From positions 970,041 to 1,034,040 of the forward strand of contig NZ_BPIK01000001.1 of the NCBI RefSeq assembly GCF_026004075.1: a stretch of DNA of 64,000 nt. Reading direction: 5' to 3'. The translations under genes were made by a program, and so were the position numbers. The notes under the pieces are model-generated. The model was not told where the DNA came from and did not search any database. It worked only from the letters and a program-made list of their open reading frames with translations. Positions 1 through 64,000 of the stretch are shown here, piece by piece; the first letter of the stretch is position 1; every line of letters starts with the position of its first letter. The stretch comes from Meiothermus sp. Lineage in GTDB: Bacteria > Deinococcota > Deinococci > Deinococcales > Thermaceae.

Positions 1-6
1 GAGGAA

Positions 7-1311
7 GTGTTGAGTGAGTACCATCCGCCCCTCACCGACCACGAAGCGGTTGTAGAGGCCAACCGGTGCCTCTACTGCTACGACGCGCCCTGTACCCACG
101 CGTGCCCAACCCACATCGACATCCCCAGGTTCATCAAGAAGATCGCAACCGGGAACCTGGTGGGCTCGGCCCGTACCATTCTGGAGTCCAACCTGATGGG
201 GGCCACCTGTGCTCGGGTCTGCCCGGTGGAGGAGCTATGTGAAGGCGCCTGCGTGCTGGGGGCCGAACACAAGCCCATCATGATTGGCCGCTTGCAGCGC
301 TATGCCACCGACTACGTCTACGAGCACGGCATTGACGTATTCAAGCCCGGTGCGCCCACCGGCAAAAAAGTAGCGGTCATCGGGGCCGGGCCGGCGGGCC
401 TTACCTGTGCGGGTGAGCTGGCCAAGCTGGGCCACAGCGTAACCGTGTTCGAGAAGCGGGAGCTGCCCAACGGGCTATCCACCTACGGCATTATCGTGCT
501 GCGCGAGCCAGTCGAGGTAGCCCTGGCCGAGGCCGAGATGGTCAGACGGCTGGGGGTTGAGATAAAAACCCAGATGGAGCTGGGGCGGAACCTGAGCTGG
601 GAGGAGGTGCGCAACAACTTCGACGCGGTCTTCCTGAGTGTGGGGCTGGGCTCGGTGCCCCAACTGGGCATACCGGGCGAGGAGCTAATTGTAGATGGCC
701 TCAGCTATATCGAGACCTCCAAGATGAACCCCCAAGCCCTTCAGGTGGGCCGGGAGGTGGTGGTGATCGGCGCGGGCAATACCGCGGTGGACTGCGCCAC
801 CATCGCCAAGCGGCTGGGGGCCGAACGGGTGACCATGGTCTACCGCCGCACTGACAAGGAGATGACAGCCTACCCCCACGAGTACGAGTTTGCCAAAAAG
901 GAGGGCATCGAGTTTCGCTTCCTCACCCAGCCGGTCGAAGTACTCCACGAAGGAGGGAAGATTACGGGGTTGAAGTGTGTGCGGATGCAACTCGGAGCCC
1001 CGGACGCCAGTGGACGGCCTGCGCCGGAGCCGGTGCCGGGCTCGGAGTTCGTGCTGCCCTGCGACCAGGTGGTCAAGGCCATTGGGCAGGAGAAGCCGGC
1101 TGTGGCCAAGCTATTGGGCCTCGAGACCGAGAAAGGCTTCATCAAGGTCAACCACGAGTTTGAGACCAGCCTGCCGGGGGTGTATGCGGGCGGCGACTGC
1201 ATCCGCGCGAAAGGTTCGGCCTCGACGGTAATGGCCGTTCAGGATGGCAAGCTGGCGGCCTTTGCTATTCATCGGCGGCTGGTTGCTGGCCTCGAGGCCG
1301 CCGCCGATTAG
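7..1311 (+). CDS. preT: NAD-dependent dihydropyrimidine dehydrogenase, PreT subunit
   Basis: The 434-residue protein is a glutamate-synthase-small-subunit-like flavoprotein. Two N-terminal cysteine clusters (CLYCYDAPCTHAC near residue 22 and CARVCPVEELCEGAC near residue 68) should bind [4Fe-4S]. A FAD-binding GAGPAG motif lies near residue 127 and an NAD(P)H-binding GAGNTA motif near residue 253. In the PreTA enzyme of E. coli this subunit passes electrons between NADH and the pyrimidine-reducing subunit; the adjacent preA 16 nt downstream makes the same role very likely here. GTG at 7 and TTG at 10 both follow GAGGA at 1-5, so the start is uncertain and could lie before the window. Confidence 0.87.
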   Translation: MLSEYHPPLTDHEAVVEANRCLYCYDAPCTHACPTHIDIPRFIKKIATGNLVGSARTILESNLMGATCARVCPVEELCEGACVLGAEHKPIMIGRLQRYATDYVYEHGIDVFKPGAPTGKKVAVIGAGPAGLTCAGELAKLGHSVTVFEKRELPNGLSTYGIIVLREPVEVALAEAEMVRRLGVEIKTQMELGRNLSWEEVRNNFDAVFLSVGLGSVPQLGIPGEELIVDGLSYIETSKMNPQALQVGREVVVIGAGNTAVDCATIAKRLGAERVTMVYRRTDKEMTAYPHEYEFAKKEGIEFRFLTQPVEVLHEGGKITGLKCVRMQLGAPDASGRPAPEPVPGSEFVLPCDQVVKAIGQEKPAVAKLLGLETEKGFIKVNHEFETSLPGVYAGGDCIRAKGSASTVMAVQDGKLAAFAIHRRLVAGLEAAAD

Positions 1312-1327
1312 GTGAAAGGAGACGTAG

Positions 1328-2713
1328 ATGGCAGACTTAAGTATCAACTTTGCCGGCATCAAATCCCCCAACCCCTTCTGGCTGGCCTCGGCGCCCCCCA
1401 CCAACTCGGGGGCCCAGATACACCGGGCTTTCGAGTACGGTTGGGGTGGTGCGGTCTGGAAGACCATCGGTGCGCCGGTGCTGAACGTGTCCAACCGCTA
1501 CGGGGCCTGGCACTACGGAGGCCAGAAAATGCTCGCCATCAACAACGTGGAGCTGATCTCCGACCGGCCACTCGAGGTCAACCTGCGGGAGATTCGCGAT
1601 GTCAAGCGCCACTGGCCCGACCGGGCGGTAATCGTCTCGGCCATGGTGGAGTCTACGCCAGAGGCCTGGCGGGACATCATCCTCAAAATTGAGGACACCG
1701 GGGCCGACGGCATCGAACTCAACTATGGCTGCCCCCACGGTATGAGCGAGCGGGGGATGGGCAGCGCGGTGGGGCAGGTGCCGGAGTACTGCCAGCAGAT
1801 CACCCAGTGGGTGATGGACGTAGCCAAAATTCCCGTCATCGTCAAGCTCACGCCCAACGTGGCCTCGGTGGTGCCCCCGGCGCGGGCGGCCCTGGCTGCG
1901 GGGGCCAACGCCCTGAGCCTCATCAACACCATCAACTCCATCATCGGGATTGACCTGGACACCCTGGAAATCACCCCCAGCATCGGCGGTAAAGGCGGGC
2001 ACGGGGGCTACGCTGGGCCGGCGGTCAAGCCCATCGCCCTCAACCTGCTGTCTTCGCTGGGTGTGGATCCAGTGGTGAAACAGTCCGGGGTGCCCATCAG
2101 CGGCATGGGCGGCATCTCGACCTGGCGGGACGCAGCGGAGTTTTTGCTGCTGGGCGCAACCAGTTTGCAGGTCTGCACCGCCGTCATGCACTATGGTTAT
2201 CGGATCATCGAAGACCTGACCGACGGGCTCAATGCCTGGATGGACGCCAAGGGCTTCAAGACCATCGCCGACGTGGTGGGCAAGAGCCTTCCTCGCATCT
2301 CCGACTTCAAGGACTTCGATCTCTCCTTCCGAGCGGTGGCCCGCATCAACCCCGACAAGTGCATTCAGTGCAACCTTTGCTACGTGGCCTGCAACGACAC
2401 TGCCCACCAGTGCATTGACCTGGTGGACGCCAGCGGCAACCGCGTCCAGCCCTACAGCTATGACGTGCGCTCCAACGGGAAGCACGAAGCGGTGAGCACC
2501 CGCCCGCAACCTGTGGTGCGGGAGGACGACTGCGTGGGCTGTCGGCTGTGCCACAACGTCTGCCCGGTAGACGGCTGTATCGAGATGGTCGAATTGCCTT
2601 CAGGTCGGCCCTCTATCACCTGGGATGAGCTGACCAAGGCCCGCCCCGAGCTGGCCACCGACTGGGAGGCCATGAAGCGGTATCGGGAAGAGGTGGGGAT
2701 TGAGATCCACTAA
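1328..2713 (+). CDS. preA: NAD-dependent dihydropyrimidine dehydrogenase, PreA subunit
   Basis: The 461-residue protein has an FMN-binding dihydroorotate-dehydrogenase-like barrel (about residues 1-310, with NYGCPHG near residue 135). It is followed by a two-cluster ferredoxin domain, CIQCNLCYVAC near residue 345 and CVGCRLCHNVCPVDGC near residue 402. It reduces uracil or thymine to the 5,6-dihydro form, the first step of reductive pyrimidine catabolism, using electrons from PreT. It starts 16 nt after preT with GGAG upstream and is probably cotranscribed with it. Dihydropyrimidinase and ureidopropionase genes downstream complete the pathway. Confidence 0.9.
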   Translation: MADLSINFAGIKSPNPFWLASAPPTNSGAQIHRAFEYGWGGAVWKTIGAPVLNVSNRYGAWHYGGQKMLAINNVELISDRPLEVNLREIRDVKRHWPDRAVIVSAMVESTPEAWRDIILKIEDTGADGIELNYGCPHGMSERGMGSAVGQVPEYCQQITQWVMDVAKIPVIVKLTPNVASVVPPARAALAAGANALSLINTINSIIGIDLDTLEITPSIGGKGGHGGYAGPAVKPIALNLLSSLGVDPVVKQSGVPISGMGGISTWRDAAEFLLLGATSLQVCTAVMHYGYRIIEDLTDGLNAWMDAKGFKTIADVVGKSLPRISDFKDFDLSFRAVARINPDKCIQCNLCYVACNDTAHQCIDLVDASGNRVQPYSYDVRSNGKHEAVSTRPQPVVREDDCVGCRLCHNVCPVDGCIEMVELPSGRPSITWDELTKARPELATDWEAMKRYREEVGIEIH

Positions 2714-2772
2714 GGTTTCAAAGCCCTAAAGAGGATGGTTTTGGTAGGCAGGTGAGCATTTAGACTAACCGT

Positions 2773-3342
2773 ATGGTCAAGCCAATTCCCAAGCTGATGG
2801 CCGTAACCGAGTACCTCGAGAGCGAAATTGGCTCGGCGGTGCGGCGGGAGTATGTGGGGGGCCAGGTGTATGCCATGGCTGGCTCGAGCCTGCGGCATAG
2901 CCGTATCGCAGGAAACATCCACGCCCATTTCTGGCAGCTCGCGCAGAACCGGCCCTGCCGGGTTCACCAAGAGGCGGTCAAACTGCGCATTGGAACGGAT
3001 GAAGACCCCGAAGTGGCCTTCTACTATCCCGACGTGATGGTGGTCTGCGATAAAACGCCCCCCCACGAGTACTACGAGACCGAGCCCTGCATACTGGTCG
3101 AGGTGCTGTCGCCATCCACGGTGAACACAGACTTGCGCGAGAAGTACCTCGAGTACACCCGCCTACCCAGCCTGCGCACCTATTTGGTGGTGGATCAGGA
3201 CACTCTGTTCGTGCGGCACTGGTTCCGCGACGAGGCGGGGCACTGGCACCACCAAGACCTTACTGGCGATGGTCAGATTCCACTCCCCTGCTTGGGTGGC
3301 CAGATTACCTTACCGCAGATTTATGGGAGGGTGTTTGAGTAG
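2773..3342 (+). CDS. Uma2 family (DUF820) putative endonuclease
   Basis: The 189-residue protein matches the Uma2/DUF820 pattern: an N-terminal YLESEIGSAVRREYVGGQVYAM segment split by a conserved Glu-Tyr, a central YPDVMVVCD acidic motif near residue 97, and a VEVLSPST motif near residue 115. Uma2 proteins adopt a PD-(D/E)XK-like fold and are scattered in many copies through cyanobacterial and Thermus/Deinococcus genomes; their role is unclear. It sits between preA and the dihydropyrimidinase gene with no visible functional link, so it may be a later insertion into the cluster. The ATG at 2773 is the first in-frame start; I see no strong ribosome-binding site. Confidence 0.75.
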   Translation: MVKPIPKLMAVTEYLESEIGSAVRREYVGGQVYAMAGSSLRHSRIAGNIHAHFWQLAQNRPCRVHQEAVKLRIGTDEDPEVAFYYPDVMVVCDKTPPHEYYETEPCILVEVLSPSTVNTDLREKYLEYTRLPSLRTYLVVDQDTLFVRHWFRDEAGHWHHQDLTGDGQIPLPCLGGQITLPQIYGRVFE

Positions 3343-3431
3343 GACTGTCTTTCCGGGCGATAGCAGCAAGGTGTGAGGCAGAGGGCTAACTAGATGCAAG
3401 GTCGGAAGCTATAACGGCAACGGAGGCGCCA

Positions 3432-4811
3432 ATGGGACTACTGATTAAGAATGGTGAAATCATAACCGCGGACAGCCGGTACAAGGCCGACATCTACGCC
3501 GAGGGCGAGACCATCACCCGCATCGGGCAGAACCTCGAGGCCCCGCCCGGCACCGAGGTGATCGACGCTACCGGTAAGTACGTGTTCCCCGGCTTCATAG
3601 ACCCCCACGTGCACATCTACCTGCCCTTCATGGCGACCTTTGCCAAGGACACCCACGAGACCGGCTCCAAGGCGGCCTTGATGGGGGGCACCACCACCTA
3701 CATCGAGATGTGCTGCCCCAGCCGCAACGACGATGCCCTCGAGGGCTACCAGCTCTGGAAGAGCAAGGCCGAGGGCAACAGCTACTGTGACTACACCTTC
3801 CACATGGCGGTCTCCAAGTTCGACGAAAGAACCGAGGGGCAGCTTCGGGAAATCGTGGCCGATGGCATTAGCTCCTTCAAAATTTTTCTCTCCTACAAAA
3901 ACTTCTTTGGCGTGGATGATGGGGAGATGTACCAGACCCTGCGCCTGGCCAAGGAGCTGGGGGTGATCGTGACCGCCCACTGCGAGAATGCCGAGCTGGT
4001 GGGGCGGTTGCAGCAGCAGCTACTCTCCGAGGGAAAAACCGGCCCCGAGTGGCACGAGCCCAGCCGTCCCGAGTCGGTGGAGGCCGAAGGCACCGCGCGG
4101 TTTGCGACCTTCCTCGAGACCACCGGGGCTACCGGCTATGTGGTGCACCTCTCCTGTAAACCGGCCCTGGATGCGGCCATGGCCGCTAAATCGCGGGGCG
4201 TGCCTATCTATATCGAATCGGTGATACCCCATTTCCTGCTCGATAAAACCTACGCCGAGCGGGGCGGGGTGGAGGCCATGAAGTACATCATGTCGCCGCC
4301 GTTGCGCGACAAGCGTAATCAAAAAGCCCTGTGGGATGCGCTGGCCCAGGGCTTTATTGACACGGTGGGCACCGACCACTGCCCCTTCGACACCGAGCAA
4401 AAGCTGCTGGGCAAGGATGCCTTCACCGCCATTCCCAACGGTATCCCGGCCATCGAAGACCGGGTGAACCTGCTCTACACCTATGGGGTGAGCCGCGGCC
4501 ACCTCGACATTCACCGCTTTGTGGACGCGGCCAGCACCAAGGCCGCCAAGCTGTTTGGGTTGTTCCCCCGCAAGGGCACCATCGCGGTGGGCAGCGACGC
4601 CGACCTGGTGGTCTACGACCCCCACTACCGGGGCACCATCTCGGTCAAGACCCAGCACGTCAACAACGACTACAACGGATTCGAGGGCTTTGAGATTGAT
4701 GGCCGGCCTAGCGTGGTGACAGTGCGGGGTAAAGTGGCGGTGCGGGACGGGCAGTTTGTGGGTGAGAAAGGGCGGGGTAAGCTCCTGCGGCGCGAGCCCA
4801 TGTACTTCTAA
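3432..4811 (+). CDS. hydA: dihydropyrimidinase (D-hydantoinase)
   Basis: The 459-residue amidohydrolase hydrolyses dihydrouracil or dihydrothymine to the N-carbamoyl-beta-amino acid. Metal-site residues of the family are visible: HVH near residue 59, the carboxylated-lysine segment SFKIFLSYK near residue 147, AHCEN near residue 180, VVHLSCK near residue 236 and the catalytic-metal Asp in GTDHCPF near residue 314. Length is normal. GGAGG precedes the ATG by a few bases. With preTA upstream and an N-carbamoyl-amino-acid hydrolase downstream, this is the middle enzyme of reductive pyrimidine degradation; D-hydantoinase activity on other hydantoins is equally possible from sequence alone. Confidence 0.92.
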   Translation: MGLLIKNGEIITADSRYKADIYAEGETITRIGQNLEAPPGTEVIDATGKYVFPGFIDPHVHIYLPFMATFAKDTHETGSKAALMGGTTTYIEMCCPSRNDDALEGYQLWKSKAEGNSYCDYTFHMAVSKFDERTEGQLREIVADGISSFKIFLSYKNFFGVDDGEMYQTLRLAKELGVIVTAHCENAELVGRLQQQLLSEGKTGPEWHEPSRPESVEAEGTARFATFLETTGATGYVVHLSCKPALDAAMAAKSRGVPIYIESVIPHFLLDKTYAERGGVEAMKYIMSPPLRDKRNQKALWDALAQGFIDTVGTDHCPFDTEQKLLGKDAFTAIPNGIPAIEDRVNLLYTYGVSRGHLDIHRFVDAASTKAAKLFGLFPRKGTIAVGSDADLVVYDPHYRGTISVKTQHVNNDYNGFEGFEIDGRPSVVTVRGKVAVRDGQFVGEKGRGKLLRREPMYF

Positions 4812-4964
4812 ATGAAGCCGAGATGGGTCTTGAATTTGCTGGGTGGGATCTGCCTGTGGATAGCGGTTCTGCTGGCGCTGGGGGGTAGTTCGGCCTGGGC
4901 GCTTTTTGCGGTGGTGGGTGGGTTCCTCTTGGTGCTGGCCCAAAGGGGCTTTAGGAGGGAATAG
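4812..4964 (+). CDS. small two-helix membrane peptide, 50 residues
   Basis: An ATG immediately abuts the hydA stop (TAAATG), encoding 50 residues. The product begins with a basic MKPRW, has two hydrophobic stretches (about residues 6-24 and 28-43) separated by GGSS, and ends with a basic QRGFRRE tail. The stop-start contact suggests translational coupling to dihydropyrimidinase. I do not recognise a family. The composition fits a real membrane peptide better than chance, but conservation in relatives is needed to be sure. Confidence 0.5.
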   Translation: MKPRWVLNLLGGICLWIAVLLALGGSSAWALFAVVGGFLLVLAQRGFRRE

Positions 4965-5016
4965 ATAACGAATAAAAGTTTATGCGTACTTCCGTAAAAT
5001 CCCCCTAATGAGGTAG

Positions 5017-5664
5017 ATGATGCTGATACCCCCTGACCAACTGCTGGTGTTTGCCCTGGCCAGTCTGGCCCTGCTCCTGATACCGGGGCCGGCGGTGCTT
5101 TACATCGTTACCCGCAGCGCTGCGCAGGGGCGTGCGGCGGGTCTGGCCAGCGTGCTGGGTATCCAGTGCGGGGGCATGGTACACGTGCTGATGGCTACCC
5201 TGGGTCTTTCGGCCATCCTGCTCTCGAGCGCCCTGGCTTTCAACCTGGTTAAGTATGCAGGTGCGGCCTATCTGGTGTACCTGGGCCTGCGAACCTGGCT
5301 CTCCAGGGAGCCCCTCGAGCTAGGCGCGGTCGCCCGCCAGCCCATGCACCAAATTTTTCTGCAAGGGTTTGTGGTCAACGCCCTGAATCCCAAAACCGCA
5401 CTGTTCTTTTTTGCCTTCCTGCCCCAGTTTGTAGACCCTGTACGGGGGGCAGCCTGGGCCCAGTTTTTGTTGCTGGGGATGGTTTTTATAAGCCTGGCCA
5501 CCCTGAGTGATGGGGCCTATGCCCTGTTGTCGAGTTCGCTGGGAAGCCTTTTGCGCTACAAAGCCCGTGAGCCGCGCTTCGCCCAGGGACAGCGGCTCAT
5601 TACCGGGGGCATCTACATCGGGCTGGGCCTGACCGCGGCCCTGACGGGCAACCGCCATAAATAG
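5017..5664 (+). CDS. LysE/RhtB family amino-acid exporter
   Basis: The 215-residue integral membrane protein carries the family's N-terminal signature (a hydrophobic helix ending in IPGPAVLYIVTRSAAQGR) and the later NPKTALFFFAFLPQF segment near residue 125; about six membrane helices are expected. LysE/RhtB proteins export amino acids or related small molecules. In this pyrimidine cluster it could export beta-alanine or beta-aminoisobutyrate, the end products of the pathway, but that is inference from position only. ATG codons at 5017 and 5020 are both possible; GAGGT lies just upstream. Confidence 0.85.
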   Translation: MMLIPPDQLLVFALASLALLLIPGPAVLYIVTRSAAQGRAAGLASVLGIQCGGMVHVLMATLGLSAILLSSALAFNLVKYAGAAYLVYLGLRTWLSREPLELGAVARQPMHQIFLQGFVVNALNPKTALFFFAFLPQFVDPVRGAAWAQFLLLGMVFISLATLSDGAYALLSSSLGSLLRYKAREPRFAQGQRLITGGIYIGLGLTAALTGNRHK

Positions 5665-5669
5665 GGAAG

Positions 5670-6497
5670 ATGATGATGCAAGCCAATACCTCTCCAGAGC
5701 TATCCGCCAAAGGTTCGAACGCAGCGGCCATCGTTTCGGTGCGGGATGTCTCGATGGTGTTTCAAAACGGAACGGTGGCCCTCAAAGACGCCAACCTCGA
5801 GATCGCCCAGGGGGAGTTCATCAGCCTGATTGGGCCCTCGGGTTGCGGTAAAACCACCCTGCTGCGTCTGCTGGCCGACCTGATTCAGCCCTCTTCGGGC
5901 ACCATCCGCATCGGGGGTAAAAGCCCCGAGGAGGCCCGCAAGGCACGGGCCTACGGCTACGTCTTCCAGGCCCCCACCCTGATGGAGTGGCGCAATGTGC
6001 TCTCGAACGTGATGCTGCCCTTGGAGGTGATGAACTTTCCCGTACAGGAGCGCAGGGCAAGGGCCGAGCGGATGCTGGCTTTGGTGGGGCTGGAGAAGTT
6101 CGCCAGGCACTACCCCTGGCAGCTTTCGGGCGGGATGCAGCAGCGGGTCTCCATCGCCCGGGCCCTGGCTTTCGACCCACAGCTTTTGTTCATGGATGAG
6201 CCCTTTGGCGCCCTGGACGAGATTACCCGCGAGAACCTGAACCTGGAGCTTTTGCGCCTGTGGCGCGAGACCGGTAAAACCATCATCTTTGTGACCCACT
6301 CCATCCCCGAGGCGGTCTTCCTGTCCACCCGGATCGTGGTGATGACCCCGCGCCCCGGCAAAATCGAGACCGTCATACCGGTAGACCTGCCCCAGCCCCG
6401 CACCTTCGAGACCCGCGAGACCACCCGCTTTTTCGAACTGGCTACCGAGGTGCGGGAGGCCCTGCGCAAAGGCCACGGCTACGAGGTGACCGAGTGA
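5670..6497 (+). CDS. ABC transporter ATP-binding protein (nitrate/taurine/pyrimidine-precursor type)
   Basis: The 275-residue ATPase shows all expected motifs: Walker A GPSGCGKTT near residue 50, signature LSGGMQQRVSIARAL near residue 150, Walker B LLFMDEPFGALD near residue 171 and the switch His in VTHSIPEAV near residue 208. It belongs to the SsuB/TauB/ThiZ-like class. It starts 5 nt after the LysE gene and overlaps the first permease gene by 4 nt (ATGA-type junction), so the importer genes are translated as a unit. Three consecutive ATG codons make the exact start uncertain. With a ThiY-like binding protein downstream, the substrate is probably a pyrimidine or related ring compound. Confidence 0.88.
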   Translation: MMMQANTSPELSAKGSNAAAIVSVRDVSMVFQNGTVALKDANLEIAQGEFISLIGPSGCGKTTLLRLLADLIQPSSGTIRIGGKSPEEARKARAYGYVFQAPTLMEWRNVLSNVMLPLEVMNFPVQERRARAERMLALVGLEKFARHYPWQLSGGMQQRVSIARALAFDPQLLFMDEPFGALDEITRENLNLELLRLWRETGKTIIFVTHSIPEAVFLSTRIVVMTPRPGKIETVIPVDLPQPRTFETRETTRFFELATEVREALRKGHGYEVTE

Positions 6498-7408
6498 TGC
6501 GAATCTCGCCCAATCTGGTGCCCATGCTGGTGGTGGCCCTGGTGGTGCTGGCGCTGTACTGGCCGCTGATGTACCTGGCAAATATCCCGGTAGCGCAGCG
6601 GGCGTTGGATACGGGCGCGGCCCTGCCCTGCGAGACTGCTTTTGAGTGTGCAACCCAGCTTAGGAGCCCGGTGTTGCCTTCGCCCCAGCAGCTCTGGAAC
6701 GGCTTTGGCAACCTGATGTTCCCCCTCAATTCACCCAACGCCATTCCCATCAATGCGGCTGTTACGGCCTTCGAGACGGTGGTGGGTTTGCTGCTGGCGG
6801 CGGTGGTGGGCTTCTTTTTTGCGATTGGGATGGTGGCCTCGAGGGCCTTTGAACGGGCATTGCTGCCCTGGATTGTGGCCTCCCAGACCGTCCCCATCAT
6901 CGCCATTGCGCCCATGCTGGTGGTGCTGCTGGGGCAGTATGGGGTGCAGGGCTGGCTGCCCAAGGCCATCATTGCGGCCTATATCGCTTTTTTCCCCATC
7001 ACCATCGGGGTTGCCAAGGGCCTCAAAAGCCCCGACCCCATGGCCCTCGACCTGATGAAAACCTACAACGCCAGCCACTGGCAAACCTACCTCAAGCTGC
7101 GCTTCCCGGCCTCGGTGCCCTATCTGTTCACGGCCTTCAAGGTCGCCATGACAGCGGCCCTGATCGGGGCCATTGTGGCCGAGATCTCCACCATCAGCTT
7201 TCAGGGCATCGGCAAGATGCTGGCGGAGAACTCGAGGGCCTCGGATGTGGTGGCGATGTGGGTGATTATGCTCTCCTCGGCGGTACTGGGAATCTTGCTG
7301 GTGGCCCTGGTGAACTGGCTCGAGCGCCTGCTTACGCCCTGGCGGCGCACCGGCCCGGTGGCAGCGGGGCCCTCGAGGCCGGCTCGGGAGGGGGTGCATA
7401 GCGCGTGA
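6494..7408 (+). CDS. ABC transporter permease
   Basis: The 304-residue membrane protein is a BPD-type (SsuC/TauC-like) permease. It has an N-terminal membrane anchor, a periplasmic segment of about 60 residues containing two cysteines (ALPCETAFEC), and a core of about five helices. The cytoplasmic coupling loop (DLMKTYNASHWQTYLKLRFPASVPYLF, about residues 185-212, split here only for description) contacts the ATPase. The start overlaps the ATPase stop, and its own stop overlaps the next permease start by 4 nt, so three proteins are tightly coupled. The gene next to it is a second, different permease, suggesting a heterodimeric channel. Confidence 0.85.
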   Translation: MMRISPNLVPMLVVALVVLALYWPLMYLANIPVAQRALDTGAALPCETAFECATQLRSPVLPSPQQLWNGFGNLMFPLNSPNAIPINAAVTAFETVVGLLLAAVVGFFFAIGMVASRAFERALLPWIVASQTVPIIAIAPMLVVLLGQYGVQGWLPKAIIAAYIAFFPITIGVAKGLKSPDPMALDLMKTYNASHWQTYLKLRFPASVPYLFTAFKVAMTAALIGAIVAEISTISFQGIGKMLAENSRASDVVAMWVIMLSSAVLGILLVALVNWLERLLTPWRRTGPVAAGPSRPAREGVHSA

Positions 7409-8367
7409 GCGGGCTGTATCGTCCTTCCTCGTACTGGACGGGGTGGCTTTTACTGGGGCTGGGGTTTGGGCTATTGCTGTGGTTTATCGTGGCCTGGTGG
7501 GATCAGTCCGAACCCGCCAGCAGCACCCAGAAACTTCTGATTGGCCTGGGCTTTTTGGGGGTGGTGTGGGGCATTGCCAGGGTGGCCCAGCAGTTTGTGG
7601 ACACCCCCAATCCGGTCATCGGCTTCACACCCGCGGCCCTCACCCTGCTGGCCCTGATGGTGACCGCCGAGGCCCTGCTGCGGGCCTACCAGGTACCCCC
7701 CGGCCTGATTCCGACCCCCAGCCGGGTGCTTTCAACCTTGCTGGAAGTGCGGGATGTGCTTTTGCAGGACGCGTTCCAGACCGTCGTGCTGGAGGCCCTG
7801 GTGGGCTACCTAATCGGCTGTAGCCTGGGCCTGATTACGGCCTTGCTAGTGAGCCGGTATGTATTTTTGGAGCGTGGGCTGCTCCCTTACGCCACGATCT
7901 TTAGCAGCATTCCCATCGTGGCCCTGGCCCCGGTTCTGGTCAAGATGATTGGCATTGACTGGCCCTCCAAGGCCGTGATCGTAGCTGTTACCGTGTTTTT
8001 TCCCATGGTGGTCAATACCTTCCGGGGCCTGACCGAGGTGAGCCCGCTCTCGCTCGACCTGATGCGCTCGTATGCAGCCGGGGAAGTGCAGCAGTACCGC
8101 TGGCTGCGCCTGCCCAACGCCCTGCCCTTTATCTTCAACGCCCTCAAGCTGGGTACGACCCTGGCTATGATTGGGGCCATTGTGGGCGAGTTTTTTGGGG
8201 CCAACGGGCAGGGGCTGGGTTTTCGTATCCAGATCGAGGCTGGGCGTTTTGGCTTCGATATCGTCTGGTCGGCCATCATTGTGGCCTCGGTGATAGGCAT
8301 TGCCTGGTATGGCCTGGTGGCGTGGCTCGAGCGGAGATTAACTGGATGGCACGTGTCCTTTCGCTAG
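7405..8367 (+). CDS. ABC transporter permease, second subunit
   Basis: The 320-residue permease is related to the preceding one in its C-terminal half (SIPIVALAPVLVKMIG, then a coupling loop with DLMRSYAAGEVQQYRWLRLP near residue 220). It begins with two extra hydrophobic segments absent from the first permease. The GTG start overlaps the upstream stop. The last 14 codons, LERRLTGWHVSFR and stop, are repeated twice more immediately downstream with mostly synonymous changes (see the repeat at 8326-8545). Together with the ATPase and the ThiY-like protein it should form an importer for a pyrimidine-like solute. Confidence 0.85.
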   Translation: MSGLYRPSSYWTGWLLLGLGFGLLLWFIVAWWDQSEPASSTQKLLIGLGFLGVVWGIARVAQQFVDTPNPVIGFTPAALTLLALMVTAEALLRAYQVPPGLIPTPSRVLSTLLEVRDVLLQDAFQTVVLEALVGYLIGCSLGLITALLVSRYVFLERGLLPYATIFSSIPIVALAPVLVKMIGIDWPSKAVIVAVTVFFPMVVNTFRGLTEVSPLSLDLMRSYAAGEVQQYRWLRLPNALPFIFNALKLGTTLAMIGAIVGEFFGANGQGLGFRIQIEAGRFGFDIVWSAIIVASVIGIAWYGLVAWLERRLTGWHVSFR

Positions 8368-8545
8368 CGACCTTTACGCCAGGCTCGCACCTTCGGTCTC
8401 GAGCGTAGGTTTACGGGATGGCACGTATCTTTCCGCTAACGACCCTTGCGCCAGGCTCACACCTTCGGTCACCCCGCTGCGCGGCGAAACCGGCATCTCG
8501 AGCGGAGGCTAACCGGATGGTGCGTATTCTTCCGCTAAGTGCCCT
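8326..8545 (+). repeat. three tandem degenerate copies of the permease gene 3' end
   Basis: Units start with CTCGAGCG at 8326, 8398 and 8497. Each encodes the same C-terminal peptide in frame with a stop: LERRLTGWHVSFR, LERRFTGWHVSFR and LERRLTGWCVFFR. Units 1 and 2 also share a 30-bp post-stop segment with 3 differences; unit 2 then carries about 27 extra bases before unit 3. Unit 1 is the real end of the permease gene. Seven of the eight differences between units 1 and 2 in the coding part are synonymous, counting the stop codon. Confidence 0.85.
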
Positions 8546-8772
8546 ACCACTGATTTTTCCTCATCCTGGGGCCCCTGCGAGAAGTGCAAATGCGCGGTTT
8601 GCTTCGATGAGCCAAGGGGCAAAGCTTCCCGTGAGGTACTTAGCAAGGGTGTGGAGCGTTAGCTTCACCTGCTTTTGGCTAATAAGGAGGTGAAAAGAGC
8701 GCGCTTGACAAGAGGGTTGTAGGGTGCAGTAGGCTACCGTTTGAAGTCGTTCTGGCACAAAAGGAGGCAAGG
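8546..8772 (+). promoter_or_regulatory. gene-free leader of the binding-protein gene with possible promoter
   Basis: No gene is visible here. A TTGACA at 8705-8710 with TAGGCT at 8730-8735 (19-bp spacer, long) may form a promoter for the binding-protein gene. Just upstream, TTCACCT near 8670 and AGGTGAA near 8688 can pair. AAAGGAGG at about 8760 is a strong ribosome-binding site for the ATG at 8773. The binding protein can therefore be expressed separately from the permease operon. Confidence 0.35.
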
Positions 8773-9858
8773 ATGAAGAAGTGGTCGGTCTTGTGGGTAC
8801 TGGCAGTCTTCGTGTTGGCATCGCTGGCGAGCGCACAGCAAAACCTGGTCAAGGTCAACTTGCAGCTCAAGTGGTTTCCGCAAGCCCAGTTTGCGGGTTT
8901 CTTTGTAGCCAAGGAGCGGGGCTTTTTCCGGGCGCAGGGGCTGGATGTAACCCTGCTGCCGGCGGGCGACCAATCCCCCATTCAGGTGGTGCAGTCCGGC
9001 GCAGCCGACTTCGGCACGACCTGGATTGCCGACTTGCTCACCGCTCGGGAGCGCGGTATTCCGGTGGTGCACCTGGCCCAGATTTTCCAGCGCTCGGGCT
9101 TTACGCTGGTGGCGCTGAAATCCACCGGCATCAAGGACCTGTGCAAAGACCTGAAGGGTAAGAGCGTGGGGGTCTGGCCCTCCGGCAACGAGTACCCGGC
9201 GGTGGCTTTGTTCCGCAAGTGCGGCCTGACCAGCTCGCTGGATCCCAGGGTAACCAACCCCGATGTTACCGCGGTAAGCTACCCCTTCGACCCGGCTTTG
9301 GTTTTCCCCGACAAGGTGCAACTGGTCTCGGCCATGATCTACAACGAGGTCAACCAGATTGCCGGACTGGGCTACGACGAGACCAAGGTGGATGTGTTCA
9401 AGCTGGCCGATGAAGGTATCAACCTGCTCGAGGATCTCCTATTCACCACCGAACGGGTCTTGAACGAGCGCAACTTCAAGGGTTCAGGCCTGACGGGCCG
9501 GCAGGTAGCCGCCCGCCTGATTCGGGCCTCCATCCAGGGCTGGAACTGGGCGGTGGCCAACCAGGCCGAAACCGTCGAAAAGTACGTGCTGCCCTTCTGC
9601 GGTAACACCTGCAAAGGCTCCGGCACCCGCGCCGATGCCAAGGGCCACCAGACCTGGCAGATGGCTGAGATCGCCAAACTCTACAACGCTGGGGCCACCG
9701 CTAAGGGCTGGCCGGGTTTCCTGGTGCCTGCCGACTACCAGGCCTCGGTGCGCCTGCTGCGCGAGCAGGGCATCCTGACCAAAGACCCTCCAGCGGCCAC
9801 CGTGGACTATGGCCCCTGGGAAGCCGCCACTGGCAAGCGGGCTCGAGACTGGAAATAA
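8773..9858 (+). CDS. ABC transporter substrate-binding protein, ThiY/NMT1-like
   Basis: The 361-residue protein has a cleavable signal peptide (MKKW, hydrophobic core, ending near ASAQQN). It then carries the LQLKWFPQAQFAGFFVA signature of the NMT1/THI5-like (ThiY) family of solute receptors, which bind pyrimidine-type ligands such as formylaminopyrimidine. Four cysteines in the mature part (KDLCKDL, RKCGL and FCGNTC) could form disulfides. Its position, with the permease/ATPase genes upstream and ureidopropionase downstream, argues for uptake of a pyrimidine, hydantoin or dihydropyrimidine feeding the cluster. The ligand is not determined by the sequence. Confidence 0.87.
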   Translation: MKKWSVLWVLAVFVLASLASAQQNLVKVNLQLKWFPQAQFAGFFVAKERGFFRAQGLDVTLLPAGDQSPIQVVQSGAADFGTTWIADLLTARERGIPVVHLAQIFQRSGFTLVALKSTGIKDLCKDLKGKSVGVWPSGNEYPAVALFRKCGLTSSLDPRVTNPDVTAVSYPFDPALVFPDKVQLVSAMIYNEVNQIAGLGYDETKVDVFKLADEGINLLEDLLFTTERVLNERNFKGSGLTGRQVAARLIRASIQGWNWAVANQAETVEKYVLPFCGNTCKGSGTRADAKGHQTWQMAEIAKLYNAGATAKGWPGFLVPADYQASVRLLREQGILTKDPPAATVDYGPWEAATGKRARDWK

Positions 9859-9948
9859 CCTGAGCTTGAGCAAGAAATGATTGTGCCAGGGGGCGGACAG
9901 TGTGTCGCCCCCTATTTCACCCCAGGGCTACGCTTTTTGGAGACAACC

Positions 9949-11187
9949 ATGCTAAACCCCAAACGAACCGTTGAAGAACTCAAGGAACTGCGTGACCTGA
10001 CCGCCGACGAAAACGGCGCCTGGCGGGTGGCCTGGACCGATACCTGGCTCAAAGCGCGCGAATGGTTCAACCGCAAGCTGGAGGGCCTACCGGTAGAGCA
10101 ACACTACGACGCCGCCGGCAACAACTGGGTGACGCTCAAGGGCAAAAGCGAAAAAGCCCTTCTGATTGGGGGCCACCTGGACTCGGTGCCGGGCGGGGGC
10201 TGGCTGGATGGCTGCCTTAACGTGCTGGCGGGCCTCGAGGTTCTGCGTCGCATCGCCGAGGAGTACCAGGGGAATCCCCCGGTCACAGTGCGGCTGGTGG
10301 ACTGGGCCGACGAAGAAGGGGCCCGCTTTGGGCGCAGCCTGCTGGGTTCCTCGGCCTTCTCGGGCACCCTCGAGCCCGAGCTGGAAAAAGACCGCACCGA
10401 CAAGGACGGCATCCGCCTGGAGGAGGCCCTGCGGCGCTGCGGGGTAGAGATGAGCAGGATGCTCGAGGCCCGGAGCGAACAGAAAAACGCCGCAGCCTAC
10501 CTCGAGCTCCACATCGAACAGGGCCCGGTGCTGCTGGACATGGGCCTGCCCCTGGGGGTGGTTCTGGGAACCTTCGGGGTCGAGCGCCACGCCATCACCT
10601 TTAGGGGCCAGGCCGCCCACTCCGGCTCCACGCCCATGCATAAGCGCAAGGATGCTTTTCTGGCCGCAGGCAAAATGGCCTCCGAGATCTACAACATCAC
10701 CGACCGTAACGGAGGGGTTAGCACCATCGGAAGCTGCATCACCAAACCGGGGATTGTGACCAGCGTGGTGGCGGAATGCACCATCACCCTCGACCAGCGC
10801 CACCTCGATGCCGATGCCCTGGCCCGCCTTAAGTTCGAGGCCGAAAAAGCCAGCCAGCGCTTCGCCCGCGAGGGAGGCCTGCCGGAGCCGGAGTGGAACA
10901 CCATCTGGCGGATTCACCCCATCCTGTTCCACCCCGAGCTGATCGAGTTCTGCGACCAGGCCATCCGCGAGGTGGCCGGGGTCTCGCACCGCCTGCCCTC
11001 GGGGCCCCTGCACGACGCCGCCGAGGTGGCCCGTGCCGGCATTCCCACGGTGATGATGTTCGTGCAGAGTCTGCACGGTATCAGCCACAACAAAATCGAG
11101 GACACCAAGGAAGAACACCTCGAGCTTGCGGTGCAGGCCCTGGATCGGCTGGCCGAGAAAACCATGCACTGGATTGCCAAGCAGTAG
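9949..11187 (+). CDS. M20 family N-carbamoyl-amino-acid hydrolase / beta-ureidopropionase
   Basis: The 412-residue metallopeptidase-fold amidase removes the carbamoyl group from N-carbamoyl-beta-alanine or N-carbamoyl-L-amino acids. Di-metal ligands are visible: GGHLDSVPGGGWLDG (about residues 75-89), DEEGARFG near residue 120, LHIEQGP near residue 187 and the late HDAAEVA near residue 357. I prefer ATG 9949 because GGAG lies 6 nt upstream and the family N terminus starts there; the same frame stays open back to 9877, but those 24 codons look non-coding. It supplies the third step after PreTA and dihydropyrimidinase. The pathway enzyme with an L-carbamoylase-like fold is common in bacteria. 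Confidence 0.87.
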   Translation: MLNPKRTVEELKELRDLTADENGAWRVAWTDTWLKAREWFNRKLEGLPVEQHYDAAGNNWVTLKGKSEKALLIGGHLDSVPGGGWLDGCLNVLAGLEVLRRIAEEYQGNPPVTVRLVDWADEEGARFGRSLLGSSAFSGTLEPELEKDRTDKDGIRLEEALRRCGVEMSRMLEARSEQKNAAAYLELHIEQGPVLLDMGLPLGVVLGTFGVERHAITFRGQAAHSGSTPMHKRKDAFLAAGKMASEIYNITDRNGGVSTIGSCITKPGIVTSVVAECTITLDQRHLDADALARLKFEAEKASQRFAREGGLPEPEWNTIWRIHPILFHPELIEFCDQAIREVAGVSHRLPSGPLHDAAEVARAGIPTVMMFVQSLHGISHNKIEDTKEEHLELAVQALDRLAEKTMHWIAKQ

Positions 11188-11190
11188 GGT

Positions 11191-11898
11191 ATGCACCTGC
11201 CCACCCTGCGCCAGATTCTCGAGCTTCCCGCCTTTGCCGGGGCAGAACTGCTCTCGGGGCAGGGTCGGCTCGAGGCCCCCATCACCTGGGTGCACGTGGC
11301 CGAGGTGCTGGACGTGGCCCGGCTGCTGTCGGGGGGCGAGCTGGTGCTTTCCACCGGCCTCGAGCTCTCCCGCAGCACGCCCGAGGCCCAGGTGGCCTAT
11401 GTGCGCTCGCTGGCCGAGGCCGGGGTGGGTGGGCTCGGCCTCGAGTTGGTGCAGTGGCTCACCGAGGTGCCCCCGGAGATGCTGCAAACCGCCCGAATGC
11501 TGCAATTCCCCATTCTGGCTTTTCGCACCGAGGTGCGCTTTGCCGACCTGACCCGCGCGGCCCACGAGCGCATTCTGCGCCCAGCGGTGGATAAGGAAGA
11601 GCCGCTGCTGGACTCCCTCCTGGAGGCCCTGGTCGAGACCGGCCGCGACCGCAGCTTTCTGCAGCGCCAGCTAGGGGCTATCCTGAACCTGCCCAGCCGG
11701 CCCCGCAGCACCCTGCTGGCTACCCTGGAAGCCCTGCTGGCCTCGCAGTTCAACATTGCCGAGACCGCCCGCCGGCTGGGGGTGCGCCGGCAGAGCATCT
11801 ACTACCGCCTCGAGCAGCTCAGGGGCATGCTGGGCGACCTCGAGAGTCCCGAACGGCGGCTGGGGTTGTGGGTGGCGCTGGAGCTGCTCAAGCGCTGA
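11191..11898 (+). CDS. short PucR-type transcriptional regulator
   Basis: The 235-residue protein combines the N-terminal PucR ligand domain (about residues 1-125, including a WVHVAEVLDVARLL segment) with a C-terminal helix-turn-helix of the same family (FNIAETARRLGVRRQSIYYRL, about residues 186-206). PucR proteins usually also have a central GGDEF-like domain and run well over 400 residues; it is absent here, leaving a minimal sensor-DNA-binding unit. PucR regulators often control purine, pyrimidine or amino-acid catabolism. The start is only 3 nt after the M20 hydrolase stop, so it is the last gene of the cluster and a likely self-linked regulator. Confidence 0.8.
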   Translation: MHLPTLRQILELPAFAGAELLSGQGRLEAPITWVHVAEVLDVARLLSGGELVLSTGLELSRSTPEAQVAYVRSLAEAGVGGLGLELVQWLTEVPPEMLQTARMLQFPILAFRTEVRFADLTRAAHERILRPAVDKEEPLLDSLLEALVETGRDRSFLQRQLGAILNLPSRPRSTLLATLEALLASQFNIAETARRLGVRRQSIYYRLEQLRGMLGDLESPERRLGLWVALELLKR

Positions 11899-12078
11899 GT
11901 CAAGCCGGTGTGCAAAAGGCTATTCTGAGCGCGGTTTCTGCTAATACCCGTTGTTGCAGGGTCGTTTCTGGACAAAATAACCTATACGCGGAGGGTCGGC
12001 TGAGCTTGTCGAAGCCGATCCACACGCCGCATAGAACGGTAGTGGGCTCCCAACACGGCGTGCTGCTCGAATCGCTCT
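11899..12078. other. gene-free stretch with an imperfect hairpin
   Basis: No coding signal is seen. GGTCGGCTGAGCTTGTCG near 11,995-12,012 followed by AAGCCGATCC can fold into an imperfect hairpin. Its core (GCTGAGCTTGTCGAAGC) resembles a short palindromic repeat common in many bacterial genomes. The dispersed hairpin repeat at 12079-12160 follows directly. Confidence 0.35.
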
Positions 12079-12160
12079 GACTTATACCGGTTCCGCTTGA
12101 ACCCTTCGCCTGTGGGTGTAATCAAAGGTGAAGGGTTCGAGCCGACCGAAGAGTAGGAAT
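12079..12160 (-). repeat. dispersed hairpin repeat, copy A (inverse of 44233-44315)
   Basis: Arms at 12095-12110 (GCTTGAACCCTTCGCC) and 12127-12142 (GGTGAAGGGTTCGAGC) pair over 16 positions, with two G-T wobbles, around a 16-nt loop. The reverse complement aligns along about 82 bp with 44233-44315, including the flanks CTTCGGTCGGC and AAGCGGAA. The stem keeps pairing although an A-T pair in the other copy is a G-C pair here. Both copies lie between convergent genes. Confidence 0.8.
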
Positions 12161-12165
12161 GTGTA

Positions 12166-12534
12166 TTACGGCCAGACCGCCCGTGAGGCCAGACCCGTCA
12201 GGGCCAGCAACAAAAAGTACAGCAGCGCCGAGCCGCCAAACACCTCTACCGCGCTCCAGTGGGTGCGCCCGAACACCCTTTCGCCAATGTAAAGCGTAGG
12301 GTAGGCATACAGCAGCACGAATGAGGCCAGCCGACCGCCCATGGACTGCTGGAATTTGTGGTTGACCACCTCGTTGATGAACTGTCGGTCGTGCTCGCTC
12401 AATTCGCTGTAATCGCGCCCACCTAGCTCGGACTCGAGCATCCGGCGGTGCAGATGGTTCATGGTGCGGTGGGCAAAAAAGGCAGCAATGCTCAAGGCCA
12501 GGGTAATCAGAAGGGGAGCAACCAGAGAGCTCAT
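12166..12534 (-). CDS. hypothetical membrane protein, 122 residues
   Basis: The product has an N-terminal membrane helix (LVAPLLITLALSIAAFFA), a charged central segment of about 45 residues rich in His, Arg and Glu, and two C-terminal hydrophobic stretches ending at AVWP. I do not recognise the family. I chose ATG 12534 rather than an upstream in-frame start because TATACT at 12543-12548 (minus strand) lies 8 nt before it, the spacing expected for a leaderless transcript, and no Shine-Dalgarno is present. Confidence 0.65.
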   Translation of the reverse strand: MSSLVAPLLITLALSIAAFFAHRTMNHLHRRMLESELGGRDYSELSEHDRQFINEVVNHKFQQSMGGRLASFVLLYAYPTLYIGERVFGRTHWSAVEVFGGSALLYFLLLALTGLASRAVWP

Positions 12535-12773
12535 CGCCCTGGAGTATAGGTTGTGGGCGGGGCGGCTCGAGTGATATTCAACCTGTAGATTTGCAGTAAA
12601 AGTCACGCCTCACCACCAAACAACCCAGCAGCCAACGGGTCGGCAGCATGAGTTTTGTGAGCGTGGGACAGGGGTTTTTACTTCACCACTGTAGGGTAAA
12701 GTCCGCCGCTTGAATAGCAGCTATATCCCCATCGTTGGGCGCAATTTCTGGCAGGCTGGAGGTGGAGGAATCT

Positions 12774-13106
12774 ATGCCCCTTCTGATCTGTCCAAACTGC
12801 GAAACCGGAATGAACGAAATTCAGCGCAATGGTGTGCACATAGACGTCTGCCCCAAGTGCCGGGGTGTCTGGCTCGACGGTGGTGAGATGGAAAAACTGC
12901 TGGGCCAGGTGCGCCAGTACGAACAGGAATACGAGGCAGAACTCGAGAGCTACCGCCGCCAGCAGTACGCCCCGCCGCAGCCTCAGGGCTATACCCCTCC
13001 GCCAGCCCATCACCGCAACCCCTACGACACCGACGACGACGAGTACTACAAGCGCCACGGCAAGAAGAAAAGCAAGCTGGGCCGGCTTTTCGACCTGTTC
13101 GACTAA
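12774..13106 (+). CDS. zinc-ribbon protein of the TFIIB-type (zf-TFIIB) family
   Basis: The 110-residue protein starts with a zinc-binding pair, CPNCETGM near residue 6 and CPKCRGVWLDGGEMEKLL near residue 26, the classic signature of small bacterial zf-TFIIB proteins of unknown function. The rest is a low-complexity linker rich in Gln, Pro and Tyr, then an acidic stretch (DTDDDEYY), a basic HGKKKSKLG and the tail FDLFD. ATG 12774 is preferred because GGAGGTGGAGGA precedes it by a few bases. The upstream 13 codons in frame are not needed. Confidence 0.78.
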   Translation: MPLLICPNCETGMNEIQRNGVHIDVCPKCRGVWLDGGEMEKLLGQVRQYEQEYEAELESYRRQQYAPPQPQGYTPPPAHHRNPYDTDDDEYYKRHGKKKSKLGRLFDLFD

Positions 13107-13135
13107 TCCTGTCCCTTGCTTTGCAATAGCAAAGG

Positions 13136-13266
13136 CTCGAGTTCACTTTCCTCCCACAATTTATACTCAGTAAACACACCCAGCACCATCTTGCTTTTTT
13201 TTTTGACCTTCCCGGTATCCTCCTGGCAGCACTCTCTTTCCGCCCTGCAACCCAGGAGGCTTGGTT
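13136..13266 (+). promoter_or_regulatory. leader of the large toxin gene: -10 box, T10 tract, strong Shine-Dalgarno
   Basis: TATACT near 13161 is a good -10 box, though the -35 region is poor. A run of ten T residues occupies 13195-13204 inside the presumed 5' UTR, and AGGAGG at 13254-13259 lies 7 nt before an ATG at 13267. The T10 tract and the C8 tract at 13339-13346 are both prone to slippage. The last CTCGAG hexamer before the compositional gap is at 13136. Confidence 0.45.
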
Positions 13267-13372
13267 ATGCTGCATCAAAAAGGGCATTGGCTCGGTCTGT
13301 GGACATGGCTCCTGCTGGTATTGCTGGCTTGTAGCCCGCCCCCCCCGTCCGGCCACCCCCACCGCCACCGCG
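13267..13372 (+). other. out-of-frame lipoprotein signal of the toxin gene, C8 slippage tract
   Basis: ATG 13267 with AGGAGG 7 nt upstream encodes MLHQKGHWLGLW, a hydrophobic core and a lipobox ending LLVLLACS, so a lipoprotein signal with Cys near residue 22. This frame does not continue into the large protein. A run of eight C at 13339-13346 separates the two; with seven C the signal would read straight through SPPPRPATPTATAV into GLNAQFYP. The gene is thus either phase-variable and off here, read through by slippage, or affected by a sequencing error. Confidence 0.8.
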
Positions 13373-16300
13373 GTGGGCCTCAACGCCCAGTTCTACCCCA
13401 ACCCCAGCTTTAGCGGCCCCGCCCTGGCTCGCCTGGAACCCCGCCTGGCCCTTGCGGGGCAGGTGCCCGGCCTGCGTCCGGGGCCCTTCTCGGCCCGCTA
13501 CGAAGGCGCCCTGCTACCCCCCAGGGACGGCGATTACACCCTGCACTTGGTGGGCCAGGGCCAGACCTGCGTCTTCGACGACCTCTCGCTTTACGCGGGC
13601 AGCAAGCAGCCCCTGGGGCCGGCCCCCGAGCTGGCCTCCAACCGGCTCAACAACCCCGCCTTCGAGCAGGGCCTCACTGGCTGGACGCTGGCCACCGGCA
13701 ACGCCACCACCCCCGCCGAGGGGCAGAGCGGCCAGGCCCTGGCCTACCAGGCCTGGAGCTGGGTCTACCAGATCGTCCCCCTCACGGGATTAACCCCTGG
13801 GGAGCGGCTGGTCTTGCGGGGCTTTTTGCGCAACCCCAACGCCCAGGCCTGCACCCTGGGCCTGCAAGGGGGCAGCGAGACCGCCCTCACCTTCGACCAG
13901 CCCGTACACTACCGGGCCCTGGACTGGCAGGAGGTCTACACCGAGGTCACCTTCCCCAGCGGCACCACCTGGCTGGGGGCCTACCTGGCCGGGCCGGAGG
14001 GCTGCCGCTTCGACGATCTGCAGTTGGGGGTGCCCGAGAGCGGCGGCTCCCCCCTGCCCACCGGCATCAGCCTGAACGCCCGCACCGCCTTGGCCGGCAG
14101 CGGCTTCAACCTGGCCGCTGAGGGGGGCGAGGAGGGGGTGAGCTATAGCTGGGAACTGGGCGACGGCACCACCGCCACCGGCGAGACCGTCTACCACGAG
14201 TACCGCCAGCCGGGTTACTACACCATCACCCTCACCGCCACCGCGCCCGACGGCCAGACCGCCACCTTCCAGCAGCAGGTGGCCCAGCTCCCCAGCATCC
14301 ACGCCATGCCGGAGTTCCGGGCCCTGGCCGACCCCTTCCCGCTGGCCTTCGATGTGCAGTACCCGCTGAGCGGCCATACCTACGAGTGGCGCTTCAGCGA
14401 CGGTGCGGTGCTGAACGGCCCCCGGGTGGAGCGAACCTTTGAGAACCTGGGCTTCTACGGCCTGACCCTGGTCATCTACGAGGAGCCCAGCCCCACCGGC
14501 CTGGGCCGCCAGAGCAGCGAGCGCCGGGTGGTGGCCGTCGAGCAGACCCGCATCAACCGCATCGCCGAGGTGCCCATCGCCGACATCCAGGGCTTCCAGA
14601 CCGGCCCCACCAGCTTCATCTTCAGCGCGGCAGCCTCCGAAGGGGAGGGCCCCCTGACCTACACCTGGGACTTTGGCGACGGCACCAGCGCCACCGGGGC
14701 CGAGGTCAGCAAAACCTACAGCGGCAATGGGCGCTACCCCATTACCCTCACGGTGCGCGACCGCTTCGGCCAGACCGACCAGGAGGAGGCGGTGGTCACC
14801 CTGGGCACCCAGTACGCCCCCGGTAGCCCGGCCACCCGGGTCGAGGCCGGTTACAGCGGGGGGTTGCAGGGACAGTCGGCCGTTGCCAGCCCGGCCGCGC
14901 CCAACCCCTTTGCGGGCGCGCAAACCTCCAAGCTGCGCGTGCGCCCCCGGCCCGACCGGGCCCTCCAGGCCCTCTCGCTGGAGGCCGAACTCAACCGCCG
15001 CACCCAGCGCAGCCGCATCCGCTACCTGGCCCCCAACACCGCACCCGGCCCCAGCCTGCGGGCCCAGGCCGCCAACCTGGAACTCAGCAACCCCTTCCCC
15101 TTCGTGCTCCACAGCGGGGTGAACAGCCTGGGCGCTGTCCACGAAGCCCCCAGCACCAGCGACCTTTTCCGGCTGGGCTCGGCCAGCGTGCAGGTGCGGG
15201 GGCTCCCACAGCCCCAGGGCCTGGCCTGGGACTACGAGGGGGTAGACCCCCAGGCCAACACCGCCGCCCGCATCCGGGTCTTCCGCCCCGCCTTCCCCAA
15301 CCCGCTGCCCGCCGGCCGCACCCCCCTGCGCACCCAGGCCCAGCTGCAAAGCGGCGCCACGGTGGCCCTGGAAAGCGACCTGGCCGCCTTCGCCGGCCTG
15401 CGGGTGCCGCGGGTCACCCTCTCGGTGCTGCCCGATACCCAGTTCCCCAGCGGGCCCAGCGTGCAGGAGTACCTGGTGCAGGTGGGGGGCCAGACCGAGC
15501 TGATGGCCCAGGTGAACATCCGGGTTGGCCAGGTCTCACAGAACGGCTTCGTCTTCTTCGAGCTGCCGGTCTATGCGGTGGACGAGGCTGGCAACCTCCT
15601 GAGCGACGTCTCGGGGGTCTTCTACGCCCGCTTTGCCGACCCCCGCATCCTCTCCATCAGCGGCGAGATGGTGCGGGGCCGGGCCAGCATGACGGTGGCC
15701 CTCAACCTGGCCAACTTCGCCGACGGCACCACCCAGTTCGACCTGCGACCCCTCACCCTCTTCTCCGGCAACCCCCAGAACCCCTGCGGCCCCAACAACC
15801 AGTACGCCCCCTTCGGCGCCACCCTCGCGGGCTGCACCCAGCTCACCGCCAGCTATGCGGCCCCGGCAGGGCTGAACCTGGAGGCCTACCCCTACACCCT
15901 GCCCGAGGACTACCCAAGCCGCACCAACCGCATCCTGATTGGTAAGAACCTGGACGAGGTCGGCCTCTACGACCAGAACCTGCGCGACGCCATCGAGACC
16001 GGCCTGGAGCTATCCGGCCAGGGCCTGCGGGCCCAGAGCAGCGCCGGTGAGATCGCCCGGCTGATCCTGGGCTTCATCCCCATCGTGGGCGATGCCGTGG
16101 ACGGCCTGGAGCAGCTCTACAACGCCGCCACCGGCAGGCAGGTAGACCCCGTTTTGGCGGTGCTCTCGGCGGCAGGGCTGGCGTTAGACCTGGGCACCGG
16201 CGGGGTGGGGGACGTGACCGCTGGGGTCAAGGCCGCCTACCGCGTCAGCCTGGCCATCAGCCGGCAGGGCGGGGGCCTGGTGGCCCTGGTCATCCGCGAA

Positions 16301-17035
16301 CAGTTCGTCCAGTTCACCCGCGGGCGGCTCTCGCCGCAGGCGCTGGTGGACGGCCTGCGGCAGCGGTTCGGCAGAATGGTAGACCTGGCCAGGGCGCGGG
16401 GGTGTGGGGGGTTCTCGCTCAACAACCTTTGTTTGAAAGCTTACGACAAGGTATCTACCAGGGTTCAGGGTAACACCTCCGCTAATGAAGTCTTGCTGCA
16501 GATGGATGGCTTCATCGAAGAAGCCAGTCGGAGAGGTGTCCCTCCCCGAGAACATCTCGACACGCTGTCGCAGTTTGGCTCTTGCTTTGGCTATCGCAAC
16601 AGGGGGCTGCTATCGCTCTCGGTGCAGTCTACCAACGAGCGATGCGACCTGCTGGAGCTTCTGCGCTGGAGACTCCTGGCATTTGACCCAGATACAGGCA
16701 AGTGGCGTGCGGGCGAGGCTAACAGCGCCATCCGCTATGAACAGCAGTATGGGGGAACATTAACAAGGTACGAGCAGGGCGGCTTTGACTTCCGGCAAGG
16801 AACCACCACCTTCGACGTGAAAGGGGCCGTTGACCCCAGCCAGGCCAAAGCCTTCGCCGCCAACTTCAACGCGAGGGGTTTTGTGCGTAAAATCTCGGAG
16901 GAGCTCAATGACTCTACAGTGGATTTCATCATCGTGGAGACACTGTACATCCCGGAGGCGCAGAAGGCTGTGGTGGAGGCGCTGATAAACGAACTCCCAC
17001 CAGACCAGAGGAACCGTATCCGCATACTGCGATAG
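13373..17035 (+). CDS. polymorphic toxin: PA14-like/PKD surface protein with C-terminal PD-(D/E)XK-like nuclease
   Basis: The open frame encodes 1,220 residues, first possible start GTG 13373 without a ribosome-binding site; the natural start is probably ATG 13267 across the C8 tract. Order of domains: a PA14-like beta-sandwich (about 1-75), a carbohydrate-binding-like module (LNNPAFEQGLTGW near 96), three PKD-type domains (WELGDGTT near 260, WRFSDGAV near 340, WDFGDGTS near 432) and a long beta-rich middle. A hydrophobic pre-toxin segment follows (GFIPIVGDAVDGLEQLY near 900, to about 1000), then a variable C-terminal domain. That last domain contains an E, YGG, FDF, DVKG series (about 1120-1150) fitting a PD-(D/E)XK nuclease. 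Polymorphic toxins kill competitors and need a neighbouring immunity protein. Release route is not evident. Confidence 0.72.
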   Translation: MGLNAQFYPNPSFSGPALARLEPRLALAGQVPGLRPGPFSARYEGALLPPRDGDYTLHLVGQGQTCVFDDLSLYAGSKQPLGPAPELASNRLNNPAFEQGLTGWTLATGNATTPAEGQSGQALAYQAWSWVYQIVPLTGLTPGERLVLRGFLRNPNAQACTLGLQGGSETALTFDQPVHYRALDWQEVYTEVTFPSGTTWLGAYLAGPEGCRFDDLQLGVPESGGSPLPTGISLNARTALAGSGFNLAAEGGEEGVSYSWELGDGTTATGETVYHEYRQPGYYTITLTATAPDGQTATFQQQVAQLPSIHAMPEFRALADPFPLAFDVQYPLSGHTYEWRFSDGAVLNGPRVERTFENLGFYGLTLVIYEEPSPTGLGRQSSERRVVAVEQTRINRIAEVPIADIQGFQTGPTSFIFSAAASEGEGPLTYTWDFGDGTSATGAEVSKTYSGNGRYPITLTVRDRFGQTDQEEAVVTLGTQYAPGSPATRVEAGYSGGLQGQSAVASPAAPNPFAGAQTSKLRVRPRPDRALQALSLEAELNRRTQRSRIRYLAPNTAPGPSLRAQAANLELSNPFPFVLHSGVNSLGAVHEAPSTSDLFRLGSASVQVRGLPQPQGLAWDYEGVDPQANTAARIRVFRPAFPNPLPAGRTPLRTQAQLQSGATVALESDLAAFAGLRVPRVTLSVLPDTQFPSGPSVQEYLVQVGGQTELMAQVNIRVGQVSQNGFVFFELPVYAVDEAGNLLSDVSGVFYARFADPRILSISGEMVRGRASMTVALNLANFADGTTQFDLRPLTLFSGNPQNPCGPNNQYAPFGATLAGCTQLTASYAAPAGLNLEAYPYTLPEDYPSRTNRILIGKNLDEVGLYDQNLRDAIETGLELSGQGLRAQSSAGEIARLILGFIPIVGDAVDGLEQLYNAATGRQVDPVLAVLSAAGLALDLGTGGVGDVTAGVKAAYRVSLAISRQGGGLVALVIREQFVQFTRGRLSPQALVDGLRQRFGRMVDLARARGCGGFSLNNLCLKAYDKVSTRVQGNTSANEVLLQMDGFIEEASRRGVPPREHLDTLSQFGSCFGYRNRGLLSLSVQSTNERCDLLELLRWRLLAFDPDTGKWRAGEANSAIRYEQQYGGTLTRYEQGGFDFRQGTTTFDVKGAVDPSQAKAFAANFNARGFVRKISEELNDSTVDFIIVETLYIPEAQKAVVEALINELPPDQRNRIRILR
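16017..16374 (+). repeat. 358-bp direct repeat, pre-toxin segment, copy 1
   Basis: By direct reading this segment is identical base for base to 18607-18964. It encodes QGLRAQSSAGEIARLI through DGLRQRFGR, the pre-toxin region. Sequence diverges completely after GCAG at 16374. It is the natural crossover site between the full-length toxin gene and the downstream orphan cassette. Confidence 0.95.
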
Positions 17036-17051
17036 CCCTGATAATAACAAA

Positions 17052-18168
17052 TAGGAGTTACGCAGTTGCCTTCCTCCCCTCTCCTCGGCTACCCTTTTCT
17101 GCAAAGCACACAGACTAAGAGGGATTAGCTGCTATGAACCCACCAAAGTGCAACGACCTGGACTACATCCACTTCCTCATCGCTGCCCAGAGGGTCTTTA
17201 CCTGCAGCGAAGCCGCCCGCTGCCAACCAGAGGCTCCAGCCCACGATGCCTTCACCCGTCTGCTCCAGCGACAGCCTCCCGACACGGAGGCGCTGTGGCA
17301 GGAGGCCAGGGCCTTGGTGGAGCCCACCCGAGGGCTTCTGGTGCTGGACGATACCACCCTGGATAAACCCTACGCCCGGCGGATGGAGTTGGTGACCTAC
17401 CACTGGAGCGGCAAGCACCAGCGGGTGGTCAAGGGGATCGCCCTCATGACCCTGCTGTGGACGGAGGGCCAGGCTCTCATCTCCCTGGTGCACGGGCACA
17501 GCCCGTCCCGAGAGGGGATCGTCCCCTGCGACTTCCGGGTCTACGACAAGCCTTCGGGGGGCCCGAGCAAGAACGCGCACTTTCTGGAGATGCTGCGGGT
17601 GGCCAAGGGACGGGGCTTTGCCCCGGCGTACGTGCTGATGGATAGCTGGTACGCTTCGCTGGAGAACCTGAAGGGGATTGCTGGCCTGGGCTGGCGCTTC
17701 CTCACCCGGCTGAAGGGGAACCGCCTGGTGAACCCTGAGGGGGCGGGGCTGCGGCCGGTGAGCGAGGTAGAGATACCCCCGGCGGGGAGGGTGGTGCACC
17801 TGAAGGGTTTTGGTTTGGTCAGGGTGTTCCGGACGGTTTCAAAAGACGGGGACGCAGAGTACTGGGCGACCAACGACCTGGGGATGCGCGAGGATCAACG
17901 GGGGGAGCTGGAGCGGGCGGGATGGGGTATAGAGGTCTACCACCGGGGCCTCAAGGGGTGTTGCGGGGTGGAGCGGGCCCAGGTGAGGAAGAAGGCTTCG
18001 GTCTTAGGCCACCTGCTGCTGGCCCTGCGGGCTTTCCTCAGGCTGGAGGCATACCGCTTGCGGACGGGGGTGAGCTGGTACGAGTCCAAGACAAGCATCA
18101 TTCGCGAGGCGATACGAAGTTACCTGGCCAATCCCATCCACATCCTTCACCCAACTGCGTAACTCCTA
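17052..18168 (+). mobile_element. 1,117-bp insertion sequence (IS4/IS701-like) with 6-bp target duplication
   Basis: Terminal inverted repeats are perfect over 17 bp: TAGGAGTTACGCAGTTG at 17052-17068 and its reverse complement at 18152-18168. The target duplication AACAAA flanks the element at 17046-17051 and 18169-18174. An uninterrupted version of the site exists at 20675-20695 (TGATAATAATAAATATGG), confirming the insertion. The element carries one transposase gene. It separates the toxin stop from the immunity start by more than 1.1 kb. Confidence 0.93.
17134..18162 (+). CDS. DDE transposase of the insertion sequence (IS4/IS701-like)
   Basis: The 342-residue transposase shows a DDE pattern: LVLDDTTLDKPYAR near residue 71, YVLMDSWYASLENL near residue 167 and the Glu region GWGIEVYHRGLKGCCGVE near residue 262, which resembles the Y-(2)-R-(3)-E-(6)-K signature region of IS4-superfamily enzymes. 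The gene is intact and fills the element from about 80 bp inside the left end to the right inverted repeat. The reading frame runs into the right repeat (its last residues, HPTA, lie within it). An intact gene and perfect ends suggest recent movement. Confidence 0.87.
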   Translation: MNPPKCNDLDYIHFLIAAQRVFTCSEAARCQPEAPAHDAFTRLLQRQPPDTEALWQEARALVEPTRGLLVLDDTTLDKPYARRMELVTYHWSGKHQRVVKGIALMTLLWTEGQALISLVHGHSPSREGIVPCDFRVYDKPSGGPSKNAHFLEMLRVAKGRGFAPAYVLMDSWYASLENLKGIAGLGWRFLTRLKGNRLVNPEGAGLRPVSEVEIPPAGRVVHLKGFGLVRVFRTVSKDGDAEYWATNDLGMREDQRGELERAGWGIEVYHRGLKGCCGVERAQVRKKASVLGHLLLALRAFLRLEAYRLRTGVSWYESKTSIIREAIRSYLANPIHILHPTA

Positions 18169-18178
18169 AACAAATAAT

Positions 18179-18520
18179 ATGGCTACCATCCGTTTGTACG
18201 AAACACCCGGCAAAAACTGGTTTGGTGCCGGCGGCATGTACGACGTGATCTGTGAGTATGCCCTGGCCCACCCCAGCGTGCAGGCCCTGCCCGAGTTTGC
18301 CAAGGCCATTGAGGAATCCCTGTGGTATCGCGGGATTAATTTGTACGAACACGGCGATGCGGCCATCAAAGCCTTCACCGAGGCGGTGGGCGACCTGGTG
18401 CGCTACATTGACTCCCCGGAGGGCAAGGCCCGTTGGGGTGAGCGTCATCCGGTCATCCTGGAGGGGGTTCAAGCGCTTTACGACCTGCTCCTCAACTATG
18501 ACCCCGAGCGGTACAGGTGA
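18179..18520 (+). CDS. putative immunity protein for the first toxin, copy 1
   Basis: The 113-residue acidic protein starts MATIRLYETPG and ends LLNYDPERYR. No known family is recognised. It directly followed the toxin gene before the IS inserted: the second copy at 20692 follows a remnant of the same toxin with only 17 nt between stop and start. No Shine-Dalgarno precedes either copy, so coupling to toxin translation is likely; here the IS breaks it. The C-terminal two thirds are almost identical to the other copy, whereas the first 20 residues differ. Immunity function is inferred from position and duplication. Confidence 0.65.
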   Translation: MATIRLYETPGKNWFGAGGMYDVICEYALAHPSVQALPEFAKAIEESLWYRGINLYEHGDAAIKAFTEAVGDLVRYIDSPEGKARWGERHPVILEGVQALYDLLLNYDPERYR

Positions 18521-18539
18521 GGCTTGCTGGAGGGGGGCA

Positions 18540-18604
18540 TTTGGTACGGCCTACCACCACTTGCATAGGTTCGTAAGCGGCTAGCCGAGTGCTTTAGTAC
18601 CAAA
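18540..18604. repeat. 8-bp inverted repeat at the cassette junction
   Basis: TTTGGTAC at 18540-18547 and GTACCAAA at 18597-18604 are perfect inverted repeats around 49 bp. The right arm ends two bases before the 358-bp repeat begins, and the left arm lies just after the conserved 3' flank of the immunity gene (GGCTTGCTGGAGGGGGGCAT). It marks the joint where a new cassette was added; whether it is a hairpin, a terminator or a recombination site cannot be told. Confidence 0.5.
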
Positions 18605-18606
18605 CA

Positions 18607-18964
18607 GCCAGGGCCTGCGGGCCCAGAGCAGCGCCGGTGAGATCGCCCGGCTGATCCTGGGCTTCATCCCCATCGTGGGCGATGCCGTGGACGGCCTGGA
18701 GCAGCTCTACAACGCCGCCACCGGCAGGCAGGTAGACCCCGTTTTGGCGGTGCTCTCGGCGGCAGGGCTGGCGTTAGACCTGGGCACCGGCGGGGTGGGG
18801 GACGTGACCGCTGGGGTCAAGGCCGCCTACCGCGTCAGCCTGGCCATCAGCCGGCAGGGCGGGGGCCTGGTGGCCCTGGTCATCCGCGAACAGTTCGTCC
18901 AGTTCACCCGCGGGCGGCTCTCGCCGCAGGCGCTGGTGGACGGCCTGCGGCAGCGGTTCGGCAG
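18607..18964 (+). repeat. 358-bp direct repeat, pre-toxin segment, copy 2
   Basis: This is an exact copy of 16017-16374. Here it forms the 5' end of an orphan toxin cassette with no preceding start codon or promoter; an in-frame TAG lies a few codons upstream near 18583. Confidence 0.95.
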
Positions 18965-19715
18965 GGTTGTGGAAATCGTTCGAGCACCGGGTTGCCGGTT
19001 TGGACCGCTTGGGCTAGGCTGCGTCGTCCTATATGACAAGACAGCAACTGCCGTTAGGGCGAGGGAAAGCCTGCAACCTGATACTGCACTCCGCAAGGTG
19101 GATGTGGGCTTGGGAGATGCGAGGCGGTCAAATTTTTCTGAAGCCTGCTACTTGGGAGCTGTTTCGAAGGGGGCTAAGCACCACAGTTTGGCAGAACTTT
19201 CTCTACTTGTCGTAGGACTAACGGAAAGCCAGATAACGGTTCAGTCCAGTAATGGCTGTCTATACACTAGGTTTAACAAGGCTATTCAAGGAACATTCAG
19301 AAGCAAATTTGCAGCAAAAGGAATTCCCCAATCTGAACTTGATGATGCAGCTCCACACCACATAGTTCCGATGAACGCCACTAAAGCTTTTGCGGCTTGT
19401 GACGATGGAGGATTTGATAACTGCTCGGAAGCACGTAGAATTCTGGCGAAGGCCGGAGTGAGTGTTAACGAAGCGTCTAACGGTGTATTACTCCCTTGGA
19501 AGAGGGGAGAACTCAGGATATTCGACACCAAATATCCCAATGCAACAGAACATAGTGGCATGCATACAAAAGTATATTTTAGGAATGTTTACGATAGGTT
19601 ATCGGAACTGGATCGCCGGTTCGGTAGCAATCCTGACCGCCTCTCCAGGGAAGTTCGCAAAGAGCTACAAAAGATTGCAGATGAGCTACTAGCAGGTACT
19701 TTCCCAACGAGGTAA
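18675..19715 (+). CDS. orphan polymorphic-toxin C-terminal cassette, AHH (HNH/EndoVII) nuclease
   Basis: The frame stays open from the 358-bp repeat (18607), but the first possible start is GTG 18675 without a ribosome-binding site, so this is a headless toxin end. After the shared pre-toxin segment (to about residue 97 of 346) the sequence is new and AT-richer. The motif PHHIVPMNA near residue 225, followed by NGVLLPW and HSGMHTKVYFRNVYDRL, fits the AHH family of HNH/EndoVII-fold nucleases, known from bacterial polymorphic toxins. It can be expressed as a secreted toxin only after recombination with the full-length gene upstream. The next gene is a probable immunity protein 9 nt away. Confidence 0.7.
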   Translation: MGDAVDGLEQLYNAATGRQVDPVLAVLSAAGLALDLGTGGVGDVTAGVKAAYRVSLAISRQGGGLVALVIREQFVQFTRGRLSPQALVDGLRQRFGRVVEIVRAPGCRFGPLGLGCVVLYDKTATAVRARESLQPDTALRKVDVGLGDARRSNFSEACYLGAVSKGAKHHSLAELSLLVVGLTESQITVQSSNGCLYTRFNKAIQGTFRSKFAAKGIPQSELDDAAPHHIVPMNATKAFAACDDGGFDNCSEARRILAKAGVSVNEASNGVLLPWKRGELRIFDTKYPNATEHSGMHTKVYFRNVYDRLSELDRRFGSNPDRLSREVRKELQKIADELLAGTFPTR

Positions 19716-19724
19716 TCCCGAAGT

Positions 19725-20414
19725 ATGAGAGTTTATGCCATAAGCAGCGGCTTGCGAGACTCTGATAGTTGCCTTTGGCCTACCTTAGGTCTTGGCTCCA
19801 GGACTCATGAGGTAATGGATCTGATACGAGCGTCCTTTGAATCAGGTGGCTCTAGCTTAGCCGACCACTGGGCTAGGGAGAACTGGGAGATTCCAGCCGT
19901 GGTATTTAACTACGACAATCACCCGAAGGATACTCCACCTGCTAACTTTGATTACTGCCATCCCGTGAGCTCTCTCATCATGGATGAGTATGTCTTTCAA
20001 CTTTTTGATGACTGCCTTTACGGCTCTGGGGAACTGCTACCGCTAAAGTCTACTGGCGACAGTCCATACTACTTGTTTAACTGCACAAAGGTCATTGACG
20101 TGTTGGATACTAAGAGGGGACACTACAACTGGCTTTCTGGTTACAGGGGCAAAGTAGCATCTGCGGCATATGTTCTTGCTTTCAAAAAATTGCCCGCTGG
20201 GCTGGACTTGTTCCGCGTTCCGCAACTCAGCAAAATGCTATTTGCCAGCGAGGAATTCTCAATCCGAATTAGAGAAGAGGGGCAGTGTAACAAGCGGCTA
20301 AGGAGCAATGTTAGGTGTGATCTAGTGTGGGATAGTGACGACCCCACTTACTGGGATGAGCGGTATCCGCCAGAACAGTGGGAGAGAGTCAAAAAGCTCA
20401 AGCACTCTACATAA
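19725..20414 (+). CDS. putative immunity protein of the AHH cassette, Imm11/DUF1629-like
   Basis: The 229-residue protein starts 9 nt after the AHH toxin stop. The segment SGELLPLKSTGDSPYYLFN followed by CTKVIDVLDTKRG (about residues 104-135), and the overall length, resemble the Imm11/DUF1629 family of immunity proteins, which commonly sit beside HNH-type toxins. This is recognition by pattern, not by search. Base composition is clearly AT-richer than the genes outside the locus, and CTCGAG is absent, matching horizontal acquisition together with the AHH domain. Confidence 0.55.
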   Translation: MRVYAISSGLRDSDSCLWPTLGLGSRTHEVMDLIRASFESGGSSLADHWARENWEIPAVVFNYDNHPKDTPPANFDYCHPVSSLIMDEYVFQLFDDCLYGSGELLPLKSTGDSPYYLFNCTKVIDVLDTKRGHYNWLSGYRGKVASAAYVLAFKKLPAGLDLFRVPQLSKMLFASEEFSIRIREEGQCNKRLRSNVRCDLVWDSDDPTYWDERYPPEQWERVKKLKHST

Positions 20415-20465
20415 GTCGAGATCATTCTCTGAAATGTTCCACATGTTTCATCTACTATTGATGAG

Positions 20466-20674
20466 CTGTTAACCCCAGCCAGGCCAAAGCCTTCGCCGCC
20501 AACTTCAACGCGAGGGGTTTTGTGCGTAAAATCTCGGAGGAGCTGATGTTATCGCAGGTTGATTTCGTCATCGTGGAGACGCTGTACATCCCGGAGGCGC
20601 AGAAGGCTGTGGTGGAGGCGCTGATAAACGAACTCCCACCAGACCAGAGGAACCGTATCCGCATACTGCGATAG
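20466..20674 (+). pseudogene. remnant of the first toxin's C terminus
   Basis: The last about 68 codons of the first toxin reappear here (from AVNPSQAKAFAANFN to RNRIRILR and stop), with close identity to 16825-17035. One short block differs: LMLSQVDFV here against LNDSTVDFI there. The 5' part, including the putative nuclease motifs, is missing. It is followed by a second copy of the immunity gene, so a complete related toxin-immunity pair once stood here and the AHH cassette replaced most of it. Confidence 0.85.
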
Positions 20675-20691
20675 CCCTGATAATAATAAAT

Positions 20692-21030
20692 ATGGCTACC
20701 ATCATTCTGTACGAAAATGGCCCTGGTTGGTTCGGGGCTGGCGGCATCTACGATGTGATCTGCGAGTATGCCCTGGCCCACCCCAGCGTGCAGGCCCTAC
20801 CCGAGTTTGCCAAGGCCGTTGAGGAATCCCTGTGGTATCGCGGGATTAATTTGTACGAATACGGCGATGCGGCCATCAAAGCCTTCACCGAGGCGGTGGG
20901 CGACCTGGTGCGCTACATTGCCTCCCCGGAGGGCAAGGCCCGTTGGGGTGAGCGTCATCCGGTCATTCTGGAGCGGGTTCAGATGCTCTACGACCTGCTC
21001 CTCAACTATGACCCCGAGCGGTACAGGTGA
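20692..21030 (+). CDS. putative immunity protein for the first toxin, copy 2
   Basis: The 112-residue protein is a close paralogue of 18179-18520, nearly identical from about residue 22 onward and different near the N terminus (IILYENGPGWFGAGG against IRLYETPGKNWFGAGG). It starts 17 nt after the stop of the toxin remnant with no Shine-Dalgarno, the original toxin-immunity spacing. The downstream flank GGCTTGCTGGAGGGGGGCATT is shared with copy 1 and then diverges. Because copy 1 is cut off from its toxin by the IS, this copy may be a backup, but it too has lost the gene that would carry ribosomes into it. Confidence 0.65.
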   Translation: MATIILYENGPGWFGAGGIYDVICEYALAHPSVQALPEFAKAVEESLWYRGINLYEYGDAAIKAFTEAVGDLVRYIASPEGKARWGERHPVILERVQMLYDLLLNYDPERYR

Positions 21031-21177
21031 GGCTTGCTGGAGGGGGGCATTGGGCAGCAGCGACGAATGCACCTGTCCCATTGAAAGGGATGGTTTGGAG
21101 CATTGAAGAGGCACAACCCATCATCATAGATTTGGTGAGAACCGTATAATCGGCGTGTAGATAAAAGGAGCCCTGCT
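21031..21177 (+). promoter_or_regulatory. end of toxin locus and leader of the PaaK-like gene
   Basis: TATAAT at 21145-21150 is a consensus -10 box and AAAGGAG at 21164-21170 a strong ribosome-binding site for ATG 21178. No convincing -35 box is seen. TCCCATTGAAAGGGA near 21077-21091 is a small hairpin that may end the immunity transcript. Confidence 0.45.
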
Positions 21178-22317
21178 ATGGATCGAGTCCAACGCCTTCG
21201 CACCGTGGTCGCTGCTGCGCAAAAGCACCCCGTTTACGCCCAAAAACTCAGTAACGTAGATGTCCAGAGCCTGACCCCCGAACGCATCACCAGCCTGCCC
21301 CTCACTACCCGTCAGGAGTGGCTGGCCTATATCCAGTCGAACCCCCAGCCCCCCAAAGGCGCGGCCCTGATGCACCTGACCCCGAGCCCGGCCATCGGCT
21401 GGATGCCCGAGTACCTCTCCGCCGAGGACGTGGAGTACCAGGCCCAGGCCTTATCGGCCCAGATGCAGCGCCTGGGGGTGGCCGGAAAGAAAGCCCTGGT
21501 GGCTTTTGGCTACCACATTTTTGCCGGGGGTTGGCTGTTTCACGAGGCCCTGCAACGGGCCGGTGCGATGGTTTTGCCACATGGCCCTGGTGAGGCCGAG
21601 CGCATCGTGCAGCTACAGCAACAGTACGGCTTCGAGATTCTAGTCTCTAACCCCAGCTTTGCCATGAAAATTGCCCAGGCCGGGGGCCGGTTTGAGCTTT
21701 TGATGGCTGGTGGCGAACCCTTTACCTCGGTACCGGGCTACCGCGAGAAGCTCGAGCAGGCCATCGGCGGGGTTGCGGTTGACGCCTACGGCACCTCGGA
21801 GCTGGGGGTGGTAGCCGGGGAGGGACTGGAAAAAAACGGGCTGTGGGAAATCCCCGAGATGGCCATTATCGAGGTGCTCGACCCCGAGACCCTCGAGCCC
21901 ACCCCGGAGGGCGAAAAAGGGGAGATGGTGGTGACCTCGCTCTCGCGCACCCTGATGCCCATGATCCGCTTCCGCACCGGCGACCTGGCGGTGGTATCGC
22001 GCCCCGAGGGGCGGCTCTGCCTGCCCAGGGGGGTGATTGGGCGCACCGACCTGATGGTTAAGGTGAAGGGGGTTAAGCTCTATCCCACCGAACTGGCCCC
22101 CCTGCTCATGGCCTTTGGCATTGACCCCCGTGGCGGAGCCCAACTGGTGGTGGAAACCAAAGAAGGTGGCACCGACAAGCTCACGCTGCGCATCAAGGCC
22201 GAGGCGGTGCCGCCCCAGCTCGGCCCGGCCTTGCAGCAGGCCACCGGCATCCGCCTGGACGAGATTCAGGCCGACCCGGCCCTGGAAGGGCCGCCCCTGG
22301 TGGATAAGCGCTACTAA
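21178..22317 (+). CDS. phenylacetate-CoA ligase-like (PaaK family) AMP-forming enzyme
   Basis: The 379-residue protein resembles PaaK-type adenylate-forming ligases. Visible are GGEPFTSVPGYREKLEQ near residue 179, the AYGTSELGVVAGE motif near residue 202 (YG-TE type), MIRFRTGDLAVVSR near residue 262 and the C-terminal GRTDLMVKVKGVKLYPTEL hinge near residue 284. PaaK proteins are usually about 430 residues; this one is shorter and lacks a clear phosphate-binding loop near the N terminus, so substrate and activity are uncertain. It stands alone between the toxin locus and the nuo operon, with its own -10 box and a hairpin after its stop. Confidence 0.72.
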   Translation: MDRVQRLRTVVAAAQKHPVYAQKLSNVDVQSLTPERITSLPLTTRQEWLAYIQSNPQPPKGAALMHLTPSPAIGWMPEYLSAEDVEYQAQALSAQMQRLGVAGKKALVAFGYHIFAGGWLFHEALQRAGAMVLPHGPGEAERIVQLQQQYGFEILVSNPSFAMKIAQAGGRFELLMAGGEPFTSVPGYREKLEQAIGGVAVDAYGTSELGVVAGEGLEKNGLWEIPEMAIIEVLDPETLEPTPEGEKGEMVVTSLSRTLMPMIRFRTGDLAVVSRPEGRLCLPRGVIGRTDLMVKVKGVKLYPTELAPLLMAFGIDPRGGAQLVVETKEGGTDKLTLRIKAEAVPPQLGPALQQATGIRLDEIQADPALEGPPLVDKRY

Positions 22318-22333
22318 AAATCTCTTCCGAAAG

Positions 22334-22363
22334 CCCCTCCCAGTAAGGCAGATCTGGGAGGGG
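22334..22363 (+). terminator. hairpin after the PaaK-like gene, no T tract
   Basis: CCCCTCCCAG at 22334-22343 pairs perfectly with CTGGGAGGGG at 22354-22363 around a 10-nt loop. It begins 16 nt after the stop. No T run follows, so it may be a terminator of non-classical type or an RNA-stabilising hairpin. Confidence 0.5.
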
Positions 22364-22453
22364 AGTGCCTTGGGGCTTGGCTGGAAGGGTCACGGTAGGT
22401 TTTTCTACAATGTTTGTCCGTATTCCAAACTATCTTCATAAGTAACAACCTGG

Positions 22454-22481
22454 TTGCGTCTGGAAGGTGGAAGTGTAAGAT
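22454..22481 (+). promoter_or_regulatory. nuo: candidate promoter of the nuo operon
   Basis: TTGCGT at 22454-22459 and TAAGAT at 22476-22481 are separated by 16 bp. This leaves a leader of about 84 nt before nuoA, with GAGGAGG just upstream of its ATG. An alternative is TTGTCC near 22415. The rest of the 22318-22571 gap shows nothing else. Confidence 0.4.
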
Positions 22482-22571
22482 GTTGGCGACAGTCGGTCGG
22501 GCGGCAAGGGCTTTACCAAGCCTCGTGAAGATAGGCACAAGCTCGACCACCCTTAGTAGCAGAGGAGGCGC

Positions 22572-22931
22572 ATGTCACCGATAAGTGAGTATCAGGCTTT
22601 ACTGGTGTACCTGGCTGTTGCCGTCGGCATTGCCGTGCTGGCAACCGTGGTGGGGGCCCTCTTAGGCCCTAAAAAGGGTGGGCGTTTCAAGCTGATGCCC
22701 TATGAGTCGGGCAACGACCCTGCCGGGGAGGTCAAGCGCTTCCCGGTGCACTTCTACGCGGTGGCGATGCTTTTCATCATCTTCGATGTGGAGGTGGCCT
22801 TTTTGTGGCCCTACGCGGTGAGCGCCGGCACCGTGGGTGTGGTGGGCTTTGTGGGCCTGCTGGTCTTTACGCTTTTGTTGTTCGTGGGTTTTTTGTACGA
22901 GTGGTACAAGGGCGTGATGAAATGGCACTAG
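22572..22931 (+). CDS. nuoA: NADH-quinone oxidoreductase subunit A
   Basis: The 119-residue membrane subunit (Nqo7 in Thermus) has three hydrophobic helices and the conserved [27 protein letters not shown] loop region between helices 1 and 2 (about residues 36-62), which contributes to the quinone-site fold. AGAGGAGG precedes the ATG. It is the first of fourteen nuo genes in the Thermus nqo order, with short gaps or overlaps throughout. Confidence 0.95.
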
Positions 22932-22957
22932 CGCGCCCGGCCCAAAGGGGGTTTTGA

Positions 22958-23497
22958 ATGGCAACCATTGCAGACCTATTCACAAAAGATGTGCAGGAGC
23001 TGGAAAACGAGGGGGTTTTGTTCACCACCCTCGAGAAGCTCATCGCCTGGGGGCGCTCGAATAGCCTGTGGCCGGCGACCTTTGGTCTGGCCTGCTGTGC
23101 CATCGAGATGATGGCCTCGACCGACGCCCGCAACGACCTATCTCGTTTTGGCTCCGAGGTCTTCCGGGCCTCACCCCGCCAGGCCGATGTGATGATTGTG
23201 GCCGGGCGGCTCTCCAAAAAAATGGCCCCGGTGATGCGTCGGGTCTACGATCAGATGCCCGACCCCAAATGGGTCATCTCGATGGGGGCCTGCGCCTCCT
23301 CGGGGGGGATGTTCAACAACTACGCCATCGTGCAGAACGTGGACAGCGTGGTGCCGGTGGATGTGTTTGTGCCGGGCTGCCCGCCCCGGCCCGAGGCCCT
23401 CATCTATGCGGTGATGCAGCTTCAGAAAAAAATCCAGGGTAAGGCCCGCGACGACCAGGGTCGCAAGCTGCCCAAGGTGGAGGCCTGGAAGCGCTAG
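22958..23497 (+). CDS. nuoB: NADH-quinone oxidoreductase subunit B
   Basis: The 179-residue peripheral-arm subunit (Nqo6) carries cluster N2, the last Fe-S centre before quinone. Its ligands are visible: the adjacent cysteine pair in [11 protein letters not shown] near residue 45, a Cys in MGACASSGG near residue 110 and one in GCPPRPEA near residue 140. Length agrees with the family. It begins 26 nt after nuoA. Confidence 0.96.
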
Positions 23498-23506
23498 GCG
23501 CTCGAG

Positions 23507-24136
23507 GTGGACATGCAAAAGCTGACCGAGCTAAAAAAACAGGCTCAAGCCAACGGTTGGGCCATCGAGGAGGCCCACGGCAACACCTGGGTGGTGGTGC
23601 CCCGCGGCGAGTTCAAAGCCTTGTTGGCCCAGCTCAAAAGCCAGGGCTGGAACTACCTGGCCGACGTGGTGGGCATTGACTACCTGAAATACCCCCAACC
23701 CAAACCGGAACGTTTCTGCGTGGTCTACGAACTGGTCTCGCTGCCGGGCTACCAGGGGGGCGATGGCAGCCGGGTCTTTATCCGGGTGTATGTGCCTGAG
23801 GCCAGCCCCAGCCTGCCCAGCCTGACCGACCTGTGGATGGGGGCCGACTACCTCGAGCGCGAGGTGTTCGACCTGCTGGGCATCCGCTTCGAGGGCCACC
23901 CCGACCTGCGCAAAATCCTGACCCCCGAAGACCTGGAAGGCCACCCCCTGCGCAAGGACTTCCCCCTGGGCGAGACCCCTACGCTGTTCAAAGAGGGGCG
24001 CTTCATTGACCCCGACGCCTTCCGGGCTGGCCTGTCCGGCGATAAAAGCGGCATGACCGGCTGGCGGGGCGGTACCCGCAAGGGCTACCAGGACGTGGCC
24101 GCTGAGGTGCAGAAGGTTGTGAAGGGAGGCAACTGA
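23507..24136 (+). CDS. nuoC: NADH-quinone oxidoreductase subunit C
   Basis: The 209-residue subunit (Nqo5) has the 30-kDa family signature [21 protein letters not shown] near residue 115 and RKDFPLGE near residue 150. It contacts NuoD and NuoB in the connecting part of complex I. GTG 23507 opens the frame; ATG 23513 two codons later is an equally good start. The last base of its stop is the first base of nuoD's ATG (TGATG), implying coupled translation. Confidence 0.94.
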
Positions 24137-25383
24137 TGGTGCGCGACCCGCAAAAGCTACACAGCCCCTCGGTGGAGGCCTACGACATCGCCGATGCGCC
24201 GGAGCTGAAGTCCGAGGTCATGACCCTCAACGTGGGGCCCCAGCACCCCTCGACCCACGGGGTGCTGCGGGTGGTGGTGGATCTTTCGGGGGAGCAGATT
24301 CTGCGCCTGACCCCCCATATCGGCTACCTCCATACCGGCTTCGAGAAGAACATGGAGTACCGCACCTACACCCAGTGCATCACCTACACCCCCCGCATGG
24401 ACTACCTGCACAGCTTCAGCCACGACCTGGCCTATGCCCTGAGCGTGGAAAAGCTGGTGGGGGCGCAGGTTCCCCCCAGGGCCCAGGCTATCCGGGTGAT
24501 GCTCAACGAGCTGTCCCGCATCGCCTCGCACCTGGTCTTCCTGGGGACGGGCTTGCTGGACTTTGGCGCGCTGACGCCGTTCTTCTACGCCTTCCGCGAG
24601 CGTGAGGCGGTGCTCGACCTCTTCGAGTGGGTTTCGGGGCAGCGCTTCCACCACAACTACATCCGGATTGGCGGCCTCAAGGAAGACCTGCCGCCGGAGT
24701 TTTTGGGCGAGGTGAAGAAGTTTATCGCGCAGATGCCGGCCCGGATTGACGAGTACGAGGCTTTGTTCCGGGAAAGCCCCATCTTCTACGAGCGGGCTCG
24801 AGGTGTCTCGGTGATACCGGCCGAGGCCGCCATCAACCTTTCCCTCACCGGCGGTAGCCTGCGGGCCTCGGGGGTCAACTACGACGTGCGCAAGGCCTAC
24901 CCCTACGCGGGCTACGAGACCTACGACTTCGACGTACCGGTGCTGACGGGGGGCGACATCTTCGACCGGATGGTGATCCGCATCCTGGAGATGCGCGAGT
25001 CGGTCAAGATTATCCGGCAGGCCGTAGAGCGGCTCGAGGCCCTAGGGCCGGGCCCCATCCGCGACCCCAACCCGCAGATCTCGCTGCCGCCGCGCCACCT
25101 GCTGGAAACCTCGATGGAGGCGGTAATCTACCACTTCAAACTGGTCACCGAGGGCTTCCACCCGGCCCTGGGTGAGGTCTACGTGCCCACCGAGAGCGCC
25201 CGTGGTGAGCTGGGTTACTACATCGTTTCCGACGGGGGTTCCATGCCCTACCGGGTCAAGGTACGTTCGCCCAGCTTCGTAAACCTGCAAAGCCTGCCCT
25301 ATGCCTGCAAGGGCGTTCAGATGGCAGATATGGTTGCGGTAATCGCTTCTCTGGACCCGGTAATGGGGGATGTGGATCGGTGA
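24136..25383 (+). CDS. nuoD: NADH-quinone oxidoreductase subunit D
   Basis: The 415-residue 49-kDa-family subunit (Nqo4), homologous to hydrogenase large subunits, forms the quinone-binding cavity with NuoB. The conserved start [15 protein letters not shown] near residue 32 (with the His of the quinone site) and [20 protein letters not shown] (about residues 59-78) are present, as is the C-terminal DPVMGDVDR. Its start overlaps the nuoC stop by one base. Confidence 0.96.
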
Positions 25384-25434
25384 GTTTCTTAACGGGGGTC
25401 TGGCTGGCCCAGACGCCCAGTGATGCGGAGGCCT

Positions 25435-25986
25435 ATGGGATTTTTCGACGATAAGCAAGACTGGTTAAGCGAGGTATTCGCGCAGTATCCCGACCGGCGG
25501 GCGGCCCTTATGCCCATGCTCCGGCGGGTACAACAGGACGAGGGCTGGATCTCCCCCGAACGCCAGGAGGAGATCGCCCGAATCCTAGGTACGACACCGA
25601 CCGAGGTGGCCGGGGTGATGAGCTTTTACAGTTACTACCAGGCCCTGCCCACCGGCAAGTACCACCTGCAGGTGTGCGCTACCCTGAGCTGCGCCATTGG
25701 CGGGGCCGACGAGCTGTGGGACGAGCTGGTGCAGGAGCTGGGCATCCTGCGCGGGGAGGTGACCCCCGACGGGCTCTTCAGCATTCAGAAGGTGGAGTGC
25801 CTGGGCTCCTGCCACACCGCGCCGGTGATCCAGGTCAACGACGAGCCCTACGTGGAGTGCGTGACCAAGGCCCGGCTGCGAGCGCTCCTGCAGGGCTTGC
25901 GGGAAGGGAAGAAGCTCGAGGAAATCGTGTTGCCCGGCAAGGTGGGGCACGAGGTACACGTGCGTGGGGAGGAGGTGGGCGCATGA
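25435..25986 (+). CDS. nuoE: NADH-quinone oxidoreductase subunit E
   Basis: The 183-residue thioredoxin-like subunit (Nqo2) holds the [2Fe-2S] cluster N1a: CATLSC near residue 82 and CLGSC near residue 123. I use ATG 25435 ([10 protein letters not shown]), preceded by CGGAGG and matching the Thermus N terminus, rather than an upstream in-frame start at 25420. It overlaps nuoF by 4 bases (ATGA). Confidence 0.95.
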
Positions 25987-27299
25987 CCGGCCCCATCGTG
26001 AGCGGGAAAGACCCCCGTTTCGAGAAGACCCTTTACAAACACGTGGGCCAGCCCAACTCCTGGACGCTCAGCTATTACCTGGCCCACGGCGGCTATCAGG
26101 CCATCCGCAAGGCCATCGCCCAGGGCCAGGACTGGGTGATTGAGGAGGTCAAGAAGTCCGGCCTGCGCGGGCGCGGTGGCGCGGGCTTCCCCACCGGGCT
26201 CAAATGGAGCTTTATGCCCAAAAACACCGGCAAGCAGCACTACATCGTCTGCAACGCCGATGAGTCGGAGCCGGGCTCCTTCAAAGACCGCTACCTGATG
26301 GAAGACGACCCCCACCAGCTCATCGAGGGCATGATGATTGCGGGGGTGGCGATTCAGGCCAGCAAGGGCTACATCTACATCCGCGGCGAGTACCGCCGGG
26401 CCTACGACCGGCTTATCGCGGCGATTCGCGAGGCCTATGCGGCGGGTTACCTGGGCCAGAACGTAATGGGAACCGGCTTCAGCTTCGACCTGTACGTGCA
26501 CCGGGGGGCTGGGGCCTACATCTGCGGCGAGGAGACCGCCCTGATGAACTCCCTCGAGGGCCTGCGGGCCAACCCCCGCATGAAGCCCCCTTTCCCGGCC
26601 CAGGCCGGCCTGTGGGGAATGCCCACCACCATCAACAACGTCGAGTCGCTCTGCTCGGCGGTGCACATCGTCGAGCGCGGGGCCGACTGGTTCGCCAGCA
26701 TGGGCACCGAAAAGTCCAAGGGCCACAAGCTCTTCCAGGTCTCGGGTCCCTTCAAACGTCCCGGCGTGTACGAGCTACCCCTGGGCACCACCTTCCGCGA
26801 ACTGCTCTTCGACTGGGCTGGGGGCCCCACCGAGCCCATCCAGGCCATTATTCCGGGGGGCTCTTCCTGCCCGCCTTTGCCCTGGAACGACGAAATCCTC
26901 GATACCCCCATGGACTACGAGTCCATCAGCGCTAAAGGCTCGCTGCTGGGCACCGGGGGGGTGATCGGCATTCCGGCCAGCATGAGCATGGTGGATGCTA
27001 TGTGGAACGTGACCCGCTTCTACGGCCACGAGTCCTGCGGCAAGTGCACCCCCTGTCGCGAGGGGGTCTCGGGGTGGATGGTGAGCCTGTTCGAGAAAAT
27101 TGGAACCGGACAGGGTCAGAAAGGCGATGTGGAGCTTTTGGAGAGCATGCTCGACCAGATCGAGGGCCGCAGCTTCTGCGCGCTGGCCGATGCAGCCTGC
27201 TGGCCGGTGCGCGGCAGCCTCAAGCACTTCCGCCATCAGTTCGTGGAGGCTGTGGAACAGGGCAAACCGGTGGAGCGCCTGGGAAGCCGCTGGGGGTGA
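25983..27299 (+). CDS. nuoF: NADH-quinone oxidoreductase subunit F
   Basis: The 438-residue NADH-oxidising subunit (Nqo1) binds FMN, NADH and cluster N3. Visible are the [16 protein letters not shown] nucleotide loop near residue 61, the FMN-site [14 protein letters not shown] near residue 91, and the N3 ligands in [12 protein letters not shown] near residue 350 with a fourth Cys in SFCALADAA about 40 residues later. ATG 25983 overlaps the nuoE stop. An open frame continues upstream inside nuoE but is not the real start. Confidence 0.96.
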
Positions 27300-27307
27300 G
27301 GTAGGAA

Positions 27308-29674
27308 ATGGCCAAGGTAACCATTAACGACAGAACCATAGAGGTACCGAACGGCACCTCGGTGATGGATGCCATCTTCCACGCTGGCTACGACGTGCCC
27401 TTGTTCTGTGCCGAAAAGCACCTCTCGCCCATTGGGGCCTGCCGGATGTGCCTGGTTAAGACCGGCAGCCCGCGCAAAGGGCCGGACGGCAACTTCATCA
27501 TGGAGGATGGGCAGCCCAAAATTTTCTGGATGCCCAAGCTGGCGGCGGCCTGCATCACCGCGGTAACCGACGGGATGGTGGTGGACACCCTCTCCGATGA
27601 GGTGAAGCACGCCCAGTCGGGGATGGTGGAGCTGACCCTGCTCAACCACCCGCTCGACTGCCCCACCTGCGACAAGGGCGGGGCCTGCGAGCTGCAGGAT
27701 CGCAGCTATGAGTACGGCCTGGTGGAGAAGTTCTACCAGCCCGACCCCATGGAGCTGCCCATGTACACCCGCTTCGAGATGACCCGGCGGCACGTGGACA
27801 AGCACCATCCGCTCTCGCCCTTCATCGTGCTCGACCGCGAGCGCTGCATCCACTGCAAGCGCTGCGTGCGCTACTTCGAGGAGATTCCGGGCGACGAGGT
27901 GCTCGACTTTATCGAGCGGGGGGTGCACACCTTTATCAACAGCGAGGACGACGGTCTGCCCTCCAACTTCACCGGCAACATCGTGGACATCTGCCCGGTG
28001 GGGGCTCTGCTCGACCAGACCGCGCGCTTCCGGGCCCGCAACTGGGAGTACGACGCCACCGAGACCACCTCGATGGACGACGCCTGTGGAGCGGCCATTA
28101 CCGTGGACACCCGGAGCGGGCTGCTCGAGCGCATCCGGGCCGCCGAGCGCCGCGAGGTGAACGAGGTCTGGATCTCCGACGCGGCCCGCTTCGGCCACGA
28201 ATGGGTGAACGAAAACCGCGTGCGTTCGCCGCTGGTTCGCAAGGACGGAAAGCTGGTAGAGACCACCTGGGAGGAGGCCCTCGAGGCCATCCGCAAGGGC
28301 TTGAGCGGCGTGGCCAAATCGGACATCGGCGTGTATCTGGCGGGCAGCAGCACCCTCGAGGAGGGTCTGGCGGCCCTCGAGCTTGCCCAGGCCCTGGGTA
28401 CGCCGCACCGCGACTTCCAGGGCCGCACCGCCTACCCGGTAACCGGCTTTACCCCGGCCAGCTTCGATGAGCTGCTGGACGCCGAGTTTGTGCTGGTGCT
28501 GGGCGAGCCCACCGAGGAGGCCCCCACCCTGCACCTCAGGCTCTCGGAGTACAGCCGCGGCCTCAAACCAGCCGGCAAACTGAACCACGGCACCCCCTTC
28601 GCCGACCTCAACATCAAGGAGCGGATGCCCCGCCTGACCCACAAGCTGGCCCTCTTCAGCGCCTACCCCAGCAACACCGCCAAGTGGGCTGGGGCCAGCG
28701 GCGTGCATGCACCGGGGGCCGAGGCGGCCCTGCTGGCGGCCCTGCTGAATCAGGGCGAAGCTCCGGCGGGCCTGGCCGAGGCGGTGGCCTGGGTCAGGGA
28801 GCGTCTGGCGAAGAGCCAGCGGGTGGTGCTGGTGCTGGGGGCCGGGGTGCTCAACCGGCCCGAGGCGGCCATCAAGGCCAAGCAACTCGCCGAACGCACC
28901 GGCGCCAAGGTGATGTGCATGACCCCGGCGGCCAACGCGCGGGGTCTGGAGGCGCTGGGCTTCTTCCCCGGCAAGGGCGGCGCGGGCTGGATCGAGGCCG
29001 GCCCCAAAGCGGTCTACTACGCCTACCTGCCCACCCTGGCCCAGCTCAAAGCGGCTTCCTTTCGCATCCTGCACCTCTCGCACCGGCACCCGCTGGCCGA
29101 GCAGTACGCCGATGTAATCCTGCCCAACCAGACCCCATACGAAAAGCGCGGCCATACCCTGAACCTCGAGGGCCGGGTGCTGCCTTTGGAGCCCGCGGCC
29201 ATCAACAACGGCGAAGCCGACGGGGCGGTGGCGGCGCTGGCGGTGCTGGCCGAGGCTCTGGGGGTCAGTACCCCGGTTCGGCTGGTGCGCCAGGCCACCC
29301 GCCTGTTGGTCGAAAAGCACAAACTGCCGGCGGCGCTCGAGCGCTGGCTACCCAAAGGTACCGGCTGGGCGGCCTCGGAGTCCGATACTACCCAGGGAAC
29401 CCTCTACCTGCGCCCGACCATGTGGCGGCGTGAGCAGATGGTGGGGGCGGTGACCAGAGCGGTGGAGGTCAGGCTGGAGATGAGCCCGGCTACGGCCCGC
29501 GCACAGGGCCTGGCCGACGGCTATCAGGTAGAACTCGAGCTGCCCGGTGGACGGGAGCGCCTCGAGGTCAAGACTGTGGCGGGGCTGCCCGATGGCGTGA
29601 TGTACATGCCGGCGCTGGGGGCCTGGGCGGGCCGCAGCGTGGAGGCCAAAATTCTGGTAGGAGGTGCCGCATGA
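27308..29674 (+). CDS. nuoG: NADH-quinone oxidoreductase subunit G, lacking cluster N7 ligands
   Basis: The 788-residue subunit (Nqo3) has ligands for N1b (cysteines of PLFCAEKH and GACRMC near residues 37-51), N5 ([14 protein letters not shown] near residue 116) and N4 (CIHCKRC near residue 181, CPVGAL near residue 230). A degenerate molybdopterin-type domain follows. Thermus and E. coli NuoG carry an additional cluster N7 bound by CxxCxxxC plus a distant Cys. At that place this protein reads [19 protein letters not shown] (near residue 254) and later [13 protein letters not shown], so three or four of the ligands are gone. N7 is off the main electron path, so activity should be retained. 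Confidence 0.94.
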
Positions 29675-30924
29675 ACCAGACTCAACGGAAGCACCCGCGC
29701 ATGGGGTGCCTCTACACGCGCCTGGCTTTTGGCGCGCCGCTCCTGGCTGGCCTGGCGCTGGCCGCCGAGGCCACCCCTGCGGCCAGCTCGAGCGCCACCG
29801 ACCCCTTGTGGATGGTGGGCCTCAAGGCCTTTCTGGTCATCTTTGGCCTGCTGACCGCCTTTGCCTACATGACCCTGATCGAGCGGCGCCTGCTGGCCCG
29901 CATCCAGATCCGCCAGGGGCCCAACCGGGTGGGGCCCGATGGCCTGCTGCAACCCCTGGCCGACGCCATCAAGTCCATCTTCAAAGAAGACCTGGTGGTT
30001 GCCAGGGCCGACAAAGTGGTCTTCGTGCTGGCCCCTATGATCTCCGTCACCTTTGCGGTGCTCACCTTTGGCCTGATCCCTTTTGGCCCCAAGGACGCCT
30101 TCTTTGGCTACGACCCCTGGGTGATCGACCTGGACGTGGGCATCCTGTACGTGTTCGCGGTTTCGGAGATCGCCATCTACGGCATCTTTTTGGCGGGCTG
30201 GGCCTCCAACTCCAAGTACTCCCTGCTGGGTTCGCTGCGCTCCTCGGCCTCGCTCATCTCCTACGAGCTGGCCCTGGGCATCAGCCTCCTGGCCCCGGTC
30301 TTGCTGGTGGGCTCCCTGAACCTGCGGGAGATTGTCGAGTGGCAGCACCAAAATGGCTGGTTGGTGCTGTATGCGCTCCCGGCTTTCGCCATCTTCCTCC
30401 TCACCAGCATGGCCGAAGCGGCCCGCACCCCCTTCGACCTGCCCGAGGCCGAACAGGAGCTGGTGGGGGGCTACAACACTGAGTACAGCTCCATCAAATG
30501 GGCCCTGTTCCAGATGGCCGAGTACATCCACCTGATTACCGCCTCGGCCCTGATTCCCACGCTCTTCCTGGGCGGCTGGCGGATGCCCGGCTTCATGGAG
30601 CAGATTCCCCTCATCGGCGGCCTGTTCGCCCTGCCCTACCTCTGGATGTTCGTCAAAATCGCGCTGTTCCTGTTCTTCTTCATCTGGGTGCGGGGGACTC
30701 TTTTCCGCTTGCGCTACGACCAGCTCATGGTCTTTAGCTGGGGTCGTCTCTTCCCGCTGGCCCTGGCCTGGTTTCTGCTGTCGGCAATGGTGGTGGCCTT
30801 CAAGTGGCCGGTTGCGGTGCTGGGCTGGCTCTCCTTGCTCAGCCTGGTGGTCTTCTCGGCCTATGTGATTCTCACGGCTAAGCCCAAGCCCCGGGCCCTG
30901 CCGCGCATGGGCGCGGGTGACTAG
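29671..30924 (+). CDS. nuoH: NADH-quinone oxidoreductase subunit H, extended N terminus
   Basis: The 417-residue membrane subunit (Nqo8) forms the quinone chamber. Conserved segments are [20 protein letters not shown] (about residues 69-88, in parts) and [21 protein letters not shown] near residue 252, with the acidic residues of the E-channel. About 45 residues precede the usual first helix and look like a basic, then hydrophobic, signal-type segment ([18 protein letters not shown]...) ending near [10 protein letters not shown]. The start overlaps nuoG by 4 nt, supporting it as the true start. Confidence 0.94.
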
Positions 30925-30945
30925 TATCGTGAAAGGAGTGAATCT

Positions 30946-31479
30946 GTGAGCATTGCTGCGCTGGCGCAAAGCATGGGTATAACCCTGAAGGCGCTGTTTT
31001 CCAAACCGGTGACCATTCCCTATCCGGATGCCCCCGTGCCCCTGAAGCCCCGCTTCCACGGGCGGCACGTGCTGACCCGTCATCCCAACGGCCTCGAAAA
31101 GTGCATTGGCTGCTCGCTTTGCGCAGCGGCCTGCCCGGCCTACGCCATCTACGTAGAAGCCGCCGAGAACGACCCCCAGAACCCCGTGAGCGCAGGAGAG
31201 CGGTACGCCAGGGTCTACGAGATCAACATGCTGCGCTGCATCTTCTGCGGCTTGTGTGAGGAGGCCTGCCCCACCGGCGCGGTGGTGATGGGCTACGACT
31301 TCGAGATGGCCGACTACCGCTACTCCGACTTTGTTTACGGCAAGGAGGACATGCTGGTCGAAGTTGAGGGCACCAAGCCCCAGCGCCGCGAGGCGGCCTA
31401 CACCGGCAAGCCGGTCAAGCGGGGTTACAGCGTGCCTTACGTGCGAGCCGAACTCGAGGGCTTCAAGCCGCCCAAGTAG
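30946..31479 (+). CDS. nuoI: NADH-quinone oxidoreductase subunit I
   Basis: The 177-residue ferredoxin-like subunit (Nqo9) holds clusters N6a and N6b: [12 protein letters not shown] near residue 46 and [12 protein letters not shown] near residue 90, separated by the expected spacing. It starts with GTG, preceded by AAAGGAGTG. A 123-bp gap follows before nuoJ, the longest in the operon. Confidence 0.95.
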
Positions 31480-31602
31480 GGCATTGGGGGGCTCGAGTCC
31501 AAAAGGCAGGTGTTCCCCAACACACATTGCTGGGGGTAAAATCGCTCGGATTATGTGCGACCCTGAAGGTTCCTGCCCATCCCTAGCTCTCTGGAGGAAT
31601 CA

Positions 31603-32202
31603 ATGAGTATCGGATTATGGGAAATTCTTGCGCTACTGCTCCTGGTCGGTAGTGGCCTGGCCGTGGTGCGGCTACAAAACGCGGTTCACGCAGCCCTGGC
31701 GCTGATTGCCAACTTCCTGGTGGTGGCCGGTGTGTACGTGGCGCTCGAGGCCCGCTTTGTGGCCATGATCCAGATTATCGTCTACGCCGGGGCCATCGTG
31801 GTGCTCTTTTTGTTCGTTATCATGCTGCTCTCGGCGGCCAGCGCCAACGTGGGCCAGGATCTGCTGCCCCGGCTCTCCTGGGTGGCTGCGCTCGGGGCTC
31901 TGGGTCTGGCCGGCGTACTCACCTATACCGTAACCCGCTTTCAGCCGCCCGCCGATGTACCGGCCCTGGGGGGTGGCCTGCCCCAGGCCCTGGGGCCCCT
32001 GCTCTACGACCCGGAGAAATGGCTCTACGCCCTGCTGGCCGTGGGCTTCTTGCTGTTGGTGGCTACGGTGGCAGCGGTGGTGCTCATCGAGCCGGAGCGG
32101 ATTGTTTCGGCGACCAGCCACCCGGCCCATCCCCGGCAGGATCAAAAGCCCAGCCCTACCGTCGGGCAGCAAAACGACGAGAAGGCGGTGGTCAAGCGAT
32201 GA
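31603..32202 (+). CDS. nuoJ: NADH-quinone oxidoreductase subunit J
   Basis: The 199-residue membrane subunit (Nqo10) has about five helices, including the third helix with the VYAGAIVVLFLFVIMLL motif (about residues 61-77), whose pi-bulge matters for proton coupling. A hydrophilic tail of about 30 residues (HPAHPRQDQKPSPT onward) extends beyond the last helix. TGGAGGAATC precedes the ATG. It overlaps nuoK by 4 bases. Confidence 0.94.
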   Translation: MSIGLWEILALLLLVGSGLAVVRLQNAVHAALALIANFLVVAGVYVALEARFVAMIQIIVYAGAIVVLFLFVIMLLSAASANVGQDLLPRLSWVAALGALGLAGVLTYTVTRFQPPADVPALGGGLPQALGPLLYDPEKWLYALLAVGFLLLVATVAAVVLIEPERIVSATSHPAHPRQDQKPSPTVGQQNDEKAVVKR

Positions 32203-32489
32203 TCTGGCTCGTGGCTTCGGCCCTGCTGTTTTCGATTGGCGCTTACGGTGCCTTGACCCGGCGCACCGCCATCCTGATGTTTTTGTCCATCGAACTGATG
32301 CTCAACGCCGCTGCGCTCGCGCTCATCAGCTTCTCCAAGCTCCTGGGTAGCCTGGATGCCCAGGTGGTGGTGCTCTTCATCATCGCCATTGCCGCCGCCG
32401 AGGTAGCGGTAGGCCTCGGTCTGATTGTGGCCATCTTCCGTCGCCGCGAGACCACTGGCGTTGACGAGCTCAGGCAACTGAGGGGGTAA
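32199..32489 (+). CDS. nuoK: NADH-quinone oxidoreductase subunit K
   Basis: The 96-residue, three-helix subunit (Nqo11) has the conserved membrane glutamates in FLSIELMLNA near residue 31 and AAAEVAVGLGLIVA near residue 66, part of the proton route. The start is ATG 32199, overlapping nuoJ's stop as ATGA. The frame is open further upstream, but that part is nuoJ sequence read out of frame. Confidence 0.95.
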   Translation: MIWLVASALLFSIGAYGALTRRTAILMFLSIELMLNAAALALISFSKLLGSLDAQVVVLFIIAIAAAEVAVGLGLIVAIFRRRETTGVDELRQLRG

Positions 32490-32492
32490 ACC

Positions 32493-34321
<1,829 letters not shown>

Positions 34322-34325
<4 letters not shown>

Positions 34326-35743
34326 TTCATCTAGGACTGTGGTTACCCCTCCTGGCGGGTTTGTTGCTCTTTATCGTGCCGAGCCTGGGCCGTACCTTCG
34401 CCGTCATCTCGGCGGCGGTGAGCCTGGCGATTGCGGTGGTGCTGTTTGCCGGCTACGGGGGCCAGGGGGTGGCGTACGCCAGCCAGACCCCCTTCCTGCC
34501 CGAGGTGGGCGTCTACTATGCAGTGGGGCTGGATGGGGCTGGTTTGCTTTTGTGGATTGCGGTGAGCCTGGTGGTGCTCCTGGGCGTCTGGGTTGCCGAC
34601 GTACCTGTGCGCTTCCTGGCCCTGGCCCTGATGATGCAGACCGGTTTGCTGGGCATTTTTGCGGCCCAGGATCTGGTGTTCTTCTACGCCTTCTTTGAGG
34701 CCACGCTGATCCCAGCGCTCTTGATGCTGTGGTTTTACGGGGGGCCCGACCGCTTGAGGGCCATCTACATCTTTGCCCTGTTTACGCTGGTGGGCTCGCT
34801 GCCCATGCTGGCCTCCATCTTTGCGGTGCGCTACCTGGGCGGGGCCGAAAGCTTCCTCTACACTGACCTGGTGGCCCATCCCCTGACCGGGCAGGCCGCG
34901 GCCCTGGCGTTCCTGGGCTTTTTGGTTGCCCTGGCCGTCAAAACGCCGCTCTTCCCGCTGCACGCCTGGCTGCCCAGTTTCCACCAACAAAACCACCCCT
35001 CCGGCCTGGCCGACGCCATGGGCACCCTGTACAAGGTGGGCGTCTTTGCCCTGTTCAAGTGGGCCATTCCCCTGATGCCCGAGGGTTTCAAAGAGTGGCA
35101 GGGCTTGCTGCTCTTTCTGGCTGCTTTTGGGGCTTTGTACGCTGCCTGGCTGGCCTTCAGCGCGCCTGACTGGAAAACCCTGCTGGCCTATGCCGGGGTT
35201 TCGCACATGGGCGTTGCGGCCCTGGGACTCTTTAGCGGCAACATGGAAGGCACGGTGGGTGCGCTGTACCTGCTGGGAGCCTCGATGGTGTATGGCTCGG
35301 CCATGTTCCTGTTTGTGGGCCTGGTATACAAGCGCACCGGCAGCCTGGACGTTCTCCCGGTGCGTGGCCTGGCCAAGCACACCCCGGCGCTCTATGTGCT
35401 GGGGATGTTCTTGCTGATGGCCATGATCGGGCTACCGGGGCTCTCGGGCTTCCCCGGTGAGCTGATGGTGTTGCTGGGGGCCTACCAGGTCTCGCCCTGG
35501 CTGACCTTCCTGGCATTCCTGGCGGTGATTGCCGCGGCGGCCTACGCACTCACGGCCTTTCAGAAGCTCTTCCAGGAAACCCCGCAGGCCCAGGCCGTGC
35601 CGGATATGGATTCCCGCGAGTGGGGTTTTGCGGCCGTTACGGTGGGGGTGCTGCTGTTGATGGGGCTGTATCCCAAGCTATTTACGGCCTACCTCGAGCC
35701 CCTGGGCAAGACTATTGCAGCACTGTTCGGAGGTGCGTCGTGA
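34322..35743 (+). CDS. nuoM: NADH-quinone oxidoreductase subunit M
   Basis: The 473-residue antiporter-like subunit (Nqo13) contains the conserved membrane Glu in [16 protein letters not shown] near residue 125 and the Lys-containing helix [18 protein letters not shown] near residue 206. Its start overlaps the nuoL stop. The following 85 bp before nuoN are unusually long for this operon and contain only a very short possible reading frame. Confidence 0.95.
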
Positions 35744-35828
35744 ACTGCCCTCGAGATTGGAACAGGAGAGCGGGTAGAACGATGATGTATGAAGGATGTG
35801 GCTCCCCTGTGAACGAGGGAGGTGTGGA

Positions 35829-38066
35829 ATGCTGACTTTGTATATTCTGGTTGGCTTTGCGACCGTACTGTCGCTGCTGGCCTTCCTGATCTCCCGCGAG
35901 GCCAACCGCATCGTGACGGTAGCTGCCCTGGTGCTGGCGGGCTTGTTTTGTGTGGTGGACTGGGGCCAGACCGTGGAGGCCTTTGGGGGCCTCTACCGCT
36001 TCGATACCCTGGCCCGGGGCCTGACCCTGGTGGCTGTTCTGGGGGGGGTATGGACGCTGTTGCTGGGGCCTGCCAGGAAGTTCGAGTTCCCACTGCTGGT
36101 GCTTTTTGCGGTGGCAGGTATGCACATCATGGCCAGCAGCCCCAACCTGGTGGTGCTGGTCATCGCGCTCGAGGTGTTCTCGCTGCCACTCTACGTTCTT
36201 GCGACCTGGCAGCGCGACGAGAAAGGTTTTGAGGCAGGTTTGAAATACTTCCTGCTGGGGGCGCTGGGGGCGGCCATCTTCCTCTATGGCATCGCCCTGT
36301 ACTTCGGGGCAACCGGCAGCTTCATGGTGGGTGCGACCGGCTCGGGGCCGCTTTACATTGCCGGACTGCTCCTGATTATGGCAGCCTTTGCCTTCAAGAC
36401 TGCCATGGTGCCCTTCCAGTGGTGGTCGCCCGATGTCTACCAGGGCAGCCCCACGGTGGTCACCCTCTTCATGGCTACGGCGGTCAAGGCGGCGGCCTTC
36501 GCGGCCATGTTGCGCATCTTCACCCCCGAGGGCCTGGAAGTCTGGGGTATCGGGATGGCCGCGCTGATTGCTCTCAGCACCCTGTTTGGGAACCTGGGGG
36601 CCCTTGCCCAAACCGAAGCTAAGCGGCTTTTCGCTTACTCCTCCATTGCCAACGCCGGCTATATCGGGTTGGGACTGCTGGGCCCTACCGGGCAGGCCAC
36701 CATCCCGTTCTATCTGCTCACCTATGGCCTGGCCACCGGCCTGATCTTTGCGGTGCTTTCGATGATCTCGAACCAAGAAGTGCCGCTCGAGCGCCTGCGG
36801 GGCCTGTGGTACCGCAAGCCCTTGCTGGGCGGCGCCCTTGGCCTGGGCATTCTTTCGGTGCTGGGGCTGCCTCCGCTGGCTGGGTTCTGGGCCAAGTACC
36901 TGGTTTTCCAGGAGGCGGCCCGGGCCGGTTTCTACGGACTGGTGGTGCTGGCCCTCATCACCTCGGCCATTGGCGCTTACTACTACCTCCGGGTCTTCTT
37001 CCTGATTTTCAGCCAGCCCACGCCCGCGCAGGAAGCCGAGGATCGTGAAGCCGAGGCAGCCTTGGCCCAGTTTGGTGGCTCGGAAGCTCCCGGCATTCCG
37101 GTTTCGGCGGCCCCAATGGGACTCACCCAGGCTCTGATGGCCCCTGCGGCCCAGACGGGCTTGCCTGCGCTGGGAATGTTAGTGGGAGCCATGGCCCTGC
37201 TGGGACTGCTCTCGGTTCTGCCTGGACTGGGCCTGCGAGCTTTCAGCGCGGGCCTGCCCCCGGCGGCAGCGGCTGTAACCATCAGTGCACCTGCGGATGG
37301 TTCGACCCTGGCACTGGGTAGCCATACCCTACAGGGGACGGGCAGGCCGGGGGAGACCCTCGAGCTCTTCGACAACGGCGCGGCCCTGGGAACCGTGACG
37401 GTGGGCCCCGACGGGCGCTGGAGCTTCGCGCTCCCGGCCCTGACCGCCGGTGCACACACCTACGAGGCTCGTCGCCCCGGGCAGATGTCCGGGGCCAGTG
37501 TCCGCGTGACCGCCACGCTTCCAGCAGAACCCGCTTTTACGGGGCCTGCGGATGGGGCCTCGGTTTCGGCCTCGGGCTTCGCCCTCCAGGGTGTGGCCCC
37601 GCCCGGCCAGATGGTGGAAATCTTCGAGGACGGTGCCAGCCTGGGCCGGGTCACCGCCGATGCCAACGGCCAGTGGAGCCTGAATGTGCCGCCCCCTCCC
37701 AGCGGAACGCGGGTCTACGAGGTGCGGGCCGAAGGGGCCAGCTCCGGGGCCCGCATCACCTTGCAGGTGCCGGAGGCCCAGGCCGGCGCTGCCTGCAGCC
37801 TGGACTTTTCCCTCTCGAACCTTCAGGCCGGGGGGGTGGTCTCGAGACCCTTCCGCTTTGGGGGGGTGGGCTCGGCCAGCAGCTATACCGTTCTGATCAA
37901 GCGCGGCGATCGGGTGATTGGGCGTAAAGACCTACCCCTCAGCGCTGCTTGTGGCTGGAGCTACCTCTCCGACCCCGGCCCCGGCGAGATCACCTACGAG
38001 GTGCGCCCGACGGGCACGCCCGAGACCGAGCCGCCGCTAGCTACCATCACCCTGAAAGTGCAGTAG
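35829..38066 (+). CDS. nuoN: NADH-quinone oxidoreductase subunit N fused to C-terminal Ig-like repeats
   Basis: Residues 1 to about 470 are a normal antiporter-like NuoN (Nqo14), with the Lys helix segment AFKTAMVPFQWWSPDVYQGSP near residue 187 and about 14 helices. From about residue 480 a soluble tail of about 265 residues follows: two tandem Ig-like repeats (PADGSTLALGSHTLQG...DGRWSFALP and PADGASVSASGFALQG...NGQWSLNVP) and a third beta-rich segment with two cysteines. Total length is 745 against about 430-490 for ordinary NuoN. The NuoN C terminus is thought to face the periplasm, so the tail would be outside. GGGAGGTGTGG precedes ATG 35829. Confidence 0.92.
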   Translation: MLTLYILVGFATVLSLLAFLISREANRIVTVAALVLAGLFCVVDWGQTVEAFGGLYRFDTLARGLTLVAVLGGVWTLLLGPARKFEFPLLVLFAVAGMHIMASSPNLVVLVIALEVFSLPLYVLATWQRDEKGFEAGLKYFLLGALGAAIFLYGIALYFGATGSFMVGATGSGPLYIAGLLLIMAAFAFKTAMVPFQWWSPDVYQGSPTVVTLFMATAVKAAAFAAMLRIFTPEGLEVWGIGMAALIALSTLFGNLGALAQTEAKRLFAYSSIANAGYIGLGLLGPTGQATIPFYLLTYGLATGLIFAVLSMISNQEVPLERLRGLWYRKPLLGGALGLGILSVLGLPPLAGFWAKYLVFQEAARAGFYGLVVLALITSAIGAYYYLRVFFLIFSQPTPAQEAEDREAEAALAQFGGSEAPGIPVSAAPMGLTQALMAPAAQTGLPALGMLVGAMALLGLLSVLPGLGLRAFSAGLPPAAAAVTISAPADGSTLALGSHTLQGTGRPGETLELFDNGAALGTVTVGPDGRWSFALPALTAGAHTYEARRPGQMSGASVRVTATLPAEPAFTGPADGASVSASGFALQGVAPPGQMVEIFEDGASLGRVTADANGQWSLNVPPPPSGTRVYEVRAEGASSGARITLQVPEAQAGAACSLDFSLSNLQAGGVVSRPFRFGGVGSASSYTVLIKRGDRVIGRKDLPLSAACGWSYLSDPGPGEITYEVRPTGTPETEPPLATITLKVQ

Positions 38067-38118
38067 TGGCGAACTGAGCACTAATCCCCACGCAGGGGAA
38101 TTGTCTGCCCAAATCCAA

Positions 38119-38161
38119 AAGAATCTCCAGGGCTATAAGCAATTCTGCCCTGGAGATTCTT
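38119..38161. terminator. bidirectional terminator between nuoN and thrS
   Basis: A perfect 15-bp stem (AAGAATCTCCAGGGC at 38119-38133 and GCCCTGGAGATTCTT at 38147-38161) encloses a 13-nt loop. The minus-strand read continues as TTTTGG after the stem, the plus-strand read as TGCCTTATTT. The genes on both sides end here. Confidence 0.9.
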
Positions 38162-38164
38162 GCC

Positions 38165-40120
38165 TTATTTGCGGGCTTCAACCCGCTGCTTCATCTCGTC
38201 TATTAGGGCTGCTATTGCCAGCGTCCGCTGCTCCTTTACGTGCCGCTCGCGCACATTAACCGCGCCAGCCTCGGCTTCTTTGTCGCCTACCACCAGAATC
38301 AGGGGGATTTTTTGCAGCTCGGCGTCGCGGATTTTGGCGTTCATGCGTTCGCTGCGGTCGTCAATCTCCACGCGGAGCTTGTTTTTGCGCATCTCGGCGG
38401 CTACTTTCTGGGCATACTCCAGATGCCGGTCGGCAATTGGCACAATCACGGCCTGGATGGGGGAGAGCCACAGCGGAAAGTCGCCGGCGGTGTGCTCCAG
38501 GTAAAACGCAAAGAAGCGGTCGAAGCTACCCATGATGGCGCGGTGGATCACCACCGGGGTTTCTTTTTCGCCTTTTTCGTTGGTGAACTCGAGGCCAAAG
38601 CGCTCGGGCACGATAAAGTCGAGCTGGTTGGTGGCGATGGTGTCCTCCTTGCCCAGCACGCTCCTGATTTGCACGTCGAGCTTGGGGCCGTAGAAGGTGG
38701 CCTCACCGATGCCCTCCACATACTTGGCCCCGGTCTCTTCCAGGGCCGCCCGGATGGCCTTGATGGAGTCGCGCCAGTTGTCGTTTTCCTCGCCAAACTT
38801 TTCGGGGTTGTTTTCGAAGTCGGGCAGGGAGAGGCGGAACCAGTAGTCCGAGATGCCGAAGTCCTTGTAGACCTCGTCAAAAAGCTGAATGACCCGGATA
38901 AACTCCTCGGTGACCTGGGCCCTCGAGCAGTAAATATGCGCGTCGTTCTGGGTGAAGCCCCGCGCCCGCGTTAGGCCCGAGAGGGTGCCCGAAAGCTCGA
39001 AGCGGTAGACCGTGCCGAACTCGGCCAGCCTGAGCGGCAGGTCGCGGTAGCTCTTGGGCCGGGCCTTGTAAATCATGTGGTGGTGTGGACAGTTCATGGG
39101 CTTGAGGTAGTACTCTTCTCCCTCAATTTCGATGGGGGCGTACATGTCGTCTTTGTAGTAGGGCAGGTGGCCCGAGGTGTAGTAAAGCCGGGCGTTGGCA
39201 ATGTGCGGCGTATACACATAGTGGTAGCCGTGCTCCTGCTCCTTTTTGTACATGTAGTCTTCCATCTGCTTGCGAATAAAAGCGCCTCGAGGCAGCCAAA
39301 GCGGCAGACCCTTGCCGACTTCCTCGCTGATGGTAAACAGATCGAGTTCGGCACCGAGCCTGCGGTGGTCGCGGCGCTTGGCTTCCTCCTGCTGCCAGAG
39401 GTAGTGCTCGAGCTCTTCCTTGGTGCGGAAGGCAATACCATAGATGCGCTGGAGCATGGGGCGGCTCGAGTCGCCGCGCCAGTAGGCCCCGGCAATGCCG
39501 GTGAGTTTGAAGTGGGGTGGAATGCGGCCCGTGCTGGGCACGTGCGGGCCCCGGCATAGGTCGGTGAAGCCATATGTATCGTCGCCCTGCCTGTAAAAGC
39601 TCAGCTCTTCGGACTCAGGCAGATCTTGGATGAGCTCGGTCTTGTAGGGATCCACGCCAGCATATCGCTTGAGGGCTTCCTCGCGTGGAAGTACAAAGCG
39701 CTCGAGGGGCAGATCGGCGGCCACAATCCGACGCATTTTCTCCTCGATGATTGGTAGATCCTCCTCGCGAATGGGCTCGGGAGCGTCAATGTCGTAATAG
39801 AAGCCGTTTTCAATCACCGGGCCAATCGCCAGCTTGACCTCTTCAGGTCTGTAACCCCGTTCGGTGTATAGCTCCCGTACCGCCTGGGCCATCACGTGGG
39901 CCAGGGTGTGGCGGAAAAGCCGGGCGTACTCGGGATCTTTTTCGGTCAGAATCCGCAGTTCGGCCTCGGGCGGTAAGGGCTTGAGTAGGTCGTACAGCTC
40001 TCCATTAACAATAGCGCCAATGGCAGCTTTGGCCAGACCGGGGCCAATGGCTTTCGCGGCGTCAGCAGCGGTGGCGCCGGATTGAAGTTCCAGTTTTCGT
40101 CCATCGGGAAGCACTACCAT
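38165..40120 (-). CDS. thrS: threonyl-tRNA synthetase
   Basis: The protein (about 650 residues) has an N-terminal TGS domain (VVLPDGRKLELQSG), the editing-domain HTLAHVMAQAVRELY and related motifs (about residues 73-230), and class II catalytic motifs. The zinc-site Cys lies in MNCPHHHMIYK near residue 334, and the anticodon-binding domain ends ALIDEMKQRVEARK. I prefer ATG 40120, with GAGGTGA directly upstream, over an in-frame GTG at 40126. Expression is probably controlled by attenuation: a promoter, a Thr-containing leader peptide and an intrinsic terminator lie in the 145 bp upstream on the same strand. Confidence 0.96.
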   Translation of the reverse strand: MVVLPDGRKLELQSGATAADAAKAIGPGLAKAAIGAIVNGELYDLLKPLPPEAELRILTEKDPEYARLFRHTLAHVMAQAVRELYTERGYRPEEVKLAIGPVIENGFYYDIDAPEPIREEDLPIIEEKMRRIVAADLPLERFVLPREEALKRYAGVDPYKTELIQDLPESEELSFYRQGDDTYGFTDLCRGPHVPSTGRIPPHFKLTGIAGAYWRGDSSRPMLQRIYGIAFRTKEELEHYLWQQEEAKRRDHRRLGAELDLFTISEEVGKGLPLWLPRGAFIRKQMEDYMYKKEQEHGYHYVYTPHIANARLYYTSGHLPYYKDDMYAPIEIEGEEYYLKPMNCPHHHMIYKARPKSYRDLPLRLAEFGTVYRFELSGTLSGLTRARGFTQNDAHIYCSRAQVTEEFIRVIQLFDEVYKDFGISDYWFRLSLPDFENNPEKFGEENDNWRDSIKAIRAALEETGAKYVEGIGEATFYGPKLDVQIRSVLGKEDTIATNQLDFIVPERFGLEFTNEKGEKETPVVIHRAIMGSFDRFFAFYLEHTAGDFPLWLSPIQAVIVPIADRHLEYAQKVAAEMRKNKLRVEIDDRSERMNAKIRDAELQKIPLILVVGDKEAEAGAVNVRERHVKEQRTLAIAALIDEMKQRVEARK

Positions 40121-40129
40121 AATCACCTC

Positions 40130-40163
40130 AAAAAAAACCCCGGCCCTTCAACTACGAGCCGGG
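40130..40163 (-). terminator. attenuator terminator in the thrS leader
   Basis: On the minus strand CCCGGCT pairs with GGCCGGG across an 11-nt loop and is followed by eight T residues, ending 10 nt before the thrS start. The CCC of its 5' arm also belongs to a competing arm, GGTTCTCCC, which can pair over nine positions with GGGAGAGCT upstream (two G-T pairs), forming an antiterminator. Confidence 0.87.
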
Positions 40164-40184
40164 AGAACCTCAGCTGCCTTGCGG

Positions 40185-40226
40185 CTAGAAGCTCTCCCCA
40201 GGTCTGGTAGTAGGCCGAGACCTCAT
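40185..40226 (-). CDS. thrS leader peptide (MRSRPTTRPGESF)
   Basis: A 13-codon frame on the minus strand, ATG at 40226 to TAG at 40185, encodes MRSRPTTRPGESF with adjacent Thr codons ACT ACC. The two Thr codons lie in the loop of a small hairpin (AGGTCT and AGACCT), whose 3' arm is adjacent to the antiterminator arm GGGAGAGCT. Stalling at Thr codons would therefore favour antitermination. The ATG lies 10 nt after the -10 box, so the leader mRNA is nearly leaderless. Confidence 0.8.
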   Translation of the reverse strand: MRSRPTTRPGESF

Positions 40227-40236
40227 CTTGTGTAGA

Positions 40237-40265
40237 AGTGTACGTCTGTAAAGGGGAAGCGTCAA
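40237..40265 (-). promoter_or_regulatory. thrS promoter
   Basis: TTGACG at 40265-40260 and TACACT at 40242-40237 (minus strand) are separated by exactly 17 bp. Transcription should start about 4 nt before the leader peptide ATG. Confidence 0.8.
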
Positions 40266-40541
40266 ATGTGTTGATCAAACACACTGAAGCAAACGCAGTC
40301 TCGAACCCAAAAACTTAATGGTTCCTGGTTGCGTGAAGATATTTACTGAGTATAAATTTAAGAACGAAGCTACTCAACATAAACGGGCAGACAACGGGAT
40401 TCTTTGAGCTTCGGGCGCGTTTTGAAATATTGTACCGAGTAAAAACTTCGTGCAATATCTTTGGTGAGCACAATCTTGACATTTTGTCAATGGGTTTACA
40501 ACCATAACTTGATGAGATATCGTTACGCCAAGAGGAAAAGC

Positions 40542-40583
40542 ATGAAAAAGGTGACCGCCCGAATCCTCATCTGGAACGACTAA
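40542..40583 (+). CDS. possible 13-residue peptide, MKKVTARILIWND
   Basis: ATG 40542 is preceded by AGAGGAAAAGC, a good ribosome-binding site, and the frame ends at TAA 40583, 29 bp before an intrinsic terminator. A short translated frame before a terminator resembles a leader peptide, but no gene follows on the plus strand. It could be a small regulatory transcript or chance. Confidence 0.3.
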   Translation: MKKVTARILIWND

Positions 40584-40612
40584 ATTGTCCCATCTCGAGA
40601 GGCAATTTTTTA

Positions 40613-40642
40613 CCCGGTGGACGTTACGTCTGCTGGGTTTTT
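40613..40642 (+). terminator. intrinsic terminator, plus strand
   Basis: CCCGGTGGACG at 40613-40623 pairs with CGTCTGCTGGG at 40627-40637 over 11 positions (three G-T) around a TTA loop, followed by five T. It shows that a plus-strand transcript ends here although no annotated gene lies upstream. Confidence 0.75.
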
Positions 40643-40750
40643 GAGTTAACCCAAGGGACTCTGTACAACCATCGCCTGACCCCGGCCTGAAGGGCTCCCC
40701 AGCATTGTTGGTTCTAGCCGTGGGGTCTCTTTTCCACGGGCGAAAGCGCG

Positions 40751-41989
40751 TTAAGTCTCTAGAGCATCCGGCAGCCCCTTCAAGCCGCGGATAGGAGAAA
40801 AGTAGAGCCAGGTAAAAGAAAATATAGCGATGAGCCCGGCAATCAAGGTGGCTTGGCGGATGCCCAACCACTCGGCCAGCAGTCCGCCCAGAATACCCCC
40901 CAGCGATCCCAGCCCAATACCCACGAACTGGCTGGTACCACCCACCCGCCCCAGCAGATGGCGGGGGGTTCGGGCCTGGCGAATGCTGACCACATTGACA
41001 TTGCGCACTACCGTAGAGACGGCTTTTATAAACAAGATGAGGCTGACCAGAAAGGCTGCCACGATGGGTGGGGCCTGAACCAGTGCGAAGGCCACCCCGG
41101 TCAGGGAGGAAATTAGTTGCATGCGAATGACAATCCCTCCCATGCCCAGCCAATTGGTGAACCGCGCAGCAGTTAGAGCGCCGACCAGCGCACCCAGCCC
41201 CACCACACCAAAAATGACGCCAATCCAGGCCGGCGGTATTTCCAGCACCCGGCTGAGAAACAGAATCTGAAGGCCGGCCAACATGCCGATGTGCAGGTTG
41301 AAGGTGGCGCTCGAGAGCACCAGGGCGCGAAGGTAACCGTCCGAAAAGACCAGGCGCAGACCTTCGCCCACCTCGCTCAGCAGGAGCTTAGGGCTGCGCA
41401 CCTGCTGCGACTCGCTGCTGGGGATGCGCTGAATCAACAAAGCCGAGACCCAGTACAAGAAAGCGTTGAGCAGAACCGTGAGGGGAGCCCCAATGGCTTG
41501 AACCAGCAGGCCGGCCACCCCCGGCCCGGCCACCGTGGCAACCTGTCGGCTGCTCTCGAGCTGGCTGTTGGCTGCTATCAGATGCTCGCGCCCGGCGATG
41601 CTTGGCACAAAGGCACTTACCGAGAGGTCGAAGAATACCCGTAGCATTCCGTAGGCGAAGGCCACCACCCACAACCACTCAATGCTGAGCCAGCCCAGCC
41701 ACCCGGCCAGGGGGATGGTGAGCAACAAGAGGCCCCGCCCGTAGTTGGCCCAGGCCATGATTCGTTTGGGAGAGCCCTGATCTATCCACACCCCGGCGAA
41801 CAAAGTGATTACCAGCCAGGGCAGGGTTTGCAGTGTGGCCAGCAGGCCCATCTGACTTGGGCTGGCGTTCAGGGTGATGGCGGCCAGGAGGGGCAGCGCC
41901 ACTTCCAGTATCACTGCGCCAAAGGTGACGCTGGTTTGCCCCCACAGGAGGTAGCGGAACTGAACGGGAATACCTTTTGGGGCTTCCAT
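40751..41989 (-). CDS. MFS transporter
   Basis: The 412-residue membrane protein has about twelve helices and resembles the MFS_3/enterobactin-exporter-like group. It shows a cytoplasmic loop GVWIDQGSPKRIMAWANYGR near residue 65 (the A-motif position, with D and basic residues) and its repeat-like counterpart. ATG 41989 (MEAPKGIPVQFRYLLWGQ) is the family-like start; an upstream in-frame start adds residues of doubtful value. Substrate is unknown; drug or siderophore-type efflux is typical. It follows another MFS gene by about 50 nt in the same direction, so the two are probably cotranscribed. Confidence 0.82.
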   Translation of the reverse strand: MEAPKGIPVQFRYLLWGQTSVTFGAVILEVALPLLAAITLNASPSQMGLLATLQTLPWLVITLFAGVWIDQGSPKRIMAWANYGRGLLLLTIPLAGWLGWLSIEWLWVVAFAYGMLRVFFDLSVSAFVPSIAGREHLIAANSQLESSRQVATVAGPGVAGLLVQAIGAPLTVLLNAFLYWVSALLIQRIPSSESQQVRSPKLLLSEVGEGLRLVFSDGYLRALVLSSATFNLHIGMLAGLQILFLSRVLEIPPAWIGVIFGVVGLGALVGALTAARFTNWLGMGGIVIRMQLISSLTGVAFALVQAPPIVAAFLVSLILFIKAVSTVVRNVNVVSIRQARTPRHLLGRVGGTSQFVGIGLGSLGGILGGLLAEWLGIRQATLIAGLIAIFSFTWLYFSPIRGLKGLPDALET

Positions 41990-42041
41990 TGCGATCCCGC
42001 AAATCATATGCCAATGCGGGCGTTTATCCAAGTTTGGGCTA

Positions 42042-43259
42042 TCAAACGCGTTCGAGCAGCTTCAGACGCCGGCCTGCGTACAGGGCCCAGGCATAGCAGA
42101 TGGAAGCCACCACCATGGGCCCCACATACCCCACGCGGTCGGCCAGCAAGCCCCCCAGCACTGGCGAGAAGGCCAGCAAGCCCACGATGGTGTTGGAGAG
42201 GCCAATGTACGAACTGCGCGCATCGGTAGGGGCCAGGTTCACCAGGTAGGTGGCGGTGCCCACCCCGATGGAGGAGAGATAGGCACCCTGGAGCGCGAAG
42301 ACCACCCAGAAGGCTGTGTGGGGCAGCAGCAAGGCCAGGATGGGGGTTACTGCGCCCAGTGCCGCACCAATCAGGATCAGGCTGCGTGAGCCATAGCGCC
42401 TCGAGACCTGCACCCACAGCAGGTTGGAAAGCACCGAGGAAAGGGTGTAGACCATCAGGTAGGTTCCAATTTCGCCCTTGTGGCCCAGCACCCGCACAGC
42501 GTACGCAGCGAAGAAAGGCTCGACCATGCTGGCAATCGCCAGCAACACGCGCACCCTCAAGAATCGCCGGAAGTAAAAGTCGCGAAACGGCAGACCGAGG
42601 GAGATGCGCTCGCTGTGGGTTTCTTTGTCGGGGGGTTCGTCAATCAGGCCGAAGAGGTGCCAGCCGTAGGCAAAAGCCAGGGTGCCCAGCGTAAAGAGGA
42701 TGGCATAGGGGTAGGGAAAAGGCAGGGGCAGATCGAGGATAAGGCGCACCAGGAAACCGGCCCCAAAGGCCAGCAACCCCCCTACCAGGTTGCGAACCGA
42801 GAACAGCGCGCTCCGGCGCTCCATGGGAATGGTTTTGCCGATGGTTTCCCAGAAAGGCAGGCTCGAGAACCCGGTAAAAAACCCGTTGAGGGCCAGGCCT
42901 ACCACAAACACCCACAGGAGCAGGTCGGGGCGCTGGCCCAGGAAAAACCCGCCCAGGGCCACGATGCCCAGGCTGGCTACCCGAAGCAAGGCCATCCGGC
43001 GGTAGAGCGCAACCTTGACCGGCAGCCGGGCCACATAGGGGGCGACGAAGACCTGCGGCACCATGGAGCCGGCGTTGAGCAGGGCCGGCATCAGGCCAAT
43101 GACCCAGTTGGCTGCGCCCAGCTTGGCGGCAAAAGAGGCCAGCACGATGGAGCCGTTGAAGAAAGCGTCGCCCAAGAGCACAAACCAACCATTGAGCATT
43201 GCCAAACGGTAATTGCGGTCTTTGAGGTCTAGAATATCGGGCGTGTCGGTCTTGGTCAT
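42042..43259 (-). CDS. MFS transporter
   Basis: The 405-residue membrane protein has about twelve helices. The segments VAPYVARLPVKVALYRRMALLR near residue 73 and VSRRYGSRSLILIGAALGA near residue 282 resemble the paired cytoplasmic loops of MFS proteins, though the usual A-motif is weak. The substrate is unknown. The first 17 bases of the gene overlap the start of the divergently read gene at 43243, so one of the two starts must lie a little further in, or the two transcripts overlap. Confidence 0.8.
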   Translation of the reverse strand: MTKTDTPDILDLKDRNYRLAMLNGWFVLLGDAFFNGSIVLASFAAKLGAANWVIGLMPALLNAGSMVPQVFVAPYVARLPVKVALYRRMALLRVASLGIVALGGFFLGQRPDLLLWVFVVGLALNGFFTGFSSLPFWETIGKTIPMERRSALFSVRNLVGGLLAFGAGFLVRLILDLPLPFPYPYAILFTLGTLAFAYGWHLFGLIDEPPDKETHSERISLGLPFRDFYFRRFLRVRVLLAIASMVEPFFAAYAVRVLGHKGEIGTYLMVYTLSSVLSNLLWVQVSRRYGSRSLILIGAALGAVTPILALLLPHTAFWVVFALQGAYLSSIGVGTATYLVNLAPTDARSSYIGLSNTIVGLLAFSPVLGGLLADRVGYVGPMVVASICYAWALYAGRRLKLLERV

Positions 43260-44229
43260 TCCTACGCTGGGCCCCTTTCACATGCTGCACCCCCGCTACA
43301 ACGGGGTGACGGTGCTTGAACTGATTCGGGCATACCAGCCCGAGAAGATTTTCCTGGCCTCGTATGGCCCTGAAGAGCTGGCGGCGCAGAGCTGGCGCGA
43401 CCAGAACGAGCTTCCATTGTTCCACGTTTTGCCCTGGGCCGAAAGTGCAGGCATACCCGTGGAGGCGCTGGACTACCAGGCCCACCTCAAGCTCGAGGCC
43501 GAGCGGTTCAAGGAAGCCCTGGGCCAGTATCCCAAAGGGCAGCAGATTTTGAGCCAGGTACAGCCCCTCGAGGACAACCTCAAATGGGTGCTGACGAACC
43601 CCCGCACCCCGGAGGATTTTGCCCAGGAATCGGTGTTAGAGGCGTTGCGGGCCTACCACCAGGGCTATGTGCAGGTATTTGGTGAAGGGCCGGCCACCGG
43701 CTTTCGGCGGGAGCGCATGGCCCAGGTAGCCCTGCGCCTGGCTTCTCAAGAGGGTTCCCTGGCTGTGCTGGTGGACGTGCTCGAGTATCCCTGGCTGCTC
43801 CTGGCTCTTCCAGCAGAGCGGGTTGTGCTGCCGAGCACCCACACCCCTACCGAGCTAGAACGCCAGCGCAGCGTGCTGGATCGGGCCTGGCAACTGAACG
43901 AGTCGGACGACTGGGGGGTTCTATTGCAACAACTACAGGAGGTGGAAGGCCCCGAGGCCCTGTACTGCGCGGCCCAGATCTACCTGGCGGCGGGCCAGCC
44001 GCAGGATGCCTATCAACTGCTGGAAGAGCTTGTCCACACCGACTTTCAGCACCCAGCCTACCTGCCGGGTTACGCCCTGGCCCGGTATGGGCAGCTCGCC
44101 GACTGGGTGGGCCAGCGCGATAAGGCCCTGCGCGCCTATAAGGCCGTACTGGGGCTCTCCTGGGTTCCCCAGGAGGCCCGGGAAATTGCCCTGGCCGGCC
44201 AGAAGACCCCCTTTAGGCTCGAGCGATAA
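43243..44229 (+). CDS. hypothetical protein with C-terminal TPR-like repeats
   Basis: The 328-residue protein starts VSVLVIPTLGPFHML. The N-terminal 220 residues contain a PTLGPFHMLHPRYNGV segment and a later LAVLVDVLEYPWLLLAL, faintly recalling ChaN/TraB-type folds, but I cannot assign a family. The C-terminal third (EALYCAAQIYLAAGQPQDAYQLL, then LGYALARYGQL-like helices) looks like two or three TPR helices. I place the start at GTG 43243 because TAGAAT at 43230-43235 ends 7 nt before it, as in leaderless genes. An earlier TTG at 43213 keeps the frame. Confidence 0.6.
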   Translation: MSVLVIPTLGPFHMLHPRYNGVTVLELIRAYQPEKIFLASYGPEELAAQSWRDQNELPLFHVLPWAESAGIPVEALDYQAHLKLEAERFKEALGQYPKGQQILSQVQPLEDNLKWVLTNPRTPEDFAQESVLEALRAYHQGYVQVFGEGPATGFRRERMAQVALRLASQEGSLAVLVDVLEYPWLLLALPAERVVLPSTHTPTELERQRSVLDRAWQLNESDDWGVLLQQLQEVEGPEALYCAAQIYLAAGQPQDAYQLLEELVHTDFQHPAYLPGYALARYGQLADWVGQRDKALRAYKAVLGLSWVPQEAREIALAGQKTPFRLER

Positions 44230-44232
44230 AGT

Positions 44233-44315
44233 TTCTACTCCCTTCGGTCGGCTTGAATCCTTCACCTCTGGCTGCGCATGGCGGTGAAGGATTCAAGCGG
44301 AAACGGTATCACTCA
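44233..44315 (+). repeat. dispersed hairpin repeat, copy B
   Basis: GCTTGAATCCTTCACC at 44251-44266 pairs perfectly over 16 bp with GGTGAAGGATTCAAGC at 44283-44298 around a 16-nt loop. It is the inverse of the copy at 12079-12160, with conserved outer flanks (CTTCGGTCG and GGAAACGGTAT). It lies between convergent genes and touches the 3' end of the SixA-like gene. Confidence 0.82.
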
Positions 44316-44786
44316 CTGCCCCAGCCGGCGCAATAGCCGGGGAGCCCAGAACCCCAGCAGCTTCATCTGGCCGGGTTTGGGCGGGCCTTCCAGCAGGGCC
44401 ACCCCACCTTTTTTGAAGGGGAAAGCCTGGCCTTCCCGGCGGGCGGTGAGAAGCCAGGCGCACAGCTTGCTAATCCAGGGCTCGTGCCCTACCAGGGCCA
44501 CCGACGACCCCTGAAGGGTCTGGAGTAGTTCCATGCTAGGCTCGGCGGCCAGGTAGGGGGTGACCTCGGTCTCACCTTCCAGCAGCGGCACCAGCAGTTC
44601 GGCGGTTTGCACGGCCCGTAGCTTGGGGCTGTGGTAGAGCCGGTCGAGCCGAACCCCCAGGCGTTTTAGCCCCCGAACCACCTCGCTAAACTTCTGGATG
44701 CCTTCCTCCGAGAGTGGGCGGGCGTCGTCGGACTGGCCGGGCGCGGCCTCGAGCGCGATGGCATGGCGTATCAGGTAAAGCTCCAC
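44313..44786 (-). CDS. SixA-type histidine phosphatase
   Basis: The 157-residue protein starts VELYLIRHAIALE, with the phosphohistidine RHA motif, and has SPKLRAVQTAELL near residue 56 and the second catalytic GHEPW near residue 99, as in the SixA branch of the histidine phosphatase family. SixA removes phosphate from histidine-phosphorylated proteins in E. coli. GTG 44786 lies 2 nt after the ppx stop, with GAGG upstream; an ATG at 44807 inside ppx is less likely. Placement next to ppx and ppk suggests a role in phosphate or polyphosphate metabolism. Confidence 0.82.
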   Translation of the reverse strand: MELYLIRHAIALEAAPGQSDDARPLSEEGIQKFSEVVRGLKRLGVRLDRLYHSPKLRAVQTAELLVPLLEGETEVTPYLAAEPSMELLQTLQGSSVALVGHEPWISKLCAWLLTARREGQAFPFKKGGVALLEGPPKPGQMKLLGFWAPRLLRRLGQ

Positions 44787-44788
44787 GG

Positions 44789-46354
44789 CTAACCTCGAGG
44801 CCCCCATTCTACCAGTAGCTCGCGTCCAAAGGCCTGCTGGAATAGCCTGGCTTGCTTGCGGGTCTCGGTCAGTTCTACCCAGGGTTCTTCCTGGGCCAGA
44901 AGGGTTAGGCGCACCTGCTTGCTACCGATTTCCACCTCCAGGCCCTCCACCCGGCCCACCCGGCTGCGCTCGAGGTATTCGCTGATGCGCAGGAGGGTGG
45001 CCAGCCGCAACAGGCGCTTGTGGTCGCCATCCTGCAACACCGATTTGTAGGCCCCAGGCCGGGGTTCGCCCTTGCGGTGGTAGCGTACCAGCAGGCCCAG
45101 CAAAACCTGCTCGCGATGGGTGAGGCCGGGAATGGCCGCGCTCATCACCAGGTACTCGCCGTGCTTGTGGTGGTCGTAGTAGCCCACGCTCATGCCAATA
45201 TCGTGCAGCAGGGCAGCCTCGTCCAGGAGCTGCTCCTCGGCCTTACCATAGCCGTGTAGCGGCTCCAAAAGGCGGAACAGCAAGCGACAAAAATGGCGAA
45301 CCCTGGCGGTATGACCGTATTCTTGGGGGTAGTGGGCAAACAGGTTGCGTATGTAAAACCCCCGCACGTCGCCCAGCAGATGGGGGGTGGGTAGAAATTC
45401 GCGGTAGAAAGCGCCCTCCCGTACCCCCTGCCCCGATATCCACAGGCCATCCAGACCGGCTTCCCGCAGCACCGTGCGGTAGACCAGCCCACCGGCCACA
45501 ATCACGTCGGCGCGGTCGGACTGGAGGCCCTCGAGCTGCCGCCGCTGCTCGAGGGTGCGCTGGGCCAGCAGGGCCACCACCTCCTCGAGCGCCTCGCGGG
45601 TCAGAAAGTAGCCGTGCACCAGGTCGAGGGGGTAGTCCATGCGCCGCTGGGCTAGCTTGGCCAGGTTGCGTACCGTGCCGCCCATGGCCACCAGCGGCAG
45701 GGGGTTCTGGCGCACCTGGGCCAGCACCTCCTTCATCTCTTTGCGTACAAAACGCTCGAGGTCTTCGATCTCCCCCTTCTTGGGCGGGTTCGACCCCAGA
45801 AACATCTCGGTCAGGCGCACCGCACCCAGGGGATAAGCCCGTCCTTCACGGTAAGCCCGCCCCTCCATCAGCGAGAGCTGGGCGCTGCCCCCGCCCAGAT
45901 CCATCACCCAGGCGTCCTGAAAGTTGAAGGAGTTGGCCACCGCCAGCACCCCGTAGCGGGCCTCGTCCTCGCCGGAAAGCACCTGCACCTGGAGCCCCAA
46001 CCTGCGCACTTCACGCAAGAACTCCGGGCCGTTTTCCGCGTCGCGGCTGGCGCTGGTGGCAATCACCCTCAGCTCGTCGAGGTCGGTGGCCTGGGCAAAG
46101 TCGGCGTAGAGCTTGAGGGCCGACAAAGCCCGCTGAATCCCGCTCTCGCTCAGGCGGCCCTGGGTGGCCAGCCCCTCGCCCAGCCGCACAGTCTCCCGTA
46201 TCTCGTCTATCAGCCGAAAATGCCTACCCGGCTCGTAGGCATATACCACCAGCCGCGCGGTTCCCGAACCCAGGTCTACGATGCCCAGCCGTTGCACCGC
46301 CCCATCGTAGAGGCTAAGCGTTATCGGCTCAAGTTCTGTCAAGGGTAGGGCCAT
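44789..46354 (-). CDS. ppx: exopolyphosphatase / pppGpp phosphatase (Ppx-GppA) with HD domain
   Basis: The 521-residue protein has the actin-like ATPase fold: phosphate-1 motif VDLGSGTARLVVY near residue 25, ATSASRDAENG near residue 104, phosphate-2 region VMDLGGGSAQLSL near residue 148, and MGGTVRNLA near residue 215. The C-terminal third carries an HD-type domain (ALLHDIGMSVGYYDHHKH near residue 366). It degrades polyphosphate or pppGpp. ATG 46354 is chosen because the upstream codons in the frame look non-coding. It lies head-to-head with ppk, with about 130 bp between the starts, so synthesis and breakdown genes share one regulatory region. Confidence 0.9.
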   Translation of the reverse strand: MALPLTELEPITLSLYDGAVQRLGIVDLGSGTARLVVYAYEPGRHFRLIDEIRETVRLGEGLATQGRLSESGIQRALSALKLYADFAQATDLDELRVIATSASRDAENGPEFLREVRRLGLQVQVLSGEDEARYGVLAVANSFNFQDAWVMDLGGGSAQLSLMEGRAYREGRAYPLGAVRLTEMFLGSNPPKKGEIEDLERFVRKEMKEVLAQVRQNPLPLVAMGGTVRNLAKLAQRRMDYPLDLVHGYFLTREALEEVVALLAQRTLEQRRQLEGLQSDRADVIVAGGLVYRTVLREAGLDGLWISGQGVREGAFYREFLPTPHLLGDVRGFYIRNLFAHYPQEYGHTARVRHFCRLLFRLLEPLHGYGKAEEQLLDEAALLHDIGMSVGYYDHHKHGEYLVMSAAIPGLTHREQVLLGLLVRYHRKGEPRPGAYKSVLQDGDHKRLLRLATLLRISEYLERSRVGRVEGLEVEIGSKQVRLTLLAQEEPWVELTETRKQARLFQQAFGRELLVEWGPRG

Positions 46355-46482
46355 GTATGCGGTGTAATGCGGCCAGGTCAAGAGGGCATCATTCCGCGCT
46401 GATGAAGTGGACGGCAACCGAGTTTGGGTTGTCTGACTCCGCGCTTCTCTTCTCTCCCATCGAACGATAAACTCAGGCCAGG

Positions 46483-48435
46483 GTGAAAAAATCTAAGATC
46501 AAAAAGCAAGCATTGCAATTTCCTGACACGGCCCGCCCAGACTTGGAGGCGATGCCCCAAAAGCCTAAAGCCCCTCGCTATGTGGCAACCCAGATAAGCC
46601 AGGAAGCGAGCTGGCTTTCCTTCAACCGGCGGGTTTTGGAGCAGACCCGGCGGCCCGATTTTCCGCTGCTGGAGCGGCTGCGTTTTCTGGGGATATGGGC
46701 CTCGAACCTCGACGAGTTTTTCTCCGCCCGGATTTCACGGGCTTTTGCCGAGGAGCGGGGAACTTCGGGCTATCGGGAATTGATGAAGGAGGCCCTGGAT
46801 CAGGCTGAAGAGGCCGGTCGGCTGTACCTCGAGTTCCTCAAGGATCTGGCTGGGCTTGGTATCCACATCCTCGAGCCCTCCCAGCTCACCAAGGCCGAAA
46901 AGCAGTATTTCGGGGCCTACCTGGCCGAGGAAGTGGCCCCGCTCACCGATGTGATCCGGCCCGAGGCCATCCCTGAGCTGGCCAGCCAGGCCCTGTACTT
47001 TGCGTCGGGTGAAGGGTTGCTCCAGCACCTGATCCGGCTGCCCGAGAGCGTGCCCCGGCTGCTGGAAGTACCCGGACGCGAGGGGGGCTTCGTGCGCCTG
47101 GGTGCGCTGGTGCGTATGCGCAGCGACCTGTTTCTGCCCGTCAACCAGAAGCTGCCGCTTTATGAGTTTCGCCTGATCCGCTTGGCCCAGCTGGCCCGCT
47201 CCCGCGCCGACTGGGACGAACTACCCGAGGCCCTCGAGGCCCGCCTGGACGGGCAGGTGAGCCACCTCGAGCTCGAGGAAGACTTCCCCCCCTTATGGGC
47301 CGAGACCCTCCGGGTGGCCCTGGGACTCGAGCCCTGGGAGGTCTTCCGCATCGCCCCGCCCCTCGACCTGAGCTTTGTGAGCACCATCGTTGCGCGAGGC
47401 CCGGCTAGCGAGAAGTTCAAACCCATTACCATTGAAAAACCCAAAGGCTTTGCCAAAGATCCCTTTACCTACCTGAACCGCCGCGACCTGCTGCTGTACC
47501 ACCCCTTCGAGGACTACGGCGCGGTAGAGGCCTTTGCGCAGATGGCCGCCCAGGACCCCAAGGTGGAGGCCGTGCGGGCCACCCTGTACCGCATTGGCGA
47601 GGAGAACGGCATCGCTCAGTCGCTCATTCAGGCGGCCCGGGCCGGGAAGGATGTGGCGGTGCTCCTGGAGGGCCGGGCCCGCTTCGACGAGCTGGCCAAC
47701 CTCGAGTGGAGCCTGCGCTTCGCCGGGGCGGGGGTGCGGGTGCTGCCCCTGCCCAGCAAAAAGGTGCATGCCAAAGCCCTCTATGTGCGCCGGGCCGGGC
47801 AGGCCTATGTGCACCTGGGCACCGGCAACTACAACCCCATCAACGGGCGACTCTACACCGACCTTTCACTCTTTACCGCCCAGCCCGAGCTAACCGCGGA
47901 CGTGTGGGCCTTTTTCTCGGCCCTCGAGCAGCAGCAAGCCCCGGTGCTGTCTACCTTGCGCACGGGCTCCAGCATCCGCGACCTGCTTGTAGAAAGCATC
48001 CAGGCCGAGGCCCACAAGAAGGGCGAGATCATCCTGAAGTTCAACCACCTCACCGACCCGGCCGTTCTCCAGGCTCTGGAGGAGGCGCTTAACCGTGGAG
48101 CTAGGGTGCATCTGATTATTCGCAGCACCATTACCACCCTCTGGGAAGGGCTGGAGGTCAAGAGTCTGATAGGGCGCTTTTTGGAACATGCCCGCGTGGC
48201 CGCTTTCAAAAACAAGGGTAAGTGGCGGGTCTGGGCCGGTAGCGCCGACGCCATGCCGCGCAACCTCGACCGCCGCTATGAGCTGTTTTTCCCCATCCTG
48301 GACGCCCGCGCCAAGCGCAAGGTGCTGGAGATTTTGCAGGCCCAGGTTTTGGACGACCGCAACAGCTTTATCCTGACCCCTAGCGGGCAGGAGCGGCGCT
48401 GGGGAGGAAAGCGGGATGGGCAGCGGCTGGGCTGA
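46483..48435 (+). CDS. ppk: polyphosphate kinase 1
   Basis: The 650-residue enzyme makes polyphosphate from ATP. Typical segments are SWLSFNRRVLEQ near residue 42, RFLGIWASNLDEFFSAR (about residues 67-83) and KVHAKALYVRR near residue 427, with the autophosphorylated His, followed by HLGTGNYNP. A later SADAMPRNLDRRYE lies near residue 588. GTG 46483 opens the frame; TAAACT at 46468-46473 is a -10 box 9 nt before it, so a leaderless start is plausible. An ATG at 46552 is an alternative start. It is divergent from ppx. Confidence 0.92.
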   Translation: MKKSKIKKQALQFPDTARPDLEAMPQKPKAPRYVATQISQEASWLSFNRRVLEQTRRPDFPLLERLRFLGIWASNLDEFFSARISRAFAEERGTSGYRELMKEALDQAEEAGRLYLEFLKDLAGLGIHILEPSQLTKAEKQYFGAYLAEEVAPLTDVIRPEAIPELASQALYFASGEGLLQHLIRLPESVPRLLEVPGREGGFVRLGALVRMRSDLFLPVNQKLPLYEFRLIRLAQLARSRADWDELPEALEARLDGQVSHLELEEDFPPLWAETLRVALGLEPWEVFRIAPPLDLSFVSTIVARGPASEKFKPITIEKPKGFAKDPFTYLNRRDLLLYHPFEDYGAVEAFAQMAAQDPKVEAVRATLYRIGEENGIAQSLIQAARAGKDVAVLLEGRARFDELANLEWSLRFAGAGVRVLPLPSKKVHAKALYVRRAGQAYVHLGTGNYNPINGRLYTDLSLFTAQPELTADVWAFFSALEQQQAPVLSTLRTGSSIRDLLVESIQAEAHKKGEIILKFNHLTDPAVLQALEEALNRGARVHLIIRSTITTLWEGLEVKSLIGRFLEHARVAAFKNKGKWRVWAGSADAMPRNLDRRYELFFPILDARAKRKVLEILQAQVLDDRNSFILTPSGQERRWGGKRDGQRLG

Positions 48436-48442
48436 TACCGAG

Positions 48443-48483
48443 TCTGCAAGTGGGTGATGGATAAAGCACCACCTGCTTGCAGA
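48443..48483. terminator. hairpin between convergent ppk and glycosyltransferase genes
   Basis: TCTGCAAG at 48443-48450 pairs with CTTGCAGA at 48476-48483, and the stem continues inward with TGGGTG against CACCTG-type pairing, about 14 bp including two G-T pairs. No T run follows on either strand, as with the other gene-end hairpins in this window. Confidence 0.5.
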
Positions 48484-48487
48484 GCCC

Positions 48488-49222
48488 TCAGGTGAGGGCA
48501 GCTTGGGTTGTGCCCGCGATTACTCGATGGTCTTTGAGGGTTATTCCAGCTAAGCCGTGTTTAGCACAGAGTTTATCGAGGTTTTTCTGGCGCTCCTGGA
48601 CTCGAGCTGCGTACGACATGTTGGCCCCGTGCATGGCGACTGCCACGCCCCGACCCGGCAACTGAACGAGGGGGTAGCCCGCCGAGACCACCCGCAGATA
48701 CCAGTCCCAGTCCCAGTAGTCCGACATCTCCGGGTCGAACAGCCCCAGTTGGTCGTGAAAGAAGCGGGGATAGGCCACGCCGGTAGCCAGCAGGAGGTTG
48801 TCGCTTCGGAGCGACTGGGGGCTGGCCTTGAAGTCGAAGGGGATGCGCTCCAGTTCCAGGCCATCGCGCTCCTGCACTAAATAGCCGCCCCGGTAGACCA
48901 GGCCGGCCTGCGTCCGCAGGGCGCGCACCACCCGGTGCAGGTGGGTGGGGTCGAGCCACCAGTCGTCGTCGTCCAGCAGGGCGATAACCTCGCCGGAGGC
49001 GTGGGCCAGCCCGGTATTTCGGGCCTCGACCTGGCCCTGGCCCTGGTTGCGCACCCCGACGATCCGGGGGTCGCGCAGGCTGTGGGCGGCCAGGAGGCCT
49101 GCCCCGTCGCCATCGTCCACCACCACAGCCTCCCAGTCGGGGTAGAGCTGGAGCTGGAGTGAGCGCAGCGCCCGCAGCAGCAGTTGGGGGCGGTTGTAGG
49201 TGGGAATGAGCACGCTAACCAT
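48488..49222 (-). CDS. family 2 glycosyltransferase
   Basis: The 244-residue GT-A fold enzyme begins with VSVLIPTYNRPQLLLRALRSL and has VVVDDGDG near residue 35 and the metal-binding ALLDDDDWW near residue 82. Later WDWDWYLRV resembles the acceptor/catalytic region of the family. It transfers an activated sugar to an unknown acceptor, perhaps in cell-envelope glycans. ATG 49222 is used because AGGG lies 7 nt upstream; ATG 49237 in the same frame is possible. It is a solitary gene, divergent from surE. Confidence 0.82.
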   Translation of the reverse strand: MVSVLIPTYNRPQLLLRALRSLQLQLYPDWEAVVVDDGDGAGLLAAHSLRDPRIVGVRNQGQGQVEARNTGLAHASGEVIALLDDDDWWLDPTHLHRVVRALRTQAGLVYRGGYLVQERDGLELERIPFDFKASPQSLRSDNLLLATGVAYPRFFHDQLGLFDPEMSDYWDWDWYLRVVSAGYPLVQLPGRGVAVAMHGANMSYAARVQERQKNLDKLCAKHGLAGITLKDHRVIAGTTQAALT

Positions 49223-49321
49223 GCTTTGCCCTGACATTAAACCGGCTTTGTCAGGTGTTGTTGGTACGCCCCCTGACATTTGCTTGACCGACGCAAACCA
49301 AGCTCAGATTTGGTGAGGTAG

Positions 49322-50059
49322 ATGATGCGAATCCTGGTTACCAACGACGACGGTATCTACAGCCCCGGCCTGCTGGCGCTGGCCGAGGTGGCTGCGGCCT
49401 TTGGGGAGGTGCGGGTGGTGGCGCCCGATGTGGAGCAGTCGGCCATGGGCCAGGCCATTACCATAACCCGACCCCTGCACTACCGCGCCACGCCCATGGG
49501 GGGCCTCGAGGCCTACCGTGTCAACGGTACGCCCGCCGACTGCGTGGTGCTGGGTACGCACCACTGGGACAAGGTGGACCTGGTGCTCTCCGGCATCAAC
49601 CTGGGTTCCAACCTGGGCCACGAGATCTGGCACTCCGGCACGGTGGCGGCGGCCAAGCAGGCGGCTTTGCTAGGGATTCCGGCCATTGCCTTTAGCGCCC
49701 TCATGAATGGCCGGGAGCCCGAGTTTGATCTGCTGAAGCCGTGGGTGGGCAGGGTGCTCGAGGCCCTCCTACGCGAGCCCAGACCCTTCCTGATCAACGT
49801 CAACCTGCCGCCCAAACCCAAAGGTATTCTCTGGGCCCGGCAGTCGGTGCGGCGGTACGAGGGCCGGATTGTGCCCGGCACCGACCCCATGGGCCGGGCG
49901 CACTTCTGGTTTGTGGCCCACCCCGACCACGAGCCCGAGGAGGGCACCGACCGCTGGGCGGTGGGCCACAACTTTATCGCCCTAACCCCTCTGCGCCTCG
50001 ACCTGACCGACGAGGCCCGTCTGAGCCAGACTTTTCAGCTGGCAGCCCTGGCCGACTGA
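49322..50059 (+). CDS. surE: 5'-nucleotidase SurE
   Basis: The 245-residue phosphatase starts [15 protein letters not shown], with the metal-binding DD pair, and contains the family's loop [23 protein letters not shown] (about residues 91-113, with the Asn ligand and Ser-Gly turn). SurE dephosphorylates nucleoside monophosphates and short polyphosphate, fitting the nearby ppk and ppx. ATG codons at 49322 and 49325 are adjacent; the second is better spaced from GAGGT. It ends 2 nt before the convergent ychF stop. Confidence 0.92.
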
Positions 50060-50061
50060 GG

Positions 50062-51180
50062 CTAAACGTTAAACAGGATCAGCACCACGTCGCCGTCCTG
50101 CACCACGTAATCCTTGCCTTCGGTGCGCACCCAGCCCTTTTCCTTGGCGCTGGCCCAGCCGCCGGCCTCCACCAGCCTGTGCCACTCGATGACCTCGGCC
50201 CGGATGAAGCCGCGCTCGAGGTCGGAGTGGATCTCGCCGGCGGCCTGGGGGGCCTTGGTGCCTTTGCGGATGGTCCAGGCCCGCACCTCCTTTTCGCCGG
50301 CGGTGAAGAAGGTTTGCAGGCCCAGGGTGTGGTAGGCGGTGCGCACCAGCCGGTTGAGCCCCGACTCCTCCAGGCCCAGAGCGCGCAGGTACTCCTGGGC
50401 CTCCTCCTCGGAGAGTTCGGCCAGCTCGGCCTCGATCTTGGCCGAGACCACTACCACCTCGGCCCCCTCCCGCTCGGCCACTTCGCGCACTTTTTGCACG
50501 TGGGGGTTCTGAGCGCCCTCCGGCAGGTCTTCCTCGGCCACGTTGCATACGTAAATTACCGGCTTGTAGGTGAGCAGGCCAAGTTCGCGGGCCGCCCGGG
50601 CCAGCAGCTCGGGGTCGGCCCCGGTGTAGGTGCGGATGGGCTGGCCCTGGGAGAGGTGCGCCATAAGGGGCTCGAGCGTCTCCAGGAGGGCTTTGTCGTC
50701 CTTGTCGCTTTTGGCGCTTTTGCGCAGTTTGTCCAGGCGTTTCTCGATGGTCTGGAGGTCGGCCAGGGCCAGCTCGGTGTTGATGGTCTCGAGGTCGTCC
50801 AGGGGGTCTACCTTACCCGCCACGTGCACCACGTTGGGGTCTTCGAAGCAGCGCACCACGTGGGCGATGGCCGCCACCTCGCGGATGTTGGCCAGGAACT
50901 GGTTGCCCAGCCCCTCGCCTTTGTGCGCGCCCTTGACCAGACCGGCGATGTCCACAAACTCCACGTGGGTAGGCACGATGGGCGGCACCCGCTCGCCCTT
51001 GATAAAGAGCTTTTGCAAGGCGTTCAGGCGGGGGTCGGGCAGGGTGACCACCCCCACGTTCTTGTCAATGGTGGCAAAGGGGTAGTTGGCCGCAAGAGCG
51101 CCCGCTTTGGTGATGGCGTTAAACAGCGTGGATTTGCCCACATTGGGAAGACCGACGATTCCGACTCCGAGCGATGCCAT
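50062..51180 (-). CDS. ychF: redox-regulated ATPase/GTPase YchF (OLA1 family)
   Basis: The 372-residue P-loop protein has G1 GLPNVGKSTLF near residue 9, the DIAGLVKGAHKGEGLGN G3 region (about residues 73-89), and NVAEEDLP in place of the usual G4 NKxD near residue 207, as expected for the ATP-preferring YchF group. A C-terminal TGS-type domain ends QDGDVVLILFNV. It binds ribosomes and is linked to stress response. ATG 51180 is preferred over much earlier in-frame starts, with AGAGGAAA just upstream. Confidence 0.94.
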   Translation of the reverse strand: MASLGVGIVGLPNVGKSTLFNAITKAGALAANYPFATIDKNVGVVTLPDPRLNALQKLFIKGERVPPIVPTHVEFVDIAGLVKGAHKGEGLGNQFLANIREVAAIAHVVRCFEDPNVVHVAGKVDPLDDLETINTELALADLQTIEKRLDKLRKSAKSDKDDKALLETLEPLMAHLSQGQPIRTYTGADPELLARAARELGLLTYKPVIYVCNVAEEDLPEGAQNPHVQKVREVAEREGAEVVVVSAKIEAELAELSEEEAQEYLRALGLEESGLNRLVRTAYHTLGLQTFFTAGEKEVRAWTIRKGTKAPQAAGEIHSDLERGFIRAEVIEWHRLVEAGGWASAKEKGWVRTEGKDYVVQDGDVVLILFNV

Positions 51181-51508
51181 GGGTTTCCTCTGGTCAGGCC
51201 CTCCGGCCTGCACACAAGCGAACATTCTACCCCAGGGAAGGCCAAAGCCCCAAGCCCGGCCCGGTAAAAGCAGTCTCGAGGGGGTGCTGATGGTGGCGGT
51301 GCTGTCGGGCTGGCAGCGGTGTTGTTGATGTTGCAATTTGGCCTCGATACCCAAAACCCGCCTAAACAGCCCGCCGATGTGCTAACCGATGAGAGCTACG
51401 TGCCGGTCGCTCTGCTGGCAATGGTCGAGATCGCCGGTCTGGCAAGAGCAGTCTTGCTTTATGTCGCTCCGCAGGATTACATGGATGGCCGAACAACCCA
51501 GGGCACTC
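51181..51508. other. 328-bp gap; ychF promoter region, otherwise nothing recognised
   Basis: On the minus strand TAGAAT at 51229-51224 is a good -10 box for ychF. A plus-strand frame beginning at 51319 runs into the antisense of the DJ-1-like gene and gives no recognisable protein. I see no RNA gene or repeat. Confidence 0.4.
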
Positions 51509-52030
51509 TCAACCGACTAGGCCAAGGTGGGCCCTGGCCTCCTCGGCAAAGCCGGCCCAGTCCAGCACGGCCCTGGCCAGGGCCAGGTAGCCCTGGGTGG
51601 TGCAGACCTTGCCCTGCCAGTGATGGGGTGCTTTGCTGCGTTCTAGAGCAGTTCCCGCCAGCGCCTCTGCGGCGATGGGGTGGGCGGCCACCTGGCCCGA
51701 AACATGGCCGGCCTCCCACAGCAGCAAAGCGCCGTTGGCCCCGGCGAACACCGCCCGCAGGCTGCCCCACACCTCGTTGAGCCAGTCCTGGTGCTCGAGG
51801 TCGCGCCCCAGCTTGCGCATGTTGGGGCCGCCGGGTATCACCAGCACGTCCAGCTCGGGGCGTGCCACAAAGGTGTACTTGGGTGTCCAGACCGCACCGG
51901 CGCTGCCCTCGAGCGCGGTGCGGCCCCGCGCCACGGTAAACCGCTCCCAGCCCAAAAGCCGGGCAGCCTCCATCACCAGTGCCGCCTCGGCTTCCAGGAA
52001 CCCCGGTGTGAGTAAAACGCCTAAACGCAT
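51509..52030 (-). CDS. DJ-1/PfpI family protein without the catalytic cysteine
   Basis: The 173-residue protein has the flavodoxin-like DJ-1/PfpI fold pattern: MRLGVLLTPGFLEAEAAL at the start, LDVLVIPGGPNM near residue 60, and the nucleophile-elbow region, which here reads FAGANGALLLWEAG near residue 95. Family members normally have Cys in that turn (xCxGA); this one has none there. It may have lost enzyme activity or act as a binding protein. The function is unknown. It lies 31 nt downstream of the peptidase S10 gene on the same strand and is probably cotranscribed. Confidence 0.75.
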   Translation of the reverse strand: MRLGVLLTPGFLEAEAALVMEAARLLGWERFTVARGRTALEGSAGAVWTPKYTFVARPELDVLVIPGGPNMRKLGRDLEHQDWLNEVWGSLRAVFAGANGALLLWEAGHVSGQVAAHPIAAEALAGTALERSKAPHHWQGKVCTTQGYLALARAVLDWAGFAEEARAHLGLVG

Positions 52031-52061
52031 GGGCTCATGCTAGGGAGTGCCTGTTGAGGGG

Positions 52062-53570
52062 TCAAGTTTTTGAGCGGGACGCTTTGCGCTTGGGCTGGCC
52101 TGGGATCGTTCTTTGGATGAACTTCTTCAGGTCGGCGGCCTGCTGGGCCAGCGAGGGCAGGTGCACGTACATCATGTGGCCGGCGGGGTAGTAGTGCACC
52201 TGGAGGTTTTTTTGCAGGTGGGGCTCGAGGCTCAGGTGGTTGAGGGTGTAGTCGGTGGCGAAATAAGGCGTAGCCAGGTCGTAGTAGCCGCTGCCCACGT
52301 ACACCTGTAAAAAAGGGTTCATGGAGATGGCCTTGCGCAGGGTTTCAGCCACGTTCAGGTACTGGTTCTCGAACTCCTTGTAGCTCCAGTTGGTGTACAG
52401 GTTGGACAGAATTTCGTAGGGCAGGTCGCTCTGGAAGCCCAGCTCCTGCCGCACGTACTGGTTGAGGGTAGCGGTATAGGGCCCCTGGATGGCGGCGTAG
52501 CTGGGGTCGTACTCAAAGGTGGCCCCGGCGGCGTCGCGGTCGGTGCCGGTGAAGCGGCTGTCCAGCCGTCCCACGGTTTTGCGTTCGGCGCGCAGGAGTT
52601 CTTTGGTAAAGCGCATGATCTCGAGGCGCAGGTTGCAGGCCTGCACATACGCCTCCGAGAGGCCGGTGTAGCGTGCGAGCTGCTGGGCGATGCGCTTCTG
52701 CTCGGTGGCCGGTAGCTTGCTGCCCTGCATCAGGGCCAGGGTGTACTCGCCCAGGGCGAAGGCCTCCACTTCTTTGAGGAGGGCCTCGAGCGGCTTTTGT
52801 TGCAGGTCTCTGGGCAGTTTGCGGTGATACCAGGCGGTGGCGCTAAAGGTGGGCAGGAACAGGATGTGCGGCAGGTCGTTGCCGGGGTTGAAGCGGGCGG
52901 TGCTGAAGTCCAGGATGCTGCTCACCAGCATGATGCCGTTCAGGTACATCCCGTGCCGCTCTTGCAGGTACCCCGACAGGCCCGCCGCCCGGGTGGTGCC
53001 GTAGCTCTCGCCAATCAGGTACTTGGGGCTGGCCCAGCGCCCGTAGCGGTGGGTGTAGAGGCGGATGAACTCCCCGACGCTCTCGAGGTCGCGCTTGAAG
53101 CCGTGGTACTCCCTGGTTTTCTCGCCCTCGAGCATGCGGCTGTAGCCGGTGCCCACCGGGTCAATAAACACCAGGTCGCTCACCTCGAGCAGGGTGTGCT
53201 CGTTGTCCACCAGCCGGTACGGGGGTGGTGTAAGCGCCCCGGCGTCGCCCATCTCCACCCGCTTGGGCCCCAGGAGCCCCAGGTGCAGCCAGACCGAGGA
53301 CGAACCCGGCCCCCCGTTGAACGAGAAGGTGATGGGGCGCTGGCCCGGGTCAGTTGTGTCGTCCTTGGTGTAGGCCACAAAAAAAACCGTGGCCCTGGGT
53401 TTGTGCCCTTCGGCGGTGCCCTCTTTTTCCGACTCCTCGCGCAGCACCATGGTTCCGCAGGTCACGCGGTAGCGCAGCTCCCTGCCGGCGATTCGGATGC
53501 TGTGTTGGGTGATGGAGAGCTGGTCTTGCGGCGCGGGCTTCTGGTCGGGGGTTTTGGTTTCTTCCGGCAT
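52062..53570 (-). CDS. S10 family serine carboxypeptidase
   Basis: The 502-residue alpha/beta-hydrolase has the S10 marks: FSFNGGPGSSSVWLHLG (oxyanion region, about residues 86-102), IDPVGTGYS near residue 135, catalytic Ser in IGESYGT near residue 185, catalytic Asp in SGYYDLATPY near residue 430 and His in YPAGHMMY near residue 467. I see no signal peptide, so it is likely cytoplasmic; bacterial S10 enzymes cut C-terminal residues from peptides. TATAGT (minus strand, 53582-53577) lies 6 nt before the ATG, predicting a leaderless mRNA. Confidence 0.9.
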   Translation of the reverse strand: MPEETKTPDQKPAPQDQLSITQHSIRIAGRELRYRVTCGTMVLREESEKEGTAEGHKPRATVFFVAYTKDDTTDPGQRPITFSFNGGPGSSSVWLHLGLLGPKRVEMGDAGALTPPPYRLVDNEHTLLEVSDLVFIDPVGTGYSRMLEGEKTREYHGFKRDLESVGEFIRLYTHRYGRWASPKYLIGESYGTTRAAGLSGYLQERHGMYLNGIMLVSSILDFSTARFNPGNDLPHILFLPTFSATAWYHRKLPRDLQQKPLEALLKEVEAFALGEYTLALMQGSKLPATEQKRIAQQLARYTGLSEAYVQACNLRLEIMRFTKELLRAERKTVGRLDSRFTGTDRDAAGATFEYDPSYAAIQGPYTATLNQYVRQELGFQSDLPYEILSNLYTNWSYKEFENQYLNVAETLRKAISMNPFLQVYVGSGYYDLATPYFATDYTLNHLSLEPHLQKNLQVHYYPAGHMMYVHLPSLAQQAADLKKFIQRTIPGQPKRKASRSKT

Positions 53571-53638
53571 GGAGATACTATATCCTGTCCTATTCGGGGC
53601 TTATCCGCTACAAAGAATCCTGCGCTACCCTATGCCAG

Positions 53639-54355
53639 ATGACCTCGAGCTGGAAGTACCTTGCAGGTTTTGTGTTGATGAGCACACTGGCCCTAGCCCA
53701 GGTAGCCCCCGATGCAGCGCAGGTGCTGGAGAAGATGCGCCAGGCTCACGGGGGACAGGCCCTGGCAAACTTACGTACCTACCGTGAGGTTGCCACCCTC
53801 ACCACTTTTTCCGGGCCGCAAGCCGAGCATCGGTTGACGGTGGTTTCGTATGTGGACTTTTTGTCCCAAAGGTTACGGGTGGAGTACCGGGATGGCGCTA
53901 ACCTGATTCAGGTGCTCCAGGTATCGCCTGCAGGGGGCCAGAGCTGGAGCGCTATATCGGGTCGCAAGGCCCTCGAGTCCACCCTCACCAAAGAACTGCG
54001 TAATGGGCTTTACCAGACCTGGTACGGCCTGCGCTTAGGCGGAAACGGGCGTGAAATGGCACGGCTTGAAGGCAGGCGCACGTTTGGCGACGTGACCGGG
54101 CAAGCGGTGGTGGTGCGTACCCAGGGCAGCCAAACCACCTACCTTTTCAATGCCCAACATCAGCTTGTTGCCGAGCGCTACCAGAACAGCCAGGGTCAGC
54201 TAACGGTGCTCTACTCCGACCTGCGCCTGGTTTCAGGCATACGCATTCCTTTCCGGGCCCGCTTGTATGCCGACGGCGATCTGTTCGCTGAGGTCGCGGT
54301 GCAAGAGGCCCGGGTCAACCCAACACTGGGGCCTGAGACCTTCAAGCTACCTTGA
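53639..54355 (+). CDS. secreted LolA-like/outer-membrane lipoprotein-sorting type protein
   Basis: The 238-residue protein has a signal peptide (MTSSWKYLAGFVLMSTLALAQ, cleavage after LAQ or nearby). The rest is beta-rich with repeated short strands (LRTYREVATLTTF, RLRVEYRDGANLIQVLQV, TYLFNAQHQLVAERYQ). The pattern of a LolA/LppX-like half-barrel is plausible but not proven. TACCCT at 53626-53631 lies 7 nt before ATG 53639 and no Shine-Dalgarno is present. It is followed 57 nt later by a secreted S41 protease, so the two may share a transcript. Confidence 0.6.
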   Translation: MTSSWKYLAGFVLMSTLALAQVAPDAAQVLEKMRQAHGGQALANLRTYREVATLTTFSGPQAEHRLTVVSYVDFLSQRLRVEYRDGANLIQVLQVSPAGGQSWSAISGRKALESTLTKELRNGLYQTWYGLRLGGNGREMARLEGRRTFGDVTGQAVVVRTQGSQTTYLFNAQHQLVAERYQNSQGQLTVLYSDLRLVSGIRIPFRARLYADGDLFAEVAVQEARVNPTLGPETFKLP

Positions 54356-54412
54356 TGGGTCAAGATGTAATCCAAGCAACCCATCCCTGCGAATTTGGCG
54401 CAAAAATAAATC

Positions 54413-55681
54413 ATGGACAGCCGGCGGCTTTGGGGGGTTGTATGGGTGCTGTGGGCGGGGCTGGCGCTGGCCAGCCCGGCGCAGGATCTGCTCGACGAGG
54501 TAAGCCGTTTGCTGGGCGATTACTACGGCGGGTTTTCCCAGGTCAGGCTGCAGGAACTCAAACAGAAGTACCAGGGGGAGCTGGAGAAGGTCTGTGCCCA
54601 GGAGGTGAGCTGCCCCAGCAACAAAGCCTATCCGCTTATTCAGGCCCTGGTGGCCGACTATGGCGACCGGCACACCCGCTACTTCACCCCCGAAGACTAC
54701 GCCGAGATTCAAAGGCGGCTGGCCGGAAGCAGCAGCAGCCGCCCCCAACTGGGGGTGCAGCTCCAGGTGGTCTCGGGGCTGGAAGGTCTCCTGGTGGTGG
54801 AAGTAAGCGCCCAAACCCCCGCCGAGGAGGCCGGGTTGCGCCGGGGTGACCGCATTCTGGCTATCAACGGCGAGGCGCTGCCCCAGGCCGAAGGCGAGCG
54901 CATGGAATTTTTGCGCGAGCGGGTGGCCTCGGGAGCCCCCCTCAAACTGACCGTCCAGCGGGCCCAGCAGCGCCTGGAGCTCGAGGTACTCCCCCGCATT
55001 ATCTCCCTGCGGCAGTTGCCCACCCTCAGCCTCCGGCCCGATGGGGTGGCGGTCTTGCGCATCCCTTCCTTTGGCGGCTACCAGCAGGTAGGGCCGCGAA
55101 TCCATGAGCTGGTACGGCAGGCCCAGGCTGCAGGGGCCCAGGCCATGGTCATAGACCTGCGCAACAACGGCGGCGGGGTGCTGAGCGAGTGTCTGGTGGG
55201 GGCCGGGGCCTTTGTGAAGGAGACCTACCGCCGCTTGCAGGATAACCTGCGGGCCAGCGAGCAGGGCTATAAAGATGGCTACTACTACTTTCGCTCGGGA
55301 GGCCGGGAACGCCCACAGTACGAGGTGCAGGCCGCCTACTGGACGGGCCCGGTGGTGGTGCTGGTGAACGAGCGCACCGCCTCGTGCGCCGAGTACTTCA
55401 CCTTCGACCTGCAAGAGGGCCGCCAGGCCCCGGTCATCGGCCAGCCGACCGCTGGTGTGGGCAACACCGCCACGGTCTTCCTGCGCCTGAGCGATGGCTC
55501 GGGTCTGCAGATCACCACCTCGAGGGCCCAGCGCAAAGACGGCAGCTACTACCCCGAGCGGGTAACCCCCACCCTGAACCTTTCCGACGACTGGTACGCC
55601 CTGGCCGAAGGGCGCGATCTGCTGCTGGAGAAAGCCGTCGAACTCTTGATGAGTGCGGATGTTGGCCTGGAGCGGGAGTAG
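54413..55681 (+). CDS. S41 family carboxy-terminal processing protease (CtpA-like)
   Basis: The 422-residue secreted protein has a signal peptide (to about ALASPA), a PDZ domain (LGVQLQVVSGLEG... to about residue 190, with GLRRGDRILAINGE) and the S41 peptidase core. The core includes MVIDLRNNGGGVLSE near residue 245 and the catalytic Ser in NERTASCAEYFTF near residue 323. The usual partner Lys, in a GxxTxGK motif about 25 residues later, is replaced: GQPTAGVGNT. It therefore probably belongs to a branch using another catalytic arrangement, or is inactive. Confidence 0.85.
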   Translation: MDSRRLWGVVWVLWAGLALASPAQDLLDEVSRLLGDYYGGFSQVRLQELKQKYQGELEKVCAQEVSCPSNKAYPLIQALVADYGDRHTRYFTPEDYAEIQRRLAGSSSSRPQLGVQLQVVSGLEGLLVVEVSAQTPAEEAGLRRGDRILAINGEALPQAEGERMEFLRERVASGAPLKLTVQRAQQRLELEVLPRIISLRQLPTLSLRPDGVAVLRIPSFGGYQQVGPRIHELVRQAQAAGAQAMVIDLRNNGGGVLSECLVGAGAFVKETYRRLQDNLRASEQGYKDGYYYFRSGGRERPQYEVQAAYWTGPVVVLVNERTASCAEYFTFDLQEGRQAPVIGQPTAGVGNTATVFLRLSDGSGLQITTSRAQRKDGSYYPERVTPTLNLSDDWYALAEGRDLLLEKAVELLMSADVGLERE

Positions 55682-55701
55682 GGACGGCCAGGGTTCGGCC
55701 T

Positions 55702-56106
55702 TTACAAACCCTCTACCGGTTCGCTCTCCATAGCCCGGATGGCCTGGCGCAGCCAGTCGGGAATGCGGGCGGGTTTGCCATCCTCGAGCCAGACCACCAC
55801 CACCTTGATGCGGGCGGCCAGCTCCCCGCTGGCCCAGGTCTCGCTCAGGGTGCGGAAGCTCGAGTTGCCCACCTTCTCCACCCGGATGGCAATTTCCACC
55901 GGCTCGGCAAACAGGATGGGGCGGATGTAATCCACCTCGGCCCGGGCCATGACAAAGTTGCCGCTGTCTATGGCCGCCCCAGCCCGGCGCAGGTAGTGGC
56001 CCCGGGCCACCTCGTCGTAGGTCAGATACACTGCGTTGTTGACGTGTTTGAGGGTGTCTAGGTCGCTAAAGCGTACTTCGATGGGAACGCGCACCGGAAA
56101 CCGCAT
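55702..56106 (-). CDS. acyl-CoA thioesterase, hotdog fold (4HBT/YbgC-like)
   Basis: The 134-residue protein contains the 4-hydroxybenzoyl-CoA thioesterase signature RFSDLDTLKHVNNAVYLTYDE (about residues 12-32), with the catalytic Asp and HVNN turn. It is of normal length for single hotdog domains and probably hydrolyses a short or aromatic acyl-CoA. It is divergent from the oligopeptidase gene, with only 38 bp between the starts. Confidence 0.88.
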   Translation of the reverse strand: MRFPVRVPIEVRFSDLDTLKHVNNAVYLTYDEVARGHYLRRAGAAIDSGNFVMARAEVDYIRPILFAEPVEIAIRVEKVGNSSFRTLSETWASGELAARIKVVVVWLEDGKPARIPDWLRQAIRAMESEPVEGL

Positions 56107-56144
56107 ACCCCTGGATTCTATCCCGAGCGCCTATACTTGAGCCT

Positions 56145-57908
56145 ATGAGCCAAGCCATCACCGAACTTCCAACCTGGGATCTGGACGCCTTGTTTCCGGG
56201 CTTCGAATCTGAAAAGTTCAAGTCTACCTGGCAGCAGGTGGCCGACCAGTTGCAGGATTTACAGGAGTTCATCGAAAGGCAGCGTATAGGCCGGGGCGAT
56301 GCCGCCACCGACCGCGCCACCTTCGAGGCCCTGCTGGACAAGCTGAACACCTTTGGCGATACCCTGGGGCCCCTCTTTGCCTATGTGCTGATGCGGGTGG
56401 ATACCGATAGCGCCGACGCGGAGGCCCAGGCCAAGCTTTCCGAGCTCGAGCTGCTCCATCTGGAGTTCCAGAAACTGCGCCCCCGCCTGCAACGCTGGCT
56501 GGCTGGCCTCGAGGCCGATGCGGTGGGTGCCGGCGATTACCGGATTCTCATCGAGGAAGCCCAAGTGCTGGCCCGGCACCTGATGTCGGAAGCAGAAGAG
56601 GTGCTGGCCGCCGAGCTTTCGCTCTCGGGGGGGCGGGCCTGGGTCAAGCTGCACGGCAACCTGACCAGCCAGATTACGGCGGTGTTGAATGGCGAGGAGC
56701 AGCCCATCACGGCGGTGCGCAACCTGGCCATGCACCCCGACGAGGCGGTGCGTAAAGCCGCCTACGAAGCCGAGCTAAAGGCCTGGAAAGCCAACGAAGT
56801 GGCCCTTGCAGCAGCCCTGAACGGCTACAAGGGCGAGGTCTCGACCCTCAACCGCAAGCGCGGCTGGGAAGACGACCTGGCCCCGGCCCTGTTTGAAAAC
56901 CGCATTGGCCGCAAGACCCTCGAGGCCCTGCAACAGGCCATGGTGGAGAGCCTGCCCCACTGGCGGCGCTACTTTGCGGCCAAAGCCCGGGCCCTGGGCA
57001 AGGAGCGGCTGGACTGGTGGGACTTGTTCGCCCCCATCGTGCGGCCCGGCCAGACCCCCAAAAAGTGGAGCTGGGAAGAGGGCCGGCGCTTTATCGTGGA
57101 GCACCTGTCGGGCTTCTCGCAGGCCGCTGCCGATCTGGCCGAGCGGGCCTATGCCGAAGGCTGGATGGACGCCCCACCCCGCAAGGGCAAGGTGGGCGGG
57201 GCCTACTGCACCCCGGTGGGGCAGGGGGCCTCGCGCATCCTGCTCAACCACGAGGATAGCTTCGAGTCTATTTCCACCCTGGCCCACGAGCTGGGCCACG
57301 CCTACCACAACTACTGTTTGCGCGAGGTGCCCTATCTGTTGCGCCAGGAGCCCATGACCCTGGCCGAGACGGCCTCCATCATGAACGAGACCGTAATCGG
57401 GGAGGCCGCGCTTAGGGTGCTGCCGCCCGCCGACCAACTGGGGGTGCTCGAGGGCGGTTTGCAAAGTGCGGCCCAGGTGATCGTGGACATTCACTCGCGC
57501 TTCCTGTTCGAGCAGGCGGTGTTTGCCCGGCGGCGGGCGCGGGAGCTATCGGCCGAGGAGTTTTGTGACTTGATGCTCGAGGCCCAGCAGGCCACCTATG
57601 GCGAGGCCCTGGCTACCTACCATCCCTACATGTGGGCGGTAAAGGGCCACTACTACGGCTCCAACTTCTATAACTTCCCCTATGCCTTTGGGCTTTTGTT
57701 TGGGCTGGCCCTTTACCAGCGCTACCGGCAGGAAGGCCCGGGGTTTGTGGCCCGCTACGAGGAGCTGCTGGCCTCGGTGGGCAAGTACCCCGCCGAGCAA
57801 CTGGCGGCCCGCTTTGGCTTCGATCTGGAGTCGGTGGCCTTTTGGCGGGAGGGGATGGCCGTGCTGCTGGCCCGCATCGAGCGTTTCGAGGCGTTGCTAA
57901 ACCAATGA
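56145..57908 (+). CDS. pepF: M3 family oligoendopeptidase F
   Basis: The 587-residue zinc peptidase has the HExxH motif in LAHELGHAYHN near residue 379, with the downstream Glu ligand in NETVIGEAALR near residue 412 of the same domain. The length matches oligoendopeptidase F-type enzymes, which degrade peptides of about 7-17 residues in the cytoplasm. TATACT at 56132-56137 ends 7 nt before the ATG, with no ribosome-binding site, so the mRNA is probably leaderless. Confidence 0.92.
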   Translation: MSQAITELPTWDLDALFPGFESEKFKSTWQQVADQLQDLQEFIERQRIGRGDAATDRATFEALLDKLNTFGDTLGPLFAYVLMRVDTDSADAEAQAKLSELELLHLEFQKLRPRLQRWLAGLEADAVGAGDYRILIEEAQVLARHLMSEAEEVLAAELSLSGGRAWVKLHGNLTSQITAVLNGEEQPITAVRNLAMHPDEAVRKAAYEAELKAWKANEVALAAALNGYKGEVSTLNRKRGWEDDLAPALFENRIGRKTLEALQQAMVESLPHWRRYFAAKARALGKERLDWWDLFAPIVRPGQTPKKWSWEEGRRFIVEHLSGFSQAAADLAERAYAEGWMDAPPRKGKVGGAYCTPVGQGASRILLNHEDSFESISTLAHELGHAYHNYCLREVPYLLRQEPMTLAETASIMNETVIGEAALRVLPPADQLGVLEGGLQSAAQVIVDIHSRFLFEQAVFARRRARELSAEEFCDLMLEAQQATYGEALATYHPYMWAVKGHYYGSNFYNFPYAFGLLFGLALYQRYRQEGPGFVARYEELLASVGKYPAEQLAARFGFDLESVAFWREGMAVLLARIERFEALLNQ

Positions 57909-57943
57909 TGGAAAATAAAATATAGCAAAATGTAAAACTTGTA

Positions 57944-57972
57944 TTGACAGAATATAAAACCTTGGTTTATAT
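57944..57972 (+). promoter_or_regulatory. strong promoter of the SHOCT-like/DUF2089 operon
   Basis: TTGACA at 57944-57949 and TTATAT at 57967-57972 are separated by exactly 17 bp in an AT-rich stretch, the closest to consensus in this window. The palindrome at 57960-57984 overlaps the -10 box. Confidence 0.85.
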
Positions 57973-57984
57973 TTAGAACCAAGG
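57960..57984 (+). promoter_or_regulatory. operator-like palindrome overlapping -10 box and Shine-Dalgarno
   Basis: CCTTGGTT at 57960-57967 and AACCAAGG at 57977-57984 form a perfect 8-bp inverted repeat with 9 bp between. The right arm runs into the ribosome-binding site AAGGAGG. A DNA-binding protein here would block RNA polymerase; DUF2089 proteins with a helix-turn-helix, like the last gene of this operon, are a natural candidate. Confidence 0.65.
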
Positions 57985-57993
57985 AGGGCGGTT

Positions 57994-58188
57994 ATGTTTG
58001 GAAGCTTCAATCCAGATGAACTCGCAGTGGTCATCGCCGACAAAATCAAGGGCTATCACCGGGAGGCCGAACTGGAGGGACAGTTGCCCAAACACGCCCT
58101 TCGCCGCCGCATGGCCCGGCTGCTGCGGGCCTGGGCCGAGGCCCTCGAGCCCGCCCAGGGCCCAAAAGGCCGCCTGCGTGAAGCCTGA
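57994..58188 (+). CDS. hypothetical protein, 64 residues
   Basis: The small, charged, helical protein (MFGSFNPDELAVVIADKI to AQGPKGRLREA) has a strong promoter and ribosome-binding site of its own and leads a five-gene operon. Residues 24-50 are rich in Arg, Leu and Ala, likely a long helix. I do not recognise a family. Its position at the head of the operon suggests a partner of the following DUF4097-like protein. Confidence 0.6.
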   Translation: MFGSFNPDELAVVIADKIKGYHREAELEGQLPKHALRRRMARLLRAWAEALEPAQGPKGRLREA

Positions 58189-58221
58189 ATCAAGCCGCAA
58201 AACTTTTCCGTGGAGGTTCCC

Positions 58222-58953
58222 ATGACTGAGCAAGCCCGCATCCAGGCCCTGCTAGAAGCAGGCAAAATTACCCAACAAGAAGCCGAACTGCTGCTTTCGG
58301 CCCTCGAGGAGGGCGAGGCGGCGGCCCAGGAGGCGGTGGGCGAGCAGTATGCCGCCGCTGGCTGGCAGCCCAAGGGCCTGCGCTGGGTGCGGCTCAAACT
58401 CACCGCCGGTCAGCTCGAGGCCCGGCTCGACCCGGCCATAGAGATGCCGGTGCTGGAGGGCCCCGCCGAGGTGCGAAGGGTGGGGCCCGACCTGGAAATC
58501 GTGCCAGAGACGAACACCGGTTTTCTGGGCGGCATGCTAGGCCGCATGGGCAGGCTCGAGCTGCGGCTTCCGCCGGGCTGGGGTCTGGAGGTGGAGGGCA
58601 AGGCGGCCCAGGTGGAGGCCCAGGGGATTGATTTTCTGAAAGGCCGGGTGGCTGTGGGCAACGTCGAACTGGAGGCCGTAAAGGGCCTCGACCTCGAGGT
58701 CACCGCCGGCAACATCGAGGGTTCCTTGCTGCTGCAAGAAGGTATGAACCAACTGCGGGTCTCGATGGGCAACGCCCAGCTAAACCTGCTACCCGGCAGC
58801 AGCGTGCGGCTTTCGGCCAGCGTGAGCCTTGGGAACCAGGAGATCAGGGGCCTCGAGGGCAACCCCAATGAGGGTGATCGGCAGATCGGCGAGGGCCGGG
58901 CCCGCCTCGAGGTCTCGGTGCGTATGGGCAATCTGGAGATAAAGGCCAGGTAA
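58222..58953 (+). CDS. SHOCT-like plus DUF4097-type beta-helix protein
   Basis: The 243-residue protein begins with a short helical hairpin (IQALLEAGKITQQEAELLLSAL, about residues 6-27, in two parts) of the SHOCT-like/YvlB N-terminal type. Repeating short strands follow (GNVELEAVKGLDLEVTAGNIEGS, GNAQLNLL, GNQEIRGL, GNLEIKAR), typical of DUF4097 right-handed beta-structures. I see no signal peptide. In firmicutes similar proteins act in cell-envelope stress. ATG 58222 with GGAGG upstream is preferred over an earlier in-frame start. Confidence 0.7.
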   Translation: MTEQARIQALLEAGKITQQEAELLLSALEEGEAAAQEAVGEQYAAAGWQPKGLRWVRLKLTAGQLEARLDPAIEMPVLEGPAEVRRVGPDLEIVPETNTGFLGGMLGRMGRLELRLPPGWGLEVEGKAAQVEAQGIDFLKGRVAVGNVELEAVKGLDLEVTAGNIEGSLLLQEGMNQLRVSMGNAQLNLLPGSSVRLSASVSLGNQEIRGLEGNPNEGDRQIGEGRARLEVSVRMGNLEIKAR

Positions 58954-58974
58954 GCCCCTGGAGAGGAGCCCGGT

Positions 58975-59406
58975 ATGGAAGACAAGAAACGCATAATGGA
59001 CATGGTCAAGGAAGGCAAAATTACCGCCGAGGAGGCTATTCGCCTGCTGGAAGCGATGGACTCGAGCGCGCCCAGAACCGCCTCCGCGGGCTACGCTGCG
59101 GTGGTGGCCCCCCCACCCCCCAAAGGCCTCGCCAAGATGATCCGTATCGTGGTGGACGGCGAAGACGTCAAGGTCAAGGTCAACATCCCGGCGGCCCTTG
59201 CCAAGTTTGCTGCCAACTTCATCCCCCCTGAGGCCAAGCAGCAGTTGAGCGCCCAGGGCATTGATATTGCCGGCATCCTGGACATGCTCAAAGGTGAGCT
59301 GCCTGAAGGGCGCTTGGTGGACGTGGAAATCAGCGATGTGGGCAAGGTGGGCGACGGAGAAGTTAAGATGACCGGCCCCATGCGGGTCTTGATTGAAGTG
59401 GTCTGA
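58975..59406 (+). CDS. SHOCT-like domain protein, 143 residues
   Basis: The protein starts MEDKKRIMDMVKEGKITAEEAIRLLEAMD, the same helical hairpin as the previous gene. A Pro/Ala linker (SAPRTASAGYAAVVAPPPPKG) and a C-terminal half with beta strands (IRIVVDGEDVKVKVNIP) and amphipathic helices follow. Resembles proteins annotated as YvlB- or SHOCT-like with unknown function. It starts 21 nt after the preceding stop, with GGAGAGGAG upstream. Interaction through the shared hairpin is a reasonable guess. Confidence 0.65.
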   Translation: MEDKKRIMDMVKEGKITAEEAIRLLEAMDSSAPRTASAGYAAVVAPPPPKGLAKMIRIVVDGEDVKVKVNIPAALAKFAANFIPPEAKQQLSAQGIDIAGILDMLKGELPEGRLVDVEISDVGKVGDGEVKMTGPMRVLIEVV

Positions 59407-59424
59407 AGCACCAAGAGGCATACA

Positions 59425-59763
59425 ATGACCACAGTGGCTAAGGTAAGCATTTCACCCGGCTGGCGCTCGAGGTTGCACCTCATCCGCCCACGGTTTGTGT
59501 ATCTATGGGTGCGGTTGTGGGCGCTTCCCATCCCCATTGTCCTGTTCGCGCCGTTGGTGATGCTCGAGTTTTTCTTGATGCTAAGCACCCGTATCCTGCG
59601 CAAAGCCAAAGCCCCAGACCCCCAGATGGACGTGGCCCTGCGCGGCCAGATCTGGGAACTGCGCAAGATGCCGCCCTTTGTTCTGCTGGAGGCGGAGGTG
59701 CGACCCAGGGCCTTTGATGCCAGAGCCCCTCAGCAGGTCTATGTCAAGATTGGCCTTTGGTAA
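59425..59763 (+). CDS. hypothetical membrane protein, 112 residues
   Basis: The protein has a basic N-terminal segment (PGWRSRLHLIRPR), one long hydrophobic stretch or two short ones (VRLWALPIPIVLFAPLVMLEFFLML, read in two parts, residues 29-53), and a soluble C-terminal half ending VYVKIGLW. No family is recognised. AAGAGG lies 6 nt before the start. Among otherwise soluble neighbours it is the membrane component of this operon. Confidence 0.6.
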   Translation: MTTVAKVSISPGWRSRLHLIRPRFVYLWVRLWALPIPIVLFAPLVMLEFFLMLSTRILRKAKAPDPQMDVALRGQIWELRKMPPFVLLEAEVRPRAFDARAPQQVYVKIGLW

Positions 59764-59781
59764 ACCCAACCTGGAGTCCTC

Positions 59782-60177
59782 ATGAGACCTTTCCCCATGC
59801 CCACCCAGTGCCCGGTAGAAGGCTGCCACGGGCATCTGCACGTCACCGGGCTGGTCTGCCCCGAGTGTCGCACCGAGATTCGGGGCGAGTTCCAGCCCAA
59901 CGAGTTTGCCCTGCTGCCGCCCGAGCACCTCGAGTTTTTGCGCCTGTACATCAAGGTGCGGGGCAACCTCAAGGAAGTGGAACGCATTCTGGGGCTTTCG
60001 TACCCCACCATCCGGGCCCGCTTCGAGACCCTGCTCAAGGTGCTGGGCTACGAGTACCAGGAAGTGCCCGAGAGCCCCAGCCCCCAGGAGAAGGAGGCCA
60101 TCCTTGATGCCCTGGAAAAGGGCCAGATCAGCGCCGCCGAGGCCGCCGAACGGCTAAGGGCCCTAAAAAGGCGCTAA
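59782..60177 (+). CDS. DUF2089 protein: zinc ribbon, helix-turn-helix, SHOCT-like end
   Basis: The 131-residue protein has CPVEGCHGHLHVTGLVCPEC near residues 10-29 (four-Cys zinc ribbon), the DUF2089 helix-turn-helix core (LRLYIKVRGNLKEVERILGL, then SYPTIRARFETLLKVLGYEY), and a terminal helical hairpin KEAILDALEKGQISAAEAAERL like the one that begins the two upstream SHOCT-like proteins. It is the likely transcription factor of the operon, with the palindrome at 57960-57984 as a candidate target. Its stop overlaps the convergent enoyl-CoA hydratase stop by 4 bp. Confidence 0.82.
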   Translation: MRPFPMPTQCPVEGCHGHLHVTGLVCPECRTEIRGEFQPNEFALLPPEHLEFLRLYIKVRGNLKEVERILGLSYPTIRARFETLLKVLGYEYQEVPESPSPQEKEAILDALEKGQISAAEAAERLRALKRR

Positions 60178-60938
60178 AAACGGGGCGGGCGCTTCTCGAA
60201 GAAAGCGGCGATGCCCTCGGCCAGGTCGCCGGTCTCGCGCACCCAGGCGTTGGCGATGGCGGCCAGCCGGAAGCCGTCCTCGAGGCCCATCCCGGGCAGG
60301 GCGTGGAGCAGCTCTTTGGTCAGCTTGAGCGAGGTCGGGGCGTTGGCGCTCACTTCCTGCGCCAGGGCCAGGGCTTCGTCCAGCACCTGCTCGGGTGGCA
60401 CCACCCGGTTGACCAGGCCCATCCGGTAGGCTTCCTGGGCCGGGATGAGCTTACCGCTCAGGAGCAGTTCCTTGGCGTGTTTCTCCCCCACGTTGCGCAC
60501 CAGGATTACCCCCACCAGCGCGGCCACAAAACCGATCTTCACCTCGGTGTAGCCCAACTGGGCCTGCTCGCTCATGATGGCGAGGTCGCAGGCCGTAGCC
60601 AGCCCGGCCCCGCCGGCCACTGCCGGGCCGTTGATGGCGGCGATGGTAGGTTTGGGGAAGGTGTAGACCCGGTGAAACAGGCGCATCAGCTCTTGGGAGT
60701 GGGCATAGTTGGCCTCGGCCCCCGCGGTGGTCACGTTCTTAAGGAACTCCAGATCGGCTCCGGCGCTAAAGGCCGGGCCCGCGCCGGTGAGCACCACGGC
60801 CCGGATGGCCGGATCCTGCGCGGCGGACTCGAGCGCGGCCAGCAACTCTTGCACCAGGGCGGGGGAGAGCGGGTTGCGCCGCTGGGGGTCGGCCAGGGTT
60901 AGGAGCCGAATATTTTGGTGGTCGGTTGAGAGGATCAT
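60174..60938 (-). CDS. enoyl-CoA hydratase/isomerase family protein
   Basis: The 254-residue crotonase-fold protein has the oxyanion-hole segments FSAGADLEFLK near residue 57 and INGPAVAGGAGLATACDLA near residue 105, followed by GYTEVKIGFVAALVG near residue 128. The second catalytic Glu (in YTEVKIG) is present. The first, normally in a GGGxEL turn, reads GGAGLA here, so only one of the two usual acid-base residues remains; several family members of other activity share this. The exact reaction cannot be given. The gene is convergent with the DUF2089 gene and divergent from infC. Confidence 0.83.
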   Translation of the reverse strand: MILSTDHQNIRLLTLADPQRRNPLSPALVQELLAALESAAQDPAIRAVVLTGAGPAFSAGADLEFLKNVTTAGAEANYAHSQELMRLFHRVYTFPKPTIAAINGPAVAGGAGLATACDLAIMSEQAQLGYTEVKIGFVAALVGVILVRNVGEKHAKELLLSGKLIPAQEAYRMGLVNRVVPPEQVLDEALALAQEVSANAPTSLKLTKELLHALPGMGLEDGFRLAAIANAWVRETGDLAEGIAAFFEKRPPRF

Positions 60939-61003
60939 GGCTTCTTTATGCTATCTCTAGGCACCCATACAACCAACAACTACTGCCAGAACGTTTGCAA
61001 GCA

Positions 61004-61033
61004 TTGCCCTGCAACCTGCTTATTGTGTAGACT
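61004..61033 (+). promoter_or_regulatory. infC promoter and leader hairpin
   Basis: TTGCCC at 61004-61009 and TAGACT at 61028-61033 (18-bp spacer) give a promoter. The leader contains AACCCAGCGAAGCCGGGTT near 61046-61064, a small hairpin followed by TTGTTGTTT, and then the ribosome-binding site GGAGGTGA. The hairpin plus T-rich segment may act as an attenuator. Confidence 0.5.
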
Positions 61034-61086
61034 CGAGCTGTAGACAACCCAGCGAAGCCGGGTTTGTTGTTTGCGGAGGTGAAGTT

Positions 61087-61644
61087 ATAACCAAGGATGT
61101 TCCAGTAAATGAGCGGATTCGGGTACGTCAGGTACGGCTGATTGACGAAAACGGCACACAGGTTGGGGTGGTAGACACCCGCGAAGCCCTGCGCATGGCT
61201 AAAGAGCGCGAGTACGACTTGGTTCTGGTCTCGCCCAACGCAGTCCCGCCGGTAGCCCGGCTGCTCGACTACGGCAAGTGGCGCTACGAGCAGCAGCAGG
61301 CCGAGAAAGAGGCCCGCAAGAAAGCCAAGCGCACCGAGCTCAAAAGCATGAAGCTCCGCCCCAAAATCGAGGCCCACGACTACAACACCAAGCTGGGGCA
61401 CATCCGGCGCTTCCTCGAGGAAGGGCACAAGGTTAAGGTCACCATTATGTTCCGAGGGCGTGAGATGGCCCACCAGGAACTGGGTTATAAACTGCTGGAA
61501 CGCATCGCCAAGGACTTGGAAGGCGTGGGTTTTGTGGAGATGCGCCCGGAGATGCTGGGCCGCGACATGAACATGGTAATGGCCCCGGGTTCCAAACCGT
61601 CGGCTCCGGTAGCGCCCTCTAGCTCGCCCTCAAACCCTGCTTAA
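61087..61644 (+). CDS. infC: translation initiation factor IF-3, apparent ATA start
   Basis: The frame begins at ATA 61087, 4 nt after GGAGGTGA, and reads ITKDVPVNERIRVRQVRLID, matching the IF-3 N terminus. No ATG, GTG or TTG in frame lies near this point; the first conventional start (GTG 61168) would remove the conserved N-terminal 27 residues. Rare start codons (ATT in E. coli) are characteristic of infC, because IF-3 itself rejects them and so limits its own synthesis. The 185-residue protein has the linker helix KWRYEQQQAEKEARKKAKR and the C-terminal domain HDYNTKLGHIRRFLEEGHK, and ends with a Ser/Pro-rich extension of about 15 residues. rpmI and rplT do not follow, unlike in many bacteria. 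Confidence 0.9.
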   Translation: MTKDVPVNERIRVRQVRLIDENGTQVGVVDTREALRMAKEREYDLVLVSPNAVPPVARLLDYGKWRYEQQQAEKEARKKAKRTELKSMKLRPKIEAHDYNTKLGHIRRFLEEGHKVKVTIMFRGREMAHQELGYKLLERIAKDLEGVGFVEMRPEMLGRDMNMVMAPGSKPSAPVAPSSSPSNPA

Positions 61645-61653
61645 TAATTTTGC

Positions 61654-61680
61654 GAGCCTGGCCACGGAATGGCCGGGCTC
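61654..61680 (+). terminator. hairpin after infC, no T tract
   Basis: GAGCCTGGCCA near 61654 pairs with TGGCCGGGCTC ending at 61680 over 11 positions (one G-T) around a 5-nt loop. It starts about 10 nt after the infC stop. No T run follows. The rest of 61681-61927 holds nothing I recognise, apart from TAGACT at 61911-61916, a -10 box 11 nt before the helicase start. Confidence 0.5.
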
Positions 61681-61927
61681 CGCACAGCCCGTTTCCTGAG
61701 GTGGCCGGTTGTTGCGATACAGGCCGCGGCCTGTAGGGACAAGCCCTGATGGGTTCAGCCTCGAGGGCGCATCAGACCACTGCCCCTCGGGAAACAAGAC
61801 GCGCTCCTCGCTCCGTAGTGCGGGGGGCGCGGGTTGCTTCACTTCAATGATGTTCTTTCCTGCAGGTTCGGAGGGTGTTCCCTTGTGCACCCTCGAGGCG
61901 GGTGGGGTGATAGACTTCTGAAGCTTT

Positions 61928-64000
61928 ATGTCCGACCTCCTTTCCTCCCTTAATCCCTCCCAGCAGGAGGCTGTTTTGCACTTTGAAGGCCCGGCTCTGG
62001 TGGTAGCAGGGGCTGGTTCGGGTAAAACCCGCACGGTGGTACACCGGATTGCCTACCTGCTCCGCGAGCGCCGCGTTTATCCGACCGAAATTTTGGCGGT
62101 AACTTTTACCAACAAGGCTGCCGGCGAGATGAAGGAGCGCCTGGAAAAAATGGTGGGCCGAGCAGCGAGGGATCTCTGGGTCTCCACCTTCCATGCGGCG
62201 GCCGTGCGCATACTGCGCGCTTATGGCGAGTATGTGGGCCTCAAGCCGGGGTTTGTAATTTACGACGACGACGACCAAAACTCGCTTTTGAAAGAAATTT
62301 TGAAGGAACTGGCGCTCGAGGCCAAGCCAGGCCCTTTCCGGGCCATGATCGACCGCATCAAAAACCGGGGCGCAGGGTTGGCGGAGTTCCTGCGCGATGC
62401 CCCCGACTTTATTGGAGGTGTACCAAAAGATGTTGCAGCCGAGGTCTACCGCAAATACCAGAGCAGCCTGCGTATGCAGGGTGCGGTGGACTTCAACGAC
62501 CTGCTGCTCCTGACCATTGAGCTATTCGAGCAGCAACCTGAGGTGTTGCATAAAGTGCGGCAGCGGGCGCGCTTTATTCATGTGGACGAGTACCAGGATA
62601 CCAATCCGGTGCAGTATGCGCTCACCCGCCTCTTGGCCGGCGAACGTCCCAACCTGATGGTGGTAGGCGACCCCGACCAAAGCATCTACGGTTTCCGGAG
62701 CGCCGACATCAACAACATCCTCGATTTCACCAAAGACTACCCCGGTGCCAGGGTTATTCGCCTGGAGGAAAATTACCGCTCGAGCAGCAGTATCCTTCAG
62801 GTAGCGAATGCGGTTATCGAGAAGAATGCCCTGCGTCTTGATAAGGTGCTGCGCCCGACCAAAGCAGGGGGCGAGCCCGTGCGCCTGTACCGCGCACCCA
62901 ATGCCCGCGAAGAAGCTGCTTTTGTAGCCCGCGAGATAACCCGGCTCGGCAGCTTTCAGCAGATTGCCGTGCTTTACCGAACCAACGCCCAGTCGCGCTT
63001 GCTGGAAGAACATCTGCGGCGGGCCAACGTGCCGGTACGCTTGGTGGGGGCGGTGGGGTTTTTTGAACGCCGGGAAGTAAAGGACTTGCTGGCCTATGGG
63101 CGTGTTGCGGTCAATCCGGCCGACTCGATTAACCTGCGCCGTATCGTCAATACGCCCCCTCGAGGGATTGGAGCAACGACGGTTGCTAAGCTAGTTGAGC
63201 ACGCTCAGAAGACCGGAACCACGGTGTTTGAGGCCTTTCGTGCTGCCGAGGAGGTTATCAGTCGTCCCCAGCAAGTGCAGGCCTTTGTACGCCTGCTGGA
63301 CGAGTTGATGGAGGCTGCTTTTGAATCTGGCCCCACCGACTTTTTTGAGCGCGTGCTGGATGCCACGGGTTTTCGGGAGGCCCTGAAGCAAGAGCAAGAT
63401 GGCGAAGACCGTCTGCAGAACGTGGAAGAACTGTTGCGGGCGGCTCGAGACTGGGAAGCAGAAGAGGGGGGTAGCCTCTCCGACTTCCTCGACTCGGTGG
63501 CCCTTACCGCTAAAGCCGAGGAGCCGCAGGGCGATGCCCCGGCAGAGGCCGTAACCCTCATGACCCTGCACAACGCCAAGGGCCTCGAGTTCCCCACGGT
63601 ATTTCTGGTGGGTCTGGAAGAAAACCTGCTGCCCCACCGCAACAGCCTGAACCGGCTGGAAGACCTGGAAGAGGAGCGGCGCTTGTTGTATGTAGGGATT
63701 ACCAGGGCCCAGGAGCGGCTTTACCTGTCCTATGCCGAAGAGCGTGAAACTTACGGCAAACGCGAGTACACCCGCCCTAGCCGCTTTCTGGAAGACATTC
63801 CCCCAGAGCTACTCAAGGAGGTAGGGGCTTTTGGTGATAGCGAGGCTCGGGTTCTCTCGCATGCCCGCCTGGAGCCCAAGCCCAAAACCCAGCTTGCTGA
63901 GTTCAAAGGCGGCGAGAAAGTCAGGCACCCCAAGTTTGGCAGCGGGACGGTGGTGGCTGCAATGGGGGGAGAAGTCACAGTGATGTTCCCTGGCCTGGGC
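61928..64000 (+). CDS. ATP-dependent DNA helicase UvrD/PcrA (5' part, runs off the window)
   Basis: The frame from ATG 61928 stays open to the window end (691 codons). SF1A helicase motifs appear in order: LNPSQQEAV (Q motif) near residue 8, GAGSGKTRT (Walker A) near residue 28, TFTNKAAGEM (Ia) near residue 60, VDEYQDTN (II) near residue 219, VGDPDQSIYGFRSAD (III) near residue 245, LEENYRSS (IV) near residue 280, TLMTLHNAKGLEF (V) near residue 541 and LLYVGITRAQ (VI) near residue 590. It unwinds DNA in nucleotide-excision and mismatch repair. The C terminus carries KVRHPKFGSGTVV, the tail domain typical of PcrA. Confidence 0.93.
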   Translation, partial: MSDLLSSLNPSQQEAVLHFEGPALVVAGAGSGKTRTVVHRIAYLLRERRVYPTEILAVTFTNKAAGEMKERLEKMVGRAARDLWVSTFHAAAVRILRAYGEYVGLKPGFVIYDDDDQNSLLKEILKELALEAKPGPFRAMIDRIKNRGAGLAEFLRDAPDFIGGVPKDVAAEVYRKYQSSLRMQGAVDFNDLLLLTIELFEQQPEVLHKVRQRARFIHVDEYQDTNPVQYALTRLLAGERPNLMVVGDPDQSIYGFRSADINNILDFTKDYPGARVIRLEENYRSSSSILQVANAVIEKNALRLDKVLRPTKAGGEPVRLYRAPNAREEAAFVAREITRLGSFQQIAVLYRTNAQSRLLEEHLRRANVPVRLVGAVGFFERREVKDLLAYGRVAVNPADSINLRRIVNTPPRGIGATTVAKLVEHAQKTGTTVFEAFRAAEEVISRPQQVQAFVRLLDELMEAAFESGPTDFFERVLDATGFREALKQEQDGEDRLQNVEELLRAARDWEAEEGGSLSDFLDSVALTAKAEEPQGDAPAEAVTLMTLHNAKGLEFPTVFLVGLEENLLPHRNSLNRLEDLEEERRLLYVGITRAQERLYLSYAEERETYGKREYTRPSRFLEDIPPELLKEVGAFGDSEARVLSHARLEPKPKTQLAEFKGGEKVRHPKFGSGTVVAAMGGEVTVMFPGLG

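Follow-up and report, generated by a model that had tools for sequence, protein, structure and literature searches.

A probable threonine-responsive transcription attenuator upstream of thrS in Meiothermus

Organisation of the thrS leader

The window, which is the whole 64-kb stretch of Meiothermus DNA analysed here, carries thrS on its minus strand, preceded by a promoter, a short open reading frame (ORF) with two adjacent threonine codons, an antiterminator, a terminator and a run of eight T (Table 1). The gene downstream of the leader is beyond doubt that of threonine–tRNA ligase. An earlier, sequence-only reading of this DNA had described a promoter with a 17-nt spacer, a 13-residue leader, a terminator and eight T on the minus strand, all of which we found in place. 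The leader RNA folds more stably than expected by chance (z = −3.5), and the attenuator arrangement is real. The ATG of the leader (40226) lies 10 nt 3′ of the −10 element, and the 5′ untranslated region is predicted to measure about 2–5 nt, making the message near-leaderless.

Table 1. Features of the thrS leader region, in positions of the window.
Feature	Position	Strand	Remarks
Promoter −35, TTGACG	40260..40265	−	TTGAC(G/T) conserved in relatives whose sequence extends to it
Promoter −10, TACACT	40237..40242	−	17-nt spacer from −35; TA(C/G/A)ACT conserved
Leader ORF, MRSRPTTRPGESF	40185..40226	−	13 codons and TAG; frame, length and stop position kept in 21 leaders
Leader stop codon	40187–40185	−	
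Regulatory codons Thr6 (ACT) and Thr7 (ACC)	40206..40211	−	Thr6 in 21/21, Thr7 in 18/21
1:2 hairpin around the Thr codons, AGGTCT/AGACCT	40200..40223 (arms 40223–40218/40205–40200)	−	−9.5 kcal/mol, z −2.0 in the window
Antiterminator 5′ arm, GGGAGAGCTTC	40188..40198	−	Leader codons 10–13
Antiterminator 3′ arm, GAGGTTCTCCC	40161..40171	−	Final CCC in common with terminator
Terminator 5′ arm, CCCGGCTC	40156..40163	−	From folding of the leaders
Terminator 3′ arm, GGGCCGGG	40139..40146	−	−16.7 kcal/mol in the window
Intrinsic-terminator T8	40130..40137	−	T-run kept in 21/21 leaders
thrS ribosome-binding site, GAGGTG	40124..40129	−	Conserved in closest relatives
thrS, threonine–tRNA ligase	38165..40120	−	651 aa, ATG at 40120; TIGR00418, 661 bits versus cut-off 384

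The antiterminator is an 11-pair stem in the window and reaches as many as 12 pairs in relatives; the earlier reading had correctly recognised this stem but, with nine pairs, had drawn it too short. The terminator is formed by eight pairs (CCCGGC..GCCGGG) followed by U8, and the two structures exclude each other through the CCC that they share. A long-range pairing between the leader and the 3′ arm of the terminator, seen in the minimum-energy fold, was rejected: it is possible only once the terminator has already been transcribed and, judged by eye, is not kept in the aligned sequences.

Conservation of the leader

thrS was found in all 50 family genomes searched, and its upstream DNA was read in 22 genomes of Meiothermus, Calidithermus and g2 and in eight of Thermus. 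The leader arrangement precedes thrS in 21 of the 22. In the remaining one, a relative of Meiothermus (G011, locus L101), the promoter and a terminator-like hairpin with a T-run are kept, while the leader has been lost and reduced to two codons. The element is absent before thrS in all eight Thermus genomes read, where a −10-like TATAGT stands directly before the start of the gene instead. A covariance model (R1) built from the 21 leaders, including that of the window, matched only the thrS leader in the window's own genome.

The sequence-only reading had proposed to compare the thrS leaders of Meiothermus, and this comparison yielded conserved Thr codons with synonymous changes and a covarying antiterminator. 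Codon 6 encodes threonine in every leader (ACT in 17, ACC in two, ACG in two) and codon 7 in 18; a single Thr codon is all that three leaders have (L093, L102 and L103). All other internal codons vary at the protein level, codon 5 with as many as eight different residues. Because Thr6 is held invariant through three synonymous codons beside a hypervariable codon 5, selection acts on the tRNA that is used and not on the nucleotides. Across the 21 leaders, 98% of the antiterminator cells are paired and three of its pairs have changed in both partners; its covariation score exceeded those of all 500 shuffles and of all slid versions. A GC-rich terminator stem and a T-run lie between leader and thrS in all 21; the stem shows no compensatory changes among them because its pairs hardly vary.

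The 1:2 hairpin, which in the earlier reading held both Thr codons, is indeed present in the window and in most core Meiothermus leaders. It is absent or weak in several others (L091, L094, L096 and L098) and, with a mean z of −0.4 over the 21 leaders, is not conserved. Its 3′ arm stops short of the antiterminator arm, so that the two structures can coexist. Lacking both overlap and conservation, it was rejected as a working protector, and this part of the earlier description did not stand. No competing protector hairpin, an accessory of trp-type attenuators that the switch does not require, was found in the thrS leader. The hairpin is perhaps a site of polymerase pausing, but its role is doubtful.

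Ribosome position and the control of thrS

We consider it highly likely, from the sequences compared, that thrS is controlled by ribosome-mediated transcription attenuation with threonine as the regulatory codon. Stalling attenuation through these codons had been suggested before, and both the conserved codons and the compensatory changes in the antiterminator favour it. From the established parts, their conservation and their geometry we infer where transcription starts, that the leader is translated, and that a stalled ribosome gives readthrough, in the following order. RNA polymerase would initiate a few nucleotides 5′ of the leader ATG, with a ribosome trailing it. When charged tRNA-Thr is ample, the ribosome would reach the UAG and mask the 5′ arm of the antiterminator, which forms the end of the leader ORF; the terminator would then fold and thrS would not be transcribed. 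When charged tRNA-Thr is scarce, for want of threonine or of the synthetase (ThrRS), the ribosome would stall with Thr6 in its A site and its front edge just 5′ of the GGG of the antiterminator arm. The antiterminator could then capture the CCC needed by the terminator, and the polymerase would continue into thrS.

The effect of ribosome position was modelled for the 21 leaders by a folding calculation in which ribosome-covered nucleotides were blocked; the calculation assumes equilibrium and ignores co-transcriptional folding. When the ribosome was taken to cover 10 nt beyond its A-site codon, as toeprints usually show, Thr6 was the last A-site position to leave the full antiterminator stem in nearly all 21 leaders, the contested CCC then pairing mostly into the antiterminator. 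This suggests that Thr6 is the position that matters, in agreement with its invariance. With the A site at Thr7 or at the stop codon, the contested CCC was predicted to pair mostly into the terminator. The regulatory codons are thus placed so that, in the model, a stalled ribosome would free the antiterminator arm and a finishing ribosome would cover it, provided that the reach is at most 10 nt; the model is sensitive to this value, and at 11 nt or more Thr6 too favours the terminator. With no ribosome on the leader, readthrough is predicted.

Modelled stalls at codons 2–5 likewise keep the antiterminator free, and the specificity for threonine would therefore be imperfect. The leader might then merely tune the general coupling of transcription and translation, any slowing of translation (at Arg or Pro codons, or under global stress) giving readthrough without threonine as the specific signal, and the Arg codons at positions 2 and 4 of the window's leader would suit such a role. 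However, codon 6 alone is invariant in the 21 leaders, while the preceding Arg, Ser and Pro codons vary freely, and in the sister attenuators described below the codon follows the identity of the gene. We therefore regard a purely general coupling as unlikely.

Two other explanations appear less probable still. ThrRS could repress its own messenger through a tRNA-Thr-like operator, with the terminator being incidental, as E. coli thrS is generally known to be controlled by its own product (mentioned in PMC2965389). The 9 nt between the T-run and the thrS start codon, however, leave no space beside the ribosome-binding site for the tRNA-Thr-like hairpins of an operator of the E. coli type, and the conserved Thr codons and the terminator–antiterminator pair would go unexplained. 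The terminator could also act as a fixed brake, with an untranslated ORF whose conserved sequence serves another purpose; the ORF is nearly leaderless and has no Shine-Dalgarno sequence, as one might expect in that case. Against this, the invariant Thr codon changes synonymously, and the pattern from promoter to ATG is enriched across the window's own genome (33 matches versus 4 in a reversed control), where its short ORFs hold matching codons. Least probable of all is a T-box or another tRNA- or metabolite-binding RNA: T-boxes are known to control thrS in Firmicutes, but a leader of about 100 nt, more than a third of it ORF, has little space for one, and the T-box that the sequence-only reading had named as evidence against itself was not found, an Rfam scan of the window giving nothing at gathering score (T-box and Thr_leader included) and only sub-threshold chance matches in the leader.

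Leaders of related design and known attenuators

Attenuation of thrS as proposed here would follow the same principle as the classical proteobacterial attenuators with leader peptides. The Rfam family Thr_leader, from gammaproteobacterial thrABC, also senses Thr codons by means of a leader peptide, though before another gene and with a longer leader that mixes Thr and Ile; the Meiothermus leader has no Rfam match. The E. coli pheM-pheST leader is of the conventional kind, having a ribosome-binding site as well as a 1:2 hairpin that competes, and is not homologous to the Meiothermus attenuator. What the two would have in common is a synthetase gene governed by stalling on cognate codons, pheST being named as such a case (PMC1262725). 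Among synthetase genes, leader attenuation is known or predicted for pheST in gammaproteobacteria and for trpS and leuS in Streptomyces (PMC1262725), and for hisS in Bacillus (PMC2965389).

A close parallel in layout is thrL-thrS of Streptomyces lividans, where a leaderless transcript carries a Thr-Thr leader peptide (MKRVRPFLETTPGFVPAR) before thrS (PMC8079986). The S. lividans leader, from another phylum, is without a U-rich intrinsic terminator, whereas Meiothermus has a clear antiterminator, terminator and U8. The near-leaderless peptide, which had struck the earlier reader as unusual, has precedents in the leaderless leaders of S. lividans, one of them before thrS (PMC8079986), and leaderless expression is described as common in this phylum (PMC12340547). 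A literature search found no published account of the Meiothermus thrS element, which would extend leader-peptide attenuation of synthetase genes to thrS in this phylum on strong comparative evidence.

Short Thr ORFs precede thrS outside the family too. They include MRRPASTTTTWGRGGS (L119), MAPFVTTTR, MAPRATTTR, MACCATTTQ and MALCATTAR (L118 and L120–L122), ORFs ending in TTRTPRGV or similar (L112–L115), and others ending in TTRTRG or TTRTRS (L132, L133 and L138); no U-run terminator is evident in L112–L115. Because such ORFs occur outside the family, some of them without an evident U-run terminator, the Thr leader may predate the switch in the form seen in Meiothermus, with a different output part. 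In distant relatives a CGA-ACN (Arg-Thr) codon pair also recurs in the ORF or stretch preceding thrS, usually a short way before a stop codon (L112–L116, L131, L132, L133, L137, L138, L142, L145, L150 and L151).

In Thermus, R1 matched MLALEKKLGRRGVG, the homocitrate synthase leader, whose codons 6–7 are Lys-Lys and whose layout is as in thrS (E values of 3e-9 and above). The two leaders share a TTGAC promoter, a near-leaderless ORF, paired codons at positions 6–7, a G-run antiterminator arm and a CCCGGCC terminator; they differ in that one combines Lys codons with a biosynthetic gene and the other Thr codons with a synthetase. This lysine attenuator was reportedly demonstrated in experiments by Tsubouchi and colleagues in 2005. 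R1 also turned up one genome in which the leuS leader has a single Leu codon. A broader model (R2) found Arg-Lys codons before lysJ and Met codons ahead of metG in relatives, as well as Lys-Lys leaders of homocitrate synthase or a homologue of it. The Lys-Lys leaders occur in several genera, and MILSAKKPSAGRLV (L198) is the one in the window's own genome. In every one of these finds the regulatory codons agree with the downstream gene. In Thermus, metG (L210–L214) is preceded by a Met-codon leader ORF (e.g. MEAMKGMPRS) and a terminator.

Further candidates were picked by eye from the 33 promoter-to-ATG matches in the window's own genome and called by ORF and codons; GTG-start leaders with the same promoter pattern showed no enrichment there (11 versus 10 in the control). 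The candidates are MVWYTTTTS before asd (L233), MLRADNNL before the non-discriminating aspartyl-tRNA synthetase gene aspS (L222), MARRWFFG before pheS (L248), a Trp-rich ORF before trpB (L232), an aromatic one before the DAHP synthase gene (L225), Leu/Ile/Val codons before ilvB (L226) and LLL before leuC (L231); the homocitrate-synthase-like locus L198, found with R2, belongs to the set as well. Downstream genes were identified from family models, except pheS, which was recognised from reading its sequence and whose leader has no evident U-run. The leader of asd, a gene of the threonine pathway, recurs in 17 of 18 congeners with three to five Thr codons. With these roughly eight candidate leader ORFs, thrS would be one of about nine genes so controlled in this genome.

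To our knowledge, few such attenuators have been described in this phylum, and the sequence-only reading had thought the thrS case unusual there. The roughly eight additional candidates and the lysine version in Thermus speak against the latter view: the mechanism is a textbook one, and the thrS attenuator is not an oddity of its phylum. That a single genome has about nine candidates suggests that this lineage routinely senses amino acids through ribosomes that stall on nearly leaderless messages. The combination of leaderless initiation with attenuation offers a clean system for study, directly testable in Thermus, which is easily grown and transformed. A bolder reading, towards which we are somewhat sceptical, is that the Thermus/Meiothermus order employs one modular scaffold, in which a near-leaderless ORF has its regulatory codons some 13 nt ahead of a G-run arm and a CCCGGC terminator follows. 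Re-aimed by codon swaps (Thr for thrS, Lys for homocitrate synthase, Arg-Lys for lysJ, Leu for leuS and Met for metG), this scaffold might be the chief means of adjusting synthetase and biosynthesis genes to amino-acid supply, much as T-boxes are in Firmicutes.

Two further observations were made at these loci. A palindrome, GGTATACC, recurs in the promoters of the asd leaders (L261–L278), of leuC (L231), of ilvB (L226) and of homocitrate synthase-like genes (L201 and others), and also lies within the asd leader ORF; its recurrence suggests a transcription-factor site. Its long form, TTGGTATACCAA, is found just twice in the genome. At prfB (L230), the usual CTTTGAC programmed frameshift site is present, with a near-leaderless start upstream.
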